Positions 1 through 64,000 of a DNA stretch of 64,000 nt are shown piece after piece (the first letter of the stretch is position 1; each line of letters starts with the position of its first letter). Source of the stretch: Phormidium tanganyikae FI6-MK23 (lineage in GTDB: Bacteria > Cyanobacteriota > Cyanobacteriia > Leptolyngbyales > Leptolyngbyaceae). The notes beneath the pieces were generated by a model. That model ran no database searches, was not told the origin of the DNA, and was given only the letters and a program-made list of their open reading frames with translations. The stretch lies in assembly GCA_019359175.1 (NCBI GenBank), contig JAHHHU010000008.1, positions 62,001 through 126,000 on the forward strand, read 5' to 3'. The position numbers and the translations under genes were made by a program.

Positions 1-131
1 AACATCAGTACGCCTGCGTAAAGTCCGATTAGGTACAGAATACGATCGCGAATCACTTCTCGAAACACATTCGACGCGATCGCCAAAATTCGCGTCACCG
101 TTCCACCCATGGTATAAATCGCTTCACTCAT
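1..131 (-). CDS. fraE: FraE, ABC-2 type permease, N-terminal fragment
   Basis: Only the first 43 residues lie in the window; the gene continues past base 1. The peptide starts MSEAIYTMGGTVTRI and moves into a hydrophobic stretch (YLIGLYAGVL), as in ABC-2 permease subunits. It is third in a minus-strand run behind fraC and fraD, the same order as fraC-fraD-fraE of Anabaena PCC 7120, where FraE is needed for filament integrity and intercellular transfer. Identity therefore rests on the start of the protein plus synteny. The gap to fraD is 54 bases, consistent with one transcript. Confidence 0.72.
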   Translation of the reverse strand, partial: MSEAIYTMGGTVTRILAIASNVFREVIRDRILYLIGLYAGVLM

Positions 132-185
132 CGCTGTTGCTCCTTTGGGAAAACGCACTTTGGATTCCCCATTTTGCCCGAAGAA

Positions 186-1229
186 TTACGATCGAGTCGG
201 TTCAATTTGTCTCGGTGGATCGATCGCGCCGCATTGCACGGTTCCGACGATTTGCGGACGGGCAGGAGCCGTTGCGGGGGGAGCCGGGGAATTGAAATTA
301 AACTCCGAAGGCGTACCGGGTTTACGAGTTTGAGTAATGCGACAAGTGCGAGTGAGTTCGTAACCTTGCCGACGCGAATTGGGGCGATTCCAAAGGGCTT
401 GAAGCTGCAAATCATAAGCTGAGGAAATGACCCGACCATTCAGCGTCCACAAATCTGCTTCTGTCGATCGCGGTAATTGATCTCGAACTTGCTGTCTTAA
501 GCGCGGAACTTGCTGATCGAGTTGTTGGAGCCAGCGTTCTACTTGTCCCCAAGGTTTGCCTTCAAGTTCGGTACGGACATTCTGCGCGGCAAGGTTGAGA
601 ATATCAGCTCCGCGTGATAAAGCTGCGGCTCGATCGAATCGCTGCGGCTGCCAAACAAAGGCACTGCGCGAGAAGTCTTCTGCCCGAAGCGCCGGATTTT
701 GCGCGATCCAATCTTGAATCTGAAAGTAAAACTGAAACCAGCAGCTAATCACCAAATTGGCGAGCAGCACCAAAATAATATCTTGGCGTTTTGGCTTTGT
801 GGGATTGCTATAAATGGGGCTTTTCGTATTTGGGTCAGATTTCACAAATTTTGGAGATGCCCAGATCAGCGCTGAGATCGGCGGCCAACTGATGAAAGCG
901 GTTTGGGTCGGAACGGTTCTTCCTTCGATCGTGCCAAAGAGATAAACACACACTAGAGCACCAACGATCCAAGGGCCAAGAAATAATCCATAAGCAGTCA
1001 ATTTCTTTTTCACTGGCGGTTCGTAGACAAACCACCACACGCTTAGAATTAAAAATATCCAACCGAACGATGAAATAATCCGTTGAGCAACCTGCGGCGG
1101 CGGCGAGGTCGTCAGCGCTGCCACGATCACACTAAAAATACTGAGAAACAATAGAGTCTGCCAAGAGGCCCACTGCGGCGGCTTGACGCGATCTCGAACT
1201 TGCTTAAAAACTTGATTCATGAATGCCAT
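186..1229 (-). CDS. fraD: FraD-like septal-junction membrane protein (DUF5357)
   Basis: A 347-residue protein with about five hydrophobic segments in the first ~180 residues (LFLSIFSVIVAAL, IFLILSVWWFVY, FLGPWIVGALVCVYLF, ILVLLANLVISCW), followed by a soluble, proline- and glutamine-rich C-terminal half. This matches FraD, where the membrane part anchors the septal junction and the soluble part lies in the periplasm. It follows fraC by 12 bases and precedes fraE, so the three genes look co-transcribed. FraD is known from filamentous cyanobacteria as part of cell-cell communication channels. The call uses topology, length and gene order; the C-terminal sequence is less conserved. Confidence 0.8.
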   Translation of the reverse strand: MAFMNQVFKQVRDRVKPPQWASWQTLLFLSIFSVIVAALTTSPPPQVAQRIISSFGWIFLILSVWWFVYEPPVKKKLTAYGLFLGPWIVGALVCVYLFGTIEGRTVPTQTAFISWPPISALIWASPKFVKSDPNTKSPIYSNPTKPKRQDIILVLLANLVISCWFQFYFQIQDWIAQNPALRAEDFSRSAFVWQPQRFDRAAALSRGADILNLAAQNVRTELEGKPWGQVERWLQQLDQQVPRLRQQVRDQLPRSTEADLWTLNGRVISSAYDLQLQALWNRPNSRRQGYELTRTCRITQTRKPGTPSEFNFNSPAPPATAPARPQIVGTVQCGAIDPPRQIEPTRS

Positions 1230-1241
1230 CGCTCGTGCCCC

Positions 1242-1775
1242 CTAAAACGTAACGGGCGGTTCTGAGAACGTCCGAATTGCAATAATTAATGTGATCGCGC
1301 TGAAACTCGCTGCATTTGCCAAAAGCACAGCCAATGCTCGGCTTGGCACATTTGAAAAGGGTTGTCGCTGTGCGTTTCTGCCTTGAAATTTAGTGCGATC
1401 GCGAACTTCGATCGTGGTTGGCTGCTTACCTTCGAGAATTAAATCCAGCCAGTTAAGGCTTTGAACCTTCACGATAAACGTTCCTAGAAATGTGAGAAAA
1501 GCTAATCCCACCAGCATCGGTGGATTGCTCGGCTCATCAAAGAAAATATAATTCGTTAATTGTTGCTGCCAAGGTTGAGGAAGCCAGGGTTCACTGACAA
1601 AAAACACAAACCAGCCAATCACCGTTGAGAGCAGATTTGCTGTAGACGCATATTGAATACTTGATTTTCGACCAATGAGCAAATATTTTTGCAGCACGAG
1701 CGATTCAACTGCGATCGCCAAAACAATAAACAGAAGCTGATATAAAATCGCACGCAGGGGCAACACATCCGACAT
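1242..1775 (-). CDS. fraC: FraC, filament integrity protein
   Basis: A 177-residue integral membrane protein, close to the 179 residues of Anabaena FraC. Hydrophobic helices appear near residues 8-27, 48-64, 90-107 and 150-167, with a charged loop (EGKQPTTIEVRDRTKFQGR) between the last two. FraC works with FraD at septa, where it supports septal protein localisation, nanopore formation and small-molecule exchange. It is the first gene of the fraCDE run and is divergent from mtnP across about 150 bases that must hold both promoters. No clear promoter box was identified there. Confidence 0.82.
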   Translation of the reverse strand: MSDVLPLRAILYQLLFIVLAIAVESLVLQKYLLIGRKSSIQYASTANLLSTVIGWFVFFVSEPWLPQPWQQQLTNYIFFDEPSNPPMLVGLAFLTFLGTFIVKVQSLNWLDLILEGKQPTTIEVRDRTKFQGRNAQRQPFSNVPSRALAVLLANAASFSAITLIIAIRTFSEPPVTF

Positions 1776-1928
1776 AATTCGATCTGCACCAATTCACACC
1801 CAAGATTGTAAGTGCAGTTGTTCGGGTTTGCATCAAAAAGATGTAGAGAAACTGAAGAAAAAGCAAACATTCCGCAGCGCAACCCAGAATAAAGAGCAAA
1901 ATGCGCCCAAGTTAGTTCTACAGTGCTT

Positions 1929-2801
1929 ATGTCTCAAATTAAAATCGGCATCATTGGCGGCAGCGGTCTTTACAAAATGGAAGCGCTCAAAGATGTAGAA
2001 GAATTGTCGATCGATACTCCATTCGGATCACCGTCCGATGCTTTGATCGTGGGAACTTTGGATCAAACCCGCGTCGCTTTTCTAGCTCGTCACGGACGCA
2101 ATCATCATCTTTTACCATCAGAACTGCCGTTTCGCGCCAACATCTACGCGATGAAAAGCTTGGGAGTTGAGTACTTAATCTCTGCTTCTGCGGTTGGCTC
2201 GTTGAAAGCAGAAGCGAAACCGTTGGATATGGTGATTCCGGATCAGTTTATCGATCGAACTTATCACCGCACTGGCACATTTTTCGGGGATGGCGTGGTC
2301 GCGCACGTTGCATTCGGCGATCCAGTCTGTTTGGAACTTGCGAAAGTGCTTGGCGATGCAGTTGAAAGTTTGAACCTCTCGGATGTTAACTTACATCGTG
2401 GCGGAACTTACGTCTGCATGGAGGGGCCTACATTTTCAACCAAAGCCGAATCGAATTTGCATCGCAGTTGGGGCGCATCAGTGATCGGCATGACAAATCT
2501 ACCCGAAGCGAAATTAGCCCGCGAGGCTGAGATTGCTTATGCGACGTTGGCACTGGTCACAGATTACGACTGCTGGCATCCGGATCACGATAGCGTCACC
2601 GTTGAAATGGTGATCGCCAATCTTCAGCGCAATGCGGTGAATGCACAGAAAGTCATTTTAGAAACGGTGCGACGATTAACCGAAAATTCGCCTGTTTCCG
2701 AGGCGCATTCTGCTTTGAAATATGCGATTCTGACTCCGAAAGATCGAATTTCTGCGATCGCGAAAGAGAAACTAGGACTACTTCTAAACAAATATCTGTA
2801 A
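1929..2801 (+). CDS. mtnP: S-methyl-5'-thioadenosine phosphorylase
   Basis: MtnP cleaves methylthioadenosine, the by-product of polyamine synthesis, to adenine and methylthioribose-1-phosphate for methionine salvage. The 290-residue protein carries the family landmarks: GIIGGSGLY at the N-terminus, the phosphate-binding region [37 protein letters not shown], the substrate loop [18 protein letters not shown] and the base-binding [10 protein letters not shown]. The ATG at 1929 is preferred to an in-frame GTG six bases upstream because [13 protein letters not shown] fits the family start. It is monocistronic, divergent from fraC and convergent with the broken DUF4325 gene. Confidence 0.93.
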
Positions 2802-2817
2802 TTCTAAGCATCAGATA

Positions 2818-3846
2818 TCAATCGCCCTCTGCTCTACTAATCATCTGTGCAACCTCTTCATTGGTATACAAGCTCATAATTTGTATGTCTGGATGTTGCT
2901 TTCTGAAAACGCGAAAAACCTCATCTGCAAACGCCTGCCCGATCGCTTCTACGCCAGAGAAATCAAACATCACCACTTTGAATTTATCAACTCTAGTCAG
3001 TAACCTTTTGGCTTGAGAGCGTGACACTAATCTTTCATCACCGTATTGAGCGAGACGAACAGGCACGACCGTTTTTGTAAACGCATAATCATCACCCGAT
3101 GAAAAATTATCAAATACCTGTTTAAAAGTTCTCGATGTGTTGTTGTCGAGCTTCATAACAACAAGTGTTCCAGCTTGAGCGTGATCCTCTTCTAAAATCC
3201 AATCTTCTGCTTCGTTAAACTCGTGCGAGAACAGCACGTTTCCAGAGCGAATGACAAATTCGTCAAACATCCGCGATGTGAAAAAGATGCTCTGCCCACT
3301 GTGATGATCGGGATCAGTTGTAAGCTTGCCCTTCGATAATTCCAGAACCGCATGACGCTCATCATGAAGTTCTAACTCTCTCTAAATCTTCCTAAAAATT
3401 CCTTCTCCATCGTCGCAGATGGTCATCTGAGTACTCGTTACTGTTTTCTCAACTTGAATCACAACCTCTCTACCCGATGAGTGGTTGATCGCGTTATTCA
3501 GCATTTCAGTAAATCCGTACACCCAAATATCTTTGACATTGCTGGGCAACTCGAAGACTAAAGGTTTGATGTCGGACTCCCAAACAATGTCTTCTTCAAG
3601 CTTGGTAGTGATCGGATAGGTCTTTGTCAGTTCAACGAATGAATGGAGGTGATAGCTTTTATTCTTTGTAGAGCCTTTCATCTCGATCGCTTTCTGCTCA
3701 ACTAGCCGTTGAATATGTTTGTTAACGGCTTGCCGAGTAATGCCAAATTCTTGAGCGGTCAAGGTAGCAACATTGTTCGGATGCTGTTCTATCTTTGTCA
3801 AGATAAACTGACGAATCTGTTCACCCCGCTGACGAGCCTTTGCCAC
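2818..3846 (-). pseudogene. HTH / HATPase / DUF4325 (STAS-like) regulator split by one amber codon
   Basis: Two consecutive reading frames on minus, 3846-3382 and 3270-2818, are in the same phase and are joined by open sequence except for one TAG at 3382-3384. The N-terminal part has a winged-helix DNA-binding domain (residues ~8-60, FGITRQAVNKHIQRLVEQ) and a GHKL-type ATPase N box (EMLNNAINHS) and G1 box (DDGEGIF). The read-through part resumes with RELELHDERH, a degenerate G2 region (HSGQSIFFTSRMFDEF) and a DUF4325 STAS-like domain. All three parts are normally one protein of about 340 residues. CAG to TAG is a single transition, so this is either a recent nonsense mutation, a read-through gene or a sequence error. 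The first frame starts with GTG and no clear Shine-Dalgarno. Confidence 0.8.
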
Positions 3847-3858
3847 TAGCGCTGATTT

Positions 3859-3921
3859 CCTATCATTGTCAACTTTACGCCTATCATTGTCAATCTTATG
3901 CCTATTATTGTCAACTTTCTA
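3859..3921 (-). promoter_or_regulatory. Three 21-bp iterons with overlapping promoter boxes
   Basis: Three head-to-tail 21-bp units lie at 3859-3879, 3880-3900 and 3901-3921, ending 12 bases before the GTG of the HTH/ATPase gene. On minus each contains TTGACAAT followed by AATAGG or GATAGG. TTGACA matches a consensus -35 box. GACAAT of the next unit falls 17 bases downstream and can act as -10, so the repeats could form overlapping tandem promoters or an iterated operator. The 21-bp period is two helical turns, placing binding sites on one face of DNA. Autoregulation by the adjacent HTH protein is inference. Confidence 0.6.
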
Positions 3922-3945
3922 GCGTGTGATGATCGTCGCAAAATC

Positions 3946-4347
3946 TCAAAGTAAACCTTCCAACTGGCGACGAATACGATCGAGATCTCCATTCGACATC
4001 TCAGGATCTTCCTGTGGTTGAGCTTTCTCGTCTGGATTCCAATCCGTTTCGTCGATATTGCGATCGGGCGGAGCTAACAGCAATCGCTCAAACTCATTTT
4101 GCGGTATGAAATTCTCTGGAATCAGATACGCCTCGTATCCGGCATCTTGGCAAAATTCCTCAATTTCTTCTTGGTCAATCTTTTCCACGCTCGGAACCGC
4201 AAAATCTTGGGCTTCCAACATCAATGCGTAGCGCGTGGCATCGTCTTCTTGAGCAAACATCAACACGAGATTCTGATCGCCCACACTGATTGTGTGAATT
4301 CCTGGATTATCAGTGTCGGAGTTGAAAAGTAAGACGAAAACTTGCAT
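3946..4347 (-). CDS. DUF3110 domain protein
   Basis: A 133-residue acidic protein beginning MQVFVLLFNSDTDNPGIHT, the usual start of the cyanobacterial and plastid DUF3110 family. The first ~85 residues form the domain (VGDQNLVLMFAQEDDATRYALMLEAQDF); the tail is low-complexity, rich in D, E, P and Q, and ends in a short helix (DLDRIRRQLEGLL). No enzymatic motif, signal peptide or membrane segment is visible, so it is probably soluble. It is on the same strand as, and upstream of, the amber-split regulator, but the iteron promoter between them argues for separate transcription. Confidence 0.78.
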   Translation of the reverse strand: MQVFVLLFNSDTDNPGIHTISVGDQNLVLMFAQEDDATRYALMLEAQDFAVPSVEKIDQEEIEEFCQDAGYEAYLIPENFIPQNEFERLLLAPPDRNIDETDWNPDEKAQPQEDPEMSNGDLDRIRRQLEGLL

Positions 4348-4438
4348 AACTCTAGAGAAATCGATGGATTAGATTTAAGGGTACTTCACTAAGTTCGCTT
4401 ACAGATGAAACTATTTCGGAAATGTTGACTTCATTTGT

Positions 4439-4458
4439 GTATCAGTACAAATTGATAC
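4439..4458 (+). promoter_or_regulatory. Inverted repeat GTATCA-N8-TGATAC upstream of the coiled-coil gene
   Basis: A perfect 6-bp inverted repeat ends 25 bases before the ATG at 4484. A TTGACT box at 4425-4430 could be a -35 element, with a weak -10 (ACAAAT) inside the repeat. That geometry would suit a repressor operator. The bound factor is unknown. Confidence 0.3.
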
Positions 4459-4483
4459 TAAGTCAAACCGCTGGAGTGGAAAG

Positions 4484-5323
4484 ATGTCAGGAATGCGAAG
4501 AGTGGATCGAAAAAGTGGCTCTGATGACAATGCAATCAATAATCCTCGGTCTCAAAACTCAGAACCCCTTTCCTATCATGAACTGAAGCAGCATTGGCTA
4601 TCTGCACGATCAACACAGAACGAGTTGCGGGACATTGCTAAAACGAAAGAGCAAGAAGCCGAACACACTCATCGCCTATACCTAGAAGAGCAGCAAAGGC
4701 ATCAGACAGCGCTAACGCTGTATCAAGAGGTGCAACAAAACTATCAAACAACGCTGACGCAGTACGAGGAAGTGCAGATTCAAGCCCGATCATATCTAAT
4801 ACAGTATGAGAAAGCTCAAACGCAAGCAAAGTCCTACTTTACGCAATATCAAGACGCTCAAACCCAAGTACAGTCCTACTCTGCATTGTATCAAGAATCA
4901 CAAACGCAATTTCAATCCTATTTAACGCTGTATGAGTCCGAGAAAACGAGAGGCGATGAATTATCTGTCAAGTTTGAGGAGATTCAAGCTGAGCGAGATC
5001 GCTATTTGACGCTATACAACGAATCACAGAATGAGCTTAAATTTGAACGCCGATCAAAGGCAGGAATTAAGGGTTGGGAGACTCGTCGCAAGCGAGAAAA
5101 TGAGCGATTGAAACAAGAGATTGGGGAGATGACCGTTCTACTGCGAGATTCTCTAGAGCGGAAAGAGGAAGCGGTCAACAGTTTATATGTTGTAGCTGAA
5201 CGAATGGATCGCATTCAACGATTAGTGGATTCGGTCGATGACGACGCAGCAGCAAATCCAGTGGGAATGATTCAAAAGCTACAGCGGATTTGGCAGACAG
5301 TAAAGGAAATTCTGGCAGAGTGA
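4484..5323 (+). CDS. Coiled-coil protein with nine 14-residue repeats, unknown function
   Basis: A 279-residue protein I do not recognise as a named family. Residues 1-60 are polar and contain YHELKQHWLSARSTQ. Residues ~65-190 are nine consecutive 14-residue units with consensus LY-x-E-x-Q-(x)5-Y-L-T, for example QYEKAQTQAKSYFT and LYQESQTQFQSYLT. Fourteen residues are two heptads, so a long rod-like coiled coil is expected. A basic patch follows (GIKGWETRRKRENERLKQE), then another coiled coil to the end. No signal peptide or membrane helix is seen, so it is cytoplasmic. The ATG has a good GGAG at -10. The next gene starts 7 bases after the stop, so the two probably form an operon. Scaffold or DNA-binding roles are both possible. 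Confidence 0.65.
   Translation: MSGMRRVDRKSGSDDNAINNPRSQNSEPLSYHELKQHWLSARSTQNELRDIAKTKEQEAEHTHRLYLEEQQRHQTALTLYQEVQQNYQTTLTQYEEVQIQARSYLIQYEKAQTQAKSYFTQYQDAQTQVQSYSALYQESQTQFQSYLTLYESEKTRGDELSVKFEEIQAERDRYLTLYNESQNELKFERRSKAGIKGWETRRKRENERLKQEIGEMTVLLRDSLERKEEAVNSLYVVAERMDRIQRLVDSVDDDAAANPVGMIQKLQRIWQTVKEILAE
4676..5053 (+). repeat. Nine in-frame 42-bp units encoding 14-residue coiled-coil repeats
   Basis: Units start at 4676, 4718, 4760, 4802, 4844, 4886, 4928, 4970 and 5012. The middle units are most alike (cagtatgagaaagctcaaac against caatatcaagacgctcaaac), while the outer ones are diverged. This gradient is typical of internal tandem duplication followed by drift. Confidence 0.7.
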
Positions 5324-5330
5324 GACGACC

Positions 5331-5813
5331 ATGAGTGAGGGTACTAGGGCAGTTGACAAAACGTTAAGTCAGGGGACAGCAGGCGATCGTATTCGCGCAA
5401 TCGCCGATCAATTAAGACAAGAAACGAGTTTGCAAATTAAAGCGACCTCGCGAATTTTAGGGGCAGCGGCTCAAATTTCGGAGAATCACGATCGCTTAAT
5501 TGATGACGTTGTTGAAATGGTAGAAGAAGATCTAGAGCAGCAGACTCAACCACCGATTAGCGAAGCAGTCACAGTCGAGCGACTCCAGCGGCAATTTAAA
5601 ACTCTGAAGCAGGCAAAACTACATTTTGGAATAAAGGCAAACACTTGGGCATTGCTAGCGGATAGGCTAAGCCAACAATCCACTGTTCCTAACGATAATC
5701 AAGTTTCTGTGTTCCAGCGTTTAGACGCGATCGAGGGTGAGTTACAAGCTGTACGATCGGATTTGAATCAAGCGTTAAAAGTGTTGGAGCTAATTCTGAG
5801 AAAGATGTCGTAA
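5331..5813 (+). CDS. Small helical protein, probable partner of the coiled-coil gene
   Basis: A 160-residue hydrophilic protein not assigned to a family. Almost all of it should be helical: AGDRIRAIADQLRQETSLQ near the start, VERLQRQFKTLKQAKLHFGIK in the middle, and a C-terminal coiled coil (VFQRLDAIEGELQAVRSDLNQALKVLELILRKM). There is no signal peptide, membrane segment or catalytic motif. It starts 7 bases after the upstream coiled-coil gene, so co-translation and a physical complex are plausible. A strong inverted repeat that can terminate transcription follows the stop. Confidence 0.6.
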   Translation: MSEGTRAVDKTLSQGTAGDRIRAIADQLRQETSLQIKATSRILGAAAQISENHDRLIDDVVEMVEEDLEQQTQPPISEAVTVERLQRQFKTLKQAKLHFGIKANTWALLADRLSQQSTVPNDNQVSVFQRLDAIEGELQAVRSDLNQALKVLELILRKMS

Positions 5814-5815
5814 AA

Positions 5816-5887
5816 GGCGATCTGGGATCAGCCATGATGTTGTAATCACAGGCGGTTCGCCCGAACTCTAACCCGTCCCAGATCGCC
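5816..5887. terminator. Long inverted repeat between convergent genes
   Basis: Perfect 12-bp arms GGCGATCTGGGA (5816-5827) and TCCCAGATCGCC (5876-5887) enclose about 48 bases. They begin just after the stop of the 5331 gene and end just before the stop of the allantoinase gene, so the stem could end transcription from either side. Confidence 0.5.
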
Positions 5888-5897
5888 AGTTTTGCCA

Positions 5898-6818
5898 TTA
5901 TGTCAGTGGTTTATGATGTTCGTGCCAATGTTTAGCAATATCAATTCGACGACAGAGCCAAACGCGATCGTGTCCTTGCACATAATCCAAAAATCGCGCT
6001 AGTGCTGCCGCTCTTCCCGGTCTTCCCACCAATCGACAATGCAGCCCGATGCTCATCATTTTCGGTGCAGTTTCGCCTTCTTCGTACAATACATCAAACG
6101 CATCTTGCAGGTAGGCAAAAAATTGATCACCCGAATTAAATCCCTGATTCGTGGCGAACCGCATATCGTTGTTATCCAGCGTGTAGGGAATCACCAGATG
6201 CGGCTTACCATTGCCCTTCACCCAGTAAGGCAAATCATCCGCATAGCTATCCGAATCGTAAAGAAATCCGCCTTCTTCGATCACCAGTTTCTGAGTGTTT
6301 GGGCTATTGCGTCCCGTGTACCATCCGAGCGGACGGCTTCCGGTCACGCGGGTATGAATGTCGATCGCCGTCTTCAGATGCTCCCGCTCTGCTTCTTCAG
6401 AAAAATCTTTGTACTCGATCCAGCGATATCCATGACTCGCGATTTCCCAATCTGCGGCTTTCATCGCTGCGACGACTTCAGGGTTTCGCTCTAATGCCAT
6501 TGCCACCCCGTAAACCGTGACCGGAATCCCGCGCGAGGTAAACATCCGATGCAATCGCCAAAATCCTGCCCGACTGCCGTACTCATAGCACGACTCCATA
6601 TTCATATGGCGCAATCCTGGAAATGGAGCAGCTCCAACAATTTCAGATAAGAACGCTTCTGAAGCTAGATCGCCGTGCAGGATGCAATTTTCGCCGCCTT
6701 CCTCGTAATTAATGACAAACTGAACCGCGACCTGGGCTTGATCTTTCCATTGGGGGTGGGGCGGGGTCTGACCATAACCCACCATGTCTCTCGGATATGA
6801 ATTTATAGAGGCAGTCAT
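5898..6818 (-). CDS. puuE: PuuE-type allantoinase / polysaccharide deacetylase family
   Basis: A 306-residue NodB-fold protein of the cofactor-independent allantoinase (PuuE) family, which hydrolyses allantoin to allantoate in purine breakdown. Diagnostic stretches are YPRDMVGYGQTPPHPQWKDQ at the N-terminus, VQFVINYEEGGE, SCYEYGSRAGFWRLHR, DWEIASHGYRWIEY, GWYTGRNSPNT and the C-terminal MSIGLHCRLVGRPGR. ATG at 6818 is preferred to a TTG two codons earlier; it overlaps the TGA of the upstream gene (TGATG), indicating translational coupling. No other purine-catabolic gene is next to it, so allantoinase activity is a family-level inference. Confidence 0.85.
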   Translation of the reverse strand: MTASINSYPRDMVGYGQTPPHPQWKDQAQVAVQFVINYEEGGENCILHGDLASEAFLSEIVGAAPFPGLRHMNMESCYEYGSRAGFWRLHRMFTSRGIPVTVYGVAMALERNPEVVAAMKAADWEIASHGYRWIEYKDFSEEAEREHLKTAIDIHTRVTGSRPLGWYTGRNSPNTQKLVIEEGGFLYDSDSYADDLPYWVKGNGKPHLVIPYTLDNNDMRFATNQGFNSGDQFFAYLQDAFDVLYEEGETAPKMMSIGLHCRLVGRPGRAAALARFLDYVQGHDRVWLCRRIDIAKHWHEHHKPLT

Positions 6819-7240
6819 CAGCAATTGACCGATAGAAGTTGCTGATTGAGAAATATAACAAGATCTCGGACAGTATGTAGCATACCCACATCCAGTCGAT
6901 CGCTAATTTCAATCCCAAAGCGATCGCGAAAATCATCGCACAAGTTACATTCCCAATCGAACCAGCACACGAGGGGAAGCTGCAAATCTTCGGTTAAGCG
7001 ATCTCTTGGTGTGACTTTGGCGAAGGGCAAGCCCGAATAAGATTCCATCTGTTGATAAATAAATGCAGAAAGGTCTTGTGAAATTGCCAGCGGTTGCCAG
7101 AAAGAGCGATACCAGTCTTCTGAATTCCGTGCAGGGCGCAATCTCCAGTCTTGATGAATCCGACGACGAACGCTCAAGTCTGGACTGAGATCCGCATATG
7201 TTCTTACATTTAGCACTACGTTGTTTAGCTCGCGCCACAT
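6818..7240 (-). CDS. Unknown protein, possibly acyl-carrier-like, coupled to puuE
   Basis: About 140 residues, not firmly recognised. The N-terminal half is rich in W and R ([28 protein letters not shown]). The C-terminal half ([13 protein letters not shown], then [17 protein letters not shown] and [16 protein letters not shown]) loosely recalls small acyl-carrier-like DUF1493 proteins, without a clear phosphopantetheine serine. The ATG at 7240 follows AGGGAGA and is preferred; an in-frame GTG at 7285 would add 15 residues. Its TGA overlaps the puuE start, so the two are probably expressed together. Confidence 0.55.
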
Positions 7241-7400
7241 TCTCCCTGCTGCCCGGTTGCGATCGATTTGTCTCAGTATTCCCACTCAGGAGGAGACTTC
7301 CACATCGATTCTGTCAGTTGTCAACCTTCCGAACCGCCCGGATTTGAGTACAGTGAAAAACAACCCCCTTATCATTCCTGCTGGGTCTTGCAGCACAACC

Positions 7401-7664
7401 ATGACGGAGATCAAACTTATCAATATCGGTTTTGGCAACATCGTCTCCGCCCACCGCGTCATTGCGATCGTGTCTCCCGAATCCGCCCCGATCAAGCGAA
7501 TCATCACCGATGCCCGTGAAAGTGACAAGCTGATCGACGCGACTTATGGCAGGCGTACCCGTGCCGTAATTGTGATGGATTCCGGTCATATCGTGCTTTC
7601 AGCAATCCAACCTGAGACCGTTGCCAATCGATTTTTATTTCACAAAGATGGAATAAATGAATAG
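7401..7664 (+). CDS. remA: RemA/DUF370 family regulator
   Basis: An 87-residue protein beginning [20 protein letters not shown], the hallmark start of the RemA/YlzA (DUF370) family. In Bacillus RemA is a DNA-binding activator of biofilm-matrix genes; the cyanobacterial role is not established. The core [31 protein letters not shown] is intact. The frame is open to 7221, but family conservation starts at the ATG at 7401. gmk follows after 117 bases on the same strand, the same remA-gmk neighbourhood as in Firmicutes. Confidence 0.9.
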
Positions 7665-7781
7665 AATTTCGGAAATCCCCCCCGATCCTTCACCCTTTCA
7701 TTGACTTATTCTGCCGAGTTGCAAGCTATACTCACAGAATCAGAAAACGGGAACACTAGCGCACAAATTACTTAAGCAGCT

Positions 7782-8351
7782 ATGAGCAAGGGCAGACTCG
7801 TTGTTTTAACAGGACCTAGCGGTGTCGGAAAGGGAACCTTGCTGCGATCGCTGATTCAGCGCCACAAGGATCTGTATCTCTCGGTTTCGGTCACAACCCG
7901 ATCCCCCCGCCCCGGAGAAGTCGATGGCAAGAATTATTACTTTGCCACTCGCCCTCAATTTGAACGCATGGTTGCTCAGGGAGAATTTCTCGAATGGGCA
8001 GAATTCGCGGGGAACTGCTACGGCACTCCCAGACGCACGGTAGAGGAAAAGATTCGAGAAGGCAAATGGGTGATTCTCGAAATCGAACTCGATGGCGCTC
8101 GCCAAATCCGCAAATCGTTCCCTAGCGCACTCCAAATCTTTATCGCACCGCCTTCGATGGTGGAACTCGAAGCCCGCATTCGAGGACGCGGACAAGATGC
8201 GGAAACCGCGATCACTCGACGGCTCCAGAGAGCTTGGGAAGAAGTAGATGCTGCAGGAGAATTTGACATTCAGGTGGTCAATGACGATTTGGAACGAGCG
8301 TTAACCGAAATCGAACAAGCGTTATTTGAGCCAGTTGCTGCGATTTGTTAA
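7782..8351 (+). CDS. gmk: Guanylate kinase
   Basis: Gmk phosphorylates GMP to GDP with ATP and is essential for GTP supply. The 189-residue protein has the P-loop [10 protein letters not shown] near residue 11, the GMP-binding [19 protein letters not shown] and [17 protein letters not shown], and the lid region [17 protein letters not shown]. Length and motif order are standard. It follows remA; a strong bidirectional hairpin lies between it and convergent psaL. Confidence 0.95.
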
Positions 8352-8402
8352 CTTATCGTATTGCCTGCTTGAACGATCGTGCAGTCAATTTCACTACACA
8401 GC

Positions 8403-8440
8403 GAAACAAGTGGGCGATCTTCAAGATGCCCACTTGTTTC
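8403..8440. terminator. Bidirectional hairpin between gmk and psaL
   Basis: A perfect 13-bp stem GAAACAAGTGGGC / GCCCACTTGTTTC with a 12-base loop lies between the two convergent stops, 15 bases past the psaL stop. No long T run follows, but the stem is strong enough to separate the two transcripts. Confidence 0.75.
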
Positions 8441-8455
8441 AATTCAGTAACAGCG

Positions 8456-8980
8456 TTATAGTCCGCTGGTAAAGTTTTTGAACAGCGCTAAGTTGGTCAG
8501 CACAAAGTAAGCAAAGGCTGCGCCACCGACACCGCCGACGAGGAATCCCGCTGCATATTCATTCCAGCCATGCCCAGTTTTGAGTTCTGCGGGCGGGTTT
8601 GGAGTCGTGATGGTGGTCATTGGAGCCGGAGGATTACTCGCGCCGTAGAGCGAGATAGACAGGGTAGAGATGATGATTAGCCCGATCGCGGAAAGCAATC
8701 CTGCCAAGTTCGCCAAATCCGTGTCCCGCAGAGGGCCGAGTTTTGCAAAGGGCCCGATAATCCAGTAGCCGTGCGCTAAACCGACTTCTAGACCGCGCCG
8801 CAAGGGAGAAAGTCCTTCACGATAGGCGGGTAGAGCGTTGATGTAGGAGCGGACGAGCGGCGAGGCATTGATCGGCGTTGCAAGGTTGCCGTTTTGAATA
8901 TCGAAGGCGGGAAAGATGACCTCTTTGTTGCGGGGATCATCAGCGCGATCGGTGACTTCAGGATGTCTAAGAATTTGCAT
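8456..8980 (-). CDS. psaL: Photosystem I subunit XI (PsaL)
   Basis: PsaL sits at the centre of the PSI trimer and is required for trimer or tetramer assembly. The 174-residue protein has the family pattern: a stromal N-terminus (DPRNKEVIFPAFDIQNGNLATPIN), the conserved FKNF-type C-terminus and the region SPLRRGLEVGLAHGYWIIGPF with chlorophyll and interface residues. Hydrophobic helices lie near residues 90-115 and 140-165. The insertion STLSISLYGASNPPAPMTT between helices is somewhat long and proline-rich. No psaI frame was found beside it. The ~300-base upstream region is divergent from a small membrane-protein gene. Confidence 0.96.
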   Translation of the reverse strand: MQILRHPEVTDRADDPRNKEVIFPAFDIQNGNLATPINASPLVRSYINALPAYREGLSPLRRGLEVGLAHGYWIIGPFAKLGPLRDTDLANLAGLLSAIGLIIISTLSISLYGASNPPAPMTTITTPNPPAELKTGHGWNEYAAGFLVGGVGGAAFAYFVLTNLALFKNFTSGL

Positions 8981-9279
8981 AAGAAATCGTCCTGTTTTTC
9001 AATGTGCTGGGGCGATTGTAAAAGCGTTGGTTTTCCGGCTTCATCGCTCTGAAGACACAACCTTAGTTAAGTGCAACGGAACCACAAGGAATGTGAGGGT
9101 TTGTGAACTCGTAAAGCTGATCACAACTTTCAAAGCTTAACTAGTGACATAATTCCAACATCGCTTAACCAAGTTTCTTTATAAAGATTTAAGATTTTGC
9201 AACATCCTGCCCCAAACCTGGAAATCCCCCGTATCGTTGGAGAAGTTCCAATCTGTTCTTAGTTCGCGTTAGGTGGTCT

Positions 9280-9582
9280 ATGTCTTTTCATTATCTCCGA
9301 TCGCTCCTTCTCGCCAGTCTGTTCAGCTTTCTTGTACCGATCGCGTTTATCGGTGGGATGCTCTCACTCTTGCTGCTGCTCGGATTTGTACCGGGACTGA
9401 TGCTGCTCGGACAAGCCTGCACGACTCAAATGCTGGCGTTTCTGGGAACGTTTGGCAACGGCAGTGCGTTAGAAGGCACGATCGTGATCGGCTGTGCTTG
9501 CGGTGTCGTAGGGGCGCTGTTCGATACGTATATCTTCACCATTACAACTCCGATCGACTTCAACAAAACTGTTTCCAAGTAA
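9280..9582 (+). CDS. Small hydrophobic membrane protein, unknown
   Basis: A 100-residue protein with three hydrophobic stretches: residues ~7-28 (LLLASLFSFLVPIAFIGGML), ~29-45 and ~66-90 (GTIVIGCACGVVGALFDTYIF). It has few charges and ends in a polar tail (PIDFNKTVSK). I do not recognise a named family. It is divergent from psaL; M16 peptidase starts 55 bases after it on the same strand, so co-transcription is possible. ATG at 9280 is the only good start. Confidence 0.6.
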   Translation: MSFHYLRSLLLASLFSFLVPIAFIGGMLSLLLLLGFVPGLMLLGQACTTQMLAFLGTFGNGSALEGTIVIGCACGVVGALFDTYIFTITTPIDFNKTVSK

Positions 9583-9637
9583 GCCATTCTTGACAAAACT
9601 CTCTATCCTAGAAAACGTGCCTTGAGGGTTCGTTGAT

Positions 9638-11161
9638 ATGGTGAGAATGAGTCGGACGGTTGTTAGCTTCGTTTTAGTTTTTTTATTGACTTGGAGTAGC
9701 GTTCCTGGACTTGGACTCGCGCGGACGCTGCCATCACAGTCGATTCAGCCTTATCTCGATCGAGTGATTCAAAATGTCACCGAGTTTAAGTTAGAGAATG
9801 GACTGAAGTTCATTGTTCTAGAGCGTCATCAAGCGCCCGTCGTTTCGTTTCTGACCTATGCGGATGTGGGCGGCGCGGACGAACCGGAAGGAAAAACCGG
9901 AGTGGCTCATTTTCTAGAACATTTGGCGTTCAAAGGCACGACTCGAATTGGGACACAGAATTTTCAAGCTGAAAAGCCGCTGTTAGAAAAGTTAGATCAG
10001 CTTGCAGCAGAGATTAGAACCGCAAAAGAACAGAAGAAAGAGGTTCGCGCACTGCAAACAGAGTTCGATCGCATTGAAGCTGAAGCGACGAAATTAGGGC
10101 GGCAAAACGAATTAGGGCGGATTGTTGAGCAAGCGGGCGGAGTTGGATTAAACGCAAATACTTCCGCTGACGCGACTCGTTATTTCTACAGTTTTCCGTC
10201 GAATAAGTTAGACCTTTGGATGTCGTTGGAGTCAGAACGCTTTCTAGATCCCGTGTTTCGGGAGTTTTACAAAGAGAAAGCGGTGATTTTAGAAGAGCGG
10301 CGACTAAGGACAGAAAATTCCCCGATCGGGCAATTGATCGAAGCCTTCACGGGTGCAGCTTTTCAAGTTCATCCTTACCGTCGTCCGGTGATCGGCTATC
10401 CCACCGATTTGGCAAATCTAACGCGGCAAGATGTTCAAACTTTTTTTGATACGCATTACGTTCCGAACAATTTAACGATCGCCATTGTTGGCGATGTCAA
10501 TCCCACCGAAGTGAAGCGTCTTGCTCAAACCTACTTCGGGCGTTACAAAACCAAACCCGCTCCGCCCGATGTGGTTGCCATCGAACCGCCACAAGCTAAA
10601 CAGCGCGAAGTCTCTCTCAAGCTACAATCCCAACCCTGGTATCTCGAAGGCTATCACCGTCCTGCATTGAACCATCCAGATAATGCGGTGTATGAAGCGA
10701 TCGCATCGATTCTAAGCGACGGGCGAACTTCTCGACTTTACAAATCATTAGTTGAAGAGAAAAAGTTAGCATTAGCGGCTCAAGGAATCAATGGATTTCC
10801 GGGCGATAAGTTCCCGAATTTGATGTTGTTCTATGCGCTAACGGCTCCAGGTCGATCGCTAGAAGAAGTCGCGCCTGCACTTCGAGCCGAAATCGATCGC
10901 TTAAAAACTCAGCCCGTTTCCGCTGAGGAACTCGATCGCGTCAAAACGCGATCGAGAGCCGGATTGTTACGATCGCTCGATTCCAACATGGGAATGGCTC
11001 AGTCATTATTAGAGTACGAAGTCAAAACGGGAAGCTGGCGCAATTTATTCGAGCAAATTGACGCGATCGCAAAGATTACCCCTGCTGATATTCAACGGGT
11101 CGCTAACGCCACCTTTACGAACGAGAATCGCACCATTGGACGCATTTTGCCACAAGGATGA
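9638..11161 (+). CDS. Exported M16 zinc metallopeptidase, catalytic subunit
   Basis: A 507-residue secreted or periplasmic protease with an N-terminal signal sequence (hydrophobic residues 8-25, cleavage near LGLA-RT). The inverted zinc motif HFLEH is at residues 91-95, and the downstream third ligand lies in KAVILEERRLR. The GVGLNANTSADATRYFYSFP segment follows the motif as in pitrilysin-like M16B proteins. A charged insertion of ~45 residues (LDQLAAEIRTAKEQKKEV) follows the zinc site. A non-catalytic M16 protein is encoded one gene downstream; such pairs usually form heterodimers. All three genes are tightly spaced. Confidence 0.92.
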   Translation: MVRMSRTVVSFVLVFLLTWSSVPGLGLARTLPSQSIQPYLDRVIQNVTEFKLENGLKFIVLERHQAPVVSFLTYADVGGADEPEGKTGVAHFLEHLAFKGTTRIGTQNFQAEKPLLEKLDQLAAEIRTAKEQKKEVRALQTEFDRIEAEATKLGRQNELGRIVEQAGGVGLNANTSADATRYFYSFPSNKLDLWMSLESERFLDPVFREFYKEKAVILEERRLRTENSPIGQLIEAFTGAAFQVHPYRRPVIGYPTDLANLTRQDVQTFFDTHYVPNNLTIAIVGDVNPTEVKRLAQTYFGRYKTKPAPPDVVAIEPPQAKQREVSLKLQSQPWYLEGYHRPALNHPDNAVYEAIASILSDGRTSRLYKSLVEEKKLALAAQGINGFPGDKFPNLMLFYALTAPGRSLEEVAPALRAEIDRLKTQPVSAEELDRVKTRSRAGLLRSLDSNMGMAQSLLEYEVKTGSWRNLFEQIDAIAKITPADIQRVANATFTNENRTIGRILPQG

Positions 11162-11167
11162 CGAGCC

Positions 11168-11734
11168 ATGATAACTAACGTTGAGATTCGATCGCTTGAA
11201 GACTGGATGAAAGACCCACCGAAAGGAACAGAATGGGTCGATGGGAAACTCATCGCTAAACATCCCAATGTTTGGGTTGATGACGTATTAGTTGAGCACC
11301 AAATGACGTTAAGACACAGTAGGATTCAGGCGAATCTTGCAGGAGACTGGAAGAATTACAAAGAGCAGCAAAACTTAGGCGGAGAAATCTACACAGAAGC
11401 ACCTTGCAGAACCCAAAAACAGGGACGAAAACCGGATGTAGCTTATCTCACTCCAAGTTTGTCCGCTCAATTTCGAGATGTCGATATTTTACCTCAGAGC
11501 TTTCCATTAATCGCTGAGATCGTATCACCGACTGATTTTGCTGAAAATGTGATTGCGAAGGCTCAGGAATATTTGCAGTCGGGAGGCGAAGAGGTTTGGC
11601 TGATTTTTCCGCAAAATCAGTGGATTATTGTGGTGACGCACTCATTGAGAAAAGTATTCGTTTCTGGTGAAATTGCAGATACACAAGTCGTTTTGCCTGG
11701 TTTTAGTATTACCGTTGATCAGCTATTAGCGTAA
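11168..11734 (+). CDS. Uma2 family (DUF820) putative nuclease
   Basis: A 188-residue protein of the Uma2/DUF820 family, expanded in cyanobacteria and structurally related to PD-(D/E)XK restriction nucleases. The core is visible: GTEWVDGKLIAK (E and D near the N-terminus), GRKPDVAYLTPS (the PD motif), LIAEIVSPTD (the E-x-(V/K) strand), KAQEYLQSGGEEVWLI and LPGFSITVDQLL at the end. It starts 6 bases after the catalytic M16 gene and its TAA abuts the ATG of the second M16 gene, so it interrupts a functional pair without breaking the operon. The biological role of this family is unsettled. Confidence 0.88.
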   Translation: MITNVEIRSLEDWMKDPPKGTEWVDGKLIAKHPNVWVDDVLVEHQMTLRHSRIQANLAGDWKNYKEQQNLGGEIYTEAPCRTQKQGRKPDVAYLTPSLSAQFRDVDILPQSFPLIAEIVSPTDFAENVIAKAQEYLQSGGEEVWLIFPQNQWIIVVTHSLRKVFVSGEIADTQVVLPGFSITVDQLLA

Positions 11735-13183
11735 ATGAAAACATTCCGAATCCCTACTCTATTTGTTCTAGCGTTTCTGGCTGTGTTGATGTTTGTGCAT
11801 CCAGCCATTGCAGAAACCCCGAAACACTATACTGAACTCAAGTTTTCGCCACCTCCAGAAATTAGAGTTCCAGACTACACGCGCTTTCAACTGAAAAACG
11901 GCATGACCGTTTACCTGATGGAAGATCACGAATTGCCCTTAGTTAGTGGAACCGCGATCGTGCGAACAGGCGATCGATTTGAGCCTGCGAACCAAATCGG
12001 ACTGGGTGAACTAACCGGAACAGTTATGCGATCGGGCGGAACTCAAAAGCGCACCGCCGACCAACTCAATCAACTCCTTGAACAGCGTGCGGCAGTGATT
12101 GAAACCGGAATCTCAACGACTGCGGGAAGTGCAGGCTTCAATACACTGACCGAAGATTTGCCGGAAGTCTTCGATTTGTTTGCAGAAGTGATTCAGCAAC
12201 CTGCGTTTGCACCGGATAAATTGGCGATTGCGAAAGTTCAGCTTCAAGGCGGCATCGCTCGACGCAATGATGATCCAAACGGCATTGTCGGGCGGGAGTT
12301 TCAGAAATTAATTTACGGCAACGAAAGCCCGTATGCGCGTACCGTGGAGTATTCCACGATCGCGAATATTTCCCGCAATGATTTGATTCAGTTTTATCAG
12401 CGATCGTTTCGTCCGAATCAAATCCTGCTGGGAATTGTGGGCGACTTTGACCCGAAGCAAATGAGATCGTCGATCGAAGCGAAGTTCGGAACATGGAATC
12501 CTCAGATTCAAGCGATTCCAACTCAGCTTCCCCCCGTTTCCCAAGCGAAACAAGGCGGAATTTTCTTTGTCAATCAGCCCCAATTGAATCAGAGTTACAT
12601 CGAGATGGGGCATCTCGGCGGACAGTTAAATAGTCCTGACTATCCAGCATTAAGCGTGATGGAAGATGTGTTGAGTGGATTCGGGCGACGATTGTTTAAT
12701 GAAGTGCGATCGCGTCAGGGATTAGCTTATTCGGTTGGGGCGAGTTGGAGCGCTCAGTTTGATCATCCAGGCGTGTTTATCGCCAGTGGAGAAACGCGAT
12801 CGCAAGCTACGGTTCCATTTATTCAATCGGTGCAGAAAGAAATCGATCGAATTCGCAAAGAACCCATTTCAGCAGACGAATTAGCGTTTGCAAAAGATAC
12901 TGTTTTGAATTCCTTTATCTTCAATTTCCAAGATCCGGGTCAAACACTTTCGCGTTTGCTGCGGTATGAATACTACGGGTATCCAAAGAATTTCATTTTT
13001 CAATATCGCAAGGCGGTAGAAGCAACGACGATCGCGGATGTTCAAAAAGCTGCCCAAAAATATCTTCAGCCTGAAAAGCTGGTGACTTTAGTGGTTGGAA
13101 ATGAGAAAGAGATTCAGCCATCGCTGTCGAGTTTAGGACAGCCTGTAACCGCGATCGATATCACGATTCCCAAGCCTCAGTAG
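11735..13183 (+). CDS. Exported M16 peptidase-like protein lacking the zinc motif
   Basis: A 482-residue M16-fold protein with a clear signal peptide (LFVLAFLAVLMFVHPAIA-ET). Where the partner has HFLEH this one reads GLGELTGTVMRSGGT, so it cannot bind zinc by the usual ligands. It retains the C-terminal NEVRSRQGLAYSVGASW segment with the arginine and tyrosine typical of the non-catalytic M16B subunit. It should complete the active site of the protein encoded at 9638. The ATG directly follows the TAA of the Uma2 gene. Substrate unknown. Confidence 0.92.
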   Translation: MKTFRIPTLFVLAFLAVLMFVHPAIAETPKHYTELKFSPPPEIRVPDYTRFQLKNGMTVYLMEDHELPLVSGTAIVRTGDRFEPANQIGLGELTGTVMRSGGTQKRTADQLNQLLEQRAAVIETGISTTAGSAGFNTLTEDLPEVFDLFAEVIQQPAFAPDKLAIAKVQLQGGIARRNDDPNGIVGREFQKLIYGNESPYARTVEYSTIANISRNDLIQFYQRSFRPNQILLGIVGDFDPKQMRSSIEAKFGTWNPQIQAIPTQLPPVSQAKQGGIFFVNQPQLNQSYIEMGHLGGQLNSPDYPALSVMEDVLSGFGRRLFNEVRSRQGLAYSVGASWSAQFDHPGVFIASGETRSQATVPFIQSVQKEIDRIRKEPISADELAFAKDTVLNSFIFNFQDPGQTLSRLLRYEYYGYPKNFIFQYRKAVEATTIADVQKAAQKYLQPEKLVTLVVGNEKEIQPSLSSLGQPVTAIDITIPKPQ

Positions 13184-13193
13184 TGCTCTGGTG

Positions 13194-13736
13194 TCAAACT
13201 CGATCGAGCGGTTGATGTGGCGCTGGTGGGAGTTCAACTTGGATCAAATCGCCCGGACGAACCTCACCATCCGCCACCACAATACTCATCACGCCAGACT
13301 TACGAATCACCTTACCTTGTTCGTCTCGATCCAGTACTGCTGCCATCAGTCCCGCTTGGAATCGATCTAACTGGGCACAAGGATTTCGTAGACCCGTCAA
13401 TTCAACGATCGCGCGATCGCCCAAACGCAAGCGGGTTCCGGTCGGCAAATTGAGGAGATCAATGCCGCGCGTTGTGATATTTTCACCCATCTGTCCGGCT
13501 AACACAGAGAAACCCGCCGCTTGCAACTCATCATGCAATTCACCGTGAATCAGATGGACTTGTCGCAAATTCGGCTGAGTCGGGTCAACTGCTACGCGCG
13601 ATCGATGCTTGATTGTCTGACCTAGGTGAGCATCGCCCTCAACCCCAAAACCGCTTATCAGTTGAATCCTGTCTTGATTCAGCTTACTAAATGTGTGGGT
13701 TGTGCTGCGGCTAACTGCGATAACAATTCCACTCAT
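13194..13736 (-). CDS. MOSC domain protein
   Basis: A 180-residue MOSC (molybdenum cofactor sulfurase C-terminal) protein. The MOSC core includes GFGVEGDAHLGQTIKHR, QVHLIHGELHDEL, GQMGENITTRGIDLL and the conserved cysteine in GLRNPCAQLD. MOSC proteins handle sulfur or molybdenum cofactor ligands, for instance in N-hydroxylated compound reduction. It starts 11 bases after aroE and is probably last in the min-aroE run. mobA, another molybdenum-cofactor gene, is in the window but 44 kb away. Confidence 0.88.
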   Translation of the reverse strand: MSGIVIAVSRSTTHTFSKLNQDRIQLISGFGVEGDAHLGQTIKHRSRVAVDPTQPNLRQVHLIHGELHDELQAAGFSVLAGQMGENITTRGIDLLNLPTGTRLRLGDRAIVELTGLRNPCAQLDRFQAGLMAAVLDRDEQGKVIRKSGVMSIVVADGEVRPGDLIQVELPPAPHQPLDRV

Positions 13737-13747
13737 AAAAACTCCCC

Positions 13748-14602
13748 TTATCGGCTCAATCTTAGATGAGTCTGAAGCGATCGACGCATTACATCATCTG
13801 GAACCGATCGCTGTGTCCAAATCTCCAAAGCCGCCGCGCCTTGTTGAACTAGCATTTCCAAGCCGTCGATCGCTTCTGCTCCGCGCTGCTGTGCCTGTTG
13901 TAAAAATCGAGTCGGATTTGGAACGTAGATTAAGTCGTAAGAGATCGCACTCGATCGAATTAAATTGGCTTGTTCCTCGGTTAAAGGCGATTGATCGGAA
14001 TTCGGGGACATCCCGATGGGCGTTGTGTTCACAATAAGATCCGCTTTCGGCAAAATCTCAGACATCTGATCCCAAGTATGAACCGAGAGCGAATCTAATG
14101 TCCAAGTTTCTGCAAACGCTTGAAGCTTCTCCGCACTGCGTCCAACAACGTGAATTTCTGCAAATCCTAATTCTGCACAGCCTGCAACGACAGCTCTCGC
14201 GGCTCCTCCGTTTCCTAAGACGAGCGCGATCGACGAATTCCACGATCGACCTTTCAGCGGCGAAACAAATCCTACAATATCGGTATTCGTGCCACTCCAA
14301 CCGCGATCGCTTTTCCAAACGGTATTCACTGCCCCGATCGCTTTTGCCACCTCTGTCATGTCAGACAAGAGCGGCATGATCGCTTGTTTGTGCGGGATCG
14401 TGACGCTGAATCCTTGGAGATCAATCGCGTTGAATCCTGCGATCGCAGTTTTGAGATCACGTGATCGAATCCGAAACGGAACGTAGATGAAATCGATCTG
14501 CATTTGTGCGATCGCCGCATTGTGCATGATCGGAGAAAGCGAATGTTCGATCGGATCGCCAATCACGCCGAGCAGCTTGGTTTTACCCGTGATTCGGTTC
14601 AT
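13748..14602 (-). CDS. aroE: Shikimate dehydrogenase
   Basis: AroE reduces 3-dehydroshikimate to shikimate with NADPH in aromatic amino acid synthesis. The 284-residue protein shows the substrate site ([17 protein letters not shown]), the catalytic lysine in [19 protein letters not shown], and the NADP-binding glycine loop [12 protein letters not shown]. The C-terminal [16 protein letters not shown] closes the family pattern. Its ATG overlaps the minE stop (ATGA, 4 bases), so aroE is translationally coupled to cell-division genes. Confidence 0.95.
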
Positions 14603-14973
14603 TCTTTGGAGGATTCGGGCTTAACGGGTGAAGTTTGGGGCAGGTCTTCGGTCAGAGTAGCCTCGGTGAGCGTCAAATCAAGCTGAACGGTTTCGCCAGG
14701 TTTAGGCTCTGGAAGGGCTCGAATGCGACGAATCGGTAAATTGGCGATTAAAGCCGTCGATCGCTGATGATTTTCCAGCACGAATTCCATGCCTTCATCG
14801 AGTTCGACATAGCGCGACACCACCTCTAGAATCTCTTTTCGCAATTCCTCAACCATGTGCGGCGGCAAATCTGCGCGATCGTGCGCCAAGACCAATTTCA
14901 GCCGACGTTTGACATCACTGCGGCTATTGTCTATCCCACGAGGAAATAAGCGTTCTAGAAATTCGGTGATCAT
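14599..14973 (-). CDS. minE: Cell division topological specificity factor MinE
   Basis: MinE displaces MinC from MinD and drives Min oscillation. This 124-residue form has the amphipathic start [13 protein letters not shown], the anti-MinCD region ([22 protein letters not shown]) and the dimerisation part ([20 protein letters not shown]). A proline- and threonine-rich tail of ~35 residues extends beyond the usual end, as in other cyanobacteria. ATG at 14973 is chosen over a TTG five codons upstream because it gives the canonical start. Confidence 0.93.
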
Positions 14974-15011
14974 GAGCAACAGATGCAAACGGTTAAACGA
15001 AACGTGAAAAA

Positions 15012-15815
15012 TTAGTTCTTTTTAGAGAATCGACCAAGCAGCCGCGCAAAGAACCCTTCATTTTGAGGTTCTAGATTCATTAAGGGTACTCGTTCCCCTT
15101 CGAGGCGGCGCACGATATTGTCGAATGCGATCGCTGCTCGTGAGGGTGTTTCTGATAATACCAGTGGTTCACCTTTATTCGTTGAGACAATCACTTTCTC
15201 ATCATCAGGTATAACACCCAACAATTGCACCGCTAAAATTTCTTGTACATCTTCGACGGACATCATATCGTTTGCCTGCACCATATTGGGTCGGATGCGA
15301 TTGACGATGAGATTAATCCGTTTGATGTTGTTCGCTTCGAGCAGTCCGATCACTCGATCGCCATCTCGAACTGCCGCAATTTCGGGAGTCGTGACGATGA
15401 TTGCTTCTCGTGCAGCTGCGATCGCGTTTTGAAATCCCATCTCGATTCCGGCGGGACAGTCGATCAAAATGTATTCGTACACCCGTGACAACGCATTCAC
15501 CAATTGCCGCATCTGATCCGGAGTGACGGCTTCTTTGGTGCGATTTTGAGCCGCAGGAAGTAAGACCAAATTTTGGAATCGCTTATCTTTGACCAGTGCT
15601 TGTTCGAGTCGGCATTGTCCTGCAAGAACTTCGACAGCGGTATAAACGACACGATTTTCAAGCCCTAGCAATAGGTCTAAATTTCTCAGTCCAAAATCCG
15701 CATCAATCACGGCAACTTTGCGTCGCCGTTTTGCCAATGCCATGCCGATATTTGCAGTCGTGGTGGTCTTGCCGACTCCACCTTTACCCGAAGTGATAAC
15801 GATGATACGCGCCAT
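15012..15815 (-). CDS. minD: Septum site-determining ATPase MinD
   Basis: A 267-residue ParA/MinD ATPase that binds membrane in the ATP form and recruits MinC. The deviant Walker [17 protein letters not shown] is at residues ~8-23, Walker B is [11 protein letters not shown], and switch residues lie in [12 protein letters not shown]. The C-terminal [14 protein letters not shown] forms the amphipathic membrane-targeting helix. It sits between minC (244 bases upstream) and minE (38 bases downstream). Confidence 0.96.
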
Positions 15816-16059
15816 TAATAAAAATCCGCCTTTGAAACGAACGGAATATCCCGATTACAGGTTTTATAGAATATCAGAATTCGGAATTTGAAGCGTTCAG
15901 AATCTAGCACGATTTTGAGATTAGATAAAGAAAACTCTTCAGATCCAAGTTCGATCGCCCACTAGCATAGCGCAAGCACCAAACCGCACAAGTCTTGCTC
16001 TACAAAGCTTTACTGCTTGTGTAAACCATCGTGACGAATTCCAAACCCAGGCAAACCGT

Positions 16060-16923
16060 TTAATCTTCTTTCCGCATGACAAAATCTGCTGCTCTCGCAA
16101 TCCGAATACTGCCTTGGGGCGAAACATACGCCACTTCTGGAAAGTATTGAGCCAAGGGCGTTTCGGGTGCGCGTGCTACATAATCGGCAATCCGAATCTG
16201 CGTCGGTTCGAGTTGCAGCGCCATGATCAGACATTTCACGTTGCCCTTACAGCCTGCGTGAGCGACTCCCCGCAAGCGGCCCCAGACGAGAATGTCACCT
16301 TCAGCCACGATCGTACTTCCTGGATTGAGATCGCCCAGCACGATCACCGTTCCGTTGTGGCGGATTTCAGTGCCCGATCGTAATGTCATCTGGATATAAA
16401 GCGGCTCCTCCATTGCAGTGGGAGTTTCTTGCTTGGGAGCGAGCGGATCAGCGGCGGTAATTTGTTCGACAGAATAGCCTGCGGTGGCAGCGACGACAGC
16501 AGTTTGGCGGCGGCGCGTGTGGACGGATTTGAGTTGCAGTTGGACTTCGGTGAGAGCTTCCGCGATCGCGCTAATTTGCCGCGTGTCGAGTAAGCGATCG
16601 TCGGCGATCAGATGCACGATCGTATTCGGCTGCCAAAACCGTTCTCGTCCGGCTAGAAGCTGTTTGAACTGCTGCCAGAGTTCTCCCCAGGCTAGAGCAA
16701 CTTTAGAAGCGGCTTCAGATTCGGGCGGAAGGATCAGGTGCATCGCGCCATCTTTGGATTTGAGGCGGACTTGTAGATCTTCGATCGCGATTCTCGGCGC
16801 ATCTGGAGTTTCGAGCGGCGGCAGTTCCAGTAAATCTGCTTCGATATCTGGGCTGGACACGGATTCCGGGGTCATTGGCGTGGGGTCGTTTGAGAGAGGC
16901 GAAACAGAAGTGTCAGAAGTCAT
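16060..16923 (-). CDS. minC: Septum site-determining protein MinC
   Basis: MinC inhibits FtsZ assembly away from midcell. The 287-residue protein has an acidic, proline-rich leader (~50 residues), an N-terminal MinC domain (IEDLQVRLKSKDGAMHLILP) and the C-terminal beta-helix domain from ~residue 175 (TLRSGTEIRHNGTVIVLGDLNPGSTIVAEGDILVWGRLRG). The RG motif in GRLRGVAHAG and the PTQIRIADYVAR segment are standard for MinD binding. It is first of the minCDE-aroE-MOSC run. Confidence 0.94.
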   Translation of the reverse strand: MTSDTSVSPLSNDPTPMTPESVSSPDIEADLLELPPLETPDAPRIAIEDLQVRLKSKDGAMHLILPPESEAASKVALAWGELWQQFKQLLAGRERFWQPNTIVHLIADDRLLDTRQISAIAEALTEVQLQLKSVHTRRRQTAVVAATAGYSVEQITAADPLAPKQETPTAMEEPLYIQMTLRSGTEIRHNGTVIVLGDLNPGSTIVAEGDILVWGRLRGVAHAGCKGNVKCLIMALQLEPTQIRIADYVARAPETPLAQYFPEVAYVSPQGSIRIARAADFVMRKED

Positions 16924-17078
16924 GCCTTAACTGGGGGCTGCAACGGATAGATCATATTCACTCATTGGGCTGATTGCAAGATTGTTTCGATCGACAGACG
17001 CGATCCCCAAGTTTATTGATTAAGGTGTGGTTGCGATTTTGTGACAAGCAAGATTGTGCAAGGTAAGCAGGAGATAAA

Positions 17079-19499
17079 ATGTCAGACCTAATTCAAGCCG
17101 TTCTAAAGAGTGATGAGAAAACCTGTTTGCGTCAGTTTGCCAGTTTGTTGAGAGCTTCTGATAAGCGATATTTCCTCAGAAATGAAATTTTGCAATTGTT
17201 CGGTGAGTATTGCCAGCAGTACAGAAAATCGGATCAATTCCACGCTTCATCTCATTTGGAGAAATTGATCAGCTATGTACAGGAAATTATTCTAGAAGAC
17301 GGAAGTTTGTGTCTGATTATTCGTCCCAGGATTGCGCGACAAGAGGCGTATCGACTGCTTGAAGATTTGACGATCGAGCCAATGACGGTTCAAGAATTGT
17401 TAGATTTACGCGATCGTTTTGTGAATCACTATCATCCGCAGGAAGGTGATGTATTCGAGATTGATTTTGCGCCTTTTTACGATTACTCGCCTGTGCTACG
17501 CGATCCGAAAAATATCGGAAAAGGTGTGGATTTTCTCAATCGCTATTTATCAAATCAACTCTTTCAAGACCCAAAAGAAGGGCGATCTTCGCTGTTTCAA
17601 TTTCTACAGTTGCATCGATACAATGGGCTTCAATTGTTGATTAATGAGCGAATTCGATCGCAAGATGAATTAAGCGATCGAGTAAAACAAGCTCTGGGAA
17701 TTGTTAGCGATCGAGATTCGGGTGAGGCGCATGAAACATTTCGATTTGATTTTCAAAATCTCGGATTTGAACCTGGTTGGGGCAATACCGCAGGACGAGT
17801 TAAAGAGACTTTAGAGATTCTAGATCAGTTGATTGATTCACCGGATCATCAAACATTAGAAGCGTTTATATCGCGCATTCCAATGATTTTTCGAGTAGCA
17901 ATTATTTCGCCTCACGGATGGTTTGGGCAAGAAGGGGTGTTAGGCAGACCGGATACAGGCGGGCAAGTTGTCTACATTTTAGATCAGGTCAAAAGTTTAG
18001 AAAAACAGTTGCAGGAAGATATTGCACTTGCAGGATTAGACGGACTGGGTGTAAGTCCAAAAGTAATTGTTTTGACTCGACTCATTCCGAATAGTGATGG
18101 CACGCTTTGTAATCAGCGACTTGAAAAAATTCACGGAACTACAGATGCTTGGATTCTTCGAGTTCCATTTCGCAAATCTAATCCGAATCTGACACAAAAT
18201 TGGATTTCTCGTTTTGAGATTTGGTCATATCTAGAAACATTTGCGATCGATGCAGAACACGAACTTCGAGCAGAGTTTCAAGGCAGACCCGATTTAATTA
18301 TCGGAAACTATTCGGATGGAAACTTAGTTGCGTTCTTACTTGCGAGACGTTTGAAAGTAACTTATTGCATTATTGCTCACGCACTCGAAAAGTCTAAATA
18401 CTTATTCAGTAACCTTTACTGGCAGGAATCCGAAGAAAAATACCATTTCTCGCTGCAATTTACGGCAGATTTGATCGCGATGAATGCCGCAAACTTCATC
18501 GTCAGCAGCACCTATCAAGAAATTGTAGGAACGCCCGAAAGTGTTGGGCAATATGAGTCCTACAAATCGTTTACAATGCCAGACTTATATCATGTTGTCG
18601 ATGGCATTGAGTTGTTTAGTCCGAAATTTAACGTCGTTCCTCCTGGTGTGAATGAAGCTGTATTTTTTCCATTCACACGCACCGAAGATCGATTATCAAA
18701 CGACCGAGAACGCCTAGAGAATCTCTTATTCACCGACGAAGACCCGGATTTGATTTATGGCAAGCTCGACAATCCGGACAAGCGCCCATTGTTTTCGATG
18801 GCAAGACTCGATCGCATTAAAAATCTCACTGGACTCGCAGAAGCCTACGGCAAAAGCGAAGCTCTACAATCCCGCACTAATTTAATCTTAGTAGCTGGAA
18901 AGCTGCGGATCGATGACTCCACCGATTACGAGGAAAGCAGCGAAATCGAAAAGCTGTATGAAATCATCGATCGATATAACCTCAAAGGCAAAATCCGCTG
19001 GCTCGGTGTGCGCTTACCGAAAGGTGACACCGGGGAAGTTTATCGCGTTATTGCCGATCGACAAGGCATCTTCGTACAGCCTGCCCTGTTTGAAGCGTTT
19101 GGACTAACGATTCTCGAATCGATGGTGACTGGACTCCCCACCTTTGCGACACGATTCGGTGGTCCGCTCGAAATCATCCAAGACGAAACGAATGGGTTTT
19201 ACATCAATCCAACGAATCCCGAAGAAGTTGCAGCAGTGATTTTGAAGTTTTTAGATCGATGCGATCGCGATCCGAAGACTTGGAGTGAAATTTCTCAACG
19301 GGGTATCGATCGCGTCTACACAACCTACACTTGGAAAATTCATACCACTCGATTGCTATCACTTGCAAAGATCTACGGCTTTTGGAACTACACTTCGCAA
19401 GAAAATCGCGAGGATATGCTGAGATACATTGAATCTTTGTTTTACCTCTTGTACAAACCCAGGGCGCAAGGATTGTTACAGGAACAGATGCAGCGATAA
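17079..19499 (+). CDS. susA: Sucrose synthase
   Basis: An 806-residue GT4 enzyme that reversibly converts sucrose and a nucleoside diphosphate to NDP-glucose and fructose. The N-terminal regulatory part (~260 residues) is followed by the sucrose synthase core: ISPHGWFGQEGVLGRPDTGGQVVYILDQ, IGNYSDGNLVAFLLARRL, HALEKSKYLFSNLYW and the glucosyltransferase domain with SMARLDRIKNLTGLAE and the E-x7-E motif EAFGLTILE. Length matches filamentous cyanobacterial and plant enzymes. It stands alone with its own strong terminator, linking sucrose breakdown to ADP-glucose and polysaccharide supply. Confidence 0.95.
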   Translation: MSDLIQAVLKSDEKTCLRQFASLLRASDKRYFLRNEILQLFGEYCQQYRKSDQFHASSHLEKLISYVQEIILEDGSLCLIIRPRIARQEAYRLLEDLTIEPMTVQELLDLRDRFVNHYHPQEGDVFEIDFAPFYDYSPVLRDPKNIGKGVDFLNRYLSNQLFQDPKEGRSSLFQFLQLHRYNGLQLLINERIRSQDELSDRVKQALGIVSDRDSGEAHETFRFDFQNLGFEPGWGNTAGRVKETLEILDQLIDSPDHQTLEAFISRIPMIFRVAIISPHGWFGQEGVLGRPDTGGQVVYILDQVKSLEKQLQEDIALAGLDGLGVSPKVIVLTRLIPNSDGTLCNQRLEKIHGTTDAWILRVPFRKSNPNLTQNWISRFEIWSYLETFAIDAEHELRAEFQGRPDLIIGNYSDGNLVAFLLARRLKVTYCIIAHALEKSKYLFSNLYWQESEEKYHFSLQFTADLIAMNAANFIVSSTYQEIVGTPESVGQYESYKSFTMPDLYHVVDGIELFSPKFNVVPPGVNEAVFFPFTRTEDRLSNDRERLENLLFTDEDPDLIYGKLDNPDKRPLFSMARLDRIKNLTGLAEAYGKSEALQSRTNLILVAGKLRIDDSTDYEESSEIEKLYEIIDRYNLKGKIRWLGVRLPKGDTGEVYRVIADRQGIFVQPALFEAFGLTILESMVTGLPTFATRFGGPLEIIQDETNGFYINPTNPEEVAAVILKFLDRCDRDPKTWSEISQRGIDRVYTTYTWKIHTTRLLSLAKIYGFWNYTSQENREDMLRYIESLFYLLYKPRAQGLLQEQMQR

Positions 19500-19502
19500 A
19501 TG

Positions 19503-19537
19503 AAAAAGAGGGTGAGATTGCTCTCGATCCCTCTTTT
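19503..19537. terminator. Terminator after susA
   Basis: Arms AAAAGAGGG and CCCTCTTTT pair perfectly around a 16-base loop, immediately after the susA stop. A/T runs on both sides let it also serve the convergent PEP-CTERM gene. Confidence 0.8.
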
Positions 19538-19558
19538 GTTCAAGTCTCTTTTGTCGTT

Positions 19559-20677
19559 TTACACTTCAGCGTCAATCTCTTGCTTCTTGCGGTATCGAAG
19601 TGCGATCGCGCCTACTAAAGTCAAAGCTGCGATCGTGCTGGGTTCAGGTACTTTTCTAGGCTTCGGTGTGGAAACTGGTGGTGTCGGTGGAGTTGGCTCA
19701 CTGGGCGGTGTCGGTGTTGGCGGGTTGTTTGGTTGAGTTCCATCGATCGGTGTATCAAACCGTGGCGGTGTTGGTGCAGGTGGAGCTGGCGGTGCAGGTG
19801 GCGGTGTTGGCGCAGGTGGAGCTGGCGGTGCAGGTGGCGGTGTTGGCGCAGGTGGATTAGTCACGGTTGTAATCGACGTTCCGCTACCTGTTCCACTTGC
19901 GCCCGAAAGCCCAAGGGAATTACTACTGATGCTCTGGTAACGAACTCCAAAGTTGCTCAAGCTCAATGTGTTTACGCTGCCACTCAATGCAAGCGAGAAC
20001 GTGAACTTTCCAGTATCAAACGTTCCCGGAAGCGAAGTACTGTTGTTAACACCACCGCTCGTTCCACCTTGGCAAGTGTTTCCAGTGTTGAAGCACACAT
20101 CAATATTGCCGAACTGGTTCGGGAACGCACCCCTTAGATGAGCGCTATCAAATACGCCCGTTGTGGTCGAACTTACGATCGTCTGGTTGGTGTTGAAGCC
20201 CAATCCCGAAACACGAGAGAACATATCGCCACTGGAAGTGTTGTCGAGGAAAATGTCAAAAGTTGCGATCGTGTTTCCATTCTGGGTGGTAAATCCCTTG
20301 AAGGTGAAATCAGCAAACGAGGACAATGCACTCACTGTTTGGGTGTCGACATTTCCGTCAAAGTTGACGCGGAAAATTTTACCTAAATCTTCTAACCCGA
20401 CGGCGAATGAACTGGTAGCTGGCGTTGCTGGTTGAGTTGGAGCTACAACGGTCTGATTCGGAGTTGTAGTCGGAGTTGTAGTCGGAGTTGTAGTCGGAGT
20501 TGTAGTCGGAGTTGTAGTCGGAGTTGTAGTCGGAGTCTGTTTTTTGTCCTGAGCTGCTGCTGAGTTGCCATTACTGTTGGCAGATTTTGCAGATGCCGGA
20601 TTAGCAGCAAGCAATAAATTTAAGCTCGCAACCCCAGAACATAGCATCAAAATTGCAGGAGATAAGTTTTTAGCCAT
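19559..20677 (-). CDS. PEP-CTERM exported protein with two low-complexity repeat tracts
   Basis: A 372-residue exported protein. It has a signal peptide (SPAILMLCSGVASLNLLLAANPASA), then a Thr/Pro tract of TTPT units (residues ~50-75), a globular ~170-residue domain (FAVGLEDLGKIFRVNFDG) that resembles cistern-type PEP-CTERM proteins, and a Pro/Ala tract (APTPPPAPPAPP). It ends with the sorting tag VPEPSTIAALTLVGAIAL followed by RYRKK. PEP-CTERM tags target proteins to an exosortase-dependent surface or EPS pathway. No exosortase gene is in the window. Tract length may vary between isolates. Confidence 0.87.
   Translation of the reverse strand: MAKNLSPAILMLCSGVASLNLLLAANPASAKSANSNGNSAAAQDKKQTPTTTPTTTPTTTPTTTPTTTPTTTPNQTVVAPTQPATPATSSFAVGLEDLGKIFRVNFDGNVDTQTVSALSSFADFTFKGFTTQNGNTIATFDIFLDNTSSGDMFSRVSGLGFNTNQTIVSSTTTGVFDSAHLRGAFPNQFGNIDVCFNTGNTCQGGTSGGVNNSTSLPGTFDTGKFTFSLALSGSVNTLSLSNFGVRYQSISSNSLGLSGASGTGSGTSITTVTNPPAPTPPPAPPAPPAPTPPPAPPAPPAPTPPRFDTPIDGTQPNNPPTPTPPSEPTPPTPPVSTPKPRKVPEPSTIAALTLVGAIALRYRKKQEIDAEV
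19765..19856. repeat. 36-bp tandem repeat, 2.5 copies
   Basis: Units at 19765-19800 and 19801-19836 differ at one base, with a partial third copy to 19856. They encode the Pro/Ala linker before the PEP-CTERM tag. Confidence 0.85.
20460..20531. repeat. 12-bp tandem repeat, six identical copies
   Basis: GGAGTTGTAGTC is repeated six times without change, followed by a partial copy. It encodes the Thr/Pro tract near the N-terminus of the PEP-CTERM protein. Perfect identity suggests active copy-number change by slippage. Confidence 0.9.
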
Positions 20678-21056
20678 CTGAGTGATTTTTGAAACTTCAT
20701 GTATAACCTATTACATCTACTCGTTAGAAGCTCATGATGTTTCTGCTGACTTAATTGACTCTTTAAGAAAATCGGCTGTTTCAGTAATATTAGGGGAAAT
20801 TTTTTACTTGGATGGAGCGATTTCTGCTCCAGCGGGAAGCATACTTGCCGATTTTTCAGTAAATCGCGTTAACAGTCAGTGAATTTATAAAGCCTATTGC
20901 AGTGCAAACACGGTAGTAAAAAGTGCTGCTACTGAGGGAGTAAGCAGAGCAAATGAAAATTTAAGGCTCTGCAATTTTACTGAGGTTATTCTGCCTAAGT
21001 GTGCGTAGCCCGTTGTGCCGAAACATTTTCTCGGACGCTCCCCGTGAATTTAGCAT
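20678..21056. other. Intergenic region without a convincing gene
   Basis: About 380 bases between the divergent PEP-CTERM and M23 genes. Short open frames occur here (20682-20882 plus, 20961-21242 minus) but have no family features or ribosome site. The region must hold both promoters; none could be defined. Confidence 0.5.
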
Positions 21057-21116
21057 TGTCGAAGTTTTGGTTCTCGACATAATGGCTCTTGTTTTGACAA
21101 TGCCATAGGTCGAGAA
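21057..21116 (+). promoter_or_regulatory. Competing hairpins abutting the M23 gene start
   Basis: TTCTCGAC (21071-21078) pairs with GTCGAGAA (21109-21116), with an inner stem ATGGC/GCCAT, giving a hairpin that ends one base before the ATG at 21118. An alternative stem TGTCGA (21057-21062) with TCGACA (21074-21079) uses the same bases and would free the start region. This geometry fits a translational switch or attenuator. Its ligand or trigger is unknown. Confidence 0.45.
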
Positions 21117-21117
21117 T

Positions 21118-22296
21118 ATGCTGGCGATCGTACAATCTTTGACTTCCTTCAAGCCCATACAAAAAGCGCTGATCGGATTGTGCTGTATTGCCCTATTTTT
21201 CGTCGGCTTACCGCTTTCAGCCCAAACTCCGCCCGAAATCAATCAGCTCAAACAGCAACAGCAACAACTCGACCAACAGAGATCGCAGGTACAAAAAGAA
21301 CGCGAAAAAGTGCAGCGCCAAGAGCGATCGGCGCAAAAAAATCTCACAGGCATCCGTCAAAATATTCAAGTCACCACAACCCAAATTCAAACGACCGAAG
21401 CACAACTCAGCACCGCAAATCGAGTGCTGAAAAAATTAGAAGCAGATTTAAGTAACGCAGAAAAGAGCTATCAGCAAAAACAATCTTCCACCATTTCTCG
21501 ACTGCAATTTTTACAACGTCAGCAAGGAAGTAGCGGCTGGGCGGTCTTACTGCAAAGTGAGAACCTCAATGATTTTCTCGATCGACGATTTCGCCTCAAA
21601 CAGATCTACAAAAACGATCGCAAAACCCTAACCGACCTAAAAACCGAAGCAGAAAAAGTCGATCGTCAACGTCAACAAGTCGAGCAGCAGAAAAATAACA
21701 TTGCGCTCATTGCTCAACAATTAATGGCACAAAAATCGCAGTTCGAGCAGCAAGCAGCATCTCAAAAAGAAATTGTCGATCGACTCAGAACCAATCGCCG
21801 CGCTCTCGAAGCCGCAGAAGCCCAACTCGAAAAAGACTCGAAAGGCATCGGAGAACTGATCCAGAAGCGCATTGCCGAAGAACGAGCTAAAAACGGCATC
21901 GTGATCCTAGGAACCGGACAATTTAACTTACCGAGCGATGCACCGATCAGCAGCGGATTTGGCTATCGAATGCACCCGATTCTAGGCTATCAGCGCTTTC
22001 ATGCTGGAGTTGATTTCGGTGCGGACTATGGCACGCCGGTTTTAGCCGCCGATCGCGGAGTGGTGATTTTCGCTGGATGGTATGGCGGATATGGAAACGC
22101 AATCATTTTGGATCACGGAAACGGTATCACAACCATGTATGCTCACGCTCAAGAACTATATGTTTCAGAAGGACAAACCGTAGAACGCGGAAAAGCGATC
22201 GCGGCAACAGGTTCGACGGGACTATCGACAGGTCCTCACTTACACTTTGAAGTCCGAAAAGACGGAGAACCTGTCGATCCGATGAACTATCTCTAG
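21118..22296 (+). CDS. EnvC-like murein hydrolase activator / M23 peptidase
   Basis: A 392-residue exported protein: signal peptide (LIGLCCIALFFVGLPLSA-QT), a long coiled coil (residues ~40-255, rich in Q, E and K) and a C-terminal LytM/M23 domain. The metallopeptidase keeps its zinc ligands (FHAGVDFGADYGTP and GPHLHFEV), so unlike E. coli EnvC it may be catalytic. It should act on peptidoglycan during septation or cell separation. The start lies against a hairpin with no exposed Shine-Dalgarno. Its stop overlaps the convergent VKOR-like stop by the palindrome CTAG. Confidence 0.9.
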   Translation: MLAIVQSLTSFKPIQKALIGLCCIALFFVGLPLSAQTPPEINQLKQQQQQLDQQRSQVQKEREKVQRQERSAQKNLTGIRQNIQVTTTQIQTTEAQLSTANRVLKKLEADLSNAEKSYQQKQSSTISRLQFLQRQQGSSGWAVLLQSENLNDFLDRRFRLKQIYKNDRKTLTDLKTEAEKVDRQRQQVEQQKNNIALIAQQLMAQKSQFEQQAASQKEIVDRLRTNRRALEAAEAQLEKDSKGIGELIQKRIAEERAKNGIVILGTGQFNLPSDAPISSGFGYRMHPILGYQRFHAGVDFGADYGTPVLAADRGVVIFAGWYGGYGNAIILDHGNGITTMYAHAQELYVSEGQTVERGKAIAATGSTGLSTGPHLHFEVRKDGEPVDPMNYL

Positions 22297-22811
22297 ATAG
22301 TATCTGGGTCGCGCTTGCCCATGAGGAACTGAAACGCGTGACTGGCTTCAGGAATCGCGAGCAGGAAGGATGCGATCGAACACAAAGTCGCCACCTGGCA
22401 GTAAGCGCAGAATGCTTCGTTATCTCTCCATTCGATTCGGGCTAGACGGAGCGCAAAGATCGAGTCAACCAAGGTTTTTCCAGCAAGCGCGATCGGTAAA
22501 AGCGGGACTTGCGTGGCTCGATTTGCAGTGCCTGCTCCCGCTAACAATGCTGTGATCGAATAGTTCACCAGCATAAAAAAGCCATCAGGCGTATCTAAGA
22601 CGCTGTAGGCATAATCCGCAGCATCAACTTTGTTAGAATCAATCCCCGGAATCGGCAAATCTGGTAGCTCTTCAATCACACCGACTTGATACAGCGAAAC
22701 TGCTTCAGCCATCGTTGCACCCAGCATCGAAAGCCCGACAATCAACCGACGGCGAGACAAGTCAGGATTTTTGCCTTTGCGGAGTTCAAGGCTAAGTTCT
22801 CTCGGTTCCAT
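22293..22811 (-). CDS. VKOR-like membrane protein
   Basis: A 172-residue membrane protein resembling the short vitamin K epoxide reductase family. Hydrophobic stretches occur near residues 22-45, 75-100, 105-120 and 140-165. The redox pair is in NEAFCAYCQVATL, a C-x-x-C motif before the last helix, and DAADYAYSVLDTPDGFFMLVNY is also characteristic. VKOR proteins reoxidise thiol oxidases using quinone. No thioredoxin-like domain is fused, so a partner would have to be encoded elsewhere. Confidence 0.68.
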   Translation of the reverse strand: MEPRELSLELRKGKNPDLSRRRLIVGLSMLGATMAEAVSLYQVGVIEELPDLPIPGIDSNKVDAADYAYSVLDTPDGFFMLVNYSITALLAGAGTANRATQVPLLPIALAGKTLVDSIFALRLARIEWRDNEAFCAYCQVATLCSIASFLLAIPEASHAFQFLMGKRDPDTI

Positions 22812-22990
22812 CTCAAAGATTCTCCTTGGTTAGTGAAATGCCTTGAATCATCGCTCTCGATTCGATGGCACAGTAAGTTTTCTCGATCGTGCTGAGACTA
22901 AAAATCTCCCACCCCATAACCTTATGCACAACCAAAATCGCGTTCGTCTAACTATCGGAAGGAATCTTTGGACAGAAATCTAGGTATTCG

Positions 22991-25900
22991 TTAAACCAGG
23001 GATGAGACTCTCGCTTTGAATCCTGCTTTCTCTAAAGCGGTCACAGTCGCCTGTTCGTCTTGGACGCGGAACTGAGAACCAAAGCGGACAATTTGACTGC
23101 GAACAGAGGTTCCAACGATCGCAATGACCGAAACTTTAGAAGTATCTCGATCGCCTTGTTGCTGCAACACTGTTTTGAGCCGATGACGTTCCATTGCATC
23201 ATCTGCAACTTTTGGATCGAGTTCAACCATGACCATGCGTACATCGTCGATCGGTTCCGCATCGTCGACGATGAACTGGAACTGATCTTCGTCGCGTTTG
23301 TCGATTTTGCCCCAAACCATCAGCCGCGCATCCGGTTCGATCAAGCTCCCAATTCGCTCGAATGATTTCGGGAAAACAACGGCTTCCGATCGACCTGTGA
23401 GATCTTCGATTTGAATCACTGCCATTGCGTCCCCTTTCTTAGTGGTGACTCGTTTTACAGCCGTAATCATGATAATCGCGCTGACCGTTGAGCCTTCTCG
23501 ACAGGTTGATAAGCTACCTAAGCTAATCGGTGCTAACACTCTCGCGGAGTCTTGTAGTTGTTTGAGCGGATGATCGGAAATGTAAAAGCCGAGGACTTCT
23601 TTTTCGAGACGGAGCTTTTCTTGGGAAGGATATTCGAGAACGACCGCACTTTTCGGAGCCGTTTCAAAGCTACCTTTCTGAGTGGCTGCACCGAGCAAAT
23701 CAAATAAGCTACCTTGTCCACTGGCGCGATCGCGTGCCCTCGATTGTGCCCAGTCCATCACGAGTTCTAAATCGTGTGCAAGTTGGTGGCGATTCGGTTC
23801 GATCGAGTCAAAGGCTCCACAGTGGATCAGTGCTTCTAATGCGCGTTTGTTCACAGCGCGGGAATCAACTCGATCGCATAAATCCGCGATCGACTTAAAC
23901 TTACCGCCTTCGTTTCGAGCTTCGAGAATTGCTTCGATCGCGCTCATTCCCACATTTCGCACCGCAGACAATCCGAAGAGAATTGCATCTCCGATCGGGG
24001 TAAAGTCAATTCCCGATCGATTTACATCTGGCGGCAGCACTTTAATTGCAAGATTCAGACAAGTTGCAATGTAGCGCTGAATCTTATCTTGTTCTCCACT
24101 GTTGATGGTTAGAATCGCCGCCATGTACTCAACGGGATAGTTCGCTTTGAGATAAGCAGTCTGAAAGGTGACATAACCATATGCCATTGAGTGAGACTTG
24201 TTAAAGCAATACTCTGCAAACATAACCATTTGCTCGAATAGTTCTTCTGCAATCTTTGCAGCAACTCCTCGCTCTTTTGCACCTTTAACAAACAATGCTT
24301 GGTGCTTTTCCATCTCAGACTTTTTCTTTTTCCCCATTGCTCGTCGCAACAGATCCGCTTGACCGAGCGAATAGCCTGCCATGTCTTGAGCAATTTTCAT
24401 GATTTGCTCTTGAAACACCATGATGCCATAGGTTTCTTTTAGAATGGGTTCAAGAATGGCATGAGCATAGTCAATCTTCTCGCGTCCGTGTTTGCGATTG
24501 ATGAATTTTGGAATCAGTTTTGCATCGAGCGGGCCTGGACGATAAAGCGCCAGAACTGAGGAAATATCATCGATTCCATCGGGTTTAAGGTCGCGTACAA
24601 TCTGACGCATTCCAGAAGATTCAAGCTGGAAGATCCCTTCAAGTTCACCTCTCGCTAGAAGCTTGTAGACTTCCGGATCATCGAGCGGCAGTGTATCGAG
24701 ATCAAGCTTCACTTTGCGGCTTTGTTCGATTAGCTCGATCGTTTTCTCAATCATCGTGAGATTTTTCAATCCCAGGAAGTCCATTTTCAGCAAGCCCAAT
24801 AGCTCAATGTCTTCCATTGCATACTGCGTCACGATGTTACCGTCTTTGGTCATTTCTAACGGCACTAACCGATCGAGCGGTTCTGAAGCAATCACAACCC
24901 CCGCAGCATGAACTCCAGTCGCTTTGTTTGTGCCTTCGATCCGCATTGCCATATCTAGCCAACGACGGTAAGTAATTGGCGGAGTCGTGTTCGGAATGAC
25001 TTGATCTTGAAGATATTTTTGGCTGAATTCTTTCGACGGGGTTTCAGTCGAAGAAACCATCACTTTGAGCTTCGTCGATTTGCCGCGAAACACCGGAATT
25101 TGCTTCGCCATGCGATCTGCTTCACTCAGCGGAATGTTTAACACTCGCGCGACATCTCGCAGAATCGCTTTCGAGTTCATCCGGTTGTAGGTAATAATCT
25201 GCGCGACTCGCTCTTTGCCGTACTTCTGAGTCACATACTTGATCACTTCATCGCGTCGATCAATACAAAAGTCGGTATCTACGTCCGGCATCGATTTCCG
25301 CTCAGGATTCAAAAACCGCTCAAACAATAAACCATGATGCACTGGATCAATGTTAGTAATTCCAAGTGCAAAAGCCACTAACGATCCTGCTGCGGAACCG
25401 CGTCCAGGGCCGACCGGGATTTTATTGTCTCTTGCGTATTTGATGTAGTCCCAAACCACTAAAAAGTAGGTTGAGAATCCCATCTGCTTGAGCATATTTA
25501 GCTCATAGATTAAGCGATCGCGATATTCTTGACTAATCTGATCGCGCGAAGTTAGCTTTTGTCGTTGAACGAGCGCATCCCAAGTAATCTTCTCGATGTA
25601 GGTATCGGCTGTAAATCCCGCTGGGATTGGATAATCCGGTAATCGCGGCTCACCTCCGAGCAGATCATAAGCTTCAACTTTGTTCGCGACTTCAACTGTG
25701 TTCGCGATCGCAGTTTCAACAATCTCAATCGGTAGATGATCCCGAAACAGCGATCGCATTTCATCCGCCGACTTTAAATACTCTGTTCCGGTGTAGCGCA
25801 AGCGTTTCTCTTCAGAAATTAGCTTCCCAGTTTGAATACACAACAAAGCATCGTGAGCTTCCACGTCATAGCAAGAAACATAATGCGAATCGTTCGTCGC

Positions 25901-26506
25901 GATCAGTTTAATATCAAACTCTTGAGCAATTCTAACAATCTCAGGATTCACGATTCGTTCTTCAAACAATCCATGATCCTGAATCTCAAGGTAGTAATCG
26001 TCCCCAAATTGCTCTTTGTACCAAGCGGCAATTCTCCTAGCAATTTCGGGCTTTCCTTGCAGAATCGCTTGCGGCACTTCTCCACCGAGGCAAGCACTCG
26101 TCACGATCAAGCCTTCGTGATATTCCGCGAGTAAATCTTTGTTGATGCAAGGACGAGAAAAAATTCCTTTGCCCTGTACGCCCTGCAAATGGGAAATCGT
26201 CGTCAGCTTCACAAGGTTCTTATAGCCTTGAGTATTCTTCGCGAGAACCACTTGATGATATTTCGGGCGGCGTTCCTGCTTCGTGATGTCGCCGTTGATC
26301 ACATACATTTCGTTGCCAATGATCGGCTTAATGTCTTTGCCCTGACAAGTCTTGATCAGTTCGATCGCACCATACATCACCCCGTGATCCGTCAATGCGA
26401 TCGCGGGCATTTCGAGTTCAACGGCGCGATCGACGAGTTTCGACAACTGCCCCGCACCGTCAAGCAGACTGTAATCACTGTGAATGTGCAGACCGACGAA
26501 AGACAT
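22991..26506 (-). CDS. dnaE: DNA polymerase III alpha subunit, contiguous (no intein)
   Basis: A 1171-residue replicative C-family polymerase. It has an N-terminal PHP domain ([15 protein letters not shown]), the palm with catalytic aspartates in [18 protein letters not shown], fingers, the HHH region and a C-terminal OB fold ([20 protein letters not shown]). Many cyanobacteria encode DnaE as two pieces joined by a split intein at AEY|CFN. Here the site reads [15 protein letters not shown] in one open frame (Tyr 766, Cys 767; bases 24206-24211) with no intein. ATG at 26506 is preferred to a GTG two codons upstream. Confidence 0.97.
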
Positions 26507-26728
26507 AATCACTCAACCCACGCGAAGGAATGAGTCTTACATTAACCGATCCTGAGCGCTATATCTACAAATTTCTTCAAAGATTTTTCCCAACTGTCCC
26601 CAGATATAGAGTCAAGCGGAAATACGCAACCCGATTCACACCCCAATACCAATGTACCAAATTCAGCGGCGATCCGGCGTTGTACCCGTTACCGTTTAGG
26701 CTGAAAGGAGCGAGATCAATGGGGAAAT

Positions 26729-27004
26729 ATGTCGCAGTTAATTCAAGTGATGCAAAGTGTGTTCGATCGTCCTCCGGTGCCCTTCAATCCAGCCAATCAA
26801 ACGCTGAAAGGATGGGCGATGTTTTGTTTACGCGATCGCGGTTTTATGGTGCAGTCCGCCCAAAATGCCGATTTCGCAATTAGTACGAAAGGCGAAAAAG
26901 TTGCATTTCGCGTCACCCAATCGGAACCCAGCGATCGTGCAACGGGTTGGATCGTGGTCGATGCCTCCGGGAAACAAGCCAGAGTCATCGCCCCCGAACC
27001 TTAG
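26729..27004 (+). CDS. Small conserved-type protein, unknown
   Basis: A 91-residue soluble protein beginning MSQLIQVMQSVFDRPPVPFN. The composition is normal for coding sequence (GWAMFCLRDRGFMVQSAQNADFAI), with a beta-rich C-terminal half. No domain is recognised. It converges on the DUF2721 gene, the two stops overlapping by four bases. Upstream 26507-26728 shows no gene; AGGAGCGAG about 20 bases before the ATG is too far for an ideal ribosome site. Confidence 0.6.
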   Translation: MSQLIQVMQSVFDRPPVPFNPANQTLKGWAMFCLRDRGFMVQSAQNADFAISTKGEKVAFRVTQSEPSDRATGWIVVDASGKQARVIAPEP

Positions 27005-27522
27005 CGAACGACAACTTTTCGACGGCTCCGGATCAAAAAGATCCGGCGTTTTCTTGGCATATCTGAAGCGAGAATATCCCGCATTTCTTGCCAGAAGGGA
27101 CGATCCGACTGATGCAGATCGACCAGTACGATCGCGACGCTAAACAACAAAATGGCAGTACCCGCCACGAACAGCGCCATCGATCCGGTAACAAGCCATT
27201 CAGCACTAAAAACCGTCCGAATTGCCAATGCAAACGTGCTTGAAACAAACAAAATAAAGGCATAATACATCACTAAAATGCCGTTGTTTGCAGATTTTAC
27301 GCGCTGTTGCAAATAGCGAATCTGCTTCTGGAGCATTAACAAGCGATTCGATTGATCAAAGCGATCGAGGCTCTGGAAATATTCAACATTGGTGATTTGC
27401 AAGCGATTCTCGATCACGCTTCGTCGCAGCAGTAGCCCACCCAATACAAACGCACAGGCAAGCAACATCAGCACCGAATTAAGAATCAGTTGAATCAGTT
27501 GGGTCGTGTCATCTATACTCAT
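27001..27522 (-). CDS. DUF2721 membrane protein
   Basis: A 173-residue protein with an N-terminal helix (LIQLILNSVLMLLACAFVLGGLLL), a charged cytoplasmic stretch (residues ~35-80, FDQSNRLLMLQKQIRYLQQRVK), two further helices (ILVMYYAFILFVSSTFALAI and LFVAGTAILLFSVAIVLV) and a basic tail (RKRRIFLIRSRRK). This is the DUF2721 layout. ATG at 27522 follows GAGACGG and begins MSIDDTTQLIQLI; the longer frame from 27561 is less likely. Function unknown. Confidence 0.82.
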   Translation of the reverse strand: MSIDDTTQLIQLILNSVLMLLACAFVLGGLLLRRSVIENRLQITNVEYFQSLDRFDQSNRLLMLQKQIRYLQQRVKSANNGILVMYYAFILFVSSTFALAIRTVFSAEWLVTGSMALFVAGTAILLFSVAIVLVDLHQSDRPFWQEMRDILASDMPRKRRIFLIRSRRKVVVR

Positions 27523-27566
27523 GCCGTCTCTGATACTCTCTAACGACAAAAAGGATAGCACAGAAT

Positions 27567-27586
27567 TTTAGTACCAGCGTACTAAA
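27567..27586. promoter_or_regulatory. Inverted repeat TTTAGTAC-N4-GTACTAAA
   Basis: A perfect 8-bp inverted repeat lies between the map stop and the DUF2721 start, 45 bases upstream of the latter. It could be an operator for DUF2721 or a weak map terminator; there is no strong T run. Confidence 0.35.
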
Positions 27587-27616
27587 TTATAAAACATCCT
27601 GATAGAAAACTGGAAA

Positions 27617-28432
27617 CTAAGGAAGCGTCAGGATTTCTACGCCTTCTTCAGTCACAGCAACGGTATGCTCGAACTGAGCAGAGAGTTTCTTATCTTTCGT
27701 AATCACTGTCCAACGATCGCTTAAAAATTTCAAATCATACGTGCCTTCGTTTAGCATTGGCTCGATCGTAAATACCATTCCAGAACGTAACTTTACACCT
27801 GTGCCGCGTTTCCCAAAGTGCGGAATCTGCGGTTCTGTGTGAAACACTCGCCCCACGCCGTGTCCGACCATATCACGCACGACAGAAAATCCATTCGCCT
27901 CAGCATATTCCTGAATCGCCGCGCCAATATCTCCCACTCTCGCACCCGGTTTCACTGCTGCAATCCCGCGCATCATCGCTTCTTTTGTCACTTCAACTAG
28001 ATTTCGAGCAGTCTCGGAAGGATTACCCACTAGAAACATTCGAGAAGTATCTCCGTGATAACCATCAAGAATCGGAGTGACATCAATATTGAGAATATCG
28101 CCATCTTTAAGAATGTGCTTTGAGCTAGGAATACCGTGACAAACGACTTCATTCACGCTCGTGCAAATCGAACCAGGATACGGCGGATGATTGGGAGGGG
28201 CATAGCCTAAAGTTGCGCTGATCGCACCGTGGGATTTCATCCAGCGATCGGCTTCGTCATTGAGGTTTTGGGTGTTAACTCCAGGTTGAACTAAAGGTTC
28301 GAGGTAGTCTAATAGCTGTGCTGCAAACTTCCCAACGGTACGCATTTTGTCGAGTTCTCGCACTGAAAGTAGGACAATTCCGCGAGGTTGGGTAGCAGGT
28401 TTCGCGATCGATAACAAATTTTGCAGATTCAT
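27617..28432 (-). CDS. map: Methionine aminopeptidase type I
   Basis: Map removes the initiator methionine from nascent proteins. The 271-residue enzyme carries the dinuclear metal ligands: two aspartates in LNIDVTPILDGYHGDTSRMF, the histidine in GHGVGRVFHTEP, and glutamates in FTIEPMLNEG and QFEHTVAV. Substrate histidine is in SHGAISATLGY. The N-terminal ~20 residues (MNLQNLLSIAKPATQPRG) extend beyond the minimal type Ia core. It is divergent from an RHH-protein gene across a region with iterated GCTAG boxes. Confidence 0.95.
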   Translation of the reverse strand: MNLQNLLSIAKPATQPRGIVLLSVRELDKMRTVGKFAAQLLDYLEPLVQPGVNTQNLNDEADRWMKSHGAISATLGYAPPNHPPYPGSICTSVNEVVCHGIPSSKHILKDGDILNIDVTPILDGYHGDTSRMFLVGNPSETARNLVEVTKEAMMRGIAAVKPGARVGDIGAAIQEYAEANGFSVVRDMVGHGVGRVFHTEPQIPHFGKRGTGVKLRSGMVFTIEPMLNEGTYDLKFLSDRWTVITKDKKLSAQFEHTVAVTEEGVEILTLP

Positions 28433-28443
28433 AACATTTTATT

Positions 28444-28488
28444 GCTAGCACAGCATAGGCTAGCATAACACAAGCTAGGCTATTAACG
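28444..28488. promoter_or_regulatory. Three GCTAG boxes at exact 15-bp spacing
   Basis: GCTAG starts at 28444, 28459 and 28474, between divergent map and the RHH gene; the first two copies extend to GCTAGCA. A TATGCT at 28490 is a possible -10 for the RHH gene. Iterated short boxes are the usual target of ribbon-helix-helix regulators, so autoregulation is a reasonable inference. Confidence 0.45.
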
Positions 28489-28526
28489 GTATGCTATGAA
28501 AAACCAAGCGATAGAACTCACTTCTT

Positions 28527-28715
28527 ATGGGCGGTAAAACAGATTTAGAGCGAGTGGTTGCCTATGTTCCTTTTGAGTGGAAAAAGGAACTGGAAACTTG
28601 GGCGCAAACGGATGAACGCTCTGTCTCATGGTTGGTTTCAAAGCTAATTGAGAAAGCATTACAAGAGCGACGAGAGCAGCAAAGCACTACAGAGGTCGTG
28701 AACGTTCCGAGATGA
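28527..28715 (+). CDS. Ribbon-helix-helix (CopG-like) protein
   Basis: A 62-residue protein with one beta strand (ERVVAYVPFEWKKELETWA) followed by two helices (ERSVSWLVSKLIEKALQERR), the RHH layout of antitoxins and plasmid-type regulators. RHH dimers bind short repeated DNA boxes, and such boxes lie just upstream. It is followed by a HicB-like gene on the same strand. No recognisable toxin is adjacent, so a toxin-antitoxin role is unproven. Confidence 0.65.
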   Translation: MGGKTDLERVVAYVPFEWKKELETWAQTDERSVSWLVSKLIEKALQERREQQSTTEVVNVPR

Positions 28716-28749
28716 TTTATGATTGACGGAGTTGCGTCAGCTTTATTCT

Positions 28750-29061
28750 ATGGTTTTATCAACCCCTCAGCTTCAGAATCTAACGCTGCATCTTGTAATT
28801 GAGAAAACTGATGCGGGACAATCAAGAGCGAGAGTTTTGGAATTACCGGATTGTGTTGTGGAAGCGGCAACCGATGAACAAGCGATCGAGCAATTGCAGG
28901 CAGTAGTATCTGCTTATTTTGCAGAAGTAAAAGTGATGCCGCTCGAAGTCGCGATCAATAACGAGGCGAGTCGAGAGAATCCGTGGATTGAATTTATTGG
29001 AATGTACGAAGGGGATGCCGACTTTGCTGAAATTGCAAGAGAACTGCGCTCACCCTACTAG
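28750..29061 (+). CDS. HicB-like small protein
   Basis: A 103-residue protein with a HicB-type fold: LHLVIEKTDAGQSRARVLELPDCVVEAATDEQAIEQLQAVV matches the partial RNase H-like antitoxin core, and PWIEFIGMYEGDADFAEIARELR closes it. ATG at 28750 is chosen; an in-frame TTG at 28723 would add nine residues. No HicA toxin frame is adjacent. In cyanobacteria, solo HicB-like genes are common. It follows the RHH gene by 34 bases and precedes lnt by 11. Confidence 0.65.
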   Translation: MVLSTPQLQNLTLHLVIEKTDAGQSRARVLELPDCVVEAATDEQAIEQLQAVVSAYFAEVKVMPLEVAINNEASRENPWIEFIGMYEGDADFAEIARELRSPY

Positions 29062-29072
29062 GATGAGTTCAA

Positions 29073-30557
29073 ATGAAGTGGAATACAAGCTTAACGATCG
29101 CAATTCTCAGTGCTTTTCTGATGGGGCTTGCCACTGCGCCGATTAGCATTTGGTGGCTGGCTTGGGTGGCATTGGCTCCGTTGTGGGTGATGACGGTTAA
29201 AACACGATCGATGAAACCTGCGATCGTGTGGGGCATCGTGTATCACGGGTTTGCGCTGCATTGGATCACGGGGCTGCATCCGCTGATGTGGTTGGGAATG
29301 TCGTGGATTACGAGTGTATCTGTTGTAGCGTTTGCGTGGGCGTTTATTACGCTATGGGGAGCTGTCTGTACGGGCGTTTGGGCGTGGGTGCTGGCGCGAG
29401 TTCCGGGAAATGCGATCGCGCGAGTGATCACAGGCACAGCGTTGTGGTGTGGGTTGGAATGGATGCGGCAGTGGAGCGCGTTGGATTGGACGACGCTAGC
29501 TTATACGCAGAGTCCACATAACTTGATTGTGCTGCACTTGGGGCGAATTTCTGGAGTGTTGACGGTGACAGCGGCGATCGTGGCAGTGAATGGATTGATC
29601 GCGGAAGCGTGGTTAGCCAGAAGTAAGCGGTTGATCGGAAGTGCTATTACGCTTTTCGTCATTCTGCATTTGATCGGATTTGGATTGTTTCAAAGCTCGA
29701 TCGTGCAATCTTCTGAAGCGAAGTTAACCGCAGGAATCGTTCAAGGAAATATTCCAACACGAGAGAAGCTGTTTTCAGAAGGATTGAAACAGGCATTGAA
29801 TAGGTATTCGTCGGGATATCGATCGCTCGCGGATCAAGGAGCGGATTTTGTGGTGACTCCAGAAGGTGCTTTGCCGTTTTTGTGGCAGGGTGAGAATTTG
29901 CGAAATGCTGTCAATCAAGCGATCGTAGAAAAGCGAGTGTTGGCATTGCTCGGAACATTTGTGCCAGAAGGAACGCGATATACACAGAGTCTGATCGCAG
30001 TCGCGCCGGATGGAAGTACGATCGCGCGTTACAACAAGATTAAATTAGTTCCTTTAGGCGAATACTTGCCGTTTGAAAAGTTACTGGGCGGATTGATTGG
30101 GCGATTGTCTCCGATTCAATCTTTCTTAGTTCCAGGCGATTTTAAGCAACAGTTTGAAGCGCCTTTCGGACGAATTGCGATCGGAATTTGTTTTGATTCT
30201 GCATTCTCTGAAGTGTTTCGCAAACAAGTTGCAAATGATGCACAGTTCTTAATTACAGCATCGAATTTAGATCCGTATAGCACTGTTTTGATGGCACAAC
30301 ATGAGGCGCATGATGTGATTCGCGCGATCGAGACAGATCGCTGGGCAGTTCGGGTCACGAATACAGGATATTCGGGAATTGTTGATCCTCATGGTCGGGT
30401 GAAATGGCGATCGCAGAATAATCAATATGTAATTCATGCAGATACAATCTATCGCCAACAAACCCAAACGCTTTACGTGAAATGGGGCAATTGGCTGACA
30501 CCAATATTGTTAGGAATGAGTGCCGTTCTGTTCTTCATAAGTCGCAACCAGCGGTAG
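29073..30557 (+). CDS. lnt: Apolipoprotein N-acyltransferase
   Basis: Lnt adds the third acyl chain to the N-terminal cysteine of lipoproteins in the cytoplasmic membrane. The 494-residue protein has N-terminal membrane helices (to ~residue 210) and a nitrilase-like domain with the catalytic triad: glutamate in VVTPEGALPF, lysine in YNKIKLVPLGEYLPFEK and cysteine in RIAIGICFDSAFSE. A final helix anchors the C-terminus. Its last 48 bases overlap the 3' end of the convergent bestrophin gene. Confidence 0.93.
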   Translation: MKWNTSLTIAILSAFLMGLATAPISIWWLAWVALAPLWVMTVKTRSMKPAIVWGIVYHGFALHWITGLHPLMWLGMSWITSVSVVAFAWAFITLWGAVCTGVWAWVLARVPGNAIARVITGTALWCGLEWMRQWSALDWTTLAYTQSPHNLIVLHLGRISGVLTVTAAIVAVNGLIAEAWLARSKRLIGSAITLFVILHLIGFGLFQSSIVQSSEAKLTAGIVQGNIPTREKLFSEGLKQALNRYSSGYRSLADQGADFVVTPEGALPFLWQGENLRNAVNQAIVEKRVLALLGTFVPEGTRYTQSLIAVAPDGSTIARYNKIKLVPLGEYLPFEKLLGGLIGRLSPIQSFLVPGDFKQQFEAPFGRIAIGICFDSAFSEVFRKQVANDAQFLITASNLDPYSTVLMAQHEAHDVIRAIETDRWAVRVTNTGYSGIVDPHGRVKWRSQNNQYVIHADTIYRQQTQTLYVKWGNWLTPILLGMSAVLFFISRNQR

Positions 30558-31490
30558 ATCTTGAGGATGATTACTCGGTCTAAGTTCGGTTAGATCTCGG
30601 ATGTTTTTTAACATTGTTTCGCAAATTGCATCGAGTGGTAAATCATTCGGATCGCGTCCAAATGGATTCTCGATTTCAATCCCGATCGCTTCAATTCCAA
30701 ATAGCGTAAAGCTAATCAACACAACAACAGGAGGTGTCCACCAGCCTAAATTTTCAACCATTTGAAACGGCAAAGATAGACAGTACAACAGAATCAATTG
30801 TTTGAGATGAATCGCATAAGCGATCGGCATCGGAGTTTTCAGAATTCGCTCACACGCACCCAAACAATCCACTAATCCATTGAGTAGGTTCTGCATCTCT
30901 GTAAGCTGATGAATTTTGATGCGATCGCGCTGATGCTGTAGCTGCAAATAATCGCCAATCCAAAAAGCAACTCTCAGCGGCGAATTCTGAACGCCTTGCA
31001 ATCTGGCAAAGTGATCCGGTTGAATTAATGATTTGATTTCGCTTCCTAATGGCTCTTGTCGCAAATGACATTTCATCGCTACAGAAAAAGCCACTAATAA
31101 ATGCAACGCTTCAACTTTATCGGCTCGATCTCGCTCTGTTACTTCAGAAATTGCAACCCAAATTTGTCTCGCCAAATTGCGAGTATCATTCACTAATTTT
31201 CCCCAAGCTTTTCGACCTTCCCAAAAGCGATCGTAAGCCGTATTCGTGCGAAAGACTAAGAGCAAACCCAGCACAATATTGGGAATTAAACTTGCTAACG
31301 CAGGCATCGAAACGGGATGACCATGGACAAATGCGATCGTAATCAACAGCCCAAACACACCGCAAAAGAGAGATCGAGGTAACACTTGCGGCACCACCGA
31401 GCCTTTGATTTGCAGGGCAGTCTGTAGCCAGCGTCTTTTTTCGGAACTCATAAAGCGCGATCGCAGTGCAACCGCTTCATGATATTGCAC
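30510..31490 (-). CDS. Bestrophin family ion channel
   Basis: A 326-residue bestrophin/YneE membrane protein, related to anion channels (thylakoid VCCN-type in plants). Family signatures are RGSV-like IKGSVVPQVLPRSLFCG, NIVLGLLLVFRTNTAYDRFWEGRKAWGKLVNDTRNLARQ and FGIEAIGIEIENPFGRDPNDLPLD near the end. The 31490 start is GTG; ATG at 31451 (MSSEKRRWLQTALQ) is a credible alternative, and neither has a clear Shine-Dalgarno. It overlaps lnt tail to tail. Confidence 0.88.
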   Translation of the reverse strand: MQYHEAVALRSRFMSSEKRRWLQTALQIKGSVVPQVLPRSLFCGVFGLLITIAFVHGHPVSMPALASLIPNIVLGLLLVFRTNTAYDRFWEGRKAWGKLVNDTRNLARQIWVAISEVTERDRADKVEALHLLVAFSVAMKCHLRQEPLGSEIKSLIQPDHFARLQGVQNSPLRVAFWIGDYLQLQHQRDRIKIHQLTEMQNLLNGLVDCLGACERILKTPMPIAYAIHLKQLILLYCLSLPFQMVENLGWWTPPVVVLISFTLFGIEAIGIEIENPFGRDPNDLPLDAICETMLKNIRDLTELRPSNHPQDLPLVATYEEQNGTHS

Positions 31491-31607
31491 CCATCGACAA
31501 ATGTTAAGAATTTTGTGGCTCTCTCTATGGAAGCGTTTGCAAACATTTCATCGAAGTGAATGCAACATTGCAACATAATAAGGATTGGAGCACTCGTGAG
31601 GTACGTT

Positions 31608-31823
31608 ATGCCCGTCAAAAAAGGCGAAATGGTTCGTGTAATCCGCGAAAAACTTGAAAATAGTGTTGAAGCAAAAGCGAGTGATTCTCGCTTCCCCAGC
31701 TATATCTTTGAAACGCAAGGCGAAGTGGTCGATCTCAAAGGCGATTATGCCTTCGTCAAATTCGGCAAAGTTCCCACTCCAAACATCTGGCTGAGACAAG
31801 ATCAGCTTGAATCCTTTAAGTAG
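31608..31823 (+). CDS. ndhO: NDH-1 subunit O
   Basis: A 71-residue peripheral subunit of the photosynthetic NDH-1 complex, which carries cyclic electron flow and respiration. The sequence [19 protein letters not shown], then [22 protein letters not shown] and [13 protein letters not shown], is the family pattern. The frame is open upstream to 31560, but the ATG at 31608 gives the canonical length. It is monocistronic, divergent from the bestrophin gene. Confidence 0.94.
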
Positions 31824-31912
31824 GCTGAAATCTTAAAGAATCCCAATCTCGCCGCTGGTTGGTCGATCGTCAACGCTAAACTGGAGCGATCGCAAAAACT
31901 GGCGGCAATTTT

Positions 31913-32875
31913 ATGGTTTCTTCAACTTGCACCCCATTTCGCGTTTCTGTGATCGGTGCCGGAAATGTCGGCAGCGCACTGGCACAACGGGTCGCTGAGA
32001 AGAATTTAGCCGATGTCGTTCTGCTGGATGTGATTGCAGGTCGCCCACAAGGGTTAGCGCTCGATCTGATGGAAGCAAGAGGAGTCGAACGCCACGATCG
32101 ACAGATCATCGGAACCACGGACTACGCGGATACGGCTCGATCAGATGTGATTGTGATTACCGCTGGAATTCCTCGCAAGCCTGGAATGAGCCGCGATGAT
32201 TTGTTACTCACCAATGCCAAGATCGCGCGCGAAACGGTACAAAATGCGATCGCTCATTCTCCCCAAGCAGTTCTGATTGTCGTTACAAATCCGCTGGATG
32301 TGATGACTCATTTAGCATGGCAGGCAAGTGGTCTACCGCCTCGACAAGTGATGGGAATGGCAGGCGTTCTCGACTCGGCGCGATTTCAGACCTTTATTGC
32401 AATGGAGATGAATGTTTCGATCGCAGATATCAGTGCGACGGTTTTGGGTGGACATGGCGATTTGATGGTTCCACTGCCGCGCTATTCGACGGTGAGCGGG
32501 ATTCCCATTACTGAATTGCTGCCTGAAGAAACGATCGCGCGATTGATCGATCGCACTCGCAATGGCGGCGCAGAAATTGTTGAACTCATGCAAACCGGGA
32601 GTGCTTTCTATGCGCCCGCTTCATCTACTTGTGCAATGGTCGAAGCGATTTTGTACAACAAATCCCGACTGTTACCGATCGCGGCTTATCTGCAAGGCGA
32701 ATACGGGCTGAATGATGTGTTTATCGGTGTGCCTTGCCGATTGGATTGTCAGGGAATTGCAACTATTTTGGAACTAAACTTAACCGATGTGGAACGAAAC
32801 GCGCTTCACACTTCAGCCACATCGGTACGGCAAAATGTCGATCGCGCAAATCAGCTTTTAGCGGCTACAGTATAG
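31913..32875 (+). CDS. mdh: Malate dehydrogenase (LDH-like type)
   Basis: A 320-residue NAD-dependent malate dehydrogenase converting malate and oxaloacetate. It has the Rossmann start VIGAGNVGSALAQRVAE, the substrate loop PGMSRDDLL in which arginine replaces the lactate-specific glutamine, VTNPLDVMTHLAW, GVLDSARF and the catalytic histidine in VLGGHGDLMVPLPRYSTVSG. It starts 90 bases after ndhO; the spacing suggests its own promoter. The C-terminal motif is standard. Confidence 0.94.
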   Translation: MVSSTCTPFRVSVIGAGNVGSALAQRVAEKNLADVVLLDVIAGRPQGLALDLMEARGVERHDRQIIGTTDYADTARSDVIVITAGIPRKPGMSRDDLLLTNAKIARETVQNAIAHSPQAVLIVVTNPLDVMTHLAWQASGLPPRQVMGMAGVLDSARFQTFIAMEMNVSIADISATVLGGHGDLMVPLPRYSTVSGIPITELLPEETIARLIDRTRNGGAEIVELMQTGSAFYAPASSTCAMVEAILYNKSRLLPIAAYLQGEYGLNDVFIGVPCRLDCQGIATILELNLTDVERNALHTSATSVRQNVDRANQLLAATV

Positions 32876-32976
32876 GCGATTCTAAAACTCCCCCGTAGAA
32901 AGAGACGATTTAGCCAAAAATTAGGCAGACTGTTTTTCATGGAGTTTTGTACCTGTGTTGCCTTAGGGAACTGACC

Positions 32977-33645
32977 ATGAATCGACGCTGGCTAGAGGGT
33001 TTGGTGGGTCTGATTTGTTTTGCAACGGTAGGATATACGATGTCGATCGTCGCGGCGACTCCTGAAGAAATGATTCGTCGTCCCTTCACCTGTCCAGGGC
33101 AATCGGAAGCTGAGGCAAAAGAGTTCCAAGTTCTCACGGTGCGAAAGTGGAAGGAGGGCGTAGTGGCGCTATATCGCGGAAGTTGTGACAGAGATCGACC
33201 CACAATGCAGTCGAAAGATTCCATGTCTCAGCCGATGTTGAGTTATCGAGTCGTTAAGCGCAACGGTATGGAATGGAACCTGCTCAGTACAGGTCGCTAT
33301 TTCACCGAGCAGTCTAAGACCAAGAACGCTTCTAAGAAACTGATCGAATACAGTGTCGGACGCACGAACATCGCAAACATCAAAGGCAAAGAGAGTCACA
33401 CCGTCTTTTATGGTGAGCTACTGTCTCCAACGGTGGCGGCGGTAGAAGTGACGTTTAACAATGGGAAAGTGCTGCGGGATAGTGGGTTAGATGGAATGCT
33501 GCTGCTTGTGGCTCCGGGAGCGACGGGAATCTGTGATGTGAGAGCCTTGGGCGTTGATAACCAAATCTTGCAGCGTGACGAGCTGATTCCGACAAGTGCG
33601 ATCGCAGTCAATAACACCTGTCAACCGATTTCTGGACAACTCTAG
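32977..33645 (+). CDS. Exported protein of unknown function
   Basis: A 222-residue protein with an N-terminal hydrophobic signal (LEGLVGLICFATVGYTMSIVAA-TP). The mature part is beta-rich with few cysteines (FTCPG, GSCDRDR, ICDVRAL, NTCQP), possibly two disulfides in the periplasm. No domain is recognised. The longer frame from 32947 lacks a good start; ATG at 32977 is chosen. It sits alone between mdh and a tRNA gene. Confidence 0.62.
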   Translation: MNRRWLEGLVGLICFATVGYTMSIVAATPEEMIRRPFTCPGQSEAEAKEFQVLTVRKWKEGVVALYRGSCDRDRPTMQSKDSMSQPMLSYRVVKRNGMEWNLLSTGRYFTEQSKTKNASKKLIEYSVGRTNIANIKGKESHTVFYGELLSPTVAAVEVTFNNGKVLRDSGLDGMLLLVAPGATGICDVRALGVDNQILQRDELIPTSAIAVNNTCQPISGQL

Positions 33646-33739
33646 CGGGCGCGAATTGATTAAACTTTCTCTATGAATCTTCTTCGATCGATAAGTAGAT
33701 TGATTAAGAATCCCCGTAGATTCTACATCTAATCACGTC

Positions 33740-33777
33740 AATTAAAAGTGGGCTGCTCTCCGCAGAAAGCAACCCAC
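33740..33777 (-). terminator. Terminator of tRNA-Leu
   Basis: GTGGG/CCCAC and TGCT/AGCA pair with one mismatch; read on minus the stem is followed by TTTTAATT. It lies 20 bases past the tRNA 3' end. Confidence 0.75.
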
Positions 33778-33797
33778 CAGTATCATCTTTGTGAAGA

Positions 33798-33881
33798 TGC
33801 GGAACCCGGGACTTGAACCCGGAAGTCCTTGCGAACACTAGAACCTGAATCTAGCGCGTCTACCAATTCCGCCAGTCCCGC
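33798..33881 (-). tRNA. tRNA-Leu (CAG)
   Basis: An 84-base cloverleaf: acceptor stem GCGGGAC pairs with GTTCCGC (one G-U), followed by discriminator A. The D arm includes GGTAGACGC, the anticodon stem CTAGA/TCTAG encloses loop TTCAGGT, giving anticodon CAG, and the T arm contains GGGTTCAAGTCCC. A long variable arm (GTGTTCGCAAGGACTT) marks a class II tRNA. CCA is not encoded. It reads the CUG codon. Confidence 0.96.
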
Positions 33882-34074
33882 ATAGCGAACTTATTTAAGT
33901 GTCGCGATCTCTGATTGTTACGTACCTGGTGAGAAATGTCAATCCCTCGCGCGATTTAGATTAAGATGCGCGCTCGCAGAACATCCCCCTTGCTTTAAAG
34001 TGCTGTTTACTACAACGCTGGACAATCGCCAACTTTCCGGTAGAATCTAAACCAAATTTGAAGTAATTGTAGAT

Positions 34075-35457
34075 ATGCCGACTCAGGAGGACAAACCCAT
34101 TACTCTCGCGCCCAGCTTGTCTAATTCCCATTCTTCACCCGAAGAGAGCCATTCTGTCCTTCACGTCTGGGGCAAGCAACCCCTGAGTGGGCAAGTCACC
34201 ATCAGCGGAGCGAAAAACTCTGCGCTCGTCCTGATGGCGGGATCAATTTTATGCTCAGGTACTTGTCGATTGCGTAACGTTCCTTCGCTGCTCGATATCA
34301 CCCGGATCGGTGAGATTCTGTCGGCGTTGGGCGTAAAAGTTTCTCACAGCCAAGGAATTCTCGATCTCGATGCGTCTGAGATTACGCAGTCGAGAGCGCC
34401 TTATGACTTGGTGAGCCAACTGAGAGCCAGCTTCTTTGTCACAGGCCCCTTGCTGGCACGACTAGGAGTGGCACAGGTTCCTTTACCGGGTGGATGTTCG
34501 ATCGGCGATCGACCTGTGGATTTGCACGTCAAAGGACTGCAAGCCCTCGGAGCTGAGGTAATCATCGAACACGGAGTCGTGAAGGCGCATATTCGCGGCA
34601 ATCGGAAGCGGTTGACTGGAGCGCGAATCTATCTCGACTTTCCGAGCGTTGGGGCAACCGAAAACATCATGATGGCGGCAACCCTAGCAGAAGGGGAAAC
34701 GATCATCGAGAACGCGGCTCAGGAACCGGAAGTCGTTGATTTGGCAAATTTCTGTCGGGCAATGGGCGCACAAATCAAGGGCGCTGGCACGAATCGGATT
34801 GTAATCAACGGTGTGCCACAGTTGCATGAAGTGGATTATTCAGTCGTTCCCGATCGCGTTGAAGCCGGAACCTTCTTGCTGGCGGGTGCGATTACTCGAT
34901 CGGAGATTAGCTTGTTTCCGGTTGTGCCGGATCATTTGAGTGCTGTGATCGCGAAGTTGAGCGAAATTGGCGTTCGAGTCGCGATCGATGCTCCGGATCG
35001 AGTGCGCGTGCTTCCGGCGGGTTCGTTCCGAGGTACGGATATCGAAACTCTGCCTTTCCCCGGATTTCCAACGGATCTGCAAGCGCCGTTTATGTCATTG
35101 ATGACTTTGGCGGAAGGCGATAGCATGATTACGGAAACGCTGTTTGAGAATCGACTCCAACACGTTGCAGAATTGAACCGAATGGGGGCAGATATTCGCT
35201 TGAAGGGCAATATCGCGATCGTTCGGGGTGTGCCTCAGTTATCGGGTGCACCTGTCCAAGGAACCGATTTACGCGCATCAGCGGCGTTAGTAATTGCAGG
35301 ATTAGCGGCGGATGGCATGACCACAGTGCGAGGGTTGAATCACCTCGATCGCGGTTATGACAACATTGAAGCGAAGCTGCGCGGATTGGGGGCGAAGATT
35401 CAACGCGCTCAAGAGGACGTGGTTACGGTGGCTCCACTGGAGTCGAATCCGGTCTAG
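34075..35457 (+). CDS. murA: UDP-N-acetylglucosamine 1-carboxyvinyltransferase
   Basis: MurA carries out the first committed step of peptidoglycan synthesis, transferring enolpyruvate from PEP to UDP-GlcNAc. The 460-residue protein shows [17 protein letters not shown], the loop [25 protein letters not shown] with catalytic Cys 141 (the residue fosfomycin attacks), and the C-terminal [19 protein letters not shown] and RIRDTRASAAL-like [18 protein letters not shown] ~26-residue hydrophilic N-terminal extension precedes the core. It is monocistronic, downstream of a divergent tRNA. Confidence 0.95.
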
Positions 35458-35647
35458 TGTGAGCGGATGGGGAGACGGGCAGTGATCCTTGTCTTCCCAA
35501 GCGATTTGGATGTCGATCGTGGAAGATTTTTGATGTGCATCCCTATTTGAGAAAGTGAATTTTGGTTTGAACCTTTACGATCGCACTTCAGTCTAAGGGT
35601 AGGAAGCTGATTTGTTGGCTTTCAACTGTCCCATTTTGACTGACAAG

Positions 35648-36088
35648 ATGAAAAAATTCTCTCTGATCCTTCCTGGTGCAATCGCGCTTTTAATGGTGGC
35701 AACACCGTTTGCCGTTCAAGCTCGTCCCTCCGGTTTGTTAGCGCAGCAGACGCAGCAACAACCCAAACGAGTTCGAGCAAACAAACTCAACTTGACGGAC
35801 ACCCAAAAGCAGCAAGCGAAAGCGATTCAAGAACAAACCCGCAATGAAATCGTAAGTCAAGTCCTGACGCAAGCACAGCGCAATCAGTACAATGCAGCAG
35901 TGCAGCAGGGTCAAAAAGGATCATGGCGATCGCTGAATTTGACGGATGCTCAAAAAACTGAGATTCGCAACCGGATGCAGGCATCACGCCAACGGGTTGA
36001 ACGCGAGGTGTTGACGCAAGCACAGCGCGATCAAATGCAGCAATTCCGCAACCAGCAAGGACAACGCAGAAGCCGTCCGGGTGCGTAG
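35648..36088 (+). CDS. Exported Spy/CpxP-like repeat protein
   Basis: A 146-residue protein with a signal peptide (FSLILPGAIALLMVATPFAVQA-RP), then a Q- and R-rich helical region. Two related helical segments, NLTDTQKQQAKAIQEQTRNE and NLTDAQKTEIRNRMQASRQR, each end in VLTQAQR(N/D)Q. The LT-x-x-Q pattern resembles periplasmic chaperones of the Spy/CpxP type. ATG at 35648 is preferred to the upstream frame opening at 35612. It has its own terminator. Confidence 0.68.
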   Translation: MKKFSLILPGAIALLMVATPFAVQARPSGLLAQQTQQQPKRVRANKLNLTDTQKQQAKAIQEQTRNEIVSQVLTQAQRNQYNAAVQQGQKGSWRSLNLTDAQKTEIRNRMQASRQRVEREVLTQAQRDQMQQFRNQQGQRRSRPGA

Positions 36089-36122
36089 TTCAAGTTCCTC
36101 ATCACCATAAGAGTTCATCGAG

Positions 36123-36147
36123 GGCATCCGATTGGATGCCTTTTCTT
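36123..36147 (+). terminator. Rho-independent terminator
   Basis: GGCATCC-GATT-GGATGCC forms a perfect 7-bp stem followed by TTTTCTT, 35 bases after the stop of the Spy-like gene. Confidence 0.88.
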
Positions 36148-36201
36148 ATAGAAAAGCGATCGCAAAACCACGATCACTCTTTCCTAATTCTGGTTCATTT
36201 C

Positions 36202-37146
36202 CTAATTCTGTTTCAGTGTTTCCTTGCGTTGCGATGAGAACCAAGATCGACCAAACAACGATTTGAAATAGAGACTGCCAACAGTGGTAAGAAAGACGAG
36301 ATAAGCGATCGCTTGAACCAGATACAAACGATCGGTATATCCAAATAATGCACTCAGGATCGAACCTGGGAATCGATCGGCTGGCATCACTTTACTCAAG
36401 TTCCACACCATGCCACCGAGAACACAATCTCGGTCTTGAGGCTTGGCGAATCGCTCATAGAAGAAACAGAGAGAAGCTGATTTGCGATCGACTTGTGACA
36501 GTGCGTTCATTCCTGCATCAAAATGACCTAATGCTGTCACAACCAAGCCAGACACAATTAGTAAAAGTAAAACACCCATCACCATGAAAAACTTGCGGAT
36601 ATCGAGGCGAATTCCCCATCGGAATAACAATGCTCCGATCCCCGCTGCAACTCCGATTCCACCCAACGCGCCCAAGGTCGGGATCAAACCCTGCTGAAAC
36701 TTTCCAGCAATGAACAACACCGTTTCAAATCCCTCTCGCATCACAGCAAAAAAGACCAATCCGAAGATTCCCCAACCTGCTTGAGCATCTTGTTTTAGAG
36801 CAGATCCGATCGCACCTTCAACATCGTGTTTAAGCGATCGAGCATTGCGCGTCATCCAAATCAGCATCCAACTCAAACACGCGATCGCTAACACACTAAA
36901 TGAGGCTTCTAAAAATTGCTCAACGGAAACACCCGCTGTTCCTGCCTGCTGCACAATCCAGCCAAACAATACGCCAATCATTCCACTCGCAGCAAGTCCT
37001 ACTCCGACACCTCCCCAAACCCAACCCCTCAGATTGCGCCGATTCGCTTTGTTCAAGTATGCCAACACAATCCCAACGACTAAAGCAGCTTCAACCCCTT
37101 CGCGCAGGGTGATCACAAAAGTAGGAATTGCAGAACTGAGATCCAT
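36202..37146 (-). CDS. FTR1 family iron permease
   Basis: A 314-residue permease with seven or so membrane helices. It has both REGxE iron-handling motifs: REGVE at residues 15-19 and REGFE at 137-141. FTR1/EfeU proteins move iron produced by ferroxidation. ATG at 37146 (MDLSSAIPTFVITLREG) follows GGAG at a good distance and is preferred to the ATG at 37173, which lacks a ribosome site. It is the last gene of the run multicopper oxidase, lipoprotein, permease; the gap to the lipoprotein gene is 76 bases. Confidence 0.92.
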   Translation of the reverse strand: MDLSSAIPTFVITLREGVEAALVVGIVLAYLNKANRRNLRGWVWGGVGVGLAASGMIGVLFGWIVQQAGTAGVSVEQFLEASFSVLAIACLSWMLIWMTRNARSLKHDVEGAIGSALKQDAQAGWGIFGLVFFAVMREGFETVLFIAGKFQQGLIPTLGALGGIGVAAGIGALLFRWGIRLDIRKFFMVMGVLLLLIVSGLVVTALGHFDAGMNALSQVDRKSASLCFFYERFAKPQDRDCVLGGMVWNLSKVMPADRFPGSILSALFGYTDRLYLVQAIAYLVFLTTVGSLYFKSLFGRSWFSSQRKETLKQN

Positions 37147-37222
37147 GATTGACTCCAACATTGCATCGAACATTCAAAAAGGCAGATCAAGCTTGATCTG
37201 CCTCCTAACAATTGACTTGATT

Positions 37223-38242
37223 CTAAGAGGCTTTTGCAACCTTTTGGGTACTGCTCTCGATATCTTTGATTAGCGTCGAAACTTGATCGCTGGTTTTCAC
37301 AAGTGTTGCAGGGGGAGTCACAGTCGCCCAGGTTTTGGTCAATTCAGCCATTTTCGTTTCGATCATCTTATGTGCTTCAGGCTGAGATTTGAGCATCGTA
37401 GCAGAGATGCTTTTGTAGAGTTCATTCGCGTATAGTATAAATCCGCGTGAATCCTGGTACTCAATGACTTGAGAGATTTTGTTATCCGCGATCGCTGCTC
37501 CGTACTCTGAGTTTGCCGTATCTAACAATCCATTGATTACTTGCAGCACAAAGCTTGGAGATTGGCGTTGAGCTTCAGGTAAAGCCGCGATCGCAGTTTC
37601 GACCGATTGCATTGAAGTCTTATACCCAGTACTGACTTTCTCTGCATTCTTCGCACCCGCTTTCACTTCGTCTTGCAGTGCAACCAAGGGATCTTTGAAT
37701 GCAGGGACTTTGCGTTCATTCAGTTGCTCTTCGACATCAGCATAAATTTCTTCAACTGGATGCCCGATGTGAGGTTCTGCTTGATCCGGTTTCTGAAGAT
37801 CTAACAGTTCTTTTGCAACATACAGATGCCCTTTCATCAAGCCGAGCTTTGTCATGTAATCGATATCTTTGGCTTCGCCTTCGAGCTTAATATCTTCGAT
37901 CGTCACCATTTCTTTGATCTGATCGAACTGTTGCTGATTGACCACATTCTTTGAAACCAACTCTTCAGTCTTGCCATAAGGGCGGCTTCCCTGAATCTTA
38001 TTCGACAGTGCTGGAATTCCTAACTTTGCCTCTAGCTTGTCTAGCTCGGACAGAATTGCACTATTAATGTTGATCTTTCTACCACTATGCGACATTTGAC
38101 CCATTGATGAATTGGTCGCTGATGAGTTGGTTGTTGGAGCAGGGGAACTGGAATTGTTTGCGGTCTGAGAACTACACGAAATCAGGACACTCAAGCCCAA
38201 GGCGCAAAGAAAACAGGCAAAGAATTTAAACTTGATAGACAT
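37223..38242 (-). CDS. HHH-domain lipoprotein of the iron-uptake operon
   Basis: A 339-residue lipoprotein: signal peptide with lipobox LISC (Cys 23), a Ser/Asn/Thr linker (~residues 24-50), then a ComEA-like helix-hairpin-helix motif (KININSAILSELDKLEAKLGI) and a long helical part with GHPVEEIY, an HxxE motif (His 161, Glu 164) as in imelysin/EfeO proteins. EfeO-type proteins bind periplasmic iron or copper. The joining of an HHH module to an EfeO-like region is unusual. It lies between the oxidase and FTR1 genes. ATG at 38242 gives the lipoprotein signal. Confidence 0.72.
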   Translation of the reverse strand: MSIKFKFFACFLCALGLSVLISCSSQTANNSSSPAPTTNSSATNSSMGQMSHSGRKININSAILSELDKLEAKLGIPALSNKIQGSRPYGKTEELVSKNVVNQQQFDQIKEMVTIEDIKLEGEAKDIDYMTKLGLMKGHLYVAKELLDLQKPDQAEPHIGHPVEEIYADVEEQLNERKVPAFKDPLVALQDEVKAGAKNAEKVSTGYKTSMQSVETAIAALPEAQRQSPSFVLQVINGLLDTANSEYGAAIADNKISQVIEYQDSRGFILYANELYKSISATMLKSQPEAHKMIETKMAELTKTWATVTPPATLVKTSDQVSTLIKDIESSTQKVAKAS

Positions 38243-38368
38243 GATTCGAGGTTCCAGAAATTGCAAAGAGAAAATCTTGTTGTTGAAAAACTTTCTACTT
38301 AAGTGGTGACATCGCTCATTGTGTGGCTTAATCAGAGTTTCTGTCAATAAGCAGCTTGTTAAGTTCAA

Positions 38369-39367
38369 CTAAGCTGTCGGATTTGGAATCACATTAAACA
38401 CGCCCATACAACCCGCTTCAGCAATATAGTCTTGGTGCGGATGGAACATAAATTTCCCAGTGTGATGAAAACTGAACTCTAAGATATGGCGTTCGGCTGT
38501 TCCCATCGTGATCACGTCAGTTTCTTCACTTGGCTCCAAAGTTCGCCCAGTGCGGTAAACGCGAAACATATTGGCATGAAGATGAAACGTTGCAACCGGA
38601 TCAAATTCGATGATGTTCAGCACATATAGCCGAATCAATTGATCTTGCTGGATTGGAATCGGATTCTTCATGTAGTAATCAGGCAATCCGTTGAACGCAT
38701 AGAGTTCATTTTTACGATCGTCATTCACGTCATACCCTGCCATGATCAAGACCATTTCATCCGCAGGAGGTCGCGGCGTTGGCGGATCAATAATGAACAT
38801 CCCATACAAGCCTTTCCCAACATGGCGCGTAACTGGCTCAATATGACAGTGGTAAAGATGCACTCCATAAGGCTCTGCATCAAATTCGTAAATCTCTACA
38901 GCCTTATGTTTTACAGGCTTCACGCCATCCATGTCTGCGGGATGCACGCCATGAAAGTGCAGCGAGTGAGAATGTCCAGCCTTGTTGTAGAAAATGACGC
39001 GAATACGATCTCCTTGTGTTGCACGAAATGTAGGCCCAGGAACACGCCCGTTGAGATTCCAAGTCACAAAAGAAGTCGACCCATTTAATTGCAGTGGAGA
39101 AGTTCGCGCTTCAACCCGAAATTCCCGCACAGTGCGACCATCTTCCTGGGTCACCGTTCCGTAATCAAAGTCACGCAAGACTGCTAACGGATTTGCGGCA
39201 TCTTTCGTTTGTGGAATGTCGATCGGTGGAATGACAACTTTTTGATCGCGTCGATTTTGAATCAGATTTAGCCCCAAGACTGATCCGGCTAATCCCGTTC
39301 CTGATAGCAGTCCAAGTTGGATCAACTGCCGTCGGCTTAGGGTTTTGAAACGGTTGAAAGTTGACAT
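38369..39367 (-). CDS. Two-domain multicopper oxidase (likely ferroxidase)
   Basis: A 332-residue exported copper protein with an RR-type (Tat) signal (LSRRQLIQLGLLSGTGLAGSVLG). Copper ligands include HSHSLHFHGV, the HCHIEPVTRHVGKGLYGMF cluster in the first cupredoxin domain, FHLHANMF, and HPHQDYIAEAGCMG near the C-terminus. Next to an FTR1 permease it most likely oxidises Fe(II) before uptake, as Fet3 does with Ftr1. ATG at 39367 is preferred to a frame opening 15 bases earlier. It is first in the operon, with a Fur-like palindrome upstream. Confidence 0.85.
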   Translation of the reverse strand: MSTFNRFKTLSRRQLIQLGLLSGTGLAGSVLGLNLIQNRRDQKVVIPPIDIPQTKDAANPLAVLRDFDYGTVTQEDGRTVREFRVEARTSPLQLNGSTSFVTWNLNGRVPGPTFRATQGDRIRVIFYNKAGHSHSLHFHGVHPADMDGVKPVKHKAVEIYEFDAEPYGVHLYHCHIEPVTRHVGKGLYGMFIIDPPTPRPPADEMVLIMAGYDVNDDRKNELYAFNGLPDYYMKNPIPIQQDQLIRLYVLNIIEFDPVATFHLHANMFRVYRTGRTLEPSEETDVITMGTAERHILEFSFHHTGKFMFHPHQDYIAEAGCMGVFNVIPNPTA

Positions 39368-39441
39368 CACGCACTCTAACAATTGTGTCAGACGGATCGA
39401 GCCTTAAGATTATCAATTATTTTGCAGTTTAGGGCAAGCAT

Positions 39442-39460
39442 ATTGGTAATTGTTCTCAAT
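39442..39460. promoter_or_regulatory. Fur-box-like imperfect palindrome
   Basis: ATTGGTAATTGTTCTCAAT pairs at six of nine positions and resembles a Fur box. It lies ~75 bases upstream of the iron-uptake oxidase gene, consistent with iron repression. No expression data are available. Confidence 0.35.
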
Positions 39461-39502
39461 ACAATGTCAACAAGAGCAAGTCTGAATGAATGTGCGGGAG
39501 CT

Positions 39503-39763
39503 TTATGAGCCTTTTTGGTTCTGCGATCGAAATCGTCCTTCAAGAAAATCGCGCTGTTTCAAATGCTTCGTTTTGCGTCCGCTGACTCGTTCGCGCCACA
39601 TTTTGAAGCTCAATCCTTTCATTTCCCGCCGCATCAATGCGATCGTTTGTTTTTCATCGAGTCCAAATTGCAGTTCGATCGCTTCAAAGGGAGTGCGATC
39701 CTCCCATGCCATTTCGAGAATTCTATCGATCGTTTCACTGTCTAATTCTAGCTGTCTCTTCAT
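39503..39763 (-). CDS. TIGR03643 family small protein
   Basis: An 86-residue basic protein. ETIDRILEMAWEDRTPFEAIELQFGLDEKQTIALMRREM and the C-terminal WRERVSGRKTKH are the TIGR03643 signature. The helical start suggests a small HTH-like fold, but the function is unknown. ATG at 39763 (MKRQLELDSE) is chosen; an in-frame ATG at 39778 is also possible. It lies upstream of and on the same strand as the iron operon. Confidence 0.82.
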   Translation of the reverse strand: MKRQLELDSETIDRILEMAWEDRTPFEAIELQFGLDEKQTIALMRREMKGLSFKMWRERVSGRKTKHLKQRDFLEGRFRSQNQKGS

Positions 39764-40131
39764 GCCCAAGCCATTCATCAAAACGCTGCTTTATTTAGTT
39801 TAATTCTGTCTGGGCTTTTGTGTCGATTTTACTGAGTTAGATACCCGTATTGACATTCTGGAAATTGAGTAAATTTGCGAATTTATATACAGTGGCAGTA
39901 CTTAGAGGTTTTTTCATACGAAAAATAAAAACCGGAATTTCGGTAAAAATGCGACGTAATCAATTCACGATCGACATGGCAGCATACTAGGGGCTCTGTT
40001 ACTTAAGTGAATTTCAGTAAGTAATTTGCCGACGAGTGAAAAGGTGTTGGGAGTCCAGCATCAAGTTTCTCTTGCTCAAATCGGAACGCCTGTTGCCAAA
40101 ACTGTTGTCGTGTATAAAAAGTGTTCTGCTG
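39764..40131. other. Intergenic region, no gene seen
   Basis: About 370 A/T-rich bases upstream of the large exported-protein gene. TTGACA at 39850 is a possible -35 but lacks a well-spaced -10. An inverted TTACTTA/TAAGTAA lies at 39999-40024. A GTG at 40036 could extend the next gene upstream. Confidence 0.45.
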
Positions 40132-42888
40132 ATGGTGTCACAGCGTTATAGTTTCATTTTCCTAGTGGTCAGTTGCTTGATCAATCTTGTCTATCTGGAG
40201 AGTGCCCAAGCAGATCAGATTTCGACCCTTCAGACTGCTGCAACAGTTCGATTGTTGAACAATACCGTTTCAACTCCGGCAGCGAGTGCGATCGCTCAAA
40301 ATGTGACCCCGGCACCCAATCAGATCGTCGTTCCCCAGCCGCCAGATTCAAAGCTGCCTGAAATCACGATTCCTGATTCTATCCTGCCCCAACCCGTAAC
40401 ACCGCCAACGCCTGCGGTTGAAGATCCTGCGGTTAGCCGCAAAATTCTCAATGCACTCATGCTGAATGCTCTGAAAAATAGCGCGGCTCGTTATCCTTGG
40501 TTTGTCAATCCGACAAATTCGGTCGCCGCATCCTCAGTTCCTTTCGACCCTAATCAAAAGCAAGACTACTCCACCTTAGATGTCCGCGCTCGTGGGAACC
40601 AGGTGATTGTTCGGAACTTCAACTATTCATCGTTTCGGAAGGACGAGCAATTTTACTGGGTACTCCCTGGGAACCGAGTCGTGGTTGAAACCCAAGGCTG
40701 GCAATTTGGCATTCGCTATCACGGCCAAACGAGACAGACACGGGTTGAACGAAAAATTCAACAGACTCAAGGACTTTGGGGACTGCAAACGGCTTGGACG
40801 ATTCCTCAGCCCTTCAAAGATTTAGTCGGTGACATTGATCCGAAAACCTTGACGATTCGATCGATCTCGGGTGAAGTGGTCAATCCGGTCGGTACTCCCA
40901 CCGGGCGAGTCGTGCTCAATACTGGAGTGAATGATACGAATGCGATTCGGATTCCCACCGCAACGCTGAAGTTGGGAACGGGTTCTACGTTTAGTGGAAC
41001 GGGTGGAAGCGCGCTCTTTCAATTCCTTGATGCCAAGAATACACCGTTGATTTTACAAGGGTTTCCAACGAGCAATTTGCAATCGTTACTTCAGGGAGAG
41101 GGATTGTTTGTCGGAGCAAAAATCCCAAAAACGGCATTGGCTCAAGCGGGTATCGTTTGGGGTAATCCGACTATGGGAACGGGTACGATCGCTGCTCCGC
41201 CTATTTCTTCGCTGCCTGGAATTAAGATTGGTCAACTCGGCAAGTTCGACAACTTAGATTTGCTGAATGTTTTGGTCAATTCTAGTCTGAGCCAGCCGGA
41301 GCGAGATTTTCATTATCTAAACTCTTTGTATTGGGTATCTCTTGGAGAAAGAGCGCCGAAGATAGTCCAAGAAAGCATCAGTGTTGAAAATAACGACTGG
41401 CATCAGATTTCGCTGAGTTTGCCGCATAGTCGAAGCTTGTTGCAGTACGATTCGACGGAAGCGAAAGCAACGTACTCTAATGTGTTTTCAAATCCGGGAG
41501 CCGCAATTTCTTTTTCGTTTGAAAAGGGGAAACTCAATGATTTACAGACGTTTAATGCAACGTTTGCGTTGTTGATGGGGGGACTGTTTAAGTTTGTTGA
41601 GCTTCCGGCTTTAGACCAAAGTTTGCAAGAAGCTGGAGCGCGGTTTAAGAAACAAGAACAGTTCGCCAATTTGGAGACGAAAGCAACTTCAGAACAACGT
41701 AGACAGATTAACCAACGCTTGAATCGAAGCTTGTTTTTTGCAAATCGGCTGAGTGGGTTGCAGGAAACCTCTGGATCGGTCACGTTTCCCAGTACGGTCA
41801 CACCCGATCGAGCAAGTGTATTTCAGATTCGCAGCGGGATGACTCAACGGCTGGTGAGATTTATTCAAGCAGAACAAACCTGGACTGAAGGTGATACGGT
41901 CTTTTCTCGGTTGAGATTGTCGAATGAGAATTTTGGGCCGTTGACTTTTCTGGGTACCCCGATTCCGGCGACTGAGACTTCTCTAGAACCGAGTAATCGA
42001 TCGTTTGCGACTCAAGTGGTTCTGGATGCTCCGGATGGTCAACGGTTTTTCCAGGAATTTAACTCTCAAGACTTGACGACCTCTGACTTCACGACTGTGC
42101 CAACGGCAATTCGATCGTTTGATATGGCATTCGATCTGATTGAGCTAAAGCAAACTGGACGACAAATCACGCGGATTAATCGCTTTGATGGTTATCTCTT
42201 TTTGCCTACGGTCGAGGCTTTGTGGTCAGGTTCTCACGGAAAGTGGAACTATACGGTAAATTCTGGGCTTTGGCTAAACTTCAACGGAAATGCTGCGTTT
42301 GAGGTTTCGACAAACAATCGTGGCACCCCGGAACCAACGGTTGGGATGTATCTGAATGGGTTGGTGAATCATATTGATACACGGGTGCGGCGCGGTAAAG
42401 ACGGAAAGCCACGATCGCTGATCACGATGTCTCCTGCATTGCGGTTTTCTTGGAATACTGCCGCAAATCCTTCTAATCCTGGCTATATCAACTTGAGCTA
42501 TCTCTATTCTGAGCAGTCTCCACGGTTTAGCTATTCGCTGACTCCGGGTGTATTTGTCACGAATGATAATGCTCGCGTTCAATCGATCGCGTTTCTTCAG
42601 GGGCAGTTTGAATTGCCGCGTGGCTTTGCGTTCAACAGTTCGTTGGAGTGGGGAGAGAATTTCTACTACTCGATCGAGGCTTCGCAGAAGGTCGATCCGT
42701 TCTGGACAGTTGGAAGCTATGTACAGAACTATCGATCGGATTCGAGTTGGGTGGGTCGGCTGTCGGATATGTCTTACGGAATCTTAATTCGACACCAACC
42801 CTTGAGCCGAGCCGCGTCTTGGGAAACCAAGTTGGGAATGAGCGGCAATCAGTTTGAGGTTCGAGTTGAAGGAAGCTTTCAATTTTAA
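40132..42888 (+). CDS. Large exported protein, probable outer-membrane beta-barrel
   Basis: A 918-residue exported protein not assigned to a family. The signal peptide is MVSQRYSFIFLVVSCLINL to ESAQA. A Pro-rich linker (residues ~45-95) precedes beta-rich sequence. The C-terminal ~350 residues alternate hydrophobic and polar residues (NYTVNSGLWLNFNGNAAFEVS, YINLSYLYSEQSPRFSYSL) and the protein ends VRVEGSFQF, a terminal phenylalanine typical of outer-membrane barrels. ATG at 40132 gives a clean signal peptide; GTG at 40036 would add 32 residues in front. It precedes the DUF4347 surface-protein gene with a palindromic element between them. Confidence 0.65.
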   Translation: MVSQRYSFIFLVVSCLINLVYLESAQADQISTLQTAATVRLLNNTVSTPAASAIAQNVTPAPNQIVVPQPPDSKLPEITIPDSILPQPVTPPTPAVEDPAVSRKILNALMLNALKNSAARYPWFVNPTNSVAASSVPFDPNQKQDYSTLDVRARGNQVIVRNFNYSSFRKDEQFYWVLPGNRVVVETQGWQFGIRYHGQTRQTRVERKIQQTQGLWGLQTAWTIPQPFKDLVGDIDPKTLTIRSISGEVVNPVGTPTGRVVLNTGVNDTNAIRIPTATLKLGTGSTFSGTGGSALFQFLDAKNTPLILQGFPTSNLQSLLQGEGLFVGAKIPKTALAQAGIVWGNPTMGTGTIAAPPISSLPGIKIGQLGKFDNLDLLNVLVNSSLSQPERDFHYLNSLYWVSLGERAPKIVQESISVENNDWHQISLSLPHSRSLLQYDSTEAKATYSNVFSNPGAAISFSFEKGKLNDLQTFNATFALLMGGLFKFVELPALDQSLQEAGARFKKQEQFANLETKATSEQRRQINQRLNRSLFFANRLSGLQETSGSVTFPSTVTPDRASVFQIRSGMTQRLVRFIQAEQTWTEGDTVFSRLRLSNENFGPLTFLGTPIPATETSLEPSNRSFATQVVLDAPDGQRFFQEFNSQDLTTSDFTTVPTAIRSFDMAFDLIELKQTGRQITRINRFDGYLFLPTVEALWSGSHGKWNYTVNSGLWLNFNGNAAFEVSTNNRGTPEPTVGMYLNGLVNHIDTRVRRGKDGKPRSLITMSPALRFSWNTAANPSNPGYINLSYLYSEQSPRFSYSLTPGVFVTNDNARVQSIAFLQGQFELPRGFAFNSSLEWGENFYYSIEASQKVDPFWTVGSYVQNYRSDSSWVGRLSDMSYGILIRHQPLSRAASWETKLGMSGNQFEVRVEGSFQF

Positions 42889-42907
42889 CGCTAGTTCGAT
42901 AAGCCTT

Positions 42908-43036
42908 TTCGCTTCGTTTCGGTGAGCTTCTGCCCCCTAAATCCCCCATTCTGGGGGACTTCAAGACAAGAATCCGGCTCAAAGTCCCCCAGAATGGGGG
43001 ATTTAGGGGGCTTCCCGGATTCACAAACGAAGCGAA
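42908..43036. repeat. Palindromic MITE-like element, copy 1
   Basis: Inner arms of 30 bp (42932-42961 and 42982-43011) are perfect and begin GCCCCCTAAATCCCCCATTC. Outer arms TTCGCTTCGTTT (42908-42919) and AAACGAAGCGAA (43025-43036) enclose them. A related copy is at 47556. No gene lies inside. This is a nested inverted repeat of the non-autonomous transposon type common in cyanobacteria. Confidence 0.82.
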
Positions 43037-43205
43037 TTACTTCTGCCAACCTCACACAATTTTAACAATGCTCTGAGCCTCAGCGATCGCACTGAACGAT
43101 TTCTTAAGTACAACAATTCTTCAGAGATTTTGCGCGATCGCAACTAAGGCTTTCAGGGATGACTATCTACAGGCGAATTGTCCATTTATTCAAAGTGCTG
43201 TCCCT

Positions 43206-46200
43206 ATGTCCCTCGCTGAATCTTTCTTTAACTCCGATCGCTCACTCCTTGCTGCTTCAGAAATAAAGCATTCTGCATTTGTCGATCGACTTTCGGAGTC
43301 GCCTGCTCGATCGATCCGTTCTGCTGCGACTGCGATCGTATTTATTGATGCGAATGTCAGCAATGCGGCAACGCTCATGGCGGGAGTTCAGCCTGGGACA
43401 GAAGTGCATTTACTCGATCGGGGAAATGCGATCGAGCAAATCACCCAGACGCTTTTAGGACGGAACAACATTGCCAGTTTGCATATTGTGTCTCACGGGC
43501 AATCGGGCGGGGTGCTATTGGGCGAAACGTGGCTGGGCGCAGAGAACCTCGATCGCTATGCTGATCAACTGCGATCGTGGGGAGGCTCACTCACCGAGTC
43601 AGCAGATATTCTCCTCTACGGTTGTGATGTGGCAGAAGGCGAACGGGGTCGAAGCTTTGTTGATAGCTTCAGCCAATTGACAGGAGCAGAGGTCGCCGCT
43701 TCAGATGACTTGACTGGAAAAGGAGGCGATTGGATGCTTGAAGTGCAGACCGGAGCGATCGAGACAACTTCTCCATTTCAGACCAGTACCTTAGCCGCTT
43801 ACGACGATGCTCTTAATGTCATTATTAACGAGTGGTCACAGGGAAGTAGCGGCAATAAGGAGTGGGTGGAACTCCTTGTCACAGCTCCTACGGATCTGCG
43901 CGGTTGGACTTTGGCTGATGAAACTCCAGGTAACACCTACACCACCTTCAGCAATAGCTTACTCTGGCAGAATGTAGCCGCAGGAACTTTGATTGTCATT
44001 TACAATGGCGGAGATCGAGACACCGCACCCTTTCCAACGACTGATGACACCGATTTCAGCGATGGCAACTTTCAGATAGTAGCCGCTCACACCAATTTAA
44101 CTCTGTTTACTACACCTACGAGTTGGAGTGGCTTTAATAACACTGACATAAATGATAATCCGATTCTACGCAATGCAGCAAATACGATCGTTCACGATTG
44201 GGATCAGAGCAACAATGCTGCATTTACAGCAGTGCGACCTGGAGGGACTCAATCCATTTTTTACACAGGAAATACAGTCGCAGGAGTCACGACTTCAGGA
44301 AACTACTCGCAAACTTCAGCAGGTAGCGCAACACCAGGCATCGGTAGCGGTGGTGCTAACACAACTTGGATTAACAGTCTGCGAACGACAGTGCCAACAG
44401 TCGCTCTATCTTCTCCCACTGCAACGGCAACTGAAACAGGTGCAAATGGTACTTACAGAATCGCCCGCACTGGTGGCACGACTCCATCTCTAACCGTAAA
44501 GTTGACTCTCAACAGCAGCAGCACTGTCAACAGCACGACTCCGACGATCGTAGGTAACGTCCTCACTACACCAGACTACACGCTAACGGGTGGTACAGGC
44601 ATTACGCTAAATAGCCTGGTCGGCAACGAACTCACCGTGACACTAGCGGCTGGAACTAGCACCGCTGACCTCACCTTTGCTGCAATTAATGACATTCAAG
44701 CTGAAGCATCTGAATTTTTGCGGTTTGACTTGGTGAATACAGCCGATTATGACCCTGACAGCACAAACAACACTGCTACAGCCACGATCGCTCAAAATGA
44801 TTTCGTCGTCATCAACACCACCGATAACGGCGAAGGCTCCTTGCGTCAGGCAATTCTGAATGCAAATGCGATCGCGGGGACTGACACCATTACCTTCGCA
44901 GGCAGCACCTTCACCAATGCCACACCCGACACCATTACCCTCACAACGGGTCAACTCGCGATCGCTAGCGACCTTACAATTACGGGTACAGGAGCAAACC
45001 TACTCACCCTTAGTGGCAACAATGCCTCCCGCGTGTTCAGCATCAGTAGTGGCAATGTCAACCTGAGTGGAATGACGATCGCAAATGGAAATGCGGGCAG
45101 TGGAACAACCTTTGGCGGCGGTATTTCTTTTCAAGGAGGAGGCACACTTAATCTCAGTAATAGTGTCATTCGTAACAATATTACTGGTAGTGGCGGCGGC
45201 GGTTTATACGTCTCGCGCAGCAGCATTGTAGTGACCAATACAATCATTCAAGATAATACGAGCGGCAATCAGGCAGGCGGAATCAACAATGAAGAAGGCT
45301 CTCTGACCCTGATCAATAGCACGGTGAGCGGCAATACTGCTAACGGTTTTGGCGCGGCTGGAGGCATCCTCAATATCTCCTTCACAGCCGGAAGAGTTGC
45401 GACTCTCAATGTGAACAACAGCACGTTCAGTGGCAATAATGGTAGCAGCGCTGGTGGTGGTGCTATTACTAACTATATTGTTGCAGGTGATGCGATCACC
45501 ACAGTCACTAACAGTACTCTCAGCGGCAATAGAACTGCGGGTAATGGTGGAGCGATCTGGAATCAGGGCGGGACGTTCAACTTGAATAACGTTACCGTTA
45601 CCAACAATCGTGCGGATAGTGACAACAATGGTGTGGGCGATGGCGGCGGCATCCTTCGCGAGGGCGGTACAGTTACCATTAGAAACACCATCATTGCAGG
45701 CAACATAGATGGAACAAACGGCACTGTCAATCCGGATGTTTCTGGCACCTTTACTGATAGCGGTAATAACCTAATTGGTAATACCACTGGCAGCACCAGT
45801 TTTACGACCAGTACTTTGGTAGGCACTGCCGCCGCCCCTATCAATCCGCTCCTGGCTCCCCTCGCCAACAATGGCGGCTCCACCCAAACCCATTCACTAC
45901 TCCCTGGTAGCCCTGCTATCAACAGGGGCACCAGTACAGGCGCACCTACCCAAGATCAACGCGGCATCATCCGAACTGGAGCGATCGACATCGGCGCACT
46001 GGAATTGCAGAATGTCGCCCCAGTCATCACACTGCCTTCTGGCACAGTCAACTACATCGAAAACGCAACCCCACTTCTTCTTGACCCCACCGCCATCATC
46101 ACCGATGCCGACAATCCGCCCAACTTCAACACCGGAGTTCTGACCGTCAGCTTCTCCGCTAACGTCTCCGCAGACGATCGACTCGCAATCCAGAATCAAG

Positions 46201-47417
46201 GAACAGGCGCAGGACAAATCGGCATTTCCGACAGCACGATCACCTTTGGGGGAACTGCGATCGCAACCTTCACAGGCGGCACAGGCACCACAAACCTCGC
46301 AATCACCTTCAACACCAACGCTACGATCGCTGCAGTTGAGGCACTCTTGAGAAACCTCACCTACGCGAATGTCTCTGACGCACCTTCGGCTCTCGATCGC
46401 ACGGTTAGTTTTATCATGACTGATGGCGCAGGCGGAACGAGCACTGCGACAACCAAAACGATTAGCGTCACCTCAGTCAATGATGCCCCTAGTTTTGCTG
46501 CTGTTAATCAAAGAACTAGACTCGGGCAGCAAGTCATTCCGCTCTCACTTTGGACACGCAACTTTAACCTGGGGCCTGAAGAAACCGATCAATCGATCGA
46601 CAACTTCATTTTCACCAACAGCAATCCTGGAATGTTCACCGAATTCCGATTTGAATCAGACGGAACGCTTGTGTTTACTGCGTCTAATGCGCTGTTGACC
46701 CCCACAACTGCAACGATCAATGTCAGAGTTCGCGACGACGGTGGCACTGCTAACGGAGGCATTAATGAATCTACCATTCAAACATTCACGATTACCGTCG
46801 TTCCGCCGCCTCGAATTGTGATCGAAAACGTGAGCCGCTCCGAAGGCAACAGTGGGACAACCTCATTCGACTTCAATGTGTCTCTCAGCCATCAATCGCT
46901 TGATCCTGTCACGGTTCGATACGGAACAGAAGACATGTCCGCCAGAGTTGCAGATCGAGACTATGCCTCTACTTTTGGCTCGCTCTCTTTTGCACCCGGT
47001 GAACTGAGAAAAGCAGTCACCGTGAGAGTGATTGGAGATACAAAGGCAGAACCGATCGAGCAGTTCCTTGTAAGGCTGAACAGTCCTACCAATGGTATAA
47101 TCCAGTCTGGAATCGCCATTGGCACGATCTTCACCGACGATTCTGGCTCGTGGATTGGTAGCAGCAGTGCAACCGCGACAAGTTTCGTTGCTCCTTTGCT
47201 CTCTAGTCCTACAACGACCCCTATCGCTGCTTTACGCAGTAGCTCACCGATTGCTCCAACTCCGGTGAACCTGCTCCGTATCCCAAATCTGACGCTTCCC
47301 TCGATCGTGACCGTTCCTCCGATTTCAAGCCTTTCTAACAGCACCAATCTGTTACAGCAGAATCCTAATCCGGTCAAAAAGACGGTATCGATTGACGACG
47401 ATTCAACTGTTGTCTAA
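43206..47417 (+). CDS. DUF4347 multidomain surface protein with beta-helix and Calx-beta
   Basis: A 1403-residue secreted-type protein. Residues ~44-195 form a DUF4347 domain with conserved His 97 (IVSHGQSG) and Cys 140 (LLYGCDVAEG), a dyad like caspase or gingipain folds. Then comes a lamin-tail-like segment (IINEWSQGSSGNKEWVELL), a beta-helix region with CSLREA-type start (NTTDNGEGSLRQAILNAN) and many SGN repeats, cadherin-like repeats (GTVNYIENATPLLLDPTAIITDAD) and a C-terminal Calx-beta domain (RIVIENVSRSEGNSGTT to GTIFTDDS). A Ser/Thr/Pro tail follows. No classical signal peptide is seen at the N-terminus; DUF4347 proteins are often type I secreted. Adhesion is the likely role. Confidence 0.85.
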   Translation: MSLAESFFNSDRSLLAASEIKHSAFVDRLSESPARSIRSAATAIVFIDANVSNAATLMAGVQPGTEVHLLDRGNAIEQITQTLLGRNNIASLHIVSHGQSGGVLLGETWLGAENLDRYADQLRSWGGSLTESADILLYGCDVAEGERGRSFVDSFSQLTGAEVAASDDLTGKGGDWMLEVQTGAIETTSPFQTSTLAAYDDALNVIINEWSQGSSGNKEWVELLVTAPTDLRGWTLADETPGNTYTTFSNSLLWQNVAAGTLIVIYNGGDRDTAPFPTTDDTDFSDGNFQIVAAHTNLTLFTTPTSWSGFNNTDINDNPILRNAANTIVHDWDQSNNAAFTAVRPGGTQSIFYTGNTVAGVTTSGNYSQTSAGSATPGIGSGGANTTWINSLRTTVPTVALSSPTATATETGANGTYRIARTGGTTPSLTVKLTLNSSSTVNSTTPTIVGNVLTTPDYTLTGGTGITLNSLVGNELTVTLAAGTSTADLTFAAINDIQAEASEFLRFDLVNTADYDPDSTNNTATATIAQNDFVVINTTDNGEGSLRQAILNANAIAGTDTITFAGSTFTNATPDTITLTTGQLAIASDLTITGTGANLLTLSGNNASRVFSISSGNVNLSGMTIANGNAGSGTTFGGGISFQGGGTLNLSNSVIRNNITGSGGGGLYVSRSSIVVTNTIIQDNTSGNQAGGINNEEGSLTLINSTVSGNTANGFGAAGGILNISFTAGRVATLNVNNSTFSGNNGSSAGGGAITNYIVAGDAITTVTNSTLSGNRTAGNGGAIWNQGGTFNLNNVTVTNNRADSDNNGVGDGGGILREGGTVTIRNTIIAGNIDGTNGTVNPDVSGTFTDSGNNLIGNTTGSTSFTTSTLVGTAAAPINPLLAPLANNGGSTQTHSLLPGSPAINRGTSTGAPTQDQRGIIRTGAIDIGALELQNVAPVITLPSGTVNYIENATPLLLDPTAIITDADNPPNFNTGVLTVSFSANVSADDRLAIQNQGTGAGQIGISDSTITFGGTAIATFTGGTGTTNLAITFNTNATIAAVEALLRNLTYANVSDAPSALDRTVSFIMTDGAGGTSTATTKTISVTSVNDAPSFAAVNQRTRLGQQVIPLSLWTRNFNLGPEETDQSIDNFIFTNSNPGMFTEFRFESDGTLVFTASNALLTPTTATINVRVRDDGGTANGGINESTIQTFTITVVPPPRIVIENVSRSEGNSGTTSFDFNVSLSHQSLDPVTVRYGTEDMSARVADRDYASTFGSLSFAPGELRKAVTVRVIGDTKAEPIEQFLVRLNSPTNGIIQSGIAIGTIFTDDSGSWIGSSSATATSFVAPLLSSPTTTPIAALRSSSPIAPTPVNLLRIPNLTLPSIVTVPPISSLSNSTNLLQQNPNPVKKTVSIDDDSTVV

Positions 47418-47447
47418 CGATCGATTTCTCTAGTCCAACTGAAACTA

Positions 47448-47475
47448 AAAGGGCAGGTAATGTTACCTGCCCTTT
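47448..47475 (+). terminator. Terminator of the DUF4347 gene
   Basis: AAAGGGCAGGTAA-TG-TTACCTGCCCTTT is a perfect 13-bp stem with a 2-base loop, then GTTTG, about 30 bases after the stop. Confidence 0.9.
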
Positions 47476-47555
47476 GTTTGTTGAATGATGTTTGTGCTAG
47501 TCCATTCAGAAAGCCTACCGTGTGCACAACTCGATCGGTCATTGCTGAAATCTTC

Positions 47556-47661
47556 GCCCCCTAAATCTCCCATTCTGGGGGACTTTGAGATCGAGAGCTT
47601 TCCAGAACTTTGAGAAATTTCTTAGGTTCAAAGTCTCCCAAATTTGGGGGATTTAGGGGGC
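47556..47661. repeat. Palindromic MITE-like element, copy 2
   Basis: Imperfect arms of ~33 bp begin GCCCCCTAAATCTCCCATTC and end with the matching GGGGGATTTAGGGGGC, around an internal spacer longer than in copy 1. Right-flank AACGAAGTGA (beyond 47661) matches the outer arm of copy 1 at 43025. The DUF4347 gene lies between the two copies. Confidence 0.78.
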
Positions 47662-47730
47662 TGAAGCCGACCCAAACGAAGTGATGCCTATGGCACACGT
47701 GAGCGAACGACTTGTATGCACACGGTAGAT

Positions 47731-47762
47731 TAAAAAAGCGGAGGCACAAATGCACCTCCGCT
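47731..47762 (-). terminator. Terminator of secreted paralog 1
   Basis: AGCGGAGG/CCTCCGCT stem with a 10-base loop; on minus it is followed by TTTTTTA. It lies 68 bases past the stop of the minus-strand gene at 47830. Confidence 0.85.
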
Positions 47763-47829
47763 AACTTTATGAACAGATAGATAAGTAGAGACCAAGCTCT
47801 AACTCATACAGACTGGAGAACGATCGTGA

Positions 47830-48258
47830 TTATTCCAGACCGTCTGCGCCTGCTGCTGCTTTCAAGATTGCAGCATAAGCATCCAAACCAGGTCGGGTAG
47901 CAGGGTCGAGTCCGTCCAATTCTGCAATTACAGCTTGCTTGATTGTGGTACCCGCCGTAGCCACAGGCACTACAGTCGGCTCGCCGCCGTTGATTGTCAA
48001 TACAGGTACGCCTGCGGTTGTAAAATCGCCAGTGAAAACATAATCACCACCCGCTCCAGGGTAGTACAGACCTTCAGGCAGAACTGCTTCACCGGAAACG
48101 GTGGTCACAAAACCTGCGGGGGTAACTTCAGAAACCGATCCTCTGATTGCGGATTCTGCGGATGCAGGCGAAGCAACCAAAGCAGCCAAGCCGAGCACGC
48201 CTGCCAATGACAAGCCAGTTTTCAAAATCATCTGAGCTGAGTTAGAAAGAACACTCAT
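47830..48258 (-). CDS. Small exported protein, paralog 1 of a tandem pair
   Basis: A 142-residue exported protein. The signal peptide is hydrophobic (TGLSLAGVLGLAALVASPASA-ES). The mature part is glycine-, valine- and alanine-rich and ends DAYAAILKAAAGADGLE. It shares with the protein encoded at 48559 the motif VTPAGFVTTVSG, a (Y/F)(Y/F) after PxG, and the C-terminal DAYAAI-KAAAG-DGLE. No domain is recognised. ATG at 48258 is preferred to an in-frame start at 48306, because MSVLSNSAQM begins the signal. Its own terminator follows. Confidence 0.7.
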   Translation of the reverse strand: MSVLSNSAQMILKTGLSLAGVLGLAALVASPASAESAIRGSVSEVTPAGFVTTVSGEAVLPEGLYYPGAGGDYVFTGDFTTAGVPVLTINGGEPTVVPVATAGTTIKQAVIAELDGLDPATRPGLDAYAAILKAAAGADGLE

Positions 48259-48485
48259 TGTTATTAGTCCTAAATAAGGTGACAGATTAGTGTTATGTGA
48301 CACCACTTACGTGGCAGCCTCACCAATCAAGTGTTCTCGTATTATTGCCCGGCACCTAATCTGAGTCGTCCGAATCCCTACGCAACGTTTAAGTAATCTT
48401 GATGTTGAAGTAGTGATTAATACATAGGACTACCAAGAAGGAATAAAATGCTCCAAATAAGGTGATATCTATCTATCACAAACAA

Positions 48486-48513
48486 AGAAAAAGGGTACGA
48501 TTATCGCACCCTT
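48486..48513 (-). terminator. Terminator of secreted paralog 2
   Basis: On minus, AGGGTGCGA/TCGTACCCT (one G-U) with loop TAA is followed by TTTTTCTTT. It sits between the two paralogs, so each has its own transcript end. Confidence 0.82.
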
Positions 48514-48558
48514 ACTCAGCTCAAACTATAAGATGATTTGGATCAATCGAAGCGCAAC

Positions 48559-49014
48559 TTACTCCAAACCATCAAATCCTGCTGCTGCCTTAACAATTGC
48601 AGCATAAGCTTCTCGATCAGAGCGATCGTCGAGGTCAAGTCGATTCAGTGTGCTGATCACCGTTTCCTTCAAAGTCGTCGGCAAAGCATTGTCTCCATAG
48701 ACCGTTCTGATCGGGAGAGGAGCACCTGCATCAATGATCAATCGTCCCTCGCTGATCGCACTGCCACAGTTACAGTCTTCAATCACTCCGTTAACTGTGA
48801 GCGGTTGATTGAAGAACATTCCTCCAGGAGCAACCATTTGCCCTGCTACCGAAGTGACAAAGCCGCTCGGAGTCACACGGGTCATTGCACCGCTGATCGA
48901 CCCATTCTCTGGGTAGGCAAATGCGGGTGCAGCACCGATCGTCATTGCGCTGAACGCACCGATCGCGGTTAAGCCTTTGAAAGTCACCAATGCAAAATTA
49001 GACAAACCGCTCAT
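48559..49014 (-). CDS. Small exported protein, paralog 2 of a tandem pair
   Basis: A 151-residue exported protein: signal peptide (GLTAIGAFSAMTIGAAPAFA-YP), then SISGAMTRVTPSGFVTSVAG, a cysteine pair in EDCNCGSAISEG absent from paralog 1, and the closing REAYAAIVKAAAGFDGLE. The start and end blocks are shared with the protein encoded at 47830, while the middle is different. No family is recognised. The conserved tail suggests a recognition or assembly tag. Upstream 49015-49327 is its promoter side. Confidence 0.7.
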   Translation of the reverse strand: MSGLSNFALVTFKGLTAIGAFSAMTIGAAPAFAYPENGSISGAMTRVTPSGFVTSVAGQMVAPGGMFFNQPLTVNGVIEDCNCGSAISEGRLIIDAGAPLPIRTVYGDNALPTTLKETVISTLNRLDLDDRSDREAYAAIVKAAAGFDGLE

Positions 49015-49327
49015 CGTTAATTCTCCTATTCGAGTCGCTCAGTGGTCGCTTGGAATGCTGACGATTGTTCGACCAGTTCCTCAAAGCTTCTTACTCCTCA
49101 ATTGTTTTCCAAACGTTGGTCAATCATCCCCAGAGACTTTATCTAACTTTGAAGCACATCACTCGACTAAAGTCGAATAAAATCGGAGTTACTACTGATA
49201 TCATCTTGATAGAGAAAAAATAATACAGACCTCAAAGGTCGAAATCGCGGCTTGGCTCGAATCAAGTATCACGATAATGGCTTCGACTTTGATCGAGTCT
49301 TCTATGAAGTCGATAGCCAGAAGGCTA
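49015..49327. other. Intergenic region, no gene supported
   Basis: About 310 A/T-rich bases. A plus frame at 49252-49509 is the shadow of the Uma2 remnant. No repeat, promoter or RNA gene could be defined. Confidence 0.5.
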
Positions 49328-49594
49328 CTACTGCTGATTTAACCTTTGTCTCAGATCGCGGATCGCTGCACTTGTCGATCGCTCCAGAGCAATCTGCACA
49401 CATTCTGCAACGATATCCAGAATCGGGATGTCTGGGAAAAAGCGACTTTCTTCCCGAAGCATATAAGCATCGTTCTCTAGTCCATAAATCCGAAGCTGTT
49501 TATTCCTGAACATCCATACTTCAGGAACTTTGAAAGGGAGATAGTCATCCACCTTGCTGTAACTGGTGACATCTATTTCAATTACCAAATGCTC
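49328..49594 (-). pseudogene. Uma2 (DUF820) remnant, 5' truncated
   Basis: The C-terminal ~88 residues of a Uma2 protein remain: EHLVIEIDVTSYSKVDDYL corresponds to the family's P-(D)LVIEI strand, and FKVPEVWMFRNKQLRIYGLE to the VPEVW helix-strand. The N-terminal half, which would hold the first acidic residues and the PD motif, is missing; the sequence runs straight into the pepP stop. The frame is open upstream inside pepP but that part is not Uma2-like. It is probably not expressed as a functional protein. Confidence 0.65.
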
Positions 49595-49595
49595 C

Positions 49596-50906
49596 TTATC
49601 GTTCCATTGCTTCGAGTGATTTCGGAACTGCTGCTGTGAGGATTTCATTCCCGGTTTCGGTGACTAACACATCATCCTCAATCCGGATGCCGATACCGCG
49701 CCAGCGATCGCTAATTTCAGGCTGTCCCTCGATCGATTGAAAGTCCGATCGAATGTAAATTCCAGGTTCAACGGTCACGACTTGTCCAGGTTGGAAGTTC
49801 AGCCAGTTTTCACCAATCTTCCGCGCTCCTGCATCATGCACATCTAACCCAAGCCAGTGTCCTGTTCCGTGCATAAAGAAGGCTTTGTATTTCTCTTCTT
49901 TGATCACTTCTTCAATGTCACCTTGCAGCAAGCCCAGATCCATCAAACCTTCAGTGATCACTCGAATGGCTGCATCATGGAATTGATTCCAAGGATTTCC
50001 AGGCTTGACTTGCTCGATCGCTGCAAGTTGCGCTTTCAACACTAACTCATACAAAATCCGTTGTTCTTCGGTGAACTTGTTGCCCACTGGATAAGTCCGA
50101 GTGATGTCTGAGTTGTAATAGTTATAGGAACATCCTGCATCAATTAGAAGTAGCTCACCATCCTGCATTTGGCGATCGTTTTCTGTGTAGTGCAGAATGC
50201 AGGAATTTTTGCCAGAAGCGACGATCGAGGGATATGCAATTCCCTGTCCGCCCCGCAATCGGAACAAATGCTCCATTTCAGCTTGAATCTCATACTCATA
50301 CAGCCCAGGCTTACGAATGTTCAAAGCCAAATTATGAGCTTCCGCCGCAATTTCTACCGCTCGTCGCATCTCAGATAGTTCGTATTCGCTCTTGACGACT
50401 CGCATCGGATGCAGGGTAAAACTGGGATCTTCGATCGCAGTTGGACCGACTCCATTTCGCTCATACAATGCGATGCAGCGCTGCCACAGTTTGAGAACCC
50501 GATCGTTAAATCCGCGATCGCGTCCGAAGTGATAGTAAAGCCGTTCTGCTTTGGTAACATACTGCGCCAATTTCTCATTCAATTCAGCGATCGGGTAAGC
50601 TTCATCGGCTCCATACTTTTCCTTTGCCGCATCAACCCCAATCCGATACCCTGTCCAAGTTTCCTTGTCACGATCCTTGGGCTGCACAAACAAAATAAAC
50701 TTGTGTTCTTCATGCCAAGGTGCAAACACTGCGACCGCATCCGCTTCGTTAAATCCGGTGAGGTAGTAAAAATCGCTATCCTGACGGAAATTGTACTCTA
50801 CATCGTTGTGCATCACTGCCATCGGCGCACTGCGGAAGATTGCGGTTCCGTTGCCGATTTTGGACATAAAGCGATCGCGTCTTTGCTTGAATTCGGAATG
50901 GAGCAT
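49596..50906 (-). CDS. pepP: Xaa-Pro aminopeptidase (aminopeptidase P)
   Basis: A 436-residue M24 metallopeptidase that cleaves N-terminal residues before proline. The N-terminal creatinase-like domain (RSAPMAVMHNDVEYNFRQDSDFYYLTGF) precedes the pita-bread domain with metal ligands: aspartates in LLIDAGCSYNYYNSDITRTYPV, His in HGTGHWLGLDVHDAG, Glu in TVEPGIYI and Glu in GIRIEDDVLVTE. All are present. Length is normal. The stop abuts the Uma2 remnant. Confidence 0.94.
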   Translation of the reverse strand: MLHSEFKQRRDRFMSKIGNGTAIFRSAPMAVMHNDVEYNFRQDSDFYYLTGFNEADAVAVFAPWHEEHKFILFVQPKDRDKETWTGYRIGVDAAKEKYGADEAYPIAELNEKLAQYVTKAERLYYHFGRDRGFNDRVLKLWQRCIALYERNGVGPTAIEDPSFTLHPMRVVKSEYELSEMRRAVEIAAEAHNLALNIRKPGLYEYEIQAEMEHLFRLRGGQGIAYPSIVASGKNSCILHYTENDRQMQDGELLLIDAGCSYNYYNSDITRTYPVGNKFTEEQRILYELVLKAQLAAIEQVKPGNPWNQFHDAAIRVITEGLMDLGLLQGDIEEVIKEEKYKAFFMHGTGHWLGLDVHDAGARKIGENWLNFQPGQVVTVEPGIYIRSDFQSIEGQPEISDRWRGIGIRIEDDVLVTETGNEILTAAVPKSLEAMER

Positions 50907-51064
50907 GAATCTAGAATGTGAAGGATAAAGGAGGTGCTTCAGCCTTCATTTTAGGGCGGATCTAAAATCTCATCGCTTTGAAAGGTGTATCCCCCAAGAT
51001 TTGACAAGTTTAGTACACTTGCTCCAAGCTGAACTAAGATGAAACAATTGCTTTGGGCGCGGTT

Positions 51065-52765
51065 ATGGATCTAGAGAAGCCATTAGGATCAGTCATTCAA
51101 GGATCTCTGAGCCAGGGATTAGAAGTTCGGCTGCATCCTGATATCTCAGTCGAAGAAATGCGAGTCGGGAAGTTCTTAGTCGTGCAGGGAGTACGATCGC
51201 GCTTTTTCTGTATGCTGACCGATGTTTCTCTCGGAACTTCAAGCCAGCGCATTATCGCCAATCCTCCGGAGCCAACGAATTTATTTTTACAGGAAGTTCT
51301 TGCGGGTAGCGGGACATACGGCACGATCGAACTTTCTCCGATGCTAATGTTTACGCCAACGGATAAGCCCGTTGAGAAAAAGAAAACTTCGTCAAAGCTG
51401 GCATCGTTTGAGGCAAATTCGAGTGAAGCGATCGAGCTTTTGCCCGTGAAGACGATTCCGAGCCACTTTAGTCAGGTGTATGACGCGAGCGAGCGAGATT
51501 TTCGGGCGGTATTCGGTTGGGAAGATGACCCGCATCGACGAAATTTTGCGATCGGACAACCGATCGATATGGAAGTGCCGATTTGTTTGGATCTCGATCG
51601 CTTTGTCGAACGCAGTAATGGCGTATTTGGTAAATCAGGAACCGGAAAATCATTTCTCACGCGATTGCTACTTGCTGGCATTGTGCGAAAACAAGCTGCG
51701 GTGAATCTCATCTTTGATATGCACTCGGAATATGGTTGGGAAGCGACGAGAGAAGGCAAGCAGTTCAGCACTGTAAAAGGTTTACGCCAACTATTCCCAG
51801 GACAAGTGCAGATATTCACACTCGATCCTGATTCCACTAAGCGTCGAGGTGTGCGCGATGCTCAAGAACTTTATGTGAGTTACGACCAGATTGATGTCGA
51901 GGATCTGATGCTGGTGCGCGGAGAGTTGAACTTATCAGAAGCCGCACTAGAAAACGCAATCATTCTCCGTAACGAATTCGGCAAAGCTTGGATCAATCGT
52001 CTTCTCACGATGAGCAATGGCGAAATTCAGGAGTTCTGCGAAACAAAAATGGGCAGTAAGTCTTCGATCATGGCACTGCAACGCAAGTTGAATCGATTGG
52101 ATGAACTGAAATACATTCGTAATAGTTGTCCGCATAACTATGTCGGTCAGATTCTCGACTGTATTGAAAGCGGAAAGCACGTTGTCGTTGAATTCGGTTC
52201 GCAGTCGAATTTGTTGTCGTATATGTTGGCGACCAATATTATTGCGCGGCGGATTCACCAAGCTTATGTGCGAAAAGCAGAGAAATTTTTGCAATCTAAG
52301 GAAGTGAGCGATCGACCTCAGCAGCTTGTGATCACGATCGAAGAAGCGCACCGATTTCTCGATCCGTCTACTGTTGGACAAACGATTTTCGGTACGATCG
52401 CGCGGGAAATGCGAAAATACTTTGTCACCTTGTTAGTCGTCGATCAGCGTCCATCTGGAATTGATAACGAAGTGATGTCACAGGTTGGAACACGGATTAC
52501 AGCACTATTGAATGATGAGAAAGATATTGACGCGATTTTTACTGGAGTTTCGGGCGGTCAAAGTCTTCGATCGGTACTTGCCAAACTCGACTCGAAACAA
52601 CAAGCATTAATTCTAGGGCACGCAGTTCCGATGCCTGTCGTTATTCGGACTCGCCCCTACGATGAAACGTTTTACAAAGAAATTGGCGATACCGCTTGGG
52701 AGGAATTACCCGATGTCGAAGTATTCCGCGCGGCTGAAGCGGCTAAGGCAGATTTAGGGTTTTAG
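51065..52765 (+). CDS. HerA-like ATPase (DUF87)
   Basis: A 566-residue HerA/FtsK-superfamily ATPase. An N-terminal beta-barrel domain (~residues 1-120) is followed by the RecA-like core with Walker A GVFGKSGTGKSFLTRLLLAG, Walker B VITIEEAHRFLDP and an arginine-finger region (LVVDQRPSGIDNEVMSQVGTR). HerA proteins pump DNA during end resection with NurA. No nurA gene is adjacent, so the partner is either elsewhere or not used. ATG at 51065 is preferred to TTG at 51053. Confidence 0.85.
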   Translation: MDLEKPLGSVIQGSLSQGLEVRLHPDISVEEMRVGKFLVVQGVRSRFFCMLTDVSLGTSSQRIIANPPEPTNLFLQEVLAGSGTYGTIELSPMLMFTPTDKPVEKKKTSSKLASFEANSSEAIELLPVKTIPSHFSQVYDASERDFRAVFGWEDDPHRRNFAIGQPIDMEVPICLDLDRFVERSNGVFGKSGTGKSFLTRLLLAGIVRKQAAVNLIFDMHSEYGWEATREGKQFSTVKGLRQLFPGQVQIFTLDPDSTKRRGVRDAQELYVSYDQIDVEDLMLVRGELNLSEAALENAIILRNEFGKAWINRLLTMSNGEIQEFCETKMGSKSSIMALQRKLNRLDELKYIRNSCPHNYVGQILDCIESGKHVVVEFGSQSNLLSYMLATNIIARRIHQAYVRKAEKFLQSKEVSDRPQQLVITIEEAHRFLDPSTVGQTIFGTIAREMRKYFVTLLVVDQRPSGIDNEVMSQVGTRITALLNDEKDIDAIFTGVSGGQSLRSVLAKLDSKQQALILGHAVPMPVVIRTRPYDETFYKEIGDTAWEELPDVEVFRAAEAAKADLGF

Positions 52766-52812
52766 ATTTGATGCAGGGCAGCCAGTTCTACGATCGCGGC
52801 ATCCCAAAAATA

Positions 52813-52849
52813 AAGGAGATCGCAATTCTGAAAAATCAGCGATCTCCTT
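52813..52849. terminator. Bidirectional terminator between herA-like and aar genes
   Basis: AAGGAGATCGC/GCGATCTCCTT is a perfect 11-bp stem with a 15-base loop between the convergent genes. Confidence 0.82.
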
Positions 52850-52873
52850 CGTTTGTTCTAGGATTGGAGCGCG

Positions 52874-53893
52874 TTAAATCAGCAATGGACGAAATCCATG
52901 CTTCATCGAAGCGGCTCCGATCTGCTCCATCTTCTCCACCGTAATTCGATTGCGTCCCCACGAAAAATTCGTGTGCAGCTTCTCAAACTCCAGCAGCATC
53001 GACTCCGCAAAACACGCAAACAACTGACGCGCCGGAACATCCATATTTACAATGCTCATGATCCGCCAGTCAATATCGAGCGAATGTTCGACAATGCCGC
53101 CATTGAGAACAGTCACTCCTGGATGCTGTACCTTTGTGCCCAAGTTCTTCGGATAGCCACCGTCGATCAGCAAACAAGGCTGCTTCAATTGAGTCGGATC
53201 AATCTCCACGCCCTTCGGCATACTCGCCACCCAGACAATGATATCTGCCTGTGGTAGTGCTTCCTCTAGGCTCTGAATTTTGCCGCGTCCGAGTTCTGCT
53301 TGCAGATTTTGAAGGCGCTCTTGATTTCGAGCAATCAGCAGCAGCTCTGCCACATCAGTTCGAGCATTTAACCAGCGACAAACTGCACTGCCAATATCAC
53401 CCGTCGCGCCACAAACCGCCACCGTCGCTTTTGACAACTCAATGCCCAACTGCTTCGAGGCTTGCTCAACTTGACGAGCGATAACATAAGCGGTGTGAGT
53501 GTTCCCGGTCGTGAACCGCTCAAACTCCAGCATCACATTTCGCACTTGTCGAATCTGTGATAGATCAAAATTCTCGAAGATAATCGACGAAAATCCGCCC
53601 AGAGCCGTGATACTCATCCCATGCTTTTGAGCGTGCGCCATCGCATTAATTATTTTTCGGGTTGCAGCTTTAATCCGACGAGTCGCCAGCATTTCTGGGA
53701 GAAAGCAAGACTCGACGTAACGCCCTTCGATTTCTTGTCCAGTCACACTTTTGACTCGGATCGAATCAACAATCAGAGGCGGTGCGCTACACCAGAAATC
53801 CAACCCTTGCTCCGCGTATTCGGGATACCCTAGCTCGCCTGCAACAGACTGAGCGTGTTCCAAACTTGTAAGATGACCAATTAGACCAAACAT
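52874..53893 (-). CDS. aar: Long-chain acyl-ACP reductase
   Basis: AAR reduces fatty acyl-ACP to the aldehyde that ADO converts to alkane. The 339-residue protein starts with [15 protein letters not shown], has a NADPH-binding Rossmann loop [18 protein letters not shown] near residue 160, and the catalytic cysteine at residue 294 ([13 protein letters not shown]), the position known for the PCC 7942 enzyme. It is downstream of ado with 137 bases and a hairpin between, so both coupled and separate transcripts are possible. Confidence 0.96.
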
Positions 53894-53973
53894 CGATCGT
53901 ATGAAGAAGCTCGGCTTCGGTGAGATGGATAAATGGAACCGTTAAACTTATTTAAGAGAAAATGCCACAAATT

Positions 53974-54008
53974 GACGATGGACGCAAGAAATTCGAGAGT
54001 CCATCGTC
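53974..54008 (-). terminator. Hairpin after ado
   Basis: GACGATGGAC/GTCCATCGTC, a 10-bp perfect stem with a 15-base loop, 22 bases past the ado stop. The downstream T-rich stretch is weak, so it may attenuate rather than fully stop transcription into aar. Confidence 0.65.
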
Positions 54009-54030
54009 TGAAATTTAAATCGCTGTGCTG

Positions 54031-54726
54031 TTATACAGCAGCGAGTCCGTGAGCCGACATCCGCATGACATCGCGGGTCGTAAAGCCAATGTTGTTCAGC
54101 GCTTCACCGTATTGAATCATAAAGTCTTCGACCAGGGCTTCGCGCTCCATCCCGAGAACGCTGGCATCTGTATCGACTTGATTAAGCATTTTCCACACCA
54201 AAGGAAGATTCGCTTTGTTCGCTTCTTCCAGCTCGGCTTTCGATGCCTCAAAGTTCGCTTTCAGCCACTCTTCACCGTAGTTCAAGTGCAGATATTCGTC
54301 TTTGACTACGCCTTCGGTGATCTTGCGGGCAAAGTCATCGGCAACGGGAATGTAGATGTTGTATGCAGAAATCGCGAAACATTCAATGATCAGCGATTGA
54401 ATCAAGAGGCAGGTCACGATCTTGCCCTCAGATGCTGCAACTTGGAAGTTGTTGTGCAAATTAGAGAAAAACTCGCGGGCAAAATCCATATCTGCGACCA
54501 CGCTCAGGTTGCGACCACAGGCTTCAAAGCCTTTTTTGTGACGGTTCTCCATCCGCGCGAGTCCCATTAGCTGATCTTTATCGTTTGGCATGAGTTCTGC
54601 CAATCTTTGATAATTCTCGTGCGCTTCTTGTTCGCCTTCGATGACGATCGCGTTAATTCGACTATAGGCATCTTTGTATTGTTCACTCTGGAAGTCAATC
54701 TCTGGGGTCGCCGCAAGTTGGGGCAT
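54031..54726 (-). CDS. ado: Aldehyde-deformylating oxygenase
   Basis: ADO turns fatty aldehydes into alkanes and formate at a di-iron centre. The 231-residue protein has every iron ligand at the standard position: E32, E60, H63, E115, E144 and H147. The ferritin-like four-helix fold is evident. It is upstream of aar on the same strand, the usual cyanobacterial arrangement. It implies production of C15-C17 hydrocarbons. Confidence 0.97.
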
Positions 54727-54919
54727 AGATCAGATTTCTCCTGGTCATGACTACAATTTCCGCATCGTTGCGGGTTTAAGGTCGGGTTAGGTACGGTCTT
54801 GCCATTCTTTCCCCCTCTCACTTTACCGTTTAAGGTTGAGGATACGCTAAGAATCGATAAAATATCTGCATTAAGGGCCATCGAGGCGCTAAAATGACCG
54901 ATTCTTTAGGGTTTTGAGG

Positions 54920-55735
54920 ATGGAGTACGAAGAGCAATCGGGTTGGAAGCGCATTTTTAGTTTGGGAGTTCTGCTGATCGGAGCAGGAGTGATCCTGCTG
55001 CCCCTGATCGTGGTATTCATTACGTCGTTTAAGCCGGCCGGAAGTTCCCTCGATTCTCCAGGTTGGTCATTGGAGAATTATCGCGATGCTTGGAAACGTG
55101 GGGTTTTTTTGCTGGCGTTTGCAAATTCGATTTTTGTCGCGATCGCGGTAACACTGTTCCAAATTTTCACCTCTGCTCTCGCGGGTTATGCTCTGGCACG
55201 ATTAAAATTTCAAGGTAAGCAAGCGCTGTTATTAATCATTCTTGCGACTTTAGTGATTCCGTTTCAAATTTTGGTGATTCCAATTTTTCTGGTGCTGAAA
55301 TGGGGGCATTTGATTAATACCTACGGTGCGTTGATTTTACCAACTGCGGTGAACGGATTCGGAATCTTTTTGATGCGGCAATTTTTTCAAGGAATCCCGA
55401 TCGAGCTTGAAGAAGCGGCAATGTTAGACGGAGCAGATCGCATTCAGGTTCTCTGGAAAGTAATGCTACCGTTATCGCGTCCTGCTTTGGTCACGTTATC
55501 GCTATTTACATTTATTGGAGAATGGAACGATTTATTTAAACCGCTGGTGTTTACGACGCGCCCAGAATTGCGGACAGTGCAATTGGCGTTGGCGAGTTTT
55601 CAAGAGCAGTTTACGAATAGCTGGACGTTGTTGATGGCAGCGATCGTCATTGCGACGATTCCGATCGTGGTGATTTTCTTAATCGGTCAGCGCCAATTAA
55701 TCCGAGGCATTGCGACAACGGGAATTAAGAGTTAG
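54920..55735 (+). CDS. Carbohydrate ABC transporter permease (MalG-like)
   Basis: A 271-residue permease with six predicted helices and the EAA loop EEAAMLDGADRIQVLWKVMLPLSRPAL, which contacts the ATPase. This fits the MalG/CUT1 family of sugar transporters. No binding protein, second permease or ATPase gene is next to it, so partners must be encoded elsewhere. ATG at 54920 is preferred to TTG at 54914; TTTTGAGG precedes it. Confidence 0.87.
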   Translation: MEYEEQSGWKRIFSLGVLLIGAGVILLPLIVVFITSFKPAGSSLDSPGWSLENYRDAWKRGVFLLAFANSIFVAIAVTLFQIFTSALAGYALARLKFQGKQALLLIILATLVIPFQILVIPIFLVLKWGHLINTYGALILPTAVNGFGIFLMRQFFQGIPIELEEAAMLDGADRIQVLWKVMLPLSRPALVTLSLFTFIGEWNDLFKPLVFTTRPELRTVQLALASFQEQFTNSWTLLMAAIVIATIPIVVIFLIGQRQLIRGIATTGIKS

Positions 55736-55918
55736 GTTGCGCTCAGGATGACTCGACATTGGTTTATTCGACTAAGGTCTAAGCTTGGCAATGTAAAGCG
55801 ATCTCGACAAACTTTTGAACTAGAGTAAAAGTGAAGAAATCCCCAAGGCTGAGGGCAACGGTGGGCAGATAGCGCTACCGTAAACTCAACTTCTACGCTG
55901 AATTTTACGAGCGACTTT

Positions 55919-56392
55919 ATGACGAACTATCAACCGAGCTTAGAAACCATAACCCCTGAAGAAACCGCAGAGGCTGGCGTTAACTTGATCCAAGTGATCG
56001 AAACCGTGATTGGCAGCTTAGATCAGTCCGAGAGCGCCATGGTCAGTCACCACGAAAACGAAGGCGGCTATGTTTGGAAGTTCAAATATGGCAGTGTGGA
56101 AACCTTCGTACAGTTAACGGGCACAAGCGACGAAGATACTTTCACAGTCTGGGCAAGTGTGCTAAATCTCCCTGTGCAAAACGAGTCACAATTGACGCGC
56201 AAGCTGCTTGAGATGAATTGGCTGACGACGTTTGAATCACATTTTGCAATTTTCAACAATCAAGTTGTGGTCGTTTCTTCTCGAACGATCGCAGAATTAT
56301 CACCCGGCGAGGTTTCGCGGTTAATTACGGTAGTCGCCACGATCGCAGATGACAATGATGATGTTTTGAGATCGGAGTTTGGAGCCGCGTAA
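55919..56392 (+). CDS. YbjN domain protein
   Basis: A 157-residue soluble protein with a YbjN-type alpha/beta domain: VWKFKYGSVETFVQLTG, VWASVLNLPVQNESQLTRKLLEMNWL and FAIFNNQVVVVSSRTIAELS. The fold resembles type III secretion chaperones. Its cyanobacterial role is not known. A near-perfect terminator follows within five bases of the stop. Confidence 0.78.
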   Translation: MTNYQPSLETITPEETAEAGVNLIQVIETVIGSLDQSESAMVSHHENEGGYVWKFKYGSVETFVQLTGTSDEDTFTVWASVLNLPVQNESQLTRKLLEMNWLTTFESHFAIFNNQVVVVSSRTIAELSPGEVSRLITVVATIADDNDDVLRSEFGAA

Positions 56393-56396
56393 TATG

Positions 56397-56429
56397 AGAA
56401 CTCCAGGGCTTCTAAAGCCTTGGAGTTCT
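56397..56429 (+). terminator. Terminator of the YbjN gene
   Basis: AGAACTCCAGGGCTT pairs with AAGCCTTGGAGTTCT (one mismatch) around a 3-base loop, immediately after the stop. Confidence 0.8.
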
Positions 56430-56454
56430 ACGATGATTGAGCGTCTAACAGTTG

Positions 56455-56919
56455 TTATGCTTTCGAGGATGCACCCATTCTCTGCACGCCAGCTTGCATA
56501 AATTCAACTCGTTCTTCAAAGCTCAGACCAGAGATAAAGTCGCTAAATTCGTGTGTTTGTTCTGGCAGCTTGTAATCTGAAGGCACGTTGATGATTTCGC
56601 CGCTCTCCATCCCTTGCCCCAGGAGCAACCAGATTTCAATCCGGGCGCTGTTGCTCAATGCACTATAGGTTCTGCCAAACTGGCTATCTGCACCGCTCAG
56701 AATGTCGCGCTGCACTTGAAGCTGTTGTTCTTGAGGAAGTACCTTGATTTCGTCGTAAATTGTGTGCGCCATGCGATCGGCAGCTTCAGGCGGGCCAGGG
56801 TTTAACTCATCTTTGATATCGAGATAACCATACCAAAGCAGTGCTAGCTGTGTATCAATGTCGTAGTTCTGAAACATTGATAAAGCACGCTGAGTATTTT
56901 CGCTGTGATTGTAAGCCAT
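56455..56919 (-). CDS. Helical carotenoid protein (OCP N-terminal-like)
   Basis: A 154-residue all-helical protein matching the N-terminal domain of orange carotenoid protein without the NTF2-like C-terminal domain. Carotenoid contacts are kept: Tyr 32 (WYGYLDIK), corresponding to OCP Tyr 44, and Trp 97 (RIEIWLLLG), corresponding to Trp 110. It starts MAYNHSENTQRALSMFQNYD and ends in the usual SFEERVEFMQAGVQRMG. HCPs carry carotenoid and quench singlet oxygen; some quench phycobilisomes. No full OCP, CTD homologue or FRP gene is nearby. Confidence 0.85.
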   Translation of the reverse strand: MAYNHSENTQRALSMFQNYDIDTQLALLWYGYLDIKDELNPGPPEAADRMAHTIYDEIKVLPQEQQLQVQRDILSGADSQFGRTYSALSNSARIEIWLLLGQGMESGEIINVPSDYKLPEQTHEFSDFISGLSFEERVEFMQAGVQRMGASSKA

Positions 56920-57018
56920 GAATCCTCCATAAATTTGGATGAATGCTCTTAAGGTAATCGTCGGACTCGAGCGCTTAACCCCGCAAAAGATAGATACGAT
57001 ACAATTGCCTTTTAACAG

Positions 57019-57738
57019 ATGCTGAATTCAGATGTTGAGTGGCGTTTAATTCCAATGATTCAGGCTTCTGGGCAGATGCAGATGGCGATCGATACGTGGT
57101 TGCTTGAACAACATCGATCTCGTTTACATCCGCCAACGTTGCGCTTCTATACTTGGTCGCCTGCTGCGATTTCGCTCGGTTATCATCAGCGACACTATCC
57201 TGAAGGTTGGGAATCTTTGACTTGGAACGGAAACGCGATCGATTTAGTACGTCGTCCAAGTGGAGGCAGAGCCGTGTTGCATCAAGGTGATTTAACTTAT
57301 GCGGTGATTACCTCTGGACTCGGACAGAATCGAATGCAGGCGTATGAGACGATTTGTGATTTTCTGATTCGAGGATGGGATCAGCTAGGGATTGAATTAC
57401 AGTACGGTGAGGCGGGGCGGGGATACATTCACAATCCCAATTGTTTTGGAACTGCGACAGGTGCAGATTTAGTCACTATTGAAGGAATCAAACTGATTGG
57501 TAGCGCTCAGTTGCGACGAGAAGACACAATCTTGCAGCATGGATCAATGCAGATTCAATCGGATGCACTGTTGTTTGAGCAAGTGTTCGGACAGAAGTTA
57601 GAGTTCCTTAAAGTCGCAACTCCGATCGATACGATCGTAGAAACCTTAATCAGTGCTGCAAAAGATCGTTTTGAGATTGATTTCTTAGTTCAACCATTAA
57701 CAGAATCGGAATGGCAGGACATTACTAAACTTGTTTAA
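57019..57738 (+). CDS. Lipoate-protein ligase family
   Basis: A 239-residue member of the LplA/LipM/BirA superfamily. RFYTWSPAAISLGYHQRH, VRRPSGGRAVLHQGDLTYAVI and IEGIKLIGSAQLRRED (the lysine for acyl-AMP) are the family core. It transfers lipoyl or octanoyl groups onto carrier domains of 2-oxoacid dehydrogenases or the glycine cleavage system. The ligase or octanoyltransferase choice cannot be made from sequence alone. Its 3' end overlaps mobA by 14 bases. Confidence 0.85.
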   Translation: MLNSDVEWRLIPMIQASGQMQMAIDTWLLEQHRSRLHPPTLRFYTWSPAAISLGYHQRHYPEGWESLTWNGNAIDLVRRPSGGRAVLHQGDLTYAVITSGLGQNRMQAYETICDFLIRGWDQLGIELQYGEAGRGYIHNPNCFGTATGADLVTIEGIKLIGSAQLRREDTILQHGSMQIQSDALLFEQVFGQKLEFLKVATPIDTIVETLISAAKDRFEIDFLVQPLTESEWQDITKLV

Positions 57739-58282
57739 GATCGTCTGGAGTGTTGCAATTCAGAAGGATGCGTCGATCGACAATCTTCAATTCCTGCACC
57801 GACTCAGCATCCAGCCAGGTTTGAAACGATCGCTGATTTCGCGCAATGTAATTCTGCAAGCTCTCTAAACGATCGCGGCGATAAAATCCGCACAATGGCT
57901 CCCAACCTTCCTGGCTTTTCGCAACAACAATTGGTGCATCAGATAGTTGCGCTGTCCATTGTTTTAGTGTTTCACCATCTAATCGAGGTAAATCACAAGC
58001 AAGCAATAACACCCAATCCGTTGTAGCTTGCTCTAAGGCTTCTACAAATGCAACCAGGGGAGATCGCGGACTTGATTCCTCGATCCATTGCACCTCTGAT
58101 ACGATCGATTGATAGCGATCGCGCCAAGAAGTGACCACGTAAATTAGATCGGTACAATGTCGCGCTGCATCACAAGTTCGTTTCAATAGCGGAACGCCAT
58201 CAATTTCGATCAAAGCTTTATCACGTCCCATTCGGGAGCTTTTGCCGCCTGCAAGTACGATCGCACTTAGAGAAAGATTCAT
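57725..58282 (-). CDS. mobA: Molybdenum cofactor guanylyltransferase
   Basis: MobA attaches GMP to molybdopterin to form the bis-MGD cofactor used by nitrate reductase and related enzymes. The 185-residue protein has the nucleotide-binding start LSAIVLAGGKSSRMGRDKALIEIDG, WVLLLACDLPRLD and PLCGFYRRDRLESL. ATG at 58282 is chosen; the frame opens 14 codons earlier without a good start. It converges with the lipoate ligase gene. Confidence 0.9.
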   Translation of the reverse strand: MNLSLSAIVLAGGKSSRMGRDKALIEIDGVPLLKRTCDAARHCTDLIYVVTSWRDRYQSIVSEVQWIEESSPRSPLVAFVEALEQATTDWVLLLACDLPRLDGETLKQWTAQLSDAPIVVAKSQEGWEPLCGFYRRDRLESLQNYIARNQRSFQTWLDAESVQELKIVDRRILLNCNTPDDLKQV

Positions 58283-58369
58283 AATTTTGTGGCGAGGAAG
58301 CTGTCTTTCAACATACCAGAGCAATCTCCGAAGCGCTAAACTCAGAAAGATTCATTATCAATAAAAACT

Positions 58370-58684
58370 ATGGTGATCGAGTGGTTGAAAGTGAAGGTTC
58401 CACTAGAACTGCGCGAAACTTACATTCAAAAAGATGCTGAGATCTGGACAGCGGCACTTTCAAAATATCCGGGCTATGTTGGAAAAGAAATCTGGTTTAA
58501 TCCCAAAGATGAAACAGATTTGATTATGGTGATTTATTGGGAAACGAAAGACGCTTGGAAAAGCATTCCGGCTTCTGTTCTCGAAGACACCGATCGACAA
58601 TTCACCGAAGCAATGGGTCAAACCTTTCCCTTTGCCGAAGAAGGCGAATATCACGTCCGTAAGTTTAGCGATCGTTCTTTATGA
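58370..58684 (+). CDS. TIGR03792 family small protein
   Basis: A 104-residue protein: MVIEWLKVKVPLELRETYIQ, IWTAALSKYPGYVGKEIWF and PKDETDLIMVIYWETKDAWKSIP are the TIGR03792 pattern, an alpha/beta dimeric-barrel fold like ABM monooxygenases. Function is unknown. It is translationally coupled (ATGA) to the zinc-ribbon gene downstream. The upstream gap of 87 bases to mobA is divergent and holds the promoter. Confidence 0.85.
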   Translation: MVIEWLKVKVPLELRETYIQKDAEIWTAALSKYPGYVGKEIWFNPKDETDLIMVIYWETKDAWKSIPASVLEDTDRQFTEAMGQTFPFAEEGEYHVRKFSDRSL

Positions 58685-59031
58685 TCAACTGTCCTCGCTG
58701 CGGTCAATCAATCAAATCAGATGCGATCGCTTGTCCACGCTGTCGAACTCCACTCAAAGCGTACGGTCATCCGGGTATCGTCCTGCATCGAGCGACCGGA
58801 GCAGAACCGCTGTGCAAAACTTGCATTTACGACGCGGATGATACCTGCAACTATCCGCAGCGCCCCGATGCCTACGAATGCACGATGTATCACAATGTCA
58901 CGATTCCGATCGTCAGTACGCCGACGCGGTACGAGATGACTGCGGGCGTATGGGCGCGACGTAATGCGGGATGGATTGCTTTAGTGATTCTGCTTGTATT
59001 AAGTTTTGGATTGGCGTTATCGCGTCGATAG
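58681..59031 (+). CDS. Zinc-ribbon membrane protein
   Basis: A 116-residue protein. Two C-x-x-C pairs (INCPRCGQS and IACPRCRTP) form an N-terminal zinc ribbon, and a second cysteine cluster (LCKTCIYDADDTCNYP and ECTMY) follows. A C-terminal membrane helix (WIALVILLVLSFGLALS) anchors it. Its ATG overlaps the upstream stop. It converges with the GvpF/L gene with only two bases between stops. Confidence 0.75.
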   Translation: MINCPRCGQSIKSDAIACPRCRTPLKAYGHPGIVLHRATGAEPLCKTCIYDADDTCNYPQRPDAYECTMYHNVTIPIVSTPTRYEMTAGVWARRNAGWIALVILLVLSFGLALSRR

Positions 59032-59033
59032 CG

Positions 59034-59711
59034 TTATACAAAGTGATACGGAGGCAATGCTTCTCCTAATCCTAATTCCCAATTTGGGTATTGATTTTGC
59101 CATTCGCCTAGATGTTGATAAAGCGTCATCTCTTCGCGCTTATCAATCAGCAAATATAGTTTTTCAACACCGTCTGATCCTGCTTTTAGCTTTGTGTCCG
59201 GATAGACCTGTTCAATCTCTGAAAGGATTGTCTGAAATTCTTGCTGCTGTTGATCTTTTTGATCAAGGTGAGCTTGATACTGCTGCTTTTTTGCCTGGAA
59301 ATAATCGCGCCCTCTTGCGCTGCCATTCATCTCTGGCTCGCTCGGCAACTCTAATTCGATCGGCGTAAGTTTCAGACGATATTCCGCCTTACCTTCTAGC
59401 TGATTGAGCTTGTCTAAGTACTTGTCGCGGTTTTCGATCAGATGGGCGATTAAGTGAGCGTGTGACAGAAACTTTGTTCCAAACCGCAGCGGTAGGATCG
59501 TGACTTGCCAAAACAAATCACAAATCACGCGATCGTGCGTCAAAACTGCTTGCACGAGTTGAGTATCATCATTTTGAATCGCTTCAAACTCTAGCTCTGG
59601 TTCCACTAAAGCAGACAGAGTGCCCGTTTCAATCACTGCCAGATCTCTGGCAATTCCTTCACTCAGTTGCAGTGAGGTCGTAGGCGTTTTGAAGAAAGCG
59701 TAGGTATACAT
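59034..59711 (-). CDS. GvpF/GvpL family protein, orphan
   Basis: A 225-residue gas-vesicle GvpF/L protein. MYTYAFFKT, LSALVEPELEFEAIQ, AVLTHDRVICDLFWQVTILPLRFGTKF and NRDKYLDKLNQLEGKAEYRLKL are family features. In gas-vesicle clusters GvpF/L act as assembly factors that bind GvpA. No gvpA, gvpN or gvpK gene is in this window, so the gene is either an orphan or serves a distant cluster. Transcription ends very close to the zinc-ribbon gene. Confidence 0.85.
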   Translation of the reverse strand: MYTYAFFKTPTTSLQLSEGIARDLAVIETGTLSALVEPELEFEAIQNDDTQLVQAVLTHDRVICDLFWQVTILPLRFGTKFLSHAHLIAHLIENRDKYLDKLNQLEGKAEYRLKLTPIELELPSEPEMNGSARGRDYFQAKKQQYQAHLDQKDQQQQEFQTILSEIEQVYPDTKLKAGSDGVEKLYLLIDKREEMTLYQHLGEWQNQYPNWELGLGEALPPYHFV

Positions 59712-59936
59712 TGCAAGCTCGATCGATGCGCCATTCTGAGTCTATGCGATCAACTTGGATTCTCGGTGAACTTCATACGAAAGTTTGGAATTCTGGATGC
59801 GTCTTGGAACTCACATCGTTTGTTACAGGTAACTTCATCGTTATGAAGTGTGTATACGGATGCAAATAGCAGGGTTGAATTATCGAGCTGAACCAGAGAA
59901 AATCAGCCTGTGTGACTTGCGAGTGAGGAGAGAGAA

Positions 59937-60623
59937 ATGCGGCGATTCTTTTTAACTGGGTTAGCTTTGGTTGGGTGTTTGTTGGGTTCGACTGTGGTTA
60001 GGGCAAGTACTCGATCGAATGCACCCGTTGACGATGCCGCGCATACGTACTGGCTCGAAGCGCACAATCTGATTCAAGAGCAAGTGAGATTGCTCGATCG
60101 GGTCGAGCAATCGACTGAGAAACCAGAGTTGAGCCGACTCAAGACATTGAGTGGACAAGTTTTGCTGCATACTTCTGCCGTGAATCGCTTTCTCAAGTCC
60201 AACTGTCCAGAGCCTAAGCTTCTTTGTATGCCTCCTGCGGGACTAGGTGAAGTTGCAGGAACCGATGGTGCAACTTTGGAGCAAGTTCAGGCTTATTGTT
60301 CGCTGTATCGATCGACGCGCGATTTAACGACGATGAAATCGCGGTTGGATCAGCAGGCAAGATTGATGACGATCGAAACAAGCAGAATTAAGCCTGTTCA
60401 GCAAACTGCAAGAAAGAAGATTGTTCCGGTGAATGTGGCGGCAGCGGTCAATGTTTCGAGTCGGGATGTTTTGGTGTTGGTGCAGTCATCACGACAACGA
60501 TTAGCACAGATGCAGCCCGCATTTCCAGAAGCGCTACGAATCTCGGAGGCTTCACTGCGTGGAGTGGCTGTACAACCGGGTCAAACCGTCCCAACTCAAT
60601 CCGCTGATATGCGAGGGCGCTAA
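59937..60623 (+). CDS. Exported protein of unknown function
   Basis: A 228-residue protein with a signal peptide (FFLTGLALVGCLLGSTVVRA-ST). The mature part is helical with a cysteine-containing middle (NCPEPKLLCMPPAGLGE) and a charged stretch (TTMKSRLDQQARLM). No domain is recognised; the upstream 225 bases carry no gene. GGAGAGAGAA precedes the ATG. Confidence 0.6.
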   Translation: MRRFFLTGLALVGCLLGSTVVRASTRSNAPVDDAAHTYWLEAHNLIQEQVRLLDRVEQSTEKPELSRLKTLSGQVLLHTSAVNRFLKSNCPEPKLLCMPPAGLGEVAGTDGATLEQVQAYCSLYRSTRDLTTMKSRLDQQARLMTIETSRIKPVQQTARKKIVPVNVAAAVNVSSRDVLVLVQSSRQRLAQMQPAFPEALRISEASLRGVAVQPGQTVPTQSADMRGR

Positions 60624-60727
60624 GGAATGAGGATTGAATAAACTGTAATAAAGAAAAGTTGAATGACTGGCTTGACCCATTATGAAAAATTCGGGGTAGA
60701 ACTGAAAAGGTAAACCAGGATTGAATC

Positions 60728-61183
60728 ATGAGCGATCAAGCCGAAACCATTAGACAAGCTTGGGCAAATCAAAGAGCGCAAGCCTATAAAGCAGAAGAAA
60801 CCGGAGTTCAGTCGTTTCAAGCCAATCCTTCGATTAGTTTGGATCTCAGCGATGAAAAAGTACGATCGACGATTTCGCAGCCCGTTCTAGAAGCTTACGA
60901 CTACTACTACGAGCAAGTTGAATCAGCCGATTGGGGATCAGTCGCGGCTTCAAAAGAACAGATTCAAAGTCAAGAAGTTTACGCCGTTACGGTCGTCACG
61001 GATGGCAGTGATGGTTGGGTGGAATTGTTTGACTCCGCAGGGCAGAAACTCGGAGCCGCAAGAACGCTTGAAGAATGGACAGCTTGGGGTGATACCGAAG
61101 CGATTCGAGCCTACACGCAGAACTCAGCGTTTCCTGAAGAACTGCAAGCCAAACAGGAAACTGTAGCGAATCAGAACGCCTAG
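60728..61183 (+). CDS. Small acidic protein, unknown
   Basis: A 151-residue soluble, acidic protein rich in Q and E (MSDQAETIRQAWANQRAQAY). A beta-rich middle (VYAVTVVTDGSDGWVELFDSAGQKLGAARTL) is followed by a helical tail. No signal peptide, motif or family is recognised. It lies between two unrelated genes and is probably monocistronic. Confidence 0.6.
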   Translation: MSDQAETIRQAWANQRAQAYKAEETGVQSFQANPSISLDLSDEKVRSTISQPVLEAYDYYYEQVESADWGSVAASKEQIQSQEVYAVTVVTDGSDGWVELFDSAGQKLGAARTLEEWTAWGDTEAIRAYTQNSAFPEELQAKQETVANQNA

Positions 61184-61231
61184 ACCGATTTTCGCTACTC
61201 TAAAAATAGGCGTATTGATCAAAATTTCAGC

Positions 61232-61768
61232 ATGACAACAGAAAAGCGCGACCTTGCCCAGCGGGAATATCAAGCCGGAAAAACGGCGTTTGAGGGGGGC
61301 GATTATCGGCAGGCGGTAATGTATTTAGAGCAATCAAATGCTCTCGTCGAGCCGGGTTCAAAACTGGGCGGTGAAATGCAAATTTGGCTCGTCACCGCTT
61401 ACGAAGCCGCAGGACAAAGAACCGAAGCGCTGACTTTGTGCCGAAAAGCCTGCCAGCATCCCGATTTGACCACGCGCAAACAAGGAAAACGCCTGCTCTA
61501 CATTCTCGAAGCGCCTCGACTAAAAACGCGCCCGGAATGGCTAACAGAGATTCCCGACCTGGGCACGATCGACGAAAACGAATCCGATCGCGATTTTGGT
61601 CGCTCCAAATTTGCCCCCACAGCCCCCCGAAAGCGGGTGGAGAAATCGCGCTCTGTCGTGCCAGAAGAAATCGATCTCAGCCAGGTCAACACAAAGGAGA
61701 ACGGGTTTATCTGGGTGGCATTGATTGCAGGCGTAGCGATCGTTGCGGGATTGGTTTGGTTTAGCTGA
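61232..61768 (+). CDS. TPR-like protein with C-terminal membrane anchor
   Basis: A 178-residue protein. Residues ~5-90 form two TPR-like helical pairs (AQREYQAGKTAFEGGDYRQAVMYLEQSNAL and LVTAYEAAGQRTEALTLCRKAC), then a charged linker, then a final helix (GFIWVALIAGVAIVAGLVWF). This tail-anchored design suggests a membrane-bound scaffold. It is 48 bases after the previous gene on the same strand. Confidence 0.7.
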   Translation: MTTEKRDLAQREYQAGKTAFEGGDYRQAVMYLEQSNALVEPGSKLGGEMQIWLVTAYEAAGQRTEALTLCRKACQHPDLTTRKQGKRLLYILEAPRLKTRPEWLTEIPDLGTIDENESDRDFGRSKFAPTAPRKRVEKSRSVVPEEIDLSQVNTKENGFIWVALIAGVAIVAGLVWFS

Positions 61769-61796
61769 TGCTGCGAGAAATGATCGAGGACTTTTC

Positions 61797-62207
61797 TTAC
61801 TCAGTTGTCGATCGAATTAATTCTTCTCGGATCACCAGGAGCAATTCTTGAAGCCGAATCGGTTTGACGAGATAACGACGTGCGCCGAGATTGAGCGCCC
61901 GCTGTTGGTCGGCGATAAACGCCCGCGCCGAAACGACGATCACGGGAATTCTGCGCCATTCTGGGTTTTGCCGCATCTGTTCTAAAATGTCGCACCCATC
62001 GATATCGGGCAGTTTTAGATCCAATAGAACTACTTGAGGCTGAAACTCCCCGATCGCGCGATCAAATCCTGTCCCAACGGCTAACGCTAATACGCTAAAG
62101 CCTTGGTAAATCAGGTAATCTTCGAGCAGTCTTCGGTTTGGTTCATTATCCTCAATTAGCAATATTCGGATCGGAAGATTCGATCCTATGTCTTGGTCAG
62201 TTGTCAT
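61797..62207 (-). CDS. Stand-alone response-regulator receiver protein
   Basis: A 136-residue CheY-like receiver with no output domain. Acidic cluster IEDNEP at the start, phosphoacceptor Asp 63 (VVLLDLKLPDID), the threonine/serine position in VIVVSARAF and the conserved lysine in RYLVKPIRL are all present. ATG at 62207 (MTTDQDIG) is preferred; the frame opens 40 codons earlier. No histidine kinase is adjacent. Confidence 0.88.
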   Translation of the reverse strand: MTTDQDIGSNLPIRILLIEDNEPNRRLLEDYLIYQGFSVLALAVGTGFDRAIGEFQPQVVLLDLKLPDIDGCDILEQMRQNPEWRRIPVIVVSARAFIADQQRALNLGARRYLVKPIRLQELLLVIREELIRSTTE

Positions 62208-62393
62208 CGCGTATGCACCCTTGTTGACTCCATTTTCGGTCAACGTGGAGAAATAGCGGGAGCAATTCGAGAATTCAATCCCTCTTTCGAGGACGGCTGA
62301 ATTTTGCGAAGCGCTCGTATGTATCAAATTTCACACGCTTATCTCAGCAAATCAAGCCCATCTTGCAAAAAATGAATATTTAAAGCGCTGAAT

Positions 62394-64000
62394 CTAACTC
62401 GGTAGGGATACCGCAGAGGGAAATAAAAGCGCTCGATCGACGAATTCAGGTTCACCTAACAGCACGATTGAACACTGGATCTGGGGTGCAATCTGAGCCG
62501 TTAAGCTGTTCAGCGCTAAACCTCCCGCACTGATCACTCGTTGCGGCGATCGTAGAACTAAGAGATCCGTCGATCGTGCCGAAGTCGCGATCGCGCGAGC
62601 AATATCGTCATCAGGCACGATTTGAATGTCAGCCGTGAGTGAGGGAAGTTTTGTCACGAGCAGCGAAAGCTGTGATTTGATCCAGGCGATTTTGCTAGGG
62701 GAAGTGGTTCGACCGCAGACGTGAAGAATGGTGATCTGTCCGTTCGTGATCGCGGCGATGCTTTGAGCAAACTGTAAGGTAGAAATCGATCGTGGAGTCA
62801 AATTCTCGATCGGGATCAAAATTTGCTGAAATTCACTCGGAGATTTGACTAATCGCGCGATCGCAACTGGACAAGGAGCGGCATATAAAACGCTGTTGAC
62901 GATATTTCTAAACAGCCGTTCTCCCAGCGCACTCCTACGCCCCCAACCCATCACGATTAGATCCGCACGAGATTCGCGACTGGCCCGCGCGATTCCTTGT
63001 GCAATGTTGTCATCGATTCGCAGCAGGGGAGAAACGTGAACTCCATATTCTTCGGTCAGTTCTGCGGCTCGTGCTAATTGAGATTCACTGTGGGCGAGGC
63101 GTTCTTGCATCTGGGGCGAATTGAGAGACGCTTGGGAAAGCGCGATCGCTAAGGGAATCAATCGTCCAGAATGCGATCGTGCAATCAACGCTGATAACTC
63201 AAGTAAATAGGCTTCTGTATTCGGGTTGTAGACCGGAACAAGGATGGTAGCTTGGCGTGTCCAAGTCGGGGTAGAAATGCTTGGCTCGATCGCGTCTAAC
63301 GTTTCGACACGCAGTTCAGTTGCAAATCGAGCGGTTAGAATCGGGCCTAACGTCGAAGTAACGATCATCAATACAATGACGCTATTGAGAACGCCTTCGG
63401 TGAGCAGTCCAGCCCGATATCCGACTAGCGTTGCCGCGAGGGTTGCCGCGACTTGAGGCAGAGAGAGCGATCCCATCACCATCATTTCTTGCCAGCTATA
63501 GCGGTACGTCAGTTTTGCCAACACAGCGGCTCCAAACTTACTGGCAATGAGTCCGAATACGATCGCTGCGGTCAGCCCCAACAATTTCGGATCGGTCAAA
63601 CTCTGAACAAACGCCGGAACCCGAATCAGCAATCCCATGTCCACAAAGAAAATGGGAATAAACAAAACGCTGCCGACAAATAAAACTTTTTCCTTAACTG
63701 GGCTATCTCCCACGACGCGATTGACCGCAAGCCCAGATAGAAACGCACCTACAATTTTTTCGACTCCGATCAACTGCGCTCCAACTGAAGCGAGAAACAC
63801 AGCCAGCAGAACAAAGAGAAATTGATTGCCTTCTTCGTCACCCGATCGCTTAAAAAATTCGCGTCCAGCTTTATCAAATCCAAAGAGAATGACGATCGTA
63901 TAAATTGCTAGCGATCCGAGCAGCGTGATCAATTTGACGATCGTGAAGTCCCCCGCATGAATTCCCACACAAATCGCCAACACCAACAGCGCCCCAATAT
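62394..64000 (-). CDS. Cation:proton antiporter fused to UspA domains, N-terminus cut
   Basis: The frame stays open to the window end, so the N-terminus is missing. The visible ~535 residues contain the C-terminal part of a CPA2-type antiporter (LLAVFLASVGAQLIGVEKIVGAFLSGLAVN, FIPIFFVDMGLLIRVPAFV, SLPQVAATLAATLVGY), followed by two UspA-like modules. The first keeps an ATP-type loop (IVMGWGRRSALGERLFRNIVNSVLYAAPCPVAI); the second is degenerate. Such fusions occur in cyanobacteria and may sense nucleotides to regulate ion exchange. Confidence 0.88.
   Translation of the reverse strand, partial: IGALLVLAICVGIHAGDFTIVKLITLLGSLAIYTIVILFGFDKAGREFFKRSGDEEGNQFLFVLLAVFLASVGAQLIGVEKIVGAFLSGLAVNRVVGDSPVKEKVLFVGSVLFIPIFFVDMGLLIRVPAFVQSLTDPKLLGLTAAIVFGLIASKFGAAVLAKLTYRYSWQEMMVMGSLSLPQVAATLAATLVGYRAGLLTEGVLNSVIVLMIVTSTLGPILTARFATELRVETLDAIEPSISTPTWTRQATILVPVYNPNTEAYLLELSALIARSHSGRLIPLAIALSQASLNSPQMQERLAHSESQLARAAELTEEYGVHVSPLLRIDDNIAQGIARASRESRADLIVMGWGRRSALGERLFRNIVNSVLYAAPCPVAIARLVKSPSEFQQILIPIENLTPRSISTLQFAQSIAAITNGQITILHVCGRTTSPSKIAWIKSQLSLLVTKLPSLTADIQIVPDDDIARAIATSARSTDLLVLRSPQRVISAGGLALNSLTAQIAPQIQCSIVLLGEPEFVDRALLFPSAVSLPS

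Follow-up and report, generated by a model that had tools for sequence, protein, structure and literature searches.

A terminal hydrophobic-acidic signature in an exported-looking cyanobacterial protein family that occurs together with a predicted outer-membrane beta-barrel

The window, by which we mean the whole 64,000-nucleotide stretch of Phormidium tanganyikae FI6-MK23 DNA that was analysed, carries two small neighbouring genes on the minus strand. Gene A (47830-48258) encodes 142 amino acids from the ATG at position 48258, upstream of which lies the GTG that starts the listed version of 158 amino acids, and its product ends in ..AAAGADGLE. Its paralog B (48559-49014) encodes 151 amino acids and ends in ..AAAGFDGLE. 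The exported-looking layout of A consists of a signal sequence, a beta-hairpin block, a variable middle and C-terminal helices, and the starts of both proteins read as Sec-type signal sequences, which end in ASA in A and in AFA in B. A home-made signal-peptide script passed 54 of the 57 family ORFs, with B among the three that failed. It did not discriminate, 142 of 308 control genes passing as well, and was left aside. Downstream of each gene there is a separate terminator-like hairpin on the minus strand, with 11 pairs after A (47737-47762) and 10 pairs after B (48491-48513); six such sites were found in the region versus a mean of 2.1 in shuffles. An earlier note on this DNA had described two small exported paralogs with a terminator each, and this description was confirmed, the signals being read by eye.

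The BLASTP alignment of A and B covers the full length of the proteins (61 of 163 columns, 37% identity, E 4e-14). Because the homology is full-length, the paralogy of A and B extends over the whole proteins, and a common tag on otherwise unrelated proteins can be dismissed. The VTP-GFVT-V-G block and the AYAAI-KAAAG-DGLE ending that had been picked out by the earlier note are present in both. The middle, which it had called diverged, is indeed least conserved, with a mean column identity of 0.37 among ten close homologs as compared to 0.68 for both the hairpin block and the tail; however, the homology is not limited to the tail block. Likewise, the CxC pair that it had mentioned does occur in B, but only one other member carries it (2/57), and it was rejected as a functional site. 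The genome has no further copies beyond A and B. A similar dispersed repeat, recognised by eye, adjoins the genes at 47550-47665 of the window and lies at a contig end in another locus (L052:6810-6925).

Neither protein is named in Pfam, NCBIfam, PHROGs, PADLOC or the PDB, and no published description was found in the open-licence literature. A has no Pfam or NCBIfam match, B has no Pfam match and a single chance-level NCBIfam match, and twenty members of the family gave no credible match in either collection; the isolated single-member matches among these twenty to Phage_TAC_11 (E 0.0037), EF_0839 (E 0.007) and PRK07787 (E 0.0084-0.015) were taken as chance. PADLOC and PHROGs returned nothing of weight for A and B, two PHROGs annotated without a function reaching E 0.03-0.05 with A. 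Moreover, sequence searches of the PDB yielded chance-level matches only, and no relative was found in viral contigs or plasmids. The statement of the earlier note that no family could be recognised holds, and A and B belong to an undescribed family of exported-looking proteins.

A profile of twenty diverse members (alignment A3, 20 rows picked by eye from 37 ORFs) detected the family in 32 of 388 genomes of the class at E 1e-4. With an earlier profile of ten members, 37 of the 388 genomes were matched at E 0.01, some of the weakest matches lying inside very long ORFs. Single-sequence searches at E 0.01 matched 9 of 58 genomes with A and 8 of 58 with B, the window's own genome included. The ninth match of A, in G032, was a false match with stops; the L010 match (E 0.0048), with internal stops, was dropped as false. 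In a phylum-level draw, 13 of 194 genomes have the family, all of them from the same class; G492, which was matched in this draw only, is outside the fetched stretches. A motif-based scan of the species collection, the one search that reached beyond the phylum, used patterns of the near family and gave five cyanobacterial loci. There are one to four family ORFs per genome, often in tandem, and larger match counts per genome in the 388-genome search correspond to repeats inside one ORF. Indeed, members of 531-555 amino acids contain several copies of the domain as internal repeats, and the tail is part of this recurring domain.

A tree was built from 52 of the 57 family ORFs, the five ORFs of more than 300 amino acids being omitted. 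It contains two paralog clades (supports 88/85 and 95/81), and 10 of the 11 f23 genomes keep one gene from each clade, hence the duplication in f23 is old. The pairs of G224, G243 and G001 group within their own genome, and for A and B of the window no sister relation is resolved. In one locus, a stretch beside an intact family gene looks like a decayed extra copy (L053:9231-9536).

The conserved ending of the family lies at the extreme C-terminus. The tails of A (AAILKAAAGADGLE, 47833-47874, minus strand) and B (AAIVKAAAGFDGLE, 48562-48603, minus strand) both end in a leucine followed by an acidic residue, and L[DE] forms the last two residues of 52 of the 57 family ORFs in the fetched stretches, with Asp or Glu in the last position of 55. 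After removal of redundancy, the counts are 43/48 and 46/48, respectively. The controls were 188 neighbouring non-family ORFs of at least 150 amino acids from 21 stretches (part of the window plus L051-L070), that is from 21 of the 41 stretches that yielded the 57 members; one ends in L[DE], three end in a hydrophobic residue plus an acid and 13 end in Asp or Glu. Among the last fifteen positions, -1 (3.5 bits) and -2 (3.1 bits) are the most informative. Furthermore, three of the four C-terminally extended members still end in Asp (..FLD, ..PFD and ..YAWWD): in G001 the chain extends beyond GLE and stops in FLD or PFD, and in G006 it stops in WWD. Divergent members have also kept the dipeptide (..SAALD, ..VVGLE), and in G224 and G344 the helix is changed to IVKxWQxxGSAALD while the last residues are still LD. 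The two exceptions among the 57 ORFs end in PPLP (G004) and WSRV (G016, where the adjoining barrel gene is frameshifted). Thus, in most cases the terminal dipeptide persists when the preceding helix has changed. A reading of the tail as nothing more than a piece of the repeat was rejected since most changed or extended tails still end in a hydrophobic residue plus an acid. The tail is a genuine terminal signature, as the earlier note had supposed; no profile match explains it, and homologs with the same ending exist.

At lower coordinates than the pair, on the plus strand, lies a gene whose relatives stay with the family across lineages (40132-42888). Starting from the ATG at 40132, in an ORF that is open from a GTG at 40036, it encodes a predicted outer-membrane beta-barrel of 918 amino acids with a signal-like start ending in AQA and the C-terminus ..VEGSFQF. 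It is separated from A and B by a gene for a protein of 1403 amino acids with DUF4347 and Calx-beta domains (43206-47417, plus strand), relatives of which neighbour family genes in three further genomes of this genus. Clustering of the neighbouring genes in 21 stretches revealed that the partner accompanies the family in 18 of 21 loci, and in these stretches a third gene common to the lineages is absent. The partners in these loci are 861-1,356 amino acids long where whole, and further stretches have partners of up to 1,394. Many outer-membrane barrels end in Phe, and Phe is the last residue of 28 of 34 partners. A Pfam scan of twelve partners from the 18 loci (alignment A4) gave DUF4248 in one (E 0.00015) and no other family below 0.2, and six partners have no NCBIfam match above the cut-off.

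The last 821 residues of the window's partner (40423-42885) were modelled by AlphaFold2 from six alignment rows, with a mean pLDDT of 52.8 and a pTM of 0.45. The N-terminal half of the model is poor, mostly under pLDDT 50, and a site that binds the tail is therefore not visible in it. The strand-rich C-terminal part (41764-42885, plus strand; model residues 448-821) is mostly at pLDDT 70-93 apart from the segments 496-573, 622-633, 774-777 and 819-821, which are under 50; from model residue 581 onward, 19 of 25 ten-residue blocks are at pLDDT 74-93. Foldseek found no match to the barrel under E 0.001. VIA-align over Foldseek's list showed, in the rows given, a wide range of membrane beta-barrels, the highest Z being 12.8, for instance the LptD model 9a39 (Z 12.8, rmsd 6.8, 280 aligned) and Fiu 6bpn (Z 12.8, rmsd 4.3, 222 aligned). 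As LptD, TonB-dependent receptors, AlgE, porins, VDAC/TOM, FhaC and TamA are all at Z 10-13, no single barrel family is singled out, and neither Foldseek nor VIA-align gave a match from which a translocator function of the barrel would follow. The C-terminus of the partner is predicted, with middling confidence, to be an antiparallel outer-membrane barrel with a terminal aromatic residue. In relatives, where the earlier note had advised a look for linked transporters or proteases, this predicted barrel is what lies beside the family.

The barrel gene was found in 34 of the 388 class genomes, which is the same set as that of the small proteins (32/388) except for three genomes with the barrel only (G171, G248 and G278) and one with the family only (G002) at the threshold used; 31 genomes have both. 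All 17 genera with the family also have the barrel, and Fisher's test, which ignores phylogeny, gave p 3e-41 when genomes were counted and 3e-20 when genera were. Within the window's own taxonomic family the distribution is patchy but matched, with the small proteins in 9 of 42 genomes, the barrel in 8 of 42 and all 8 shared. Moreover, the barrel and a member are at most 5.7 kb apart in 29 of the 33 genomes that carry members, including G171, in which divergent members ending in GLE that adjoin the barrel were found after the initial barrel-only call. G006 keeps both genes though they are about 4.0 Mb apart in contig coordinates. In G344, barrel and member are near the ends of different contigs. 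G237 has its barrel on a 3.7 kb contig and one of its two members near a contig end; the other member lies inside a 55.7 kb contig, of which 20 kb were fetched and contained no barrel. The member gene of G002 has 170 bases behind it before its contig ends. The remaining two barrel-only genomes also have exported-looking neighbours. The protein beside the barrel of G248 has 319 amino acids, a family-like start as judged by eye, and the ending AVP. The neighbour in G278 is a proline-rich protein of 232 amino acids that ends in PVLD (L132:5915-6613), and another proline-rich, exported-looking protein of 229 amino acids that ends in RTLD lies near the module genes of G344 (L134:5707-6396). It is possible that these two proteins represent a second type of cargo with the same terminal dipeptide. 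The barrel is present once per genome, split into two pieces in 2 of 34, whereas the family ORFs number one to four.

One barrel and one to four diverging proteins that are nearly always together and share a terminal signature suggest an exporter or display platform with its cargo. We tentatively favour, at a little under an even chance, a two-part surface module in which the small proteins, addressed to the barrel by their tail, are exported or displayed by it. According to this proposal, the Sec system would carry the small proteins across the inner membrane, and they would arrive in the periplasm as hairpin-plus-helix domains. The address would be the extreme C-terminus, a hydrophobic residue followed by Asp or Glu that usually closes an IIRAGAGxDGL[DE]-like helix, and the periplasmic part of the barrel protein would recognise it. 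The dedicated barrel would then take the small proteins across the outer membrane or display them there, and the combination of one barrel with one to several cargos of diverging middles could give rise to a changeable surface layer, matrix or filament. As to the undescribed secreted system that the earlier note had envisaged, the new exported-looking family, its terminal ending and a linked barrel were found, while secretion itself is what we infer.

The main rival is possible, if rather unlikely: the barrel could be an uptake receptor or an exporter of small molecules or polysaccharides, to which the small proteins dock by their tails as accessory subunits such as a plug, a lid or a ligand-binding part. 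The barrel alone matches several TonB-dependent receptors, the VIA-align rows for Fiu, FrpB, BtuB and FhuA as well as for the alginate exporter AlgE being at Z 11-13, and the strict co-occurrence suits a complex as well as a cargo pair. However, the presence of one barrel with one to four diverging proteins, together with the multi-repeat members, better suits interchangeable cargo. Moreover, no TonB-receptor domain of Pfam, neither plug nor barrel, was detected in the twelve partners at E <= 1, though profiles can miss distant relatives.

The hairpin block of the small proteins bears on a second alternative. In A, the hairpin block with the signature S-G-E-x3-P-x-G is located at 48070-48141 (minus strand) according to the alignment and to the strands that are predicted for 3-11 and 17-25 in the mature protein. 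The model of mature A consists of strands with the hairpin and two C-terminal helices and is only fair (pLDDT 71.9, pTM 0.37); Foldseek gave no match to it (best E 0.62). The partner of the window contains a copy of the signature, SISGEVVNPVG (40861-40893, plus strand), which is suggestive only. The pattern [ST]xx[GAS][EQ]xxxPx[GN] occurs in 48 of the 57 small proteins, 23 of the 34 barrels and none of 256 control proteins, which come from the same 21 stretches as the tail controls. The count in the barrels amounts to about one observation because the barrels are homologs of each other, and the motif, which was defined after a non-significant profile match, is a lead only. It would be consistent with a subunit-like strand in the barrel, and such a strand would also be in line with the view that the small proteins polymerise through their tails, as subunits, into a surface filament or matrix, with the barrel as an usher-like platform or anchor; polymerisation is one of the two roles that the earlier note had considered for the tail. 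The multi-repeat members, in which the internal repeats have similar endings, the two old paralog clades side by side in f23 genomes, which resemble two kinds of subunit, and the usher PapC in the Foldseek list of the barrel model, albeit weakly (E 0.12, rank 18), point in the same direction. Yet we consider polymerisation through the tail unlikely, as the comparison of the small-protein and barrel profiles was not significant (E 0.066, probability 0.8%), no usher or pilin match was found in Pfam, and the terminal dipeptide in our judgement looks more like an address than an interface.

Enzymes resembling O-GlcNAc transferases are encoded near some of the loci. GT41-type genes are present in the stretches of five barrel genomes (L134:2795-5680, L132:2154-5873, L137:3841-7728, L059:12093-14852 and L060:13366-16068), in L059 and L060 accompanied by methyltransferase genes, and in G344 the GT41-type gene directly follows a three-repeat member. 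It is possible that the small proteins are glycosylated by such enzymes. MrpC of Microcystis aeruginosa is described as a protein of the cell surface and a possible substrate of an O-glycosyltransferase of the SPINDLY family (PMC2442094). That the family as a whole consists of MrpC-type surface glycoproteins decorated by an O-GlcNAc-transferase-like enzyme, with a barrel that merely anchors them, is quite improbable, as the remaining fetched stretches have no GT41-type enzyme at E 1e-10.

Other surface-related genes also adjoin the family in places. Genes for ShlB/FhaC two-partner transporters do so in five loci of one taxonomic family (L055:14131-15780, L056, L052, L057 and L058), and L055:6697-10482 encodes a protein with a TPS domain and CHAT. 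Although such genes or DUF4347/Calx-beta genes are at the locus in parts of one taxonomic family, mere hitch-hiking of the barrel and the small proteins in a surface-gene island, with no functional tie, is hardly credible because the other neighbours change between lineages while these two stay together in several taxonomic families, and because G006 keeps both though they are unlinked.

The reading of the barrel as exporter or display platform can be taken one step further. The pair may constitute an undescribed cyanobacterial system for export or assembly at the outer membrane, in which the barrel reads a free C-terminal hydrophobic-acidic dipeptide and its own copy of the hairpin starts assembly or passage; in this specific form, the proposal is a doubtful one that we put forward with reserve. 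To our knowledge, protein transport across the cyanobacterial outer membrane is not well known. If the proposal is right, two families without a known function would join into a single testable system that has a defined partner, a signal of two residues that can be cleanly deleted and a natural set of diverged cargos. Moreover, the terminal dipeptide would provide a simple rule for finding more cargo, such as the proline-rich proteins of G278 and G344.

Several known systems share individual traits with the module. In type IX secretion, a C-terminal signal directs proteins across the outer membrane, and here too a terminal signature is present on the candidate cargo; however, this signature combines a helix with a terminal dipeptide, and the sole match related to type IX secretion was Por_Secre_tail in one partner, below the cut-off (E 0.13). 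Curli (CsgG) and Fap (FapF) have small Sec-exported subunits with a dedicated outer-membrane pore, which resembles the small exported-looking proteins with their own barrel, but there is no Pfam match to these systems in the twelve partners and twenty small proteins, and the partner of 861-1,394 amino acids has a long N-terminal region. Sorting of the PEP-CTERM or sortase type relies on a C-terminal transmembrane helix followed by basic residues, whereas nearly all members of the family (55/57) end in Asp or Glu with no basic cluster at the end. With MrpC, where the O-glycosyltransferase gene is reportedly located downstream of mrpC, the resemblance is one of gene context only, that is the SPINDLY-family context also seen in G344. 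In two-partner secretion (FhaC/ShlB), one outer-membrane barrel is likewise dedicated to an exported partner. FhaC and CdiB are among the many barrels in the fold lists of our partner. Unlike in those systems, the twelve partners have no POTRA or ShlB match in Pfam, while the ShlB neighbour in L055 was readily matched, and the cargo of about 110 mature residues is too short for a TPS domain, which was found neither in A and B nor in the twenty members. Chaperone-usher systems of the FimD/PapC type also have the gene for a large outer-membrane barrel beside small, diverging exported-looking proteins. They differ in that no usher, pilin, fimbrial-subunit or chaperone match was found in Pfam (twelve barrels at E <= 1, twenty small proteins), the C-terminus is conserved as a helix plus L[DE], and the 21 stretches keep no third gene, the Pfam scans having covered some of the neighbouring genes. 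By analogy, the module may nevertheless work like a two-partner secretion or a chaperone-usher system.
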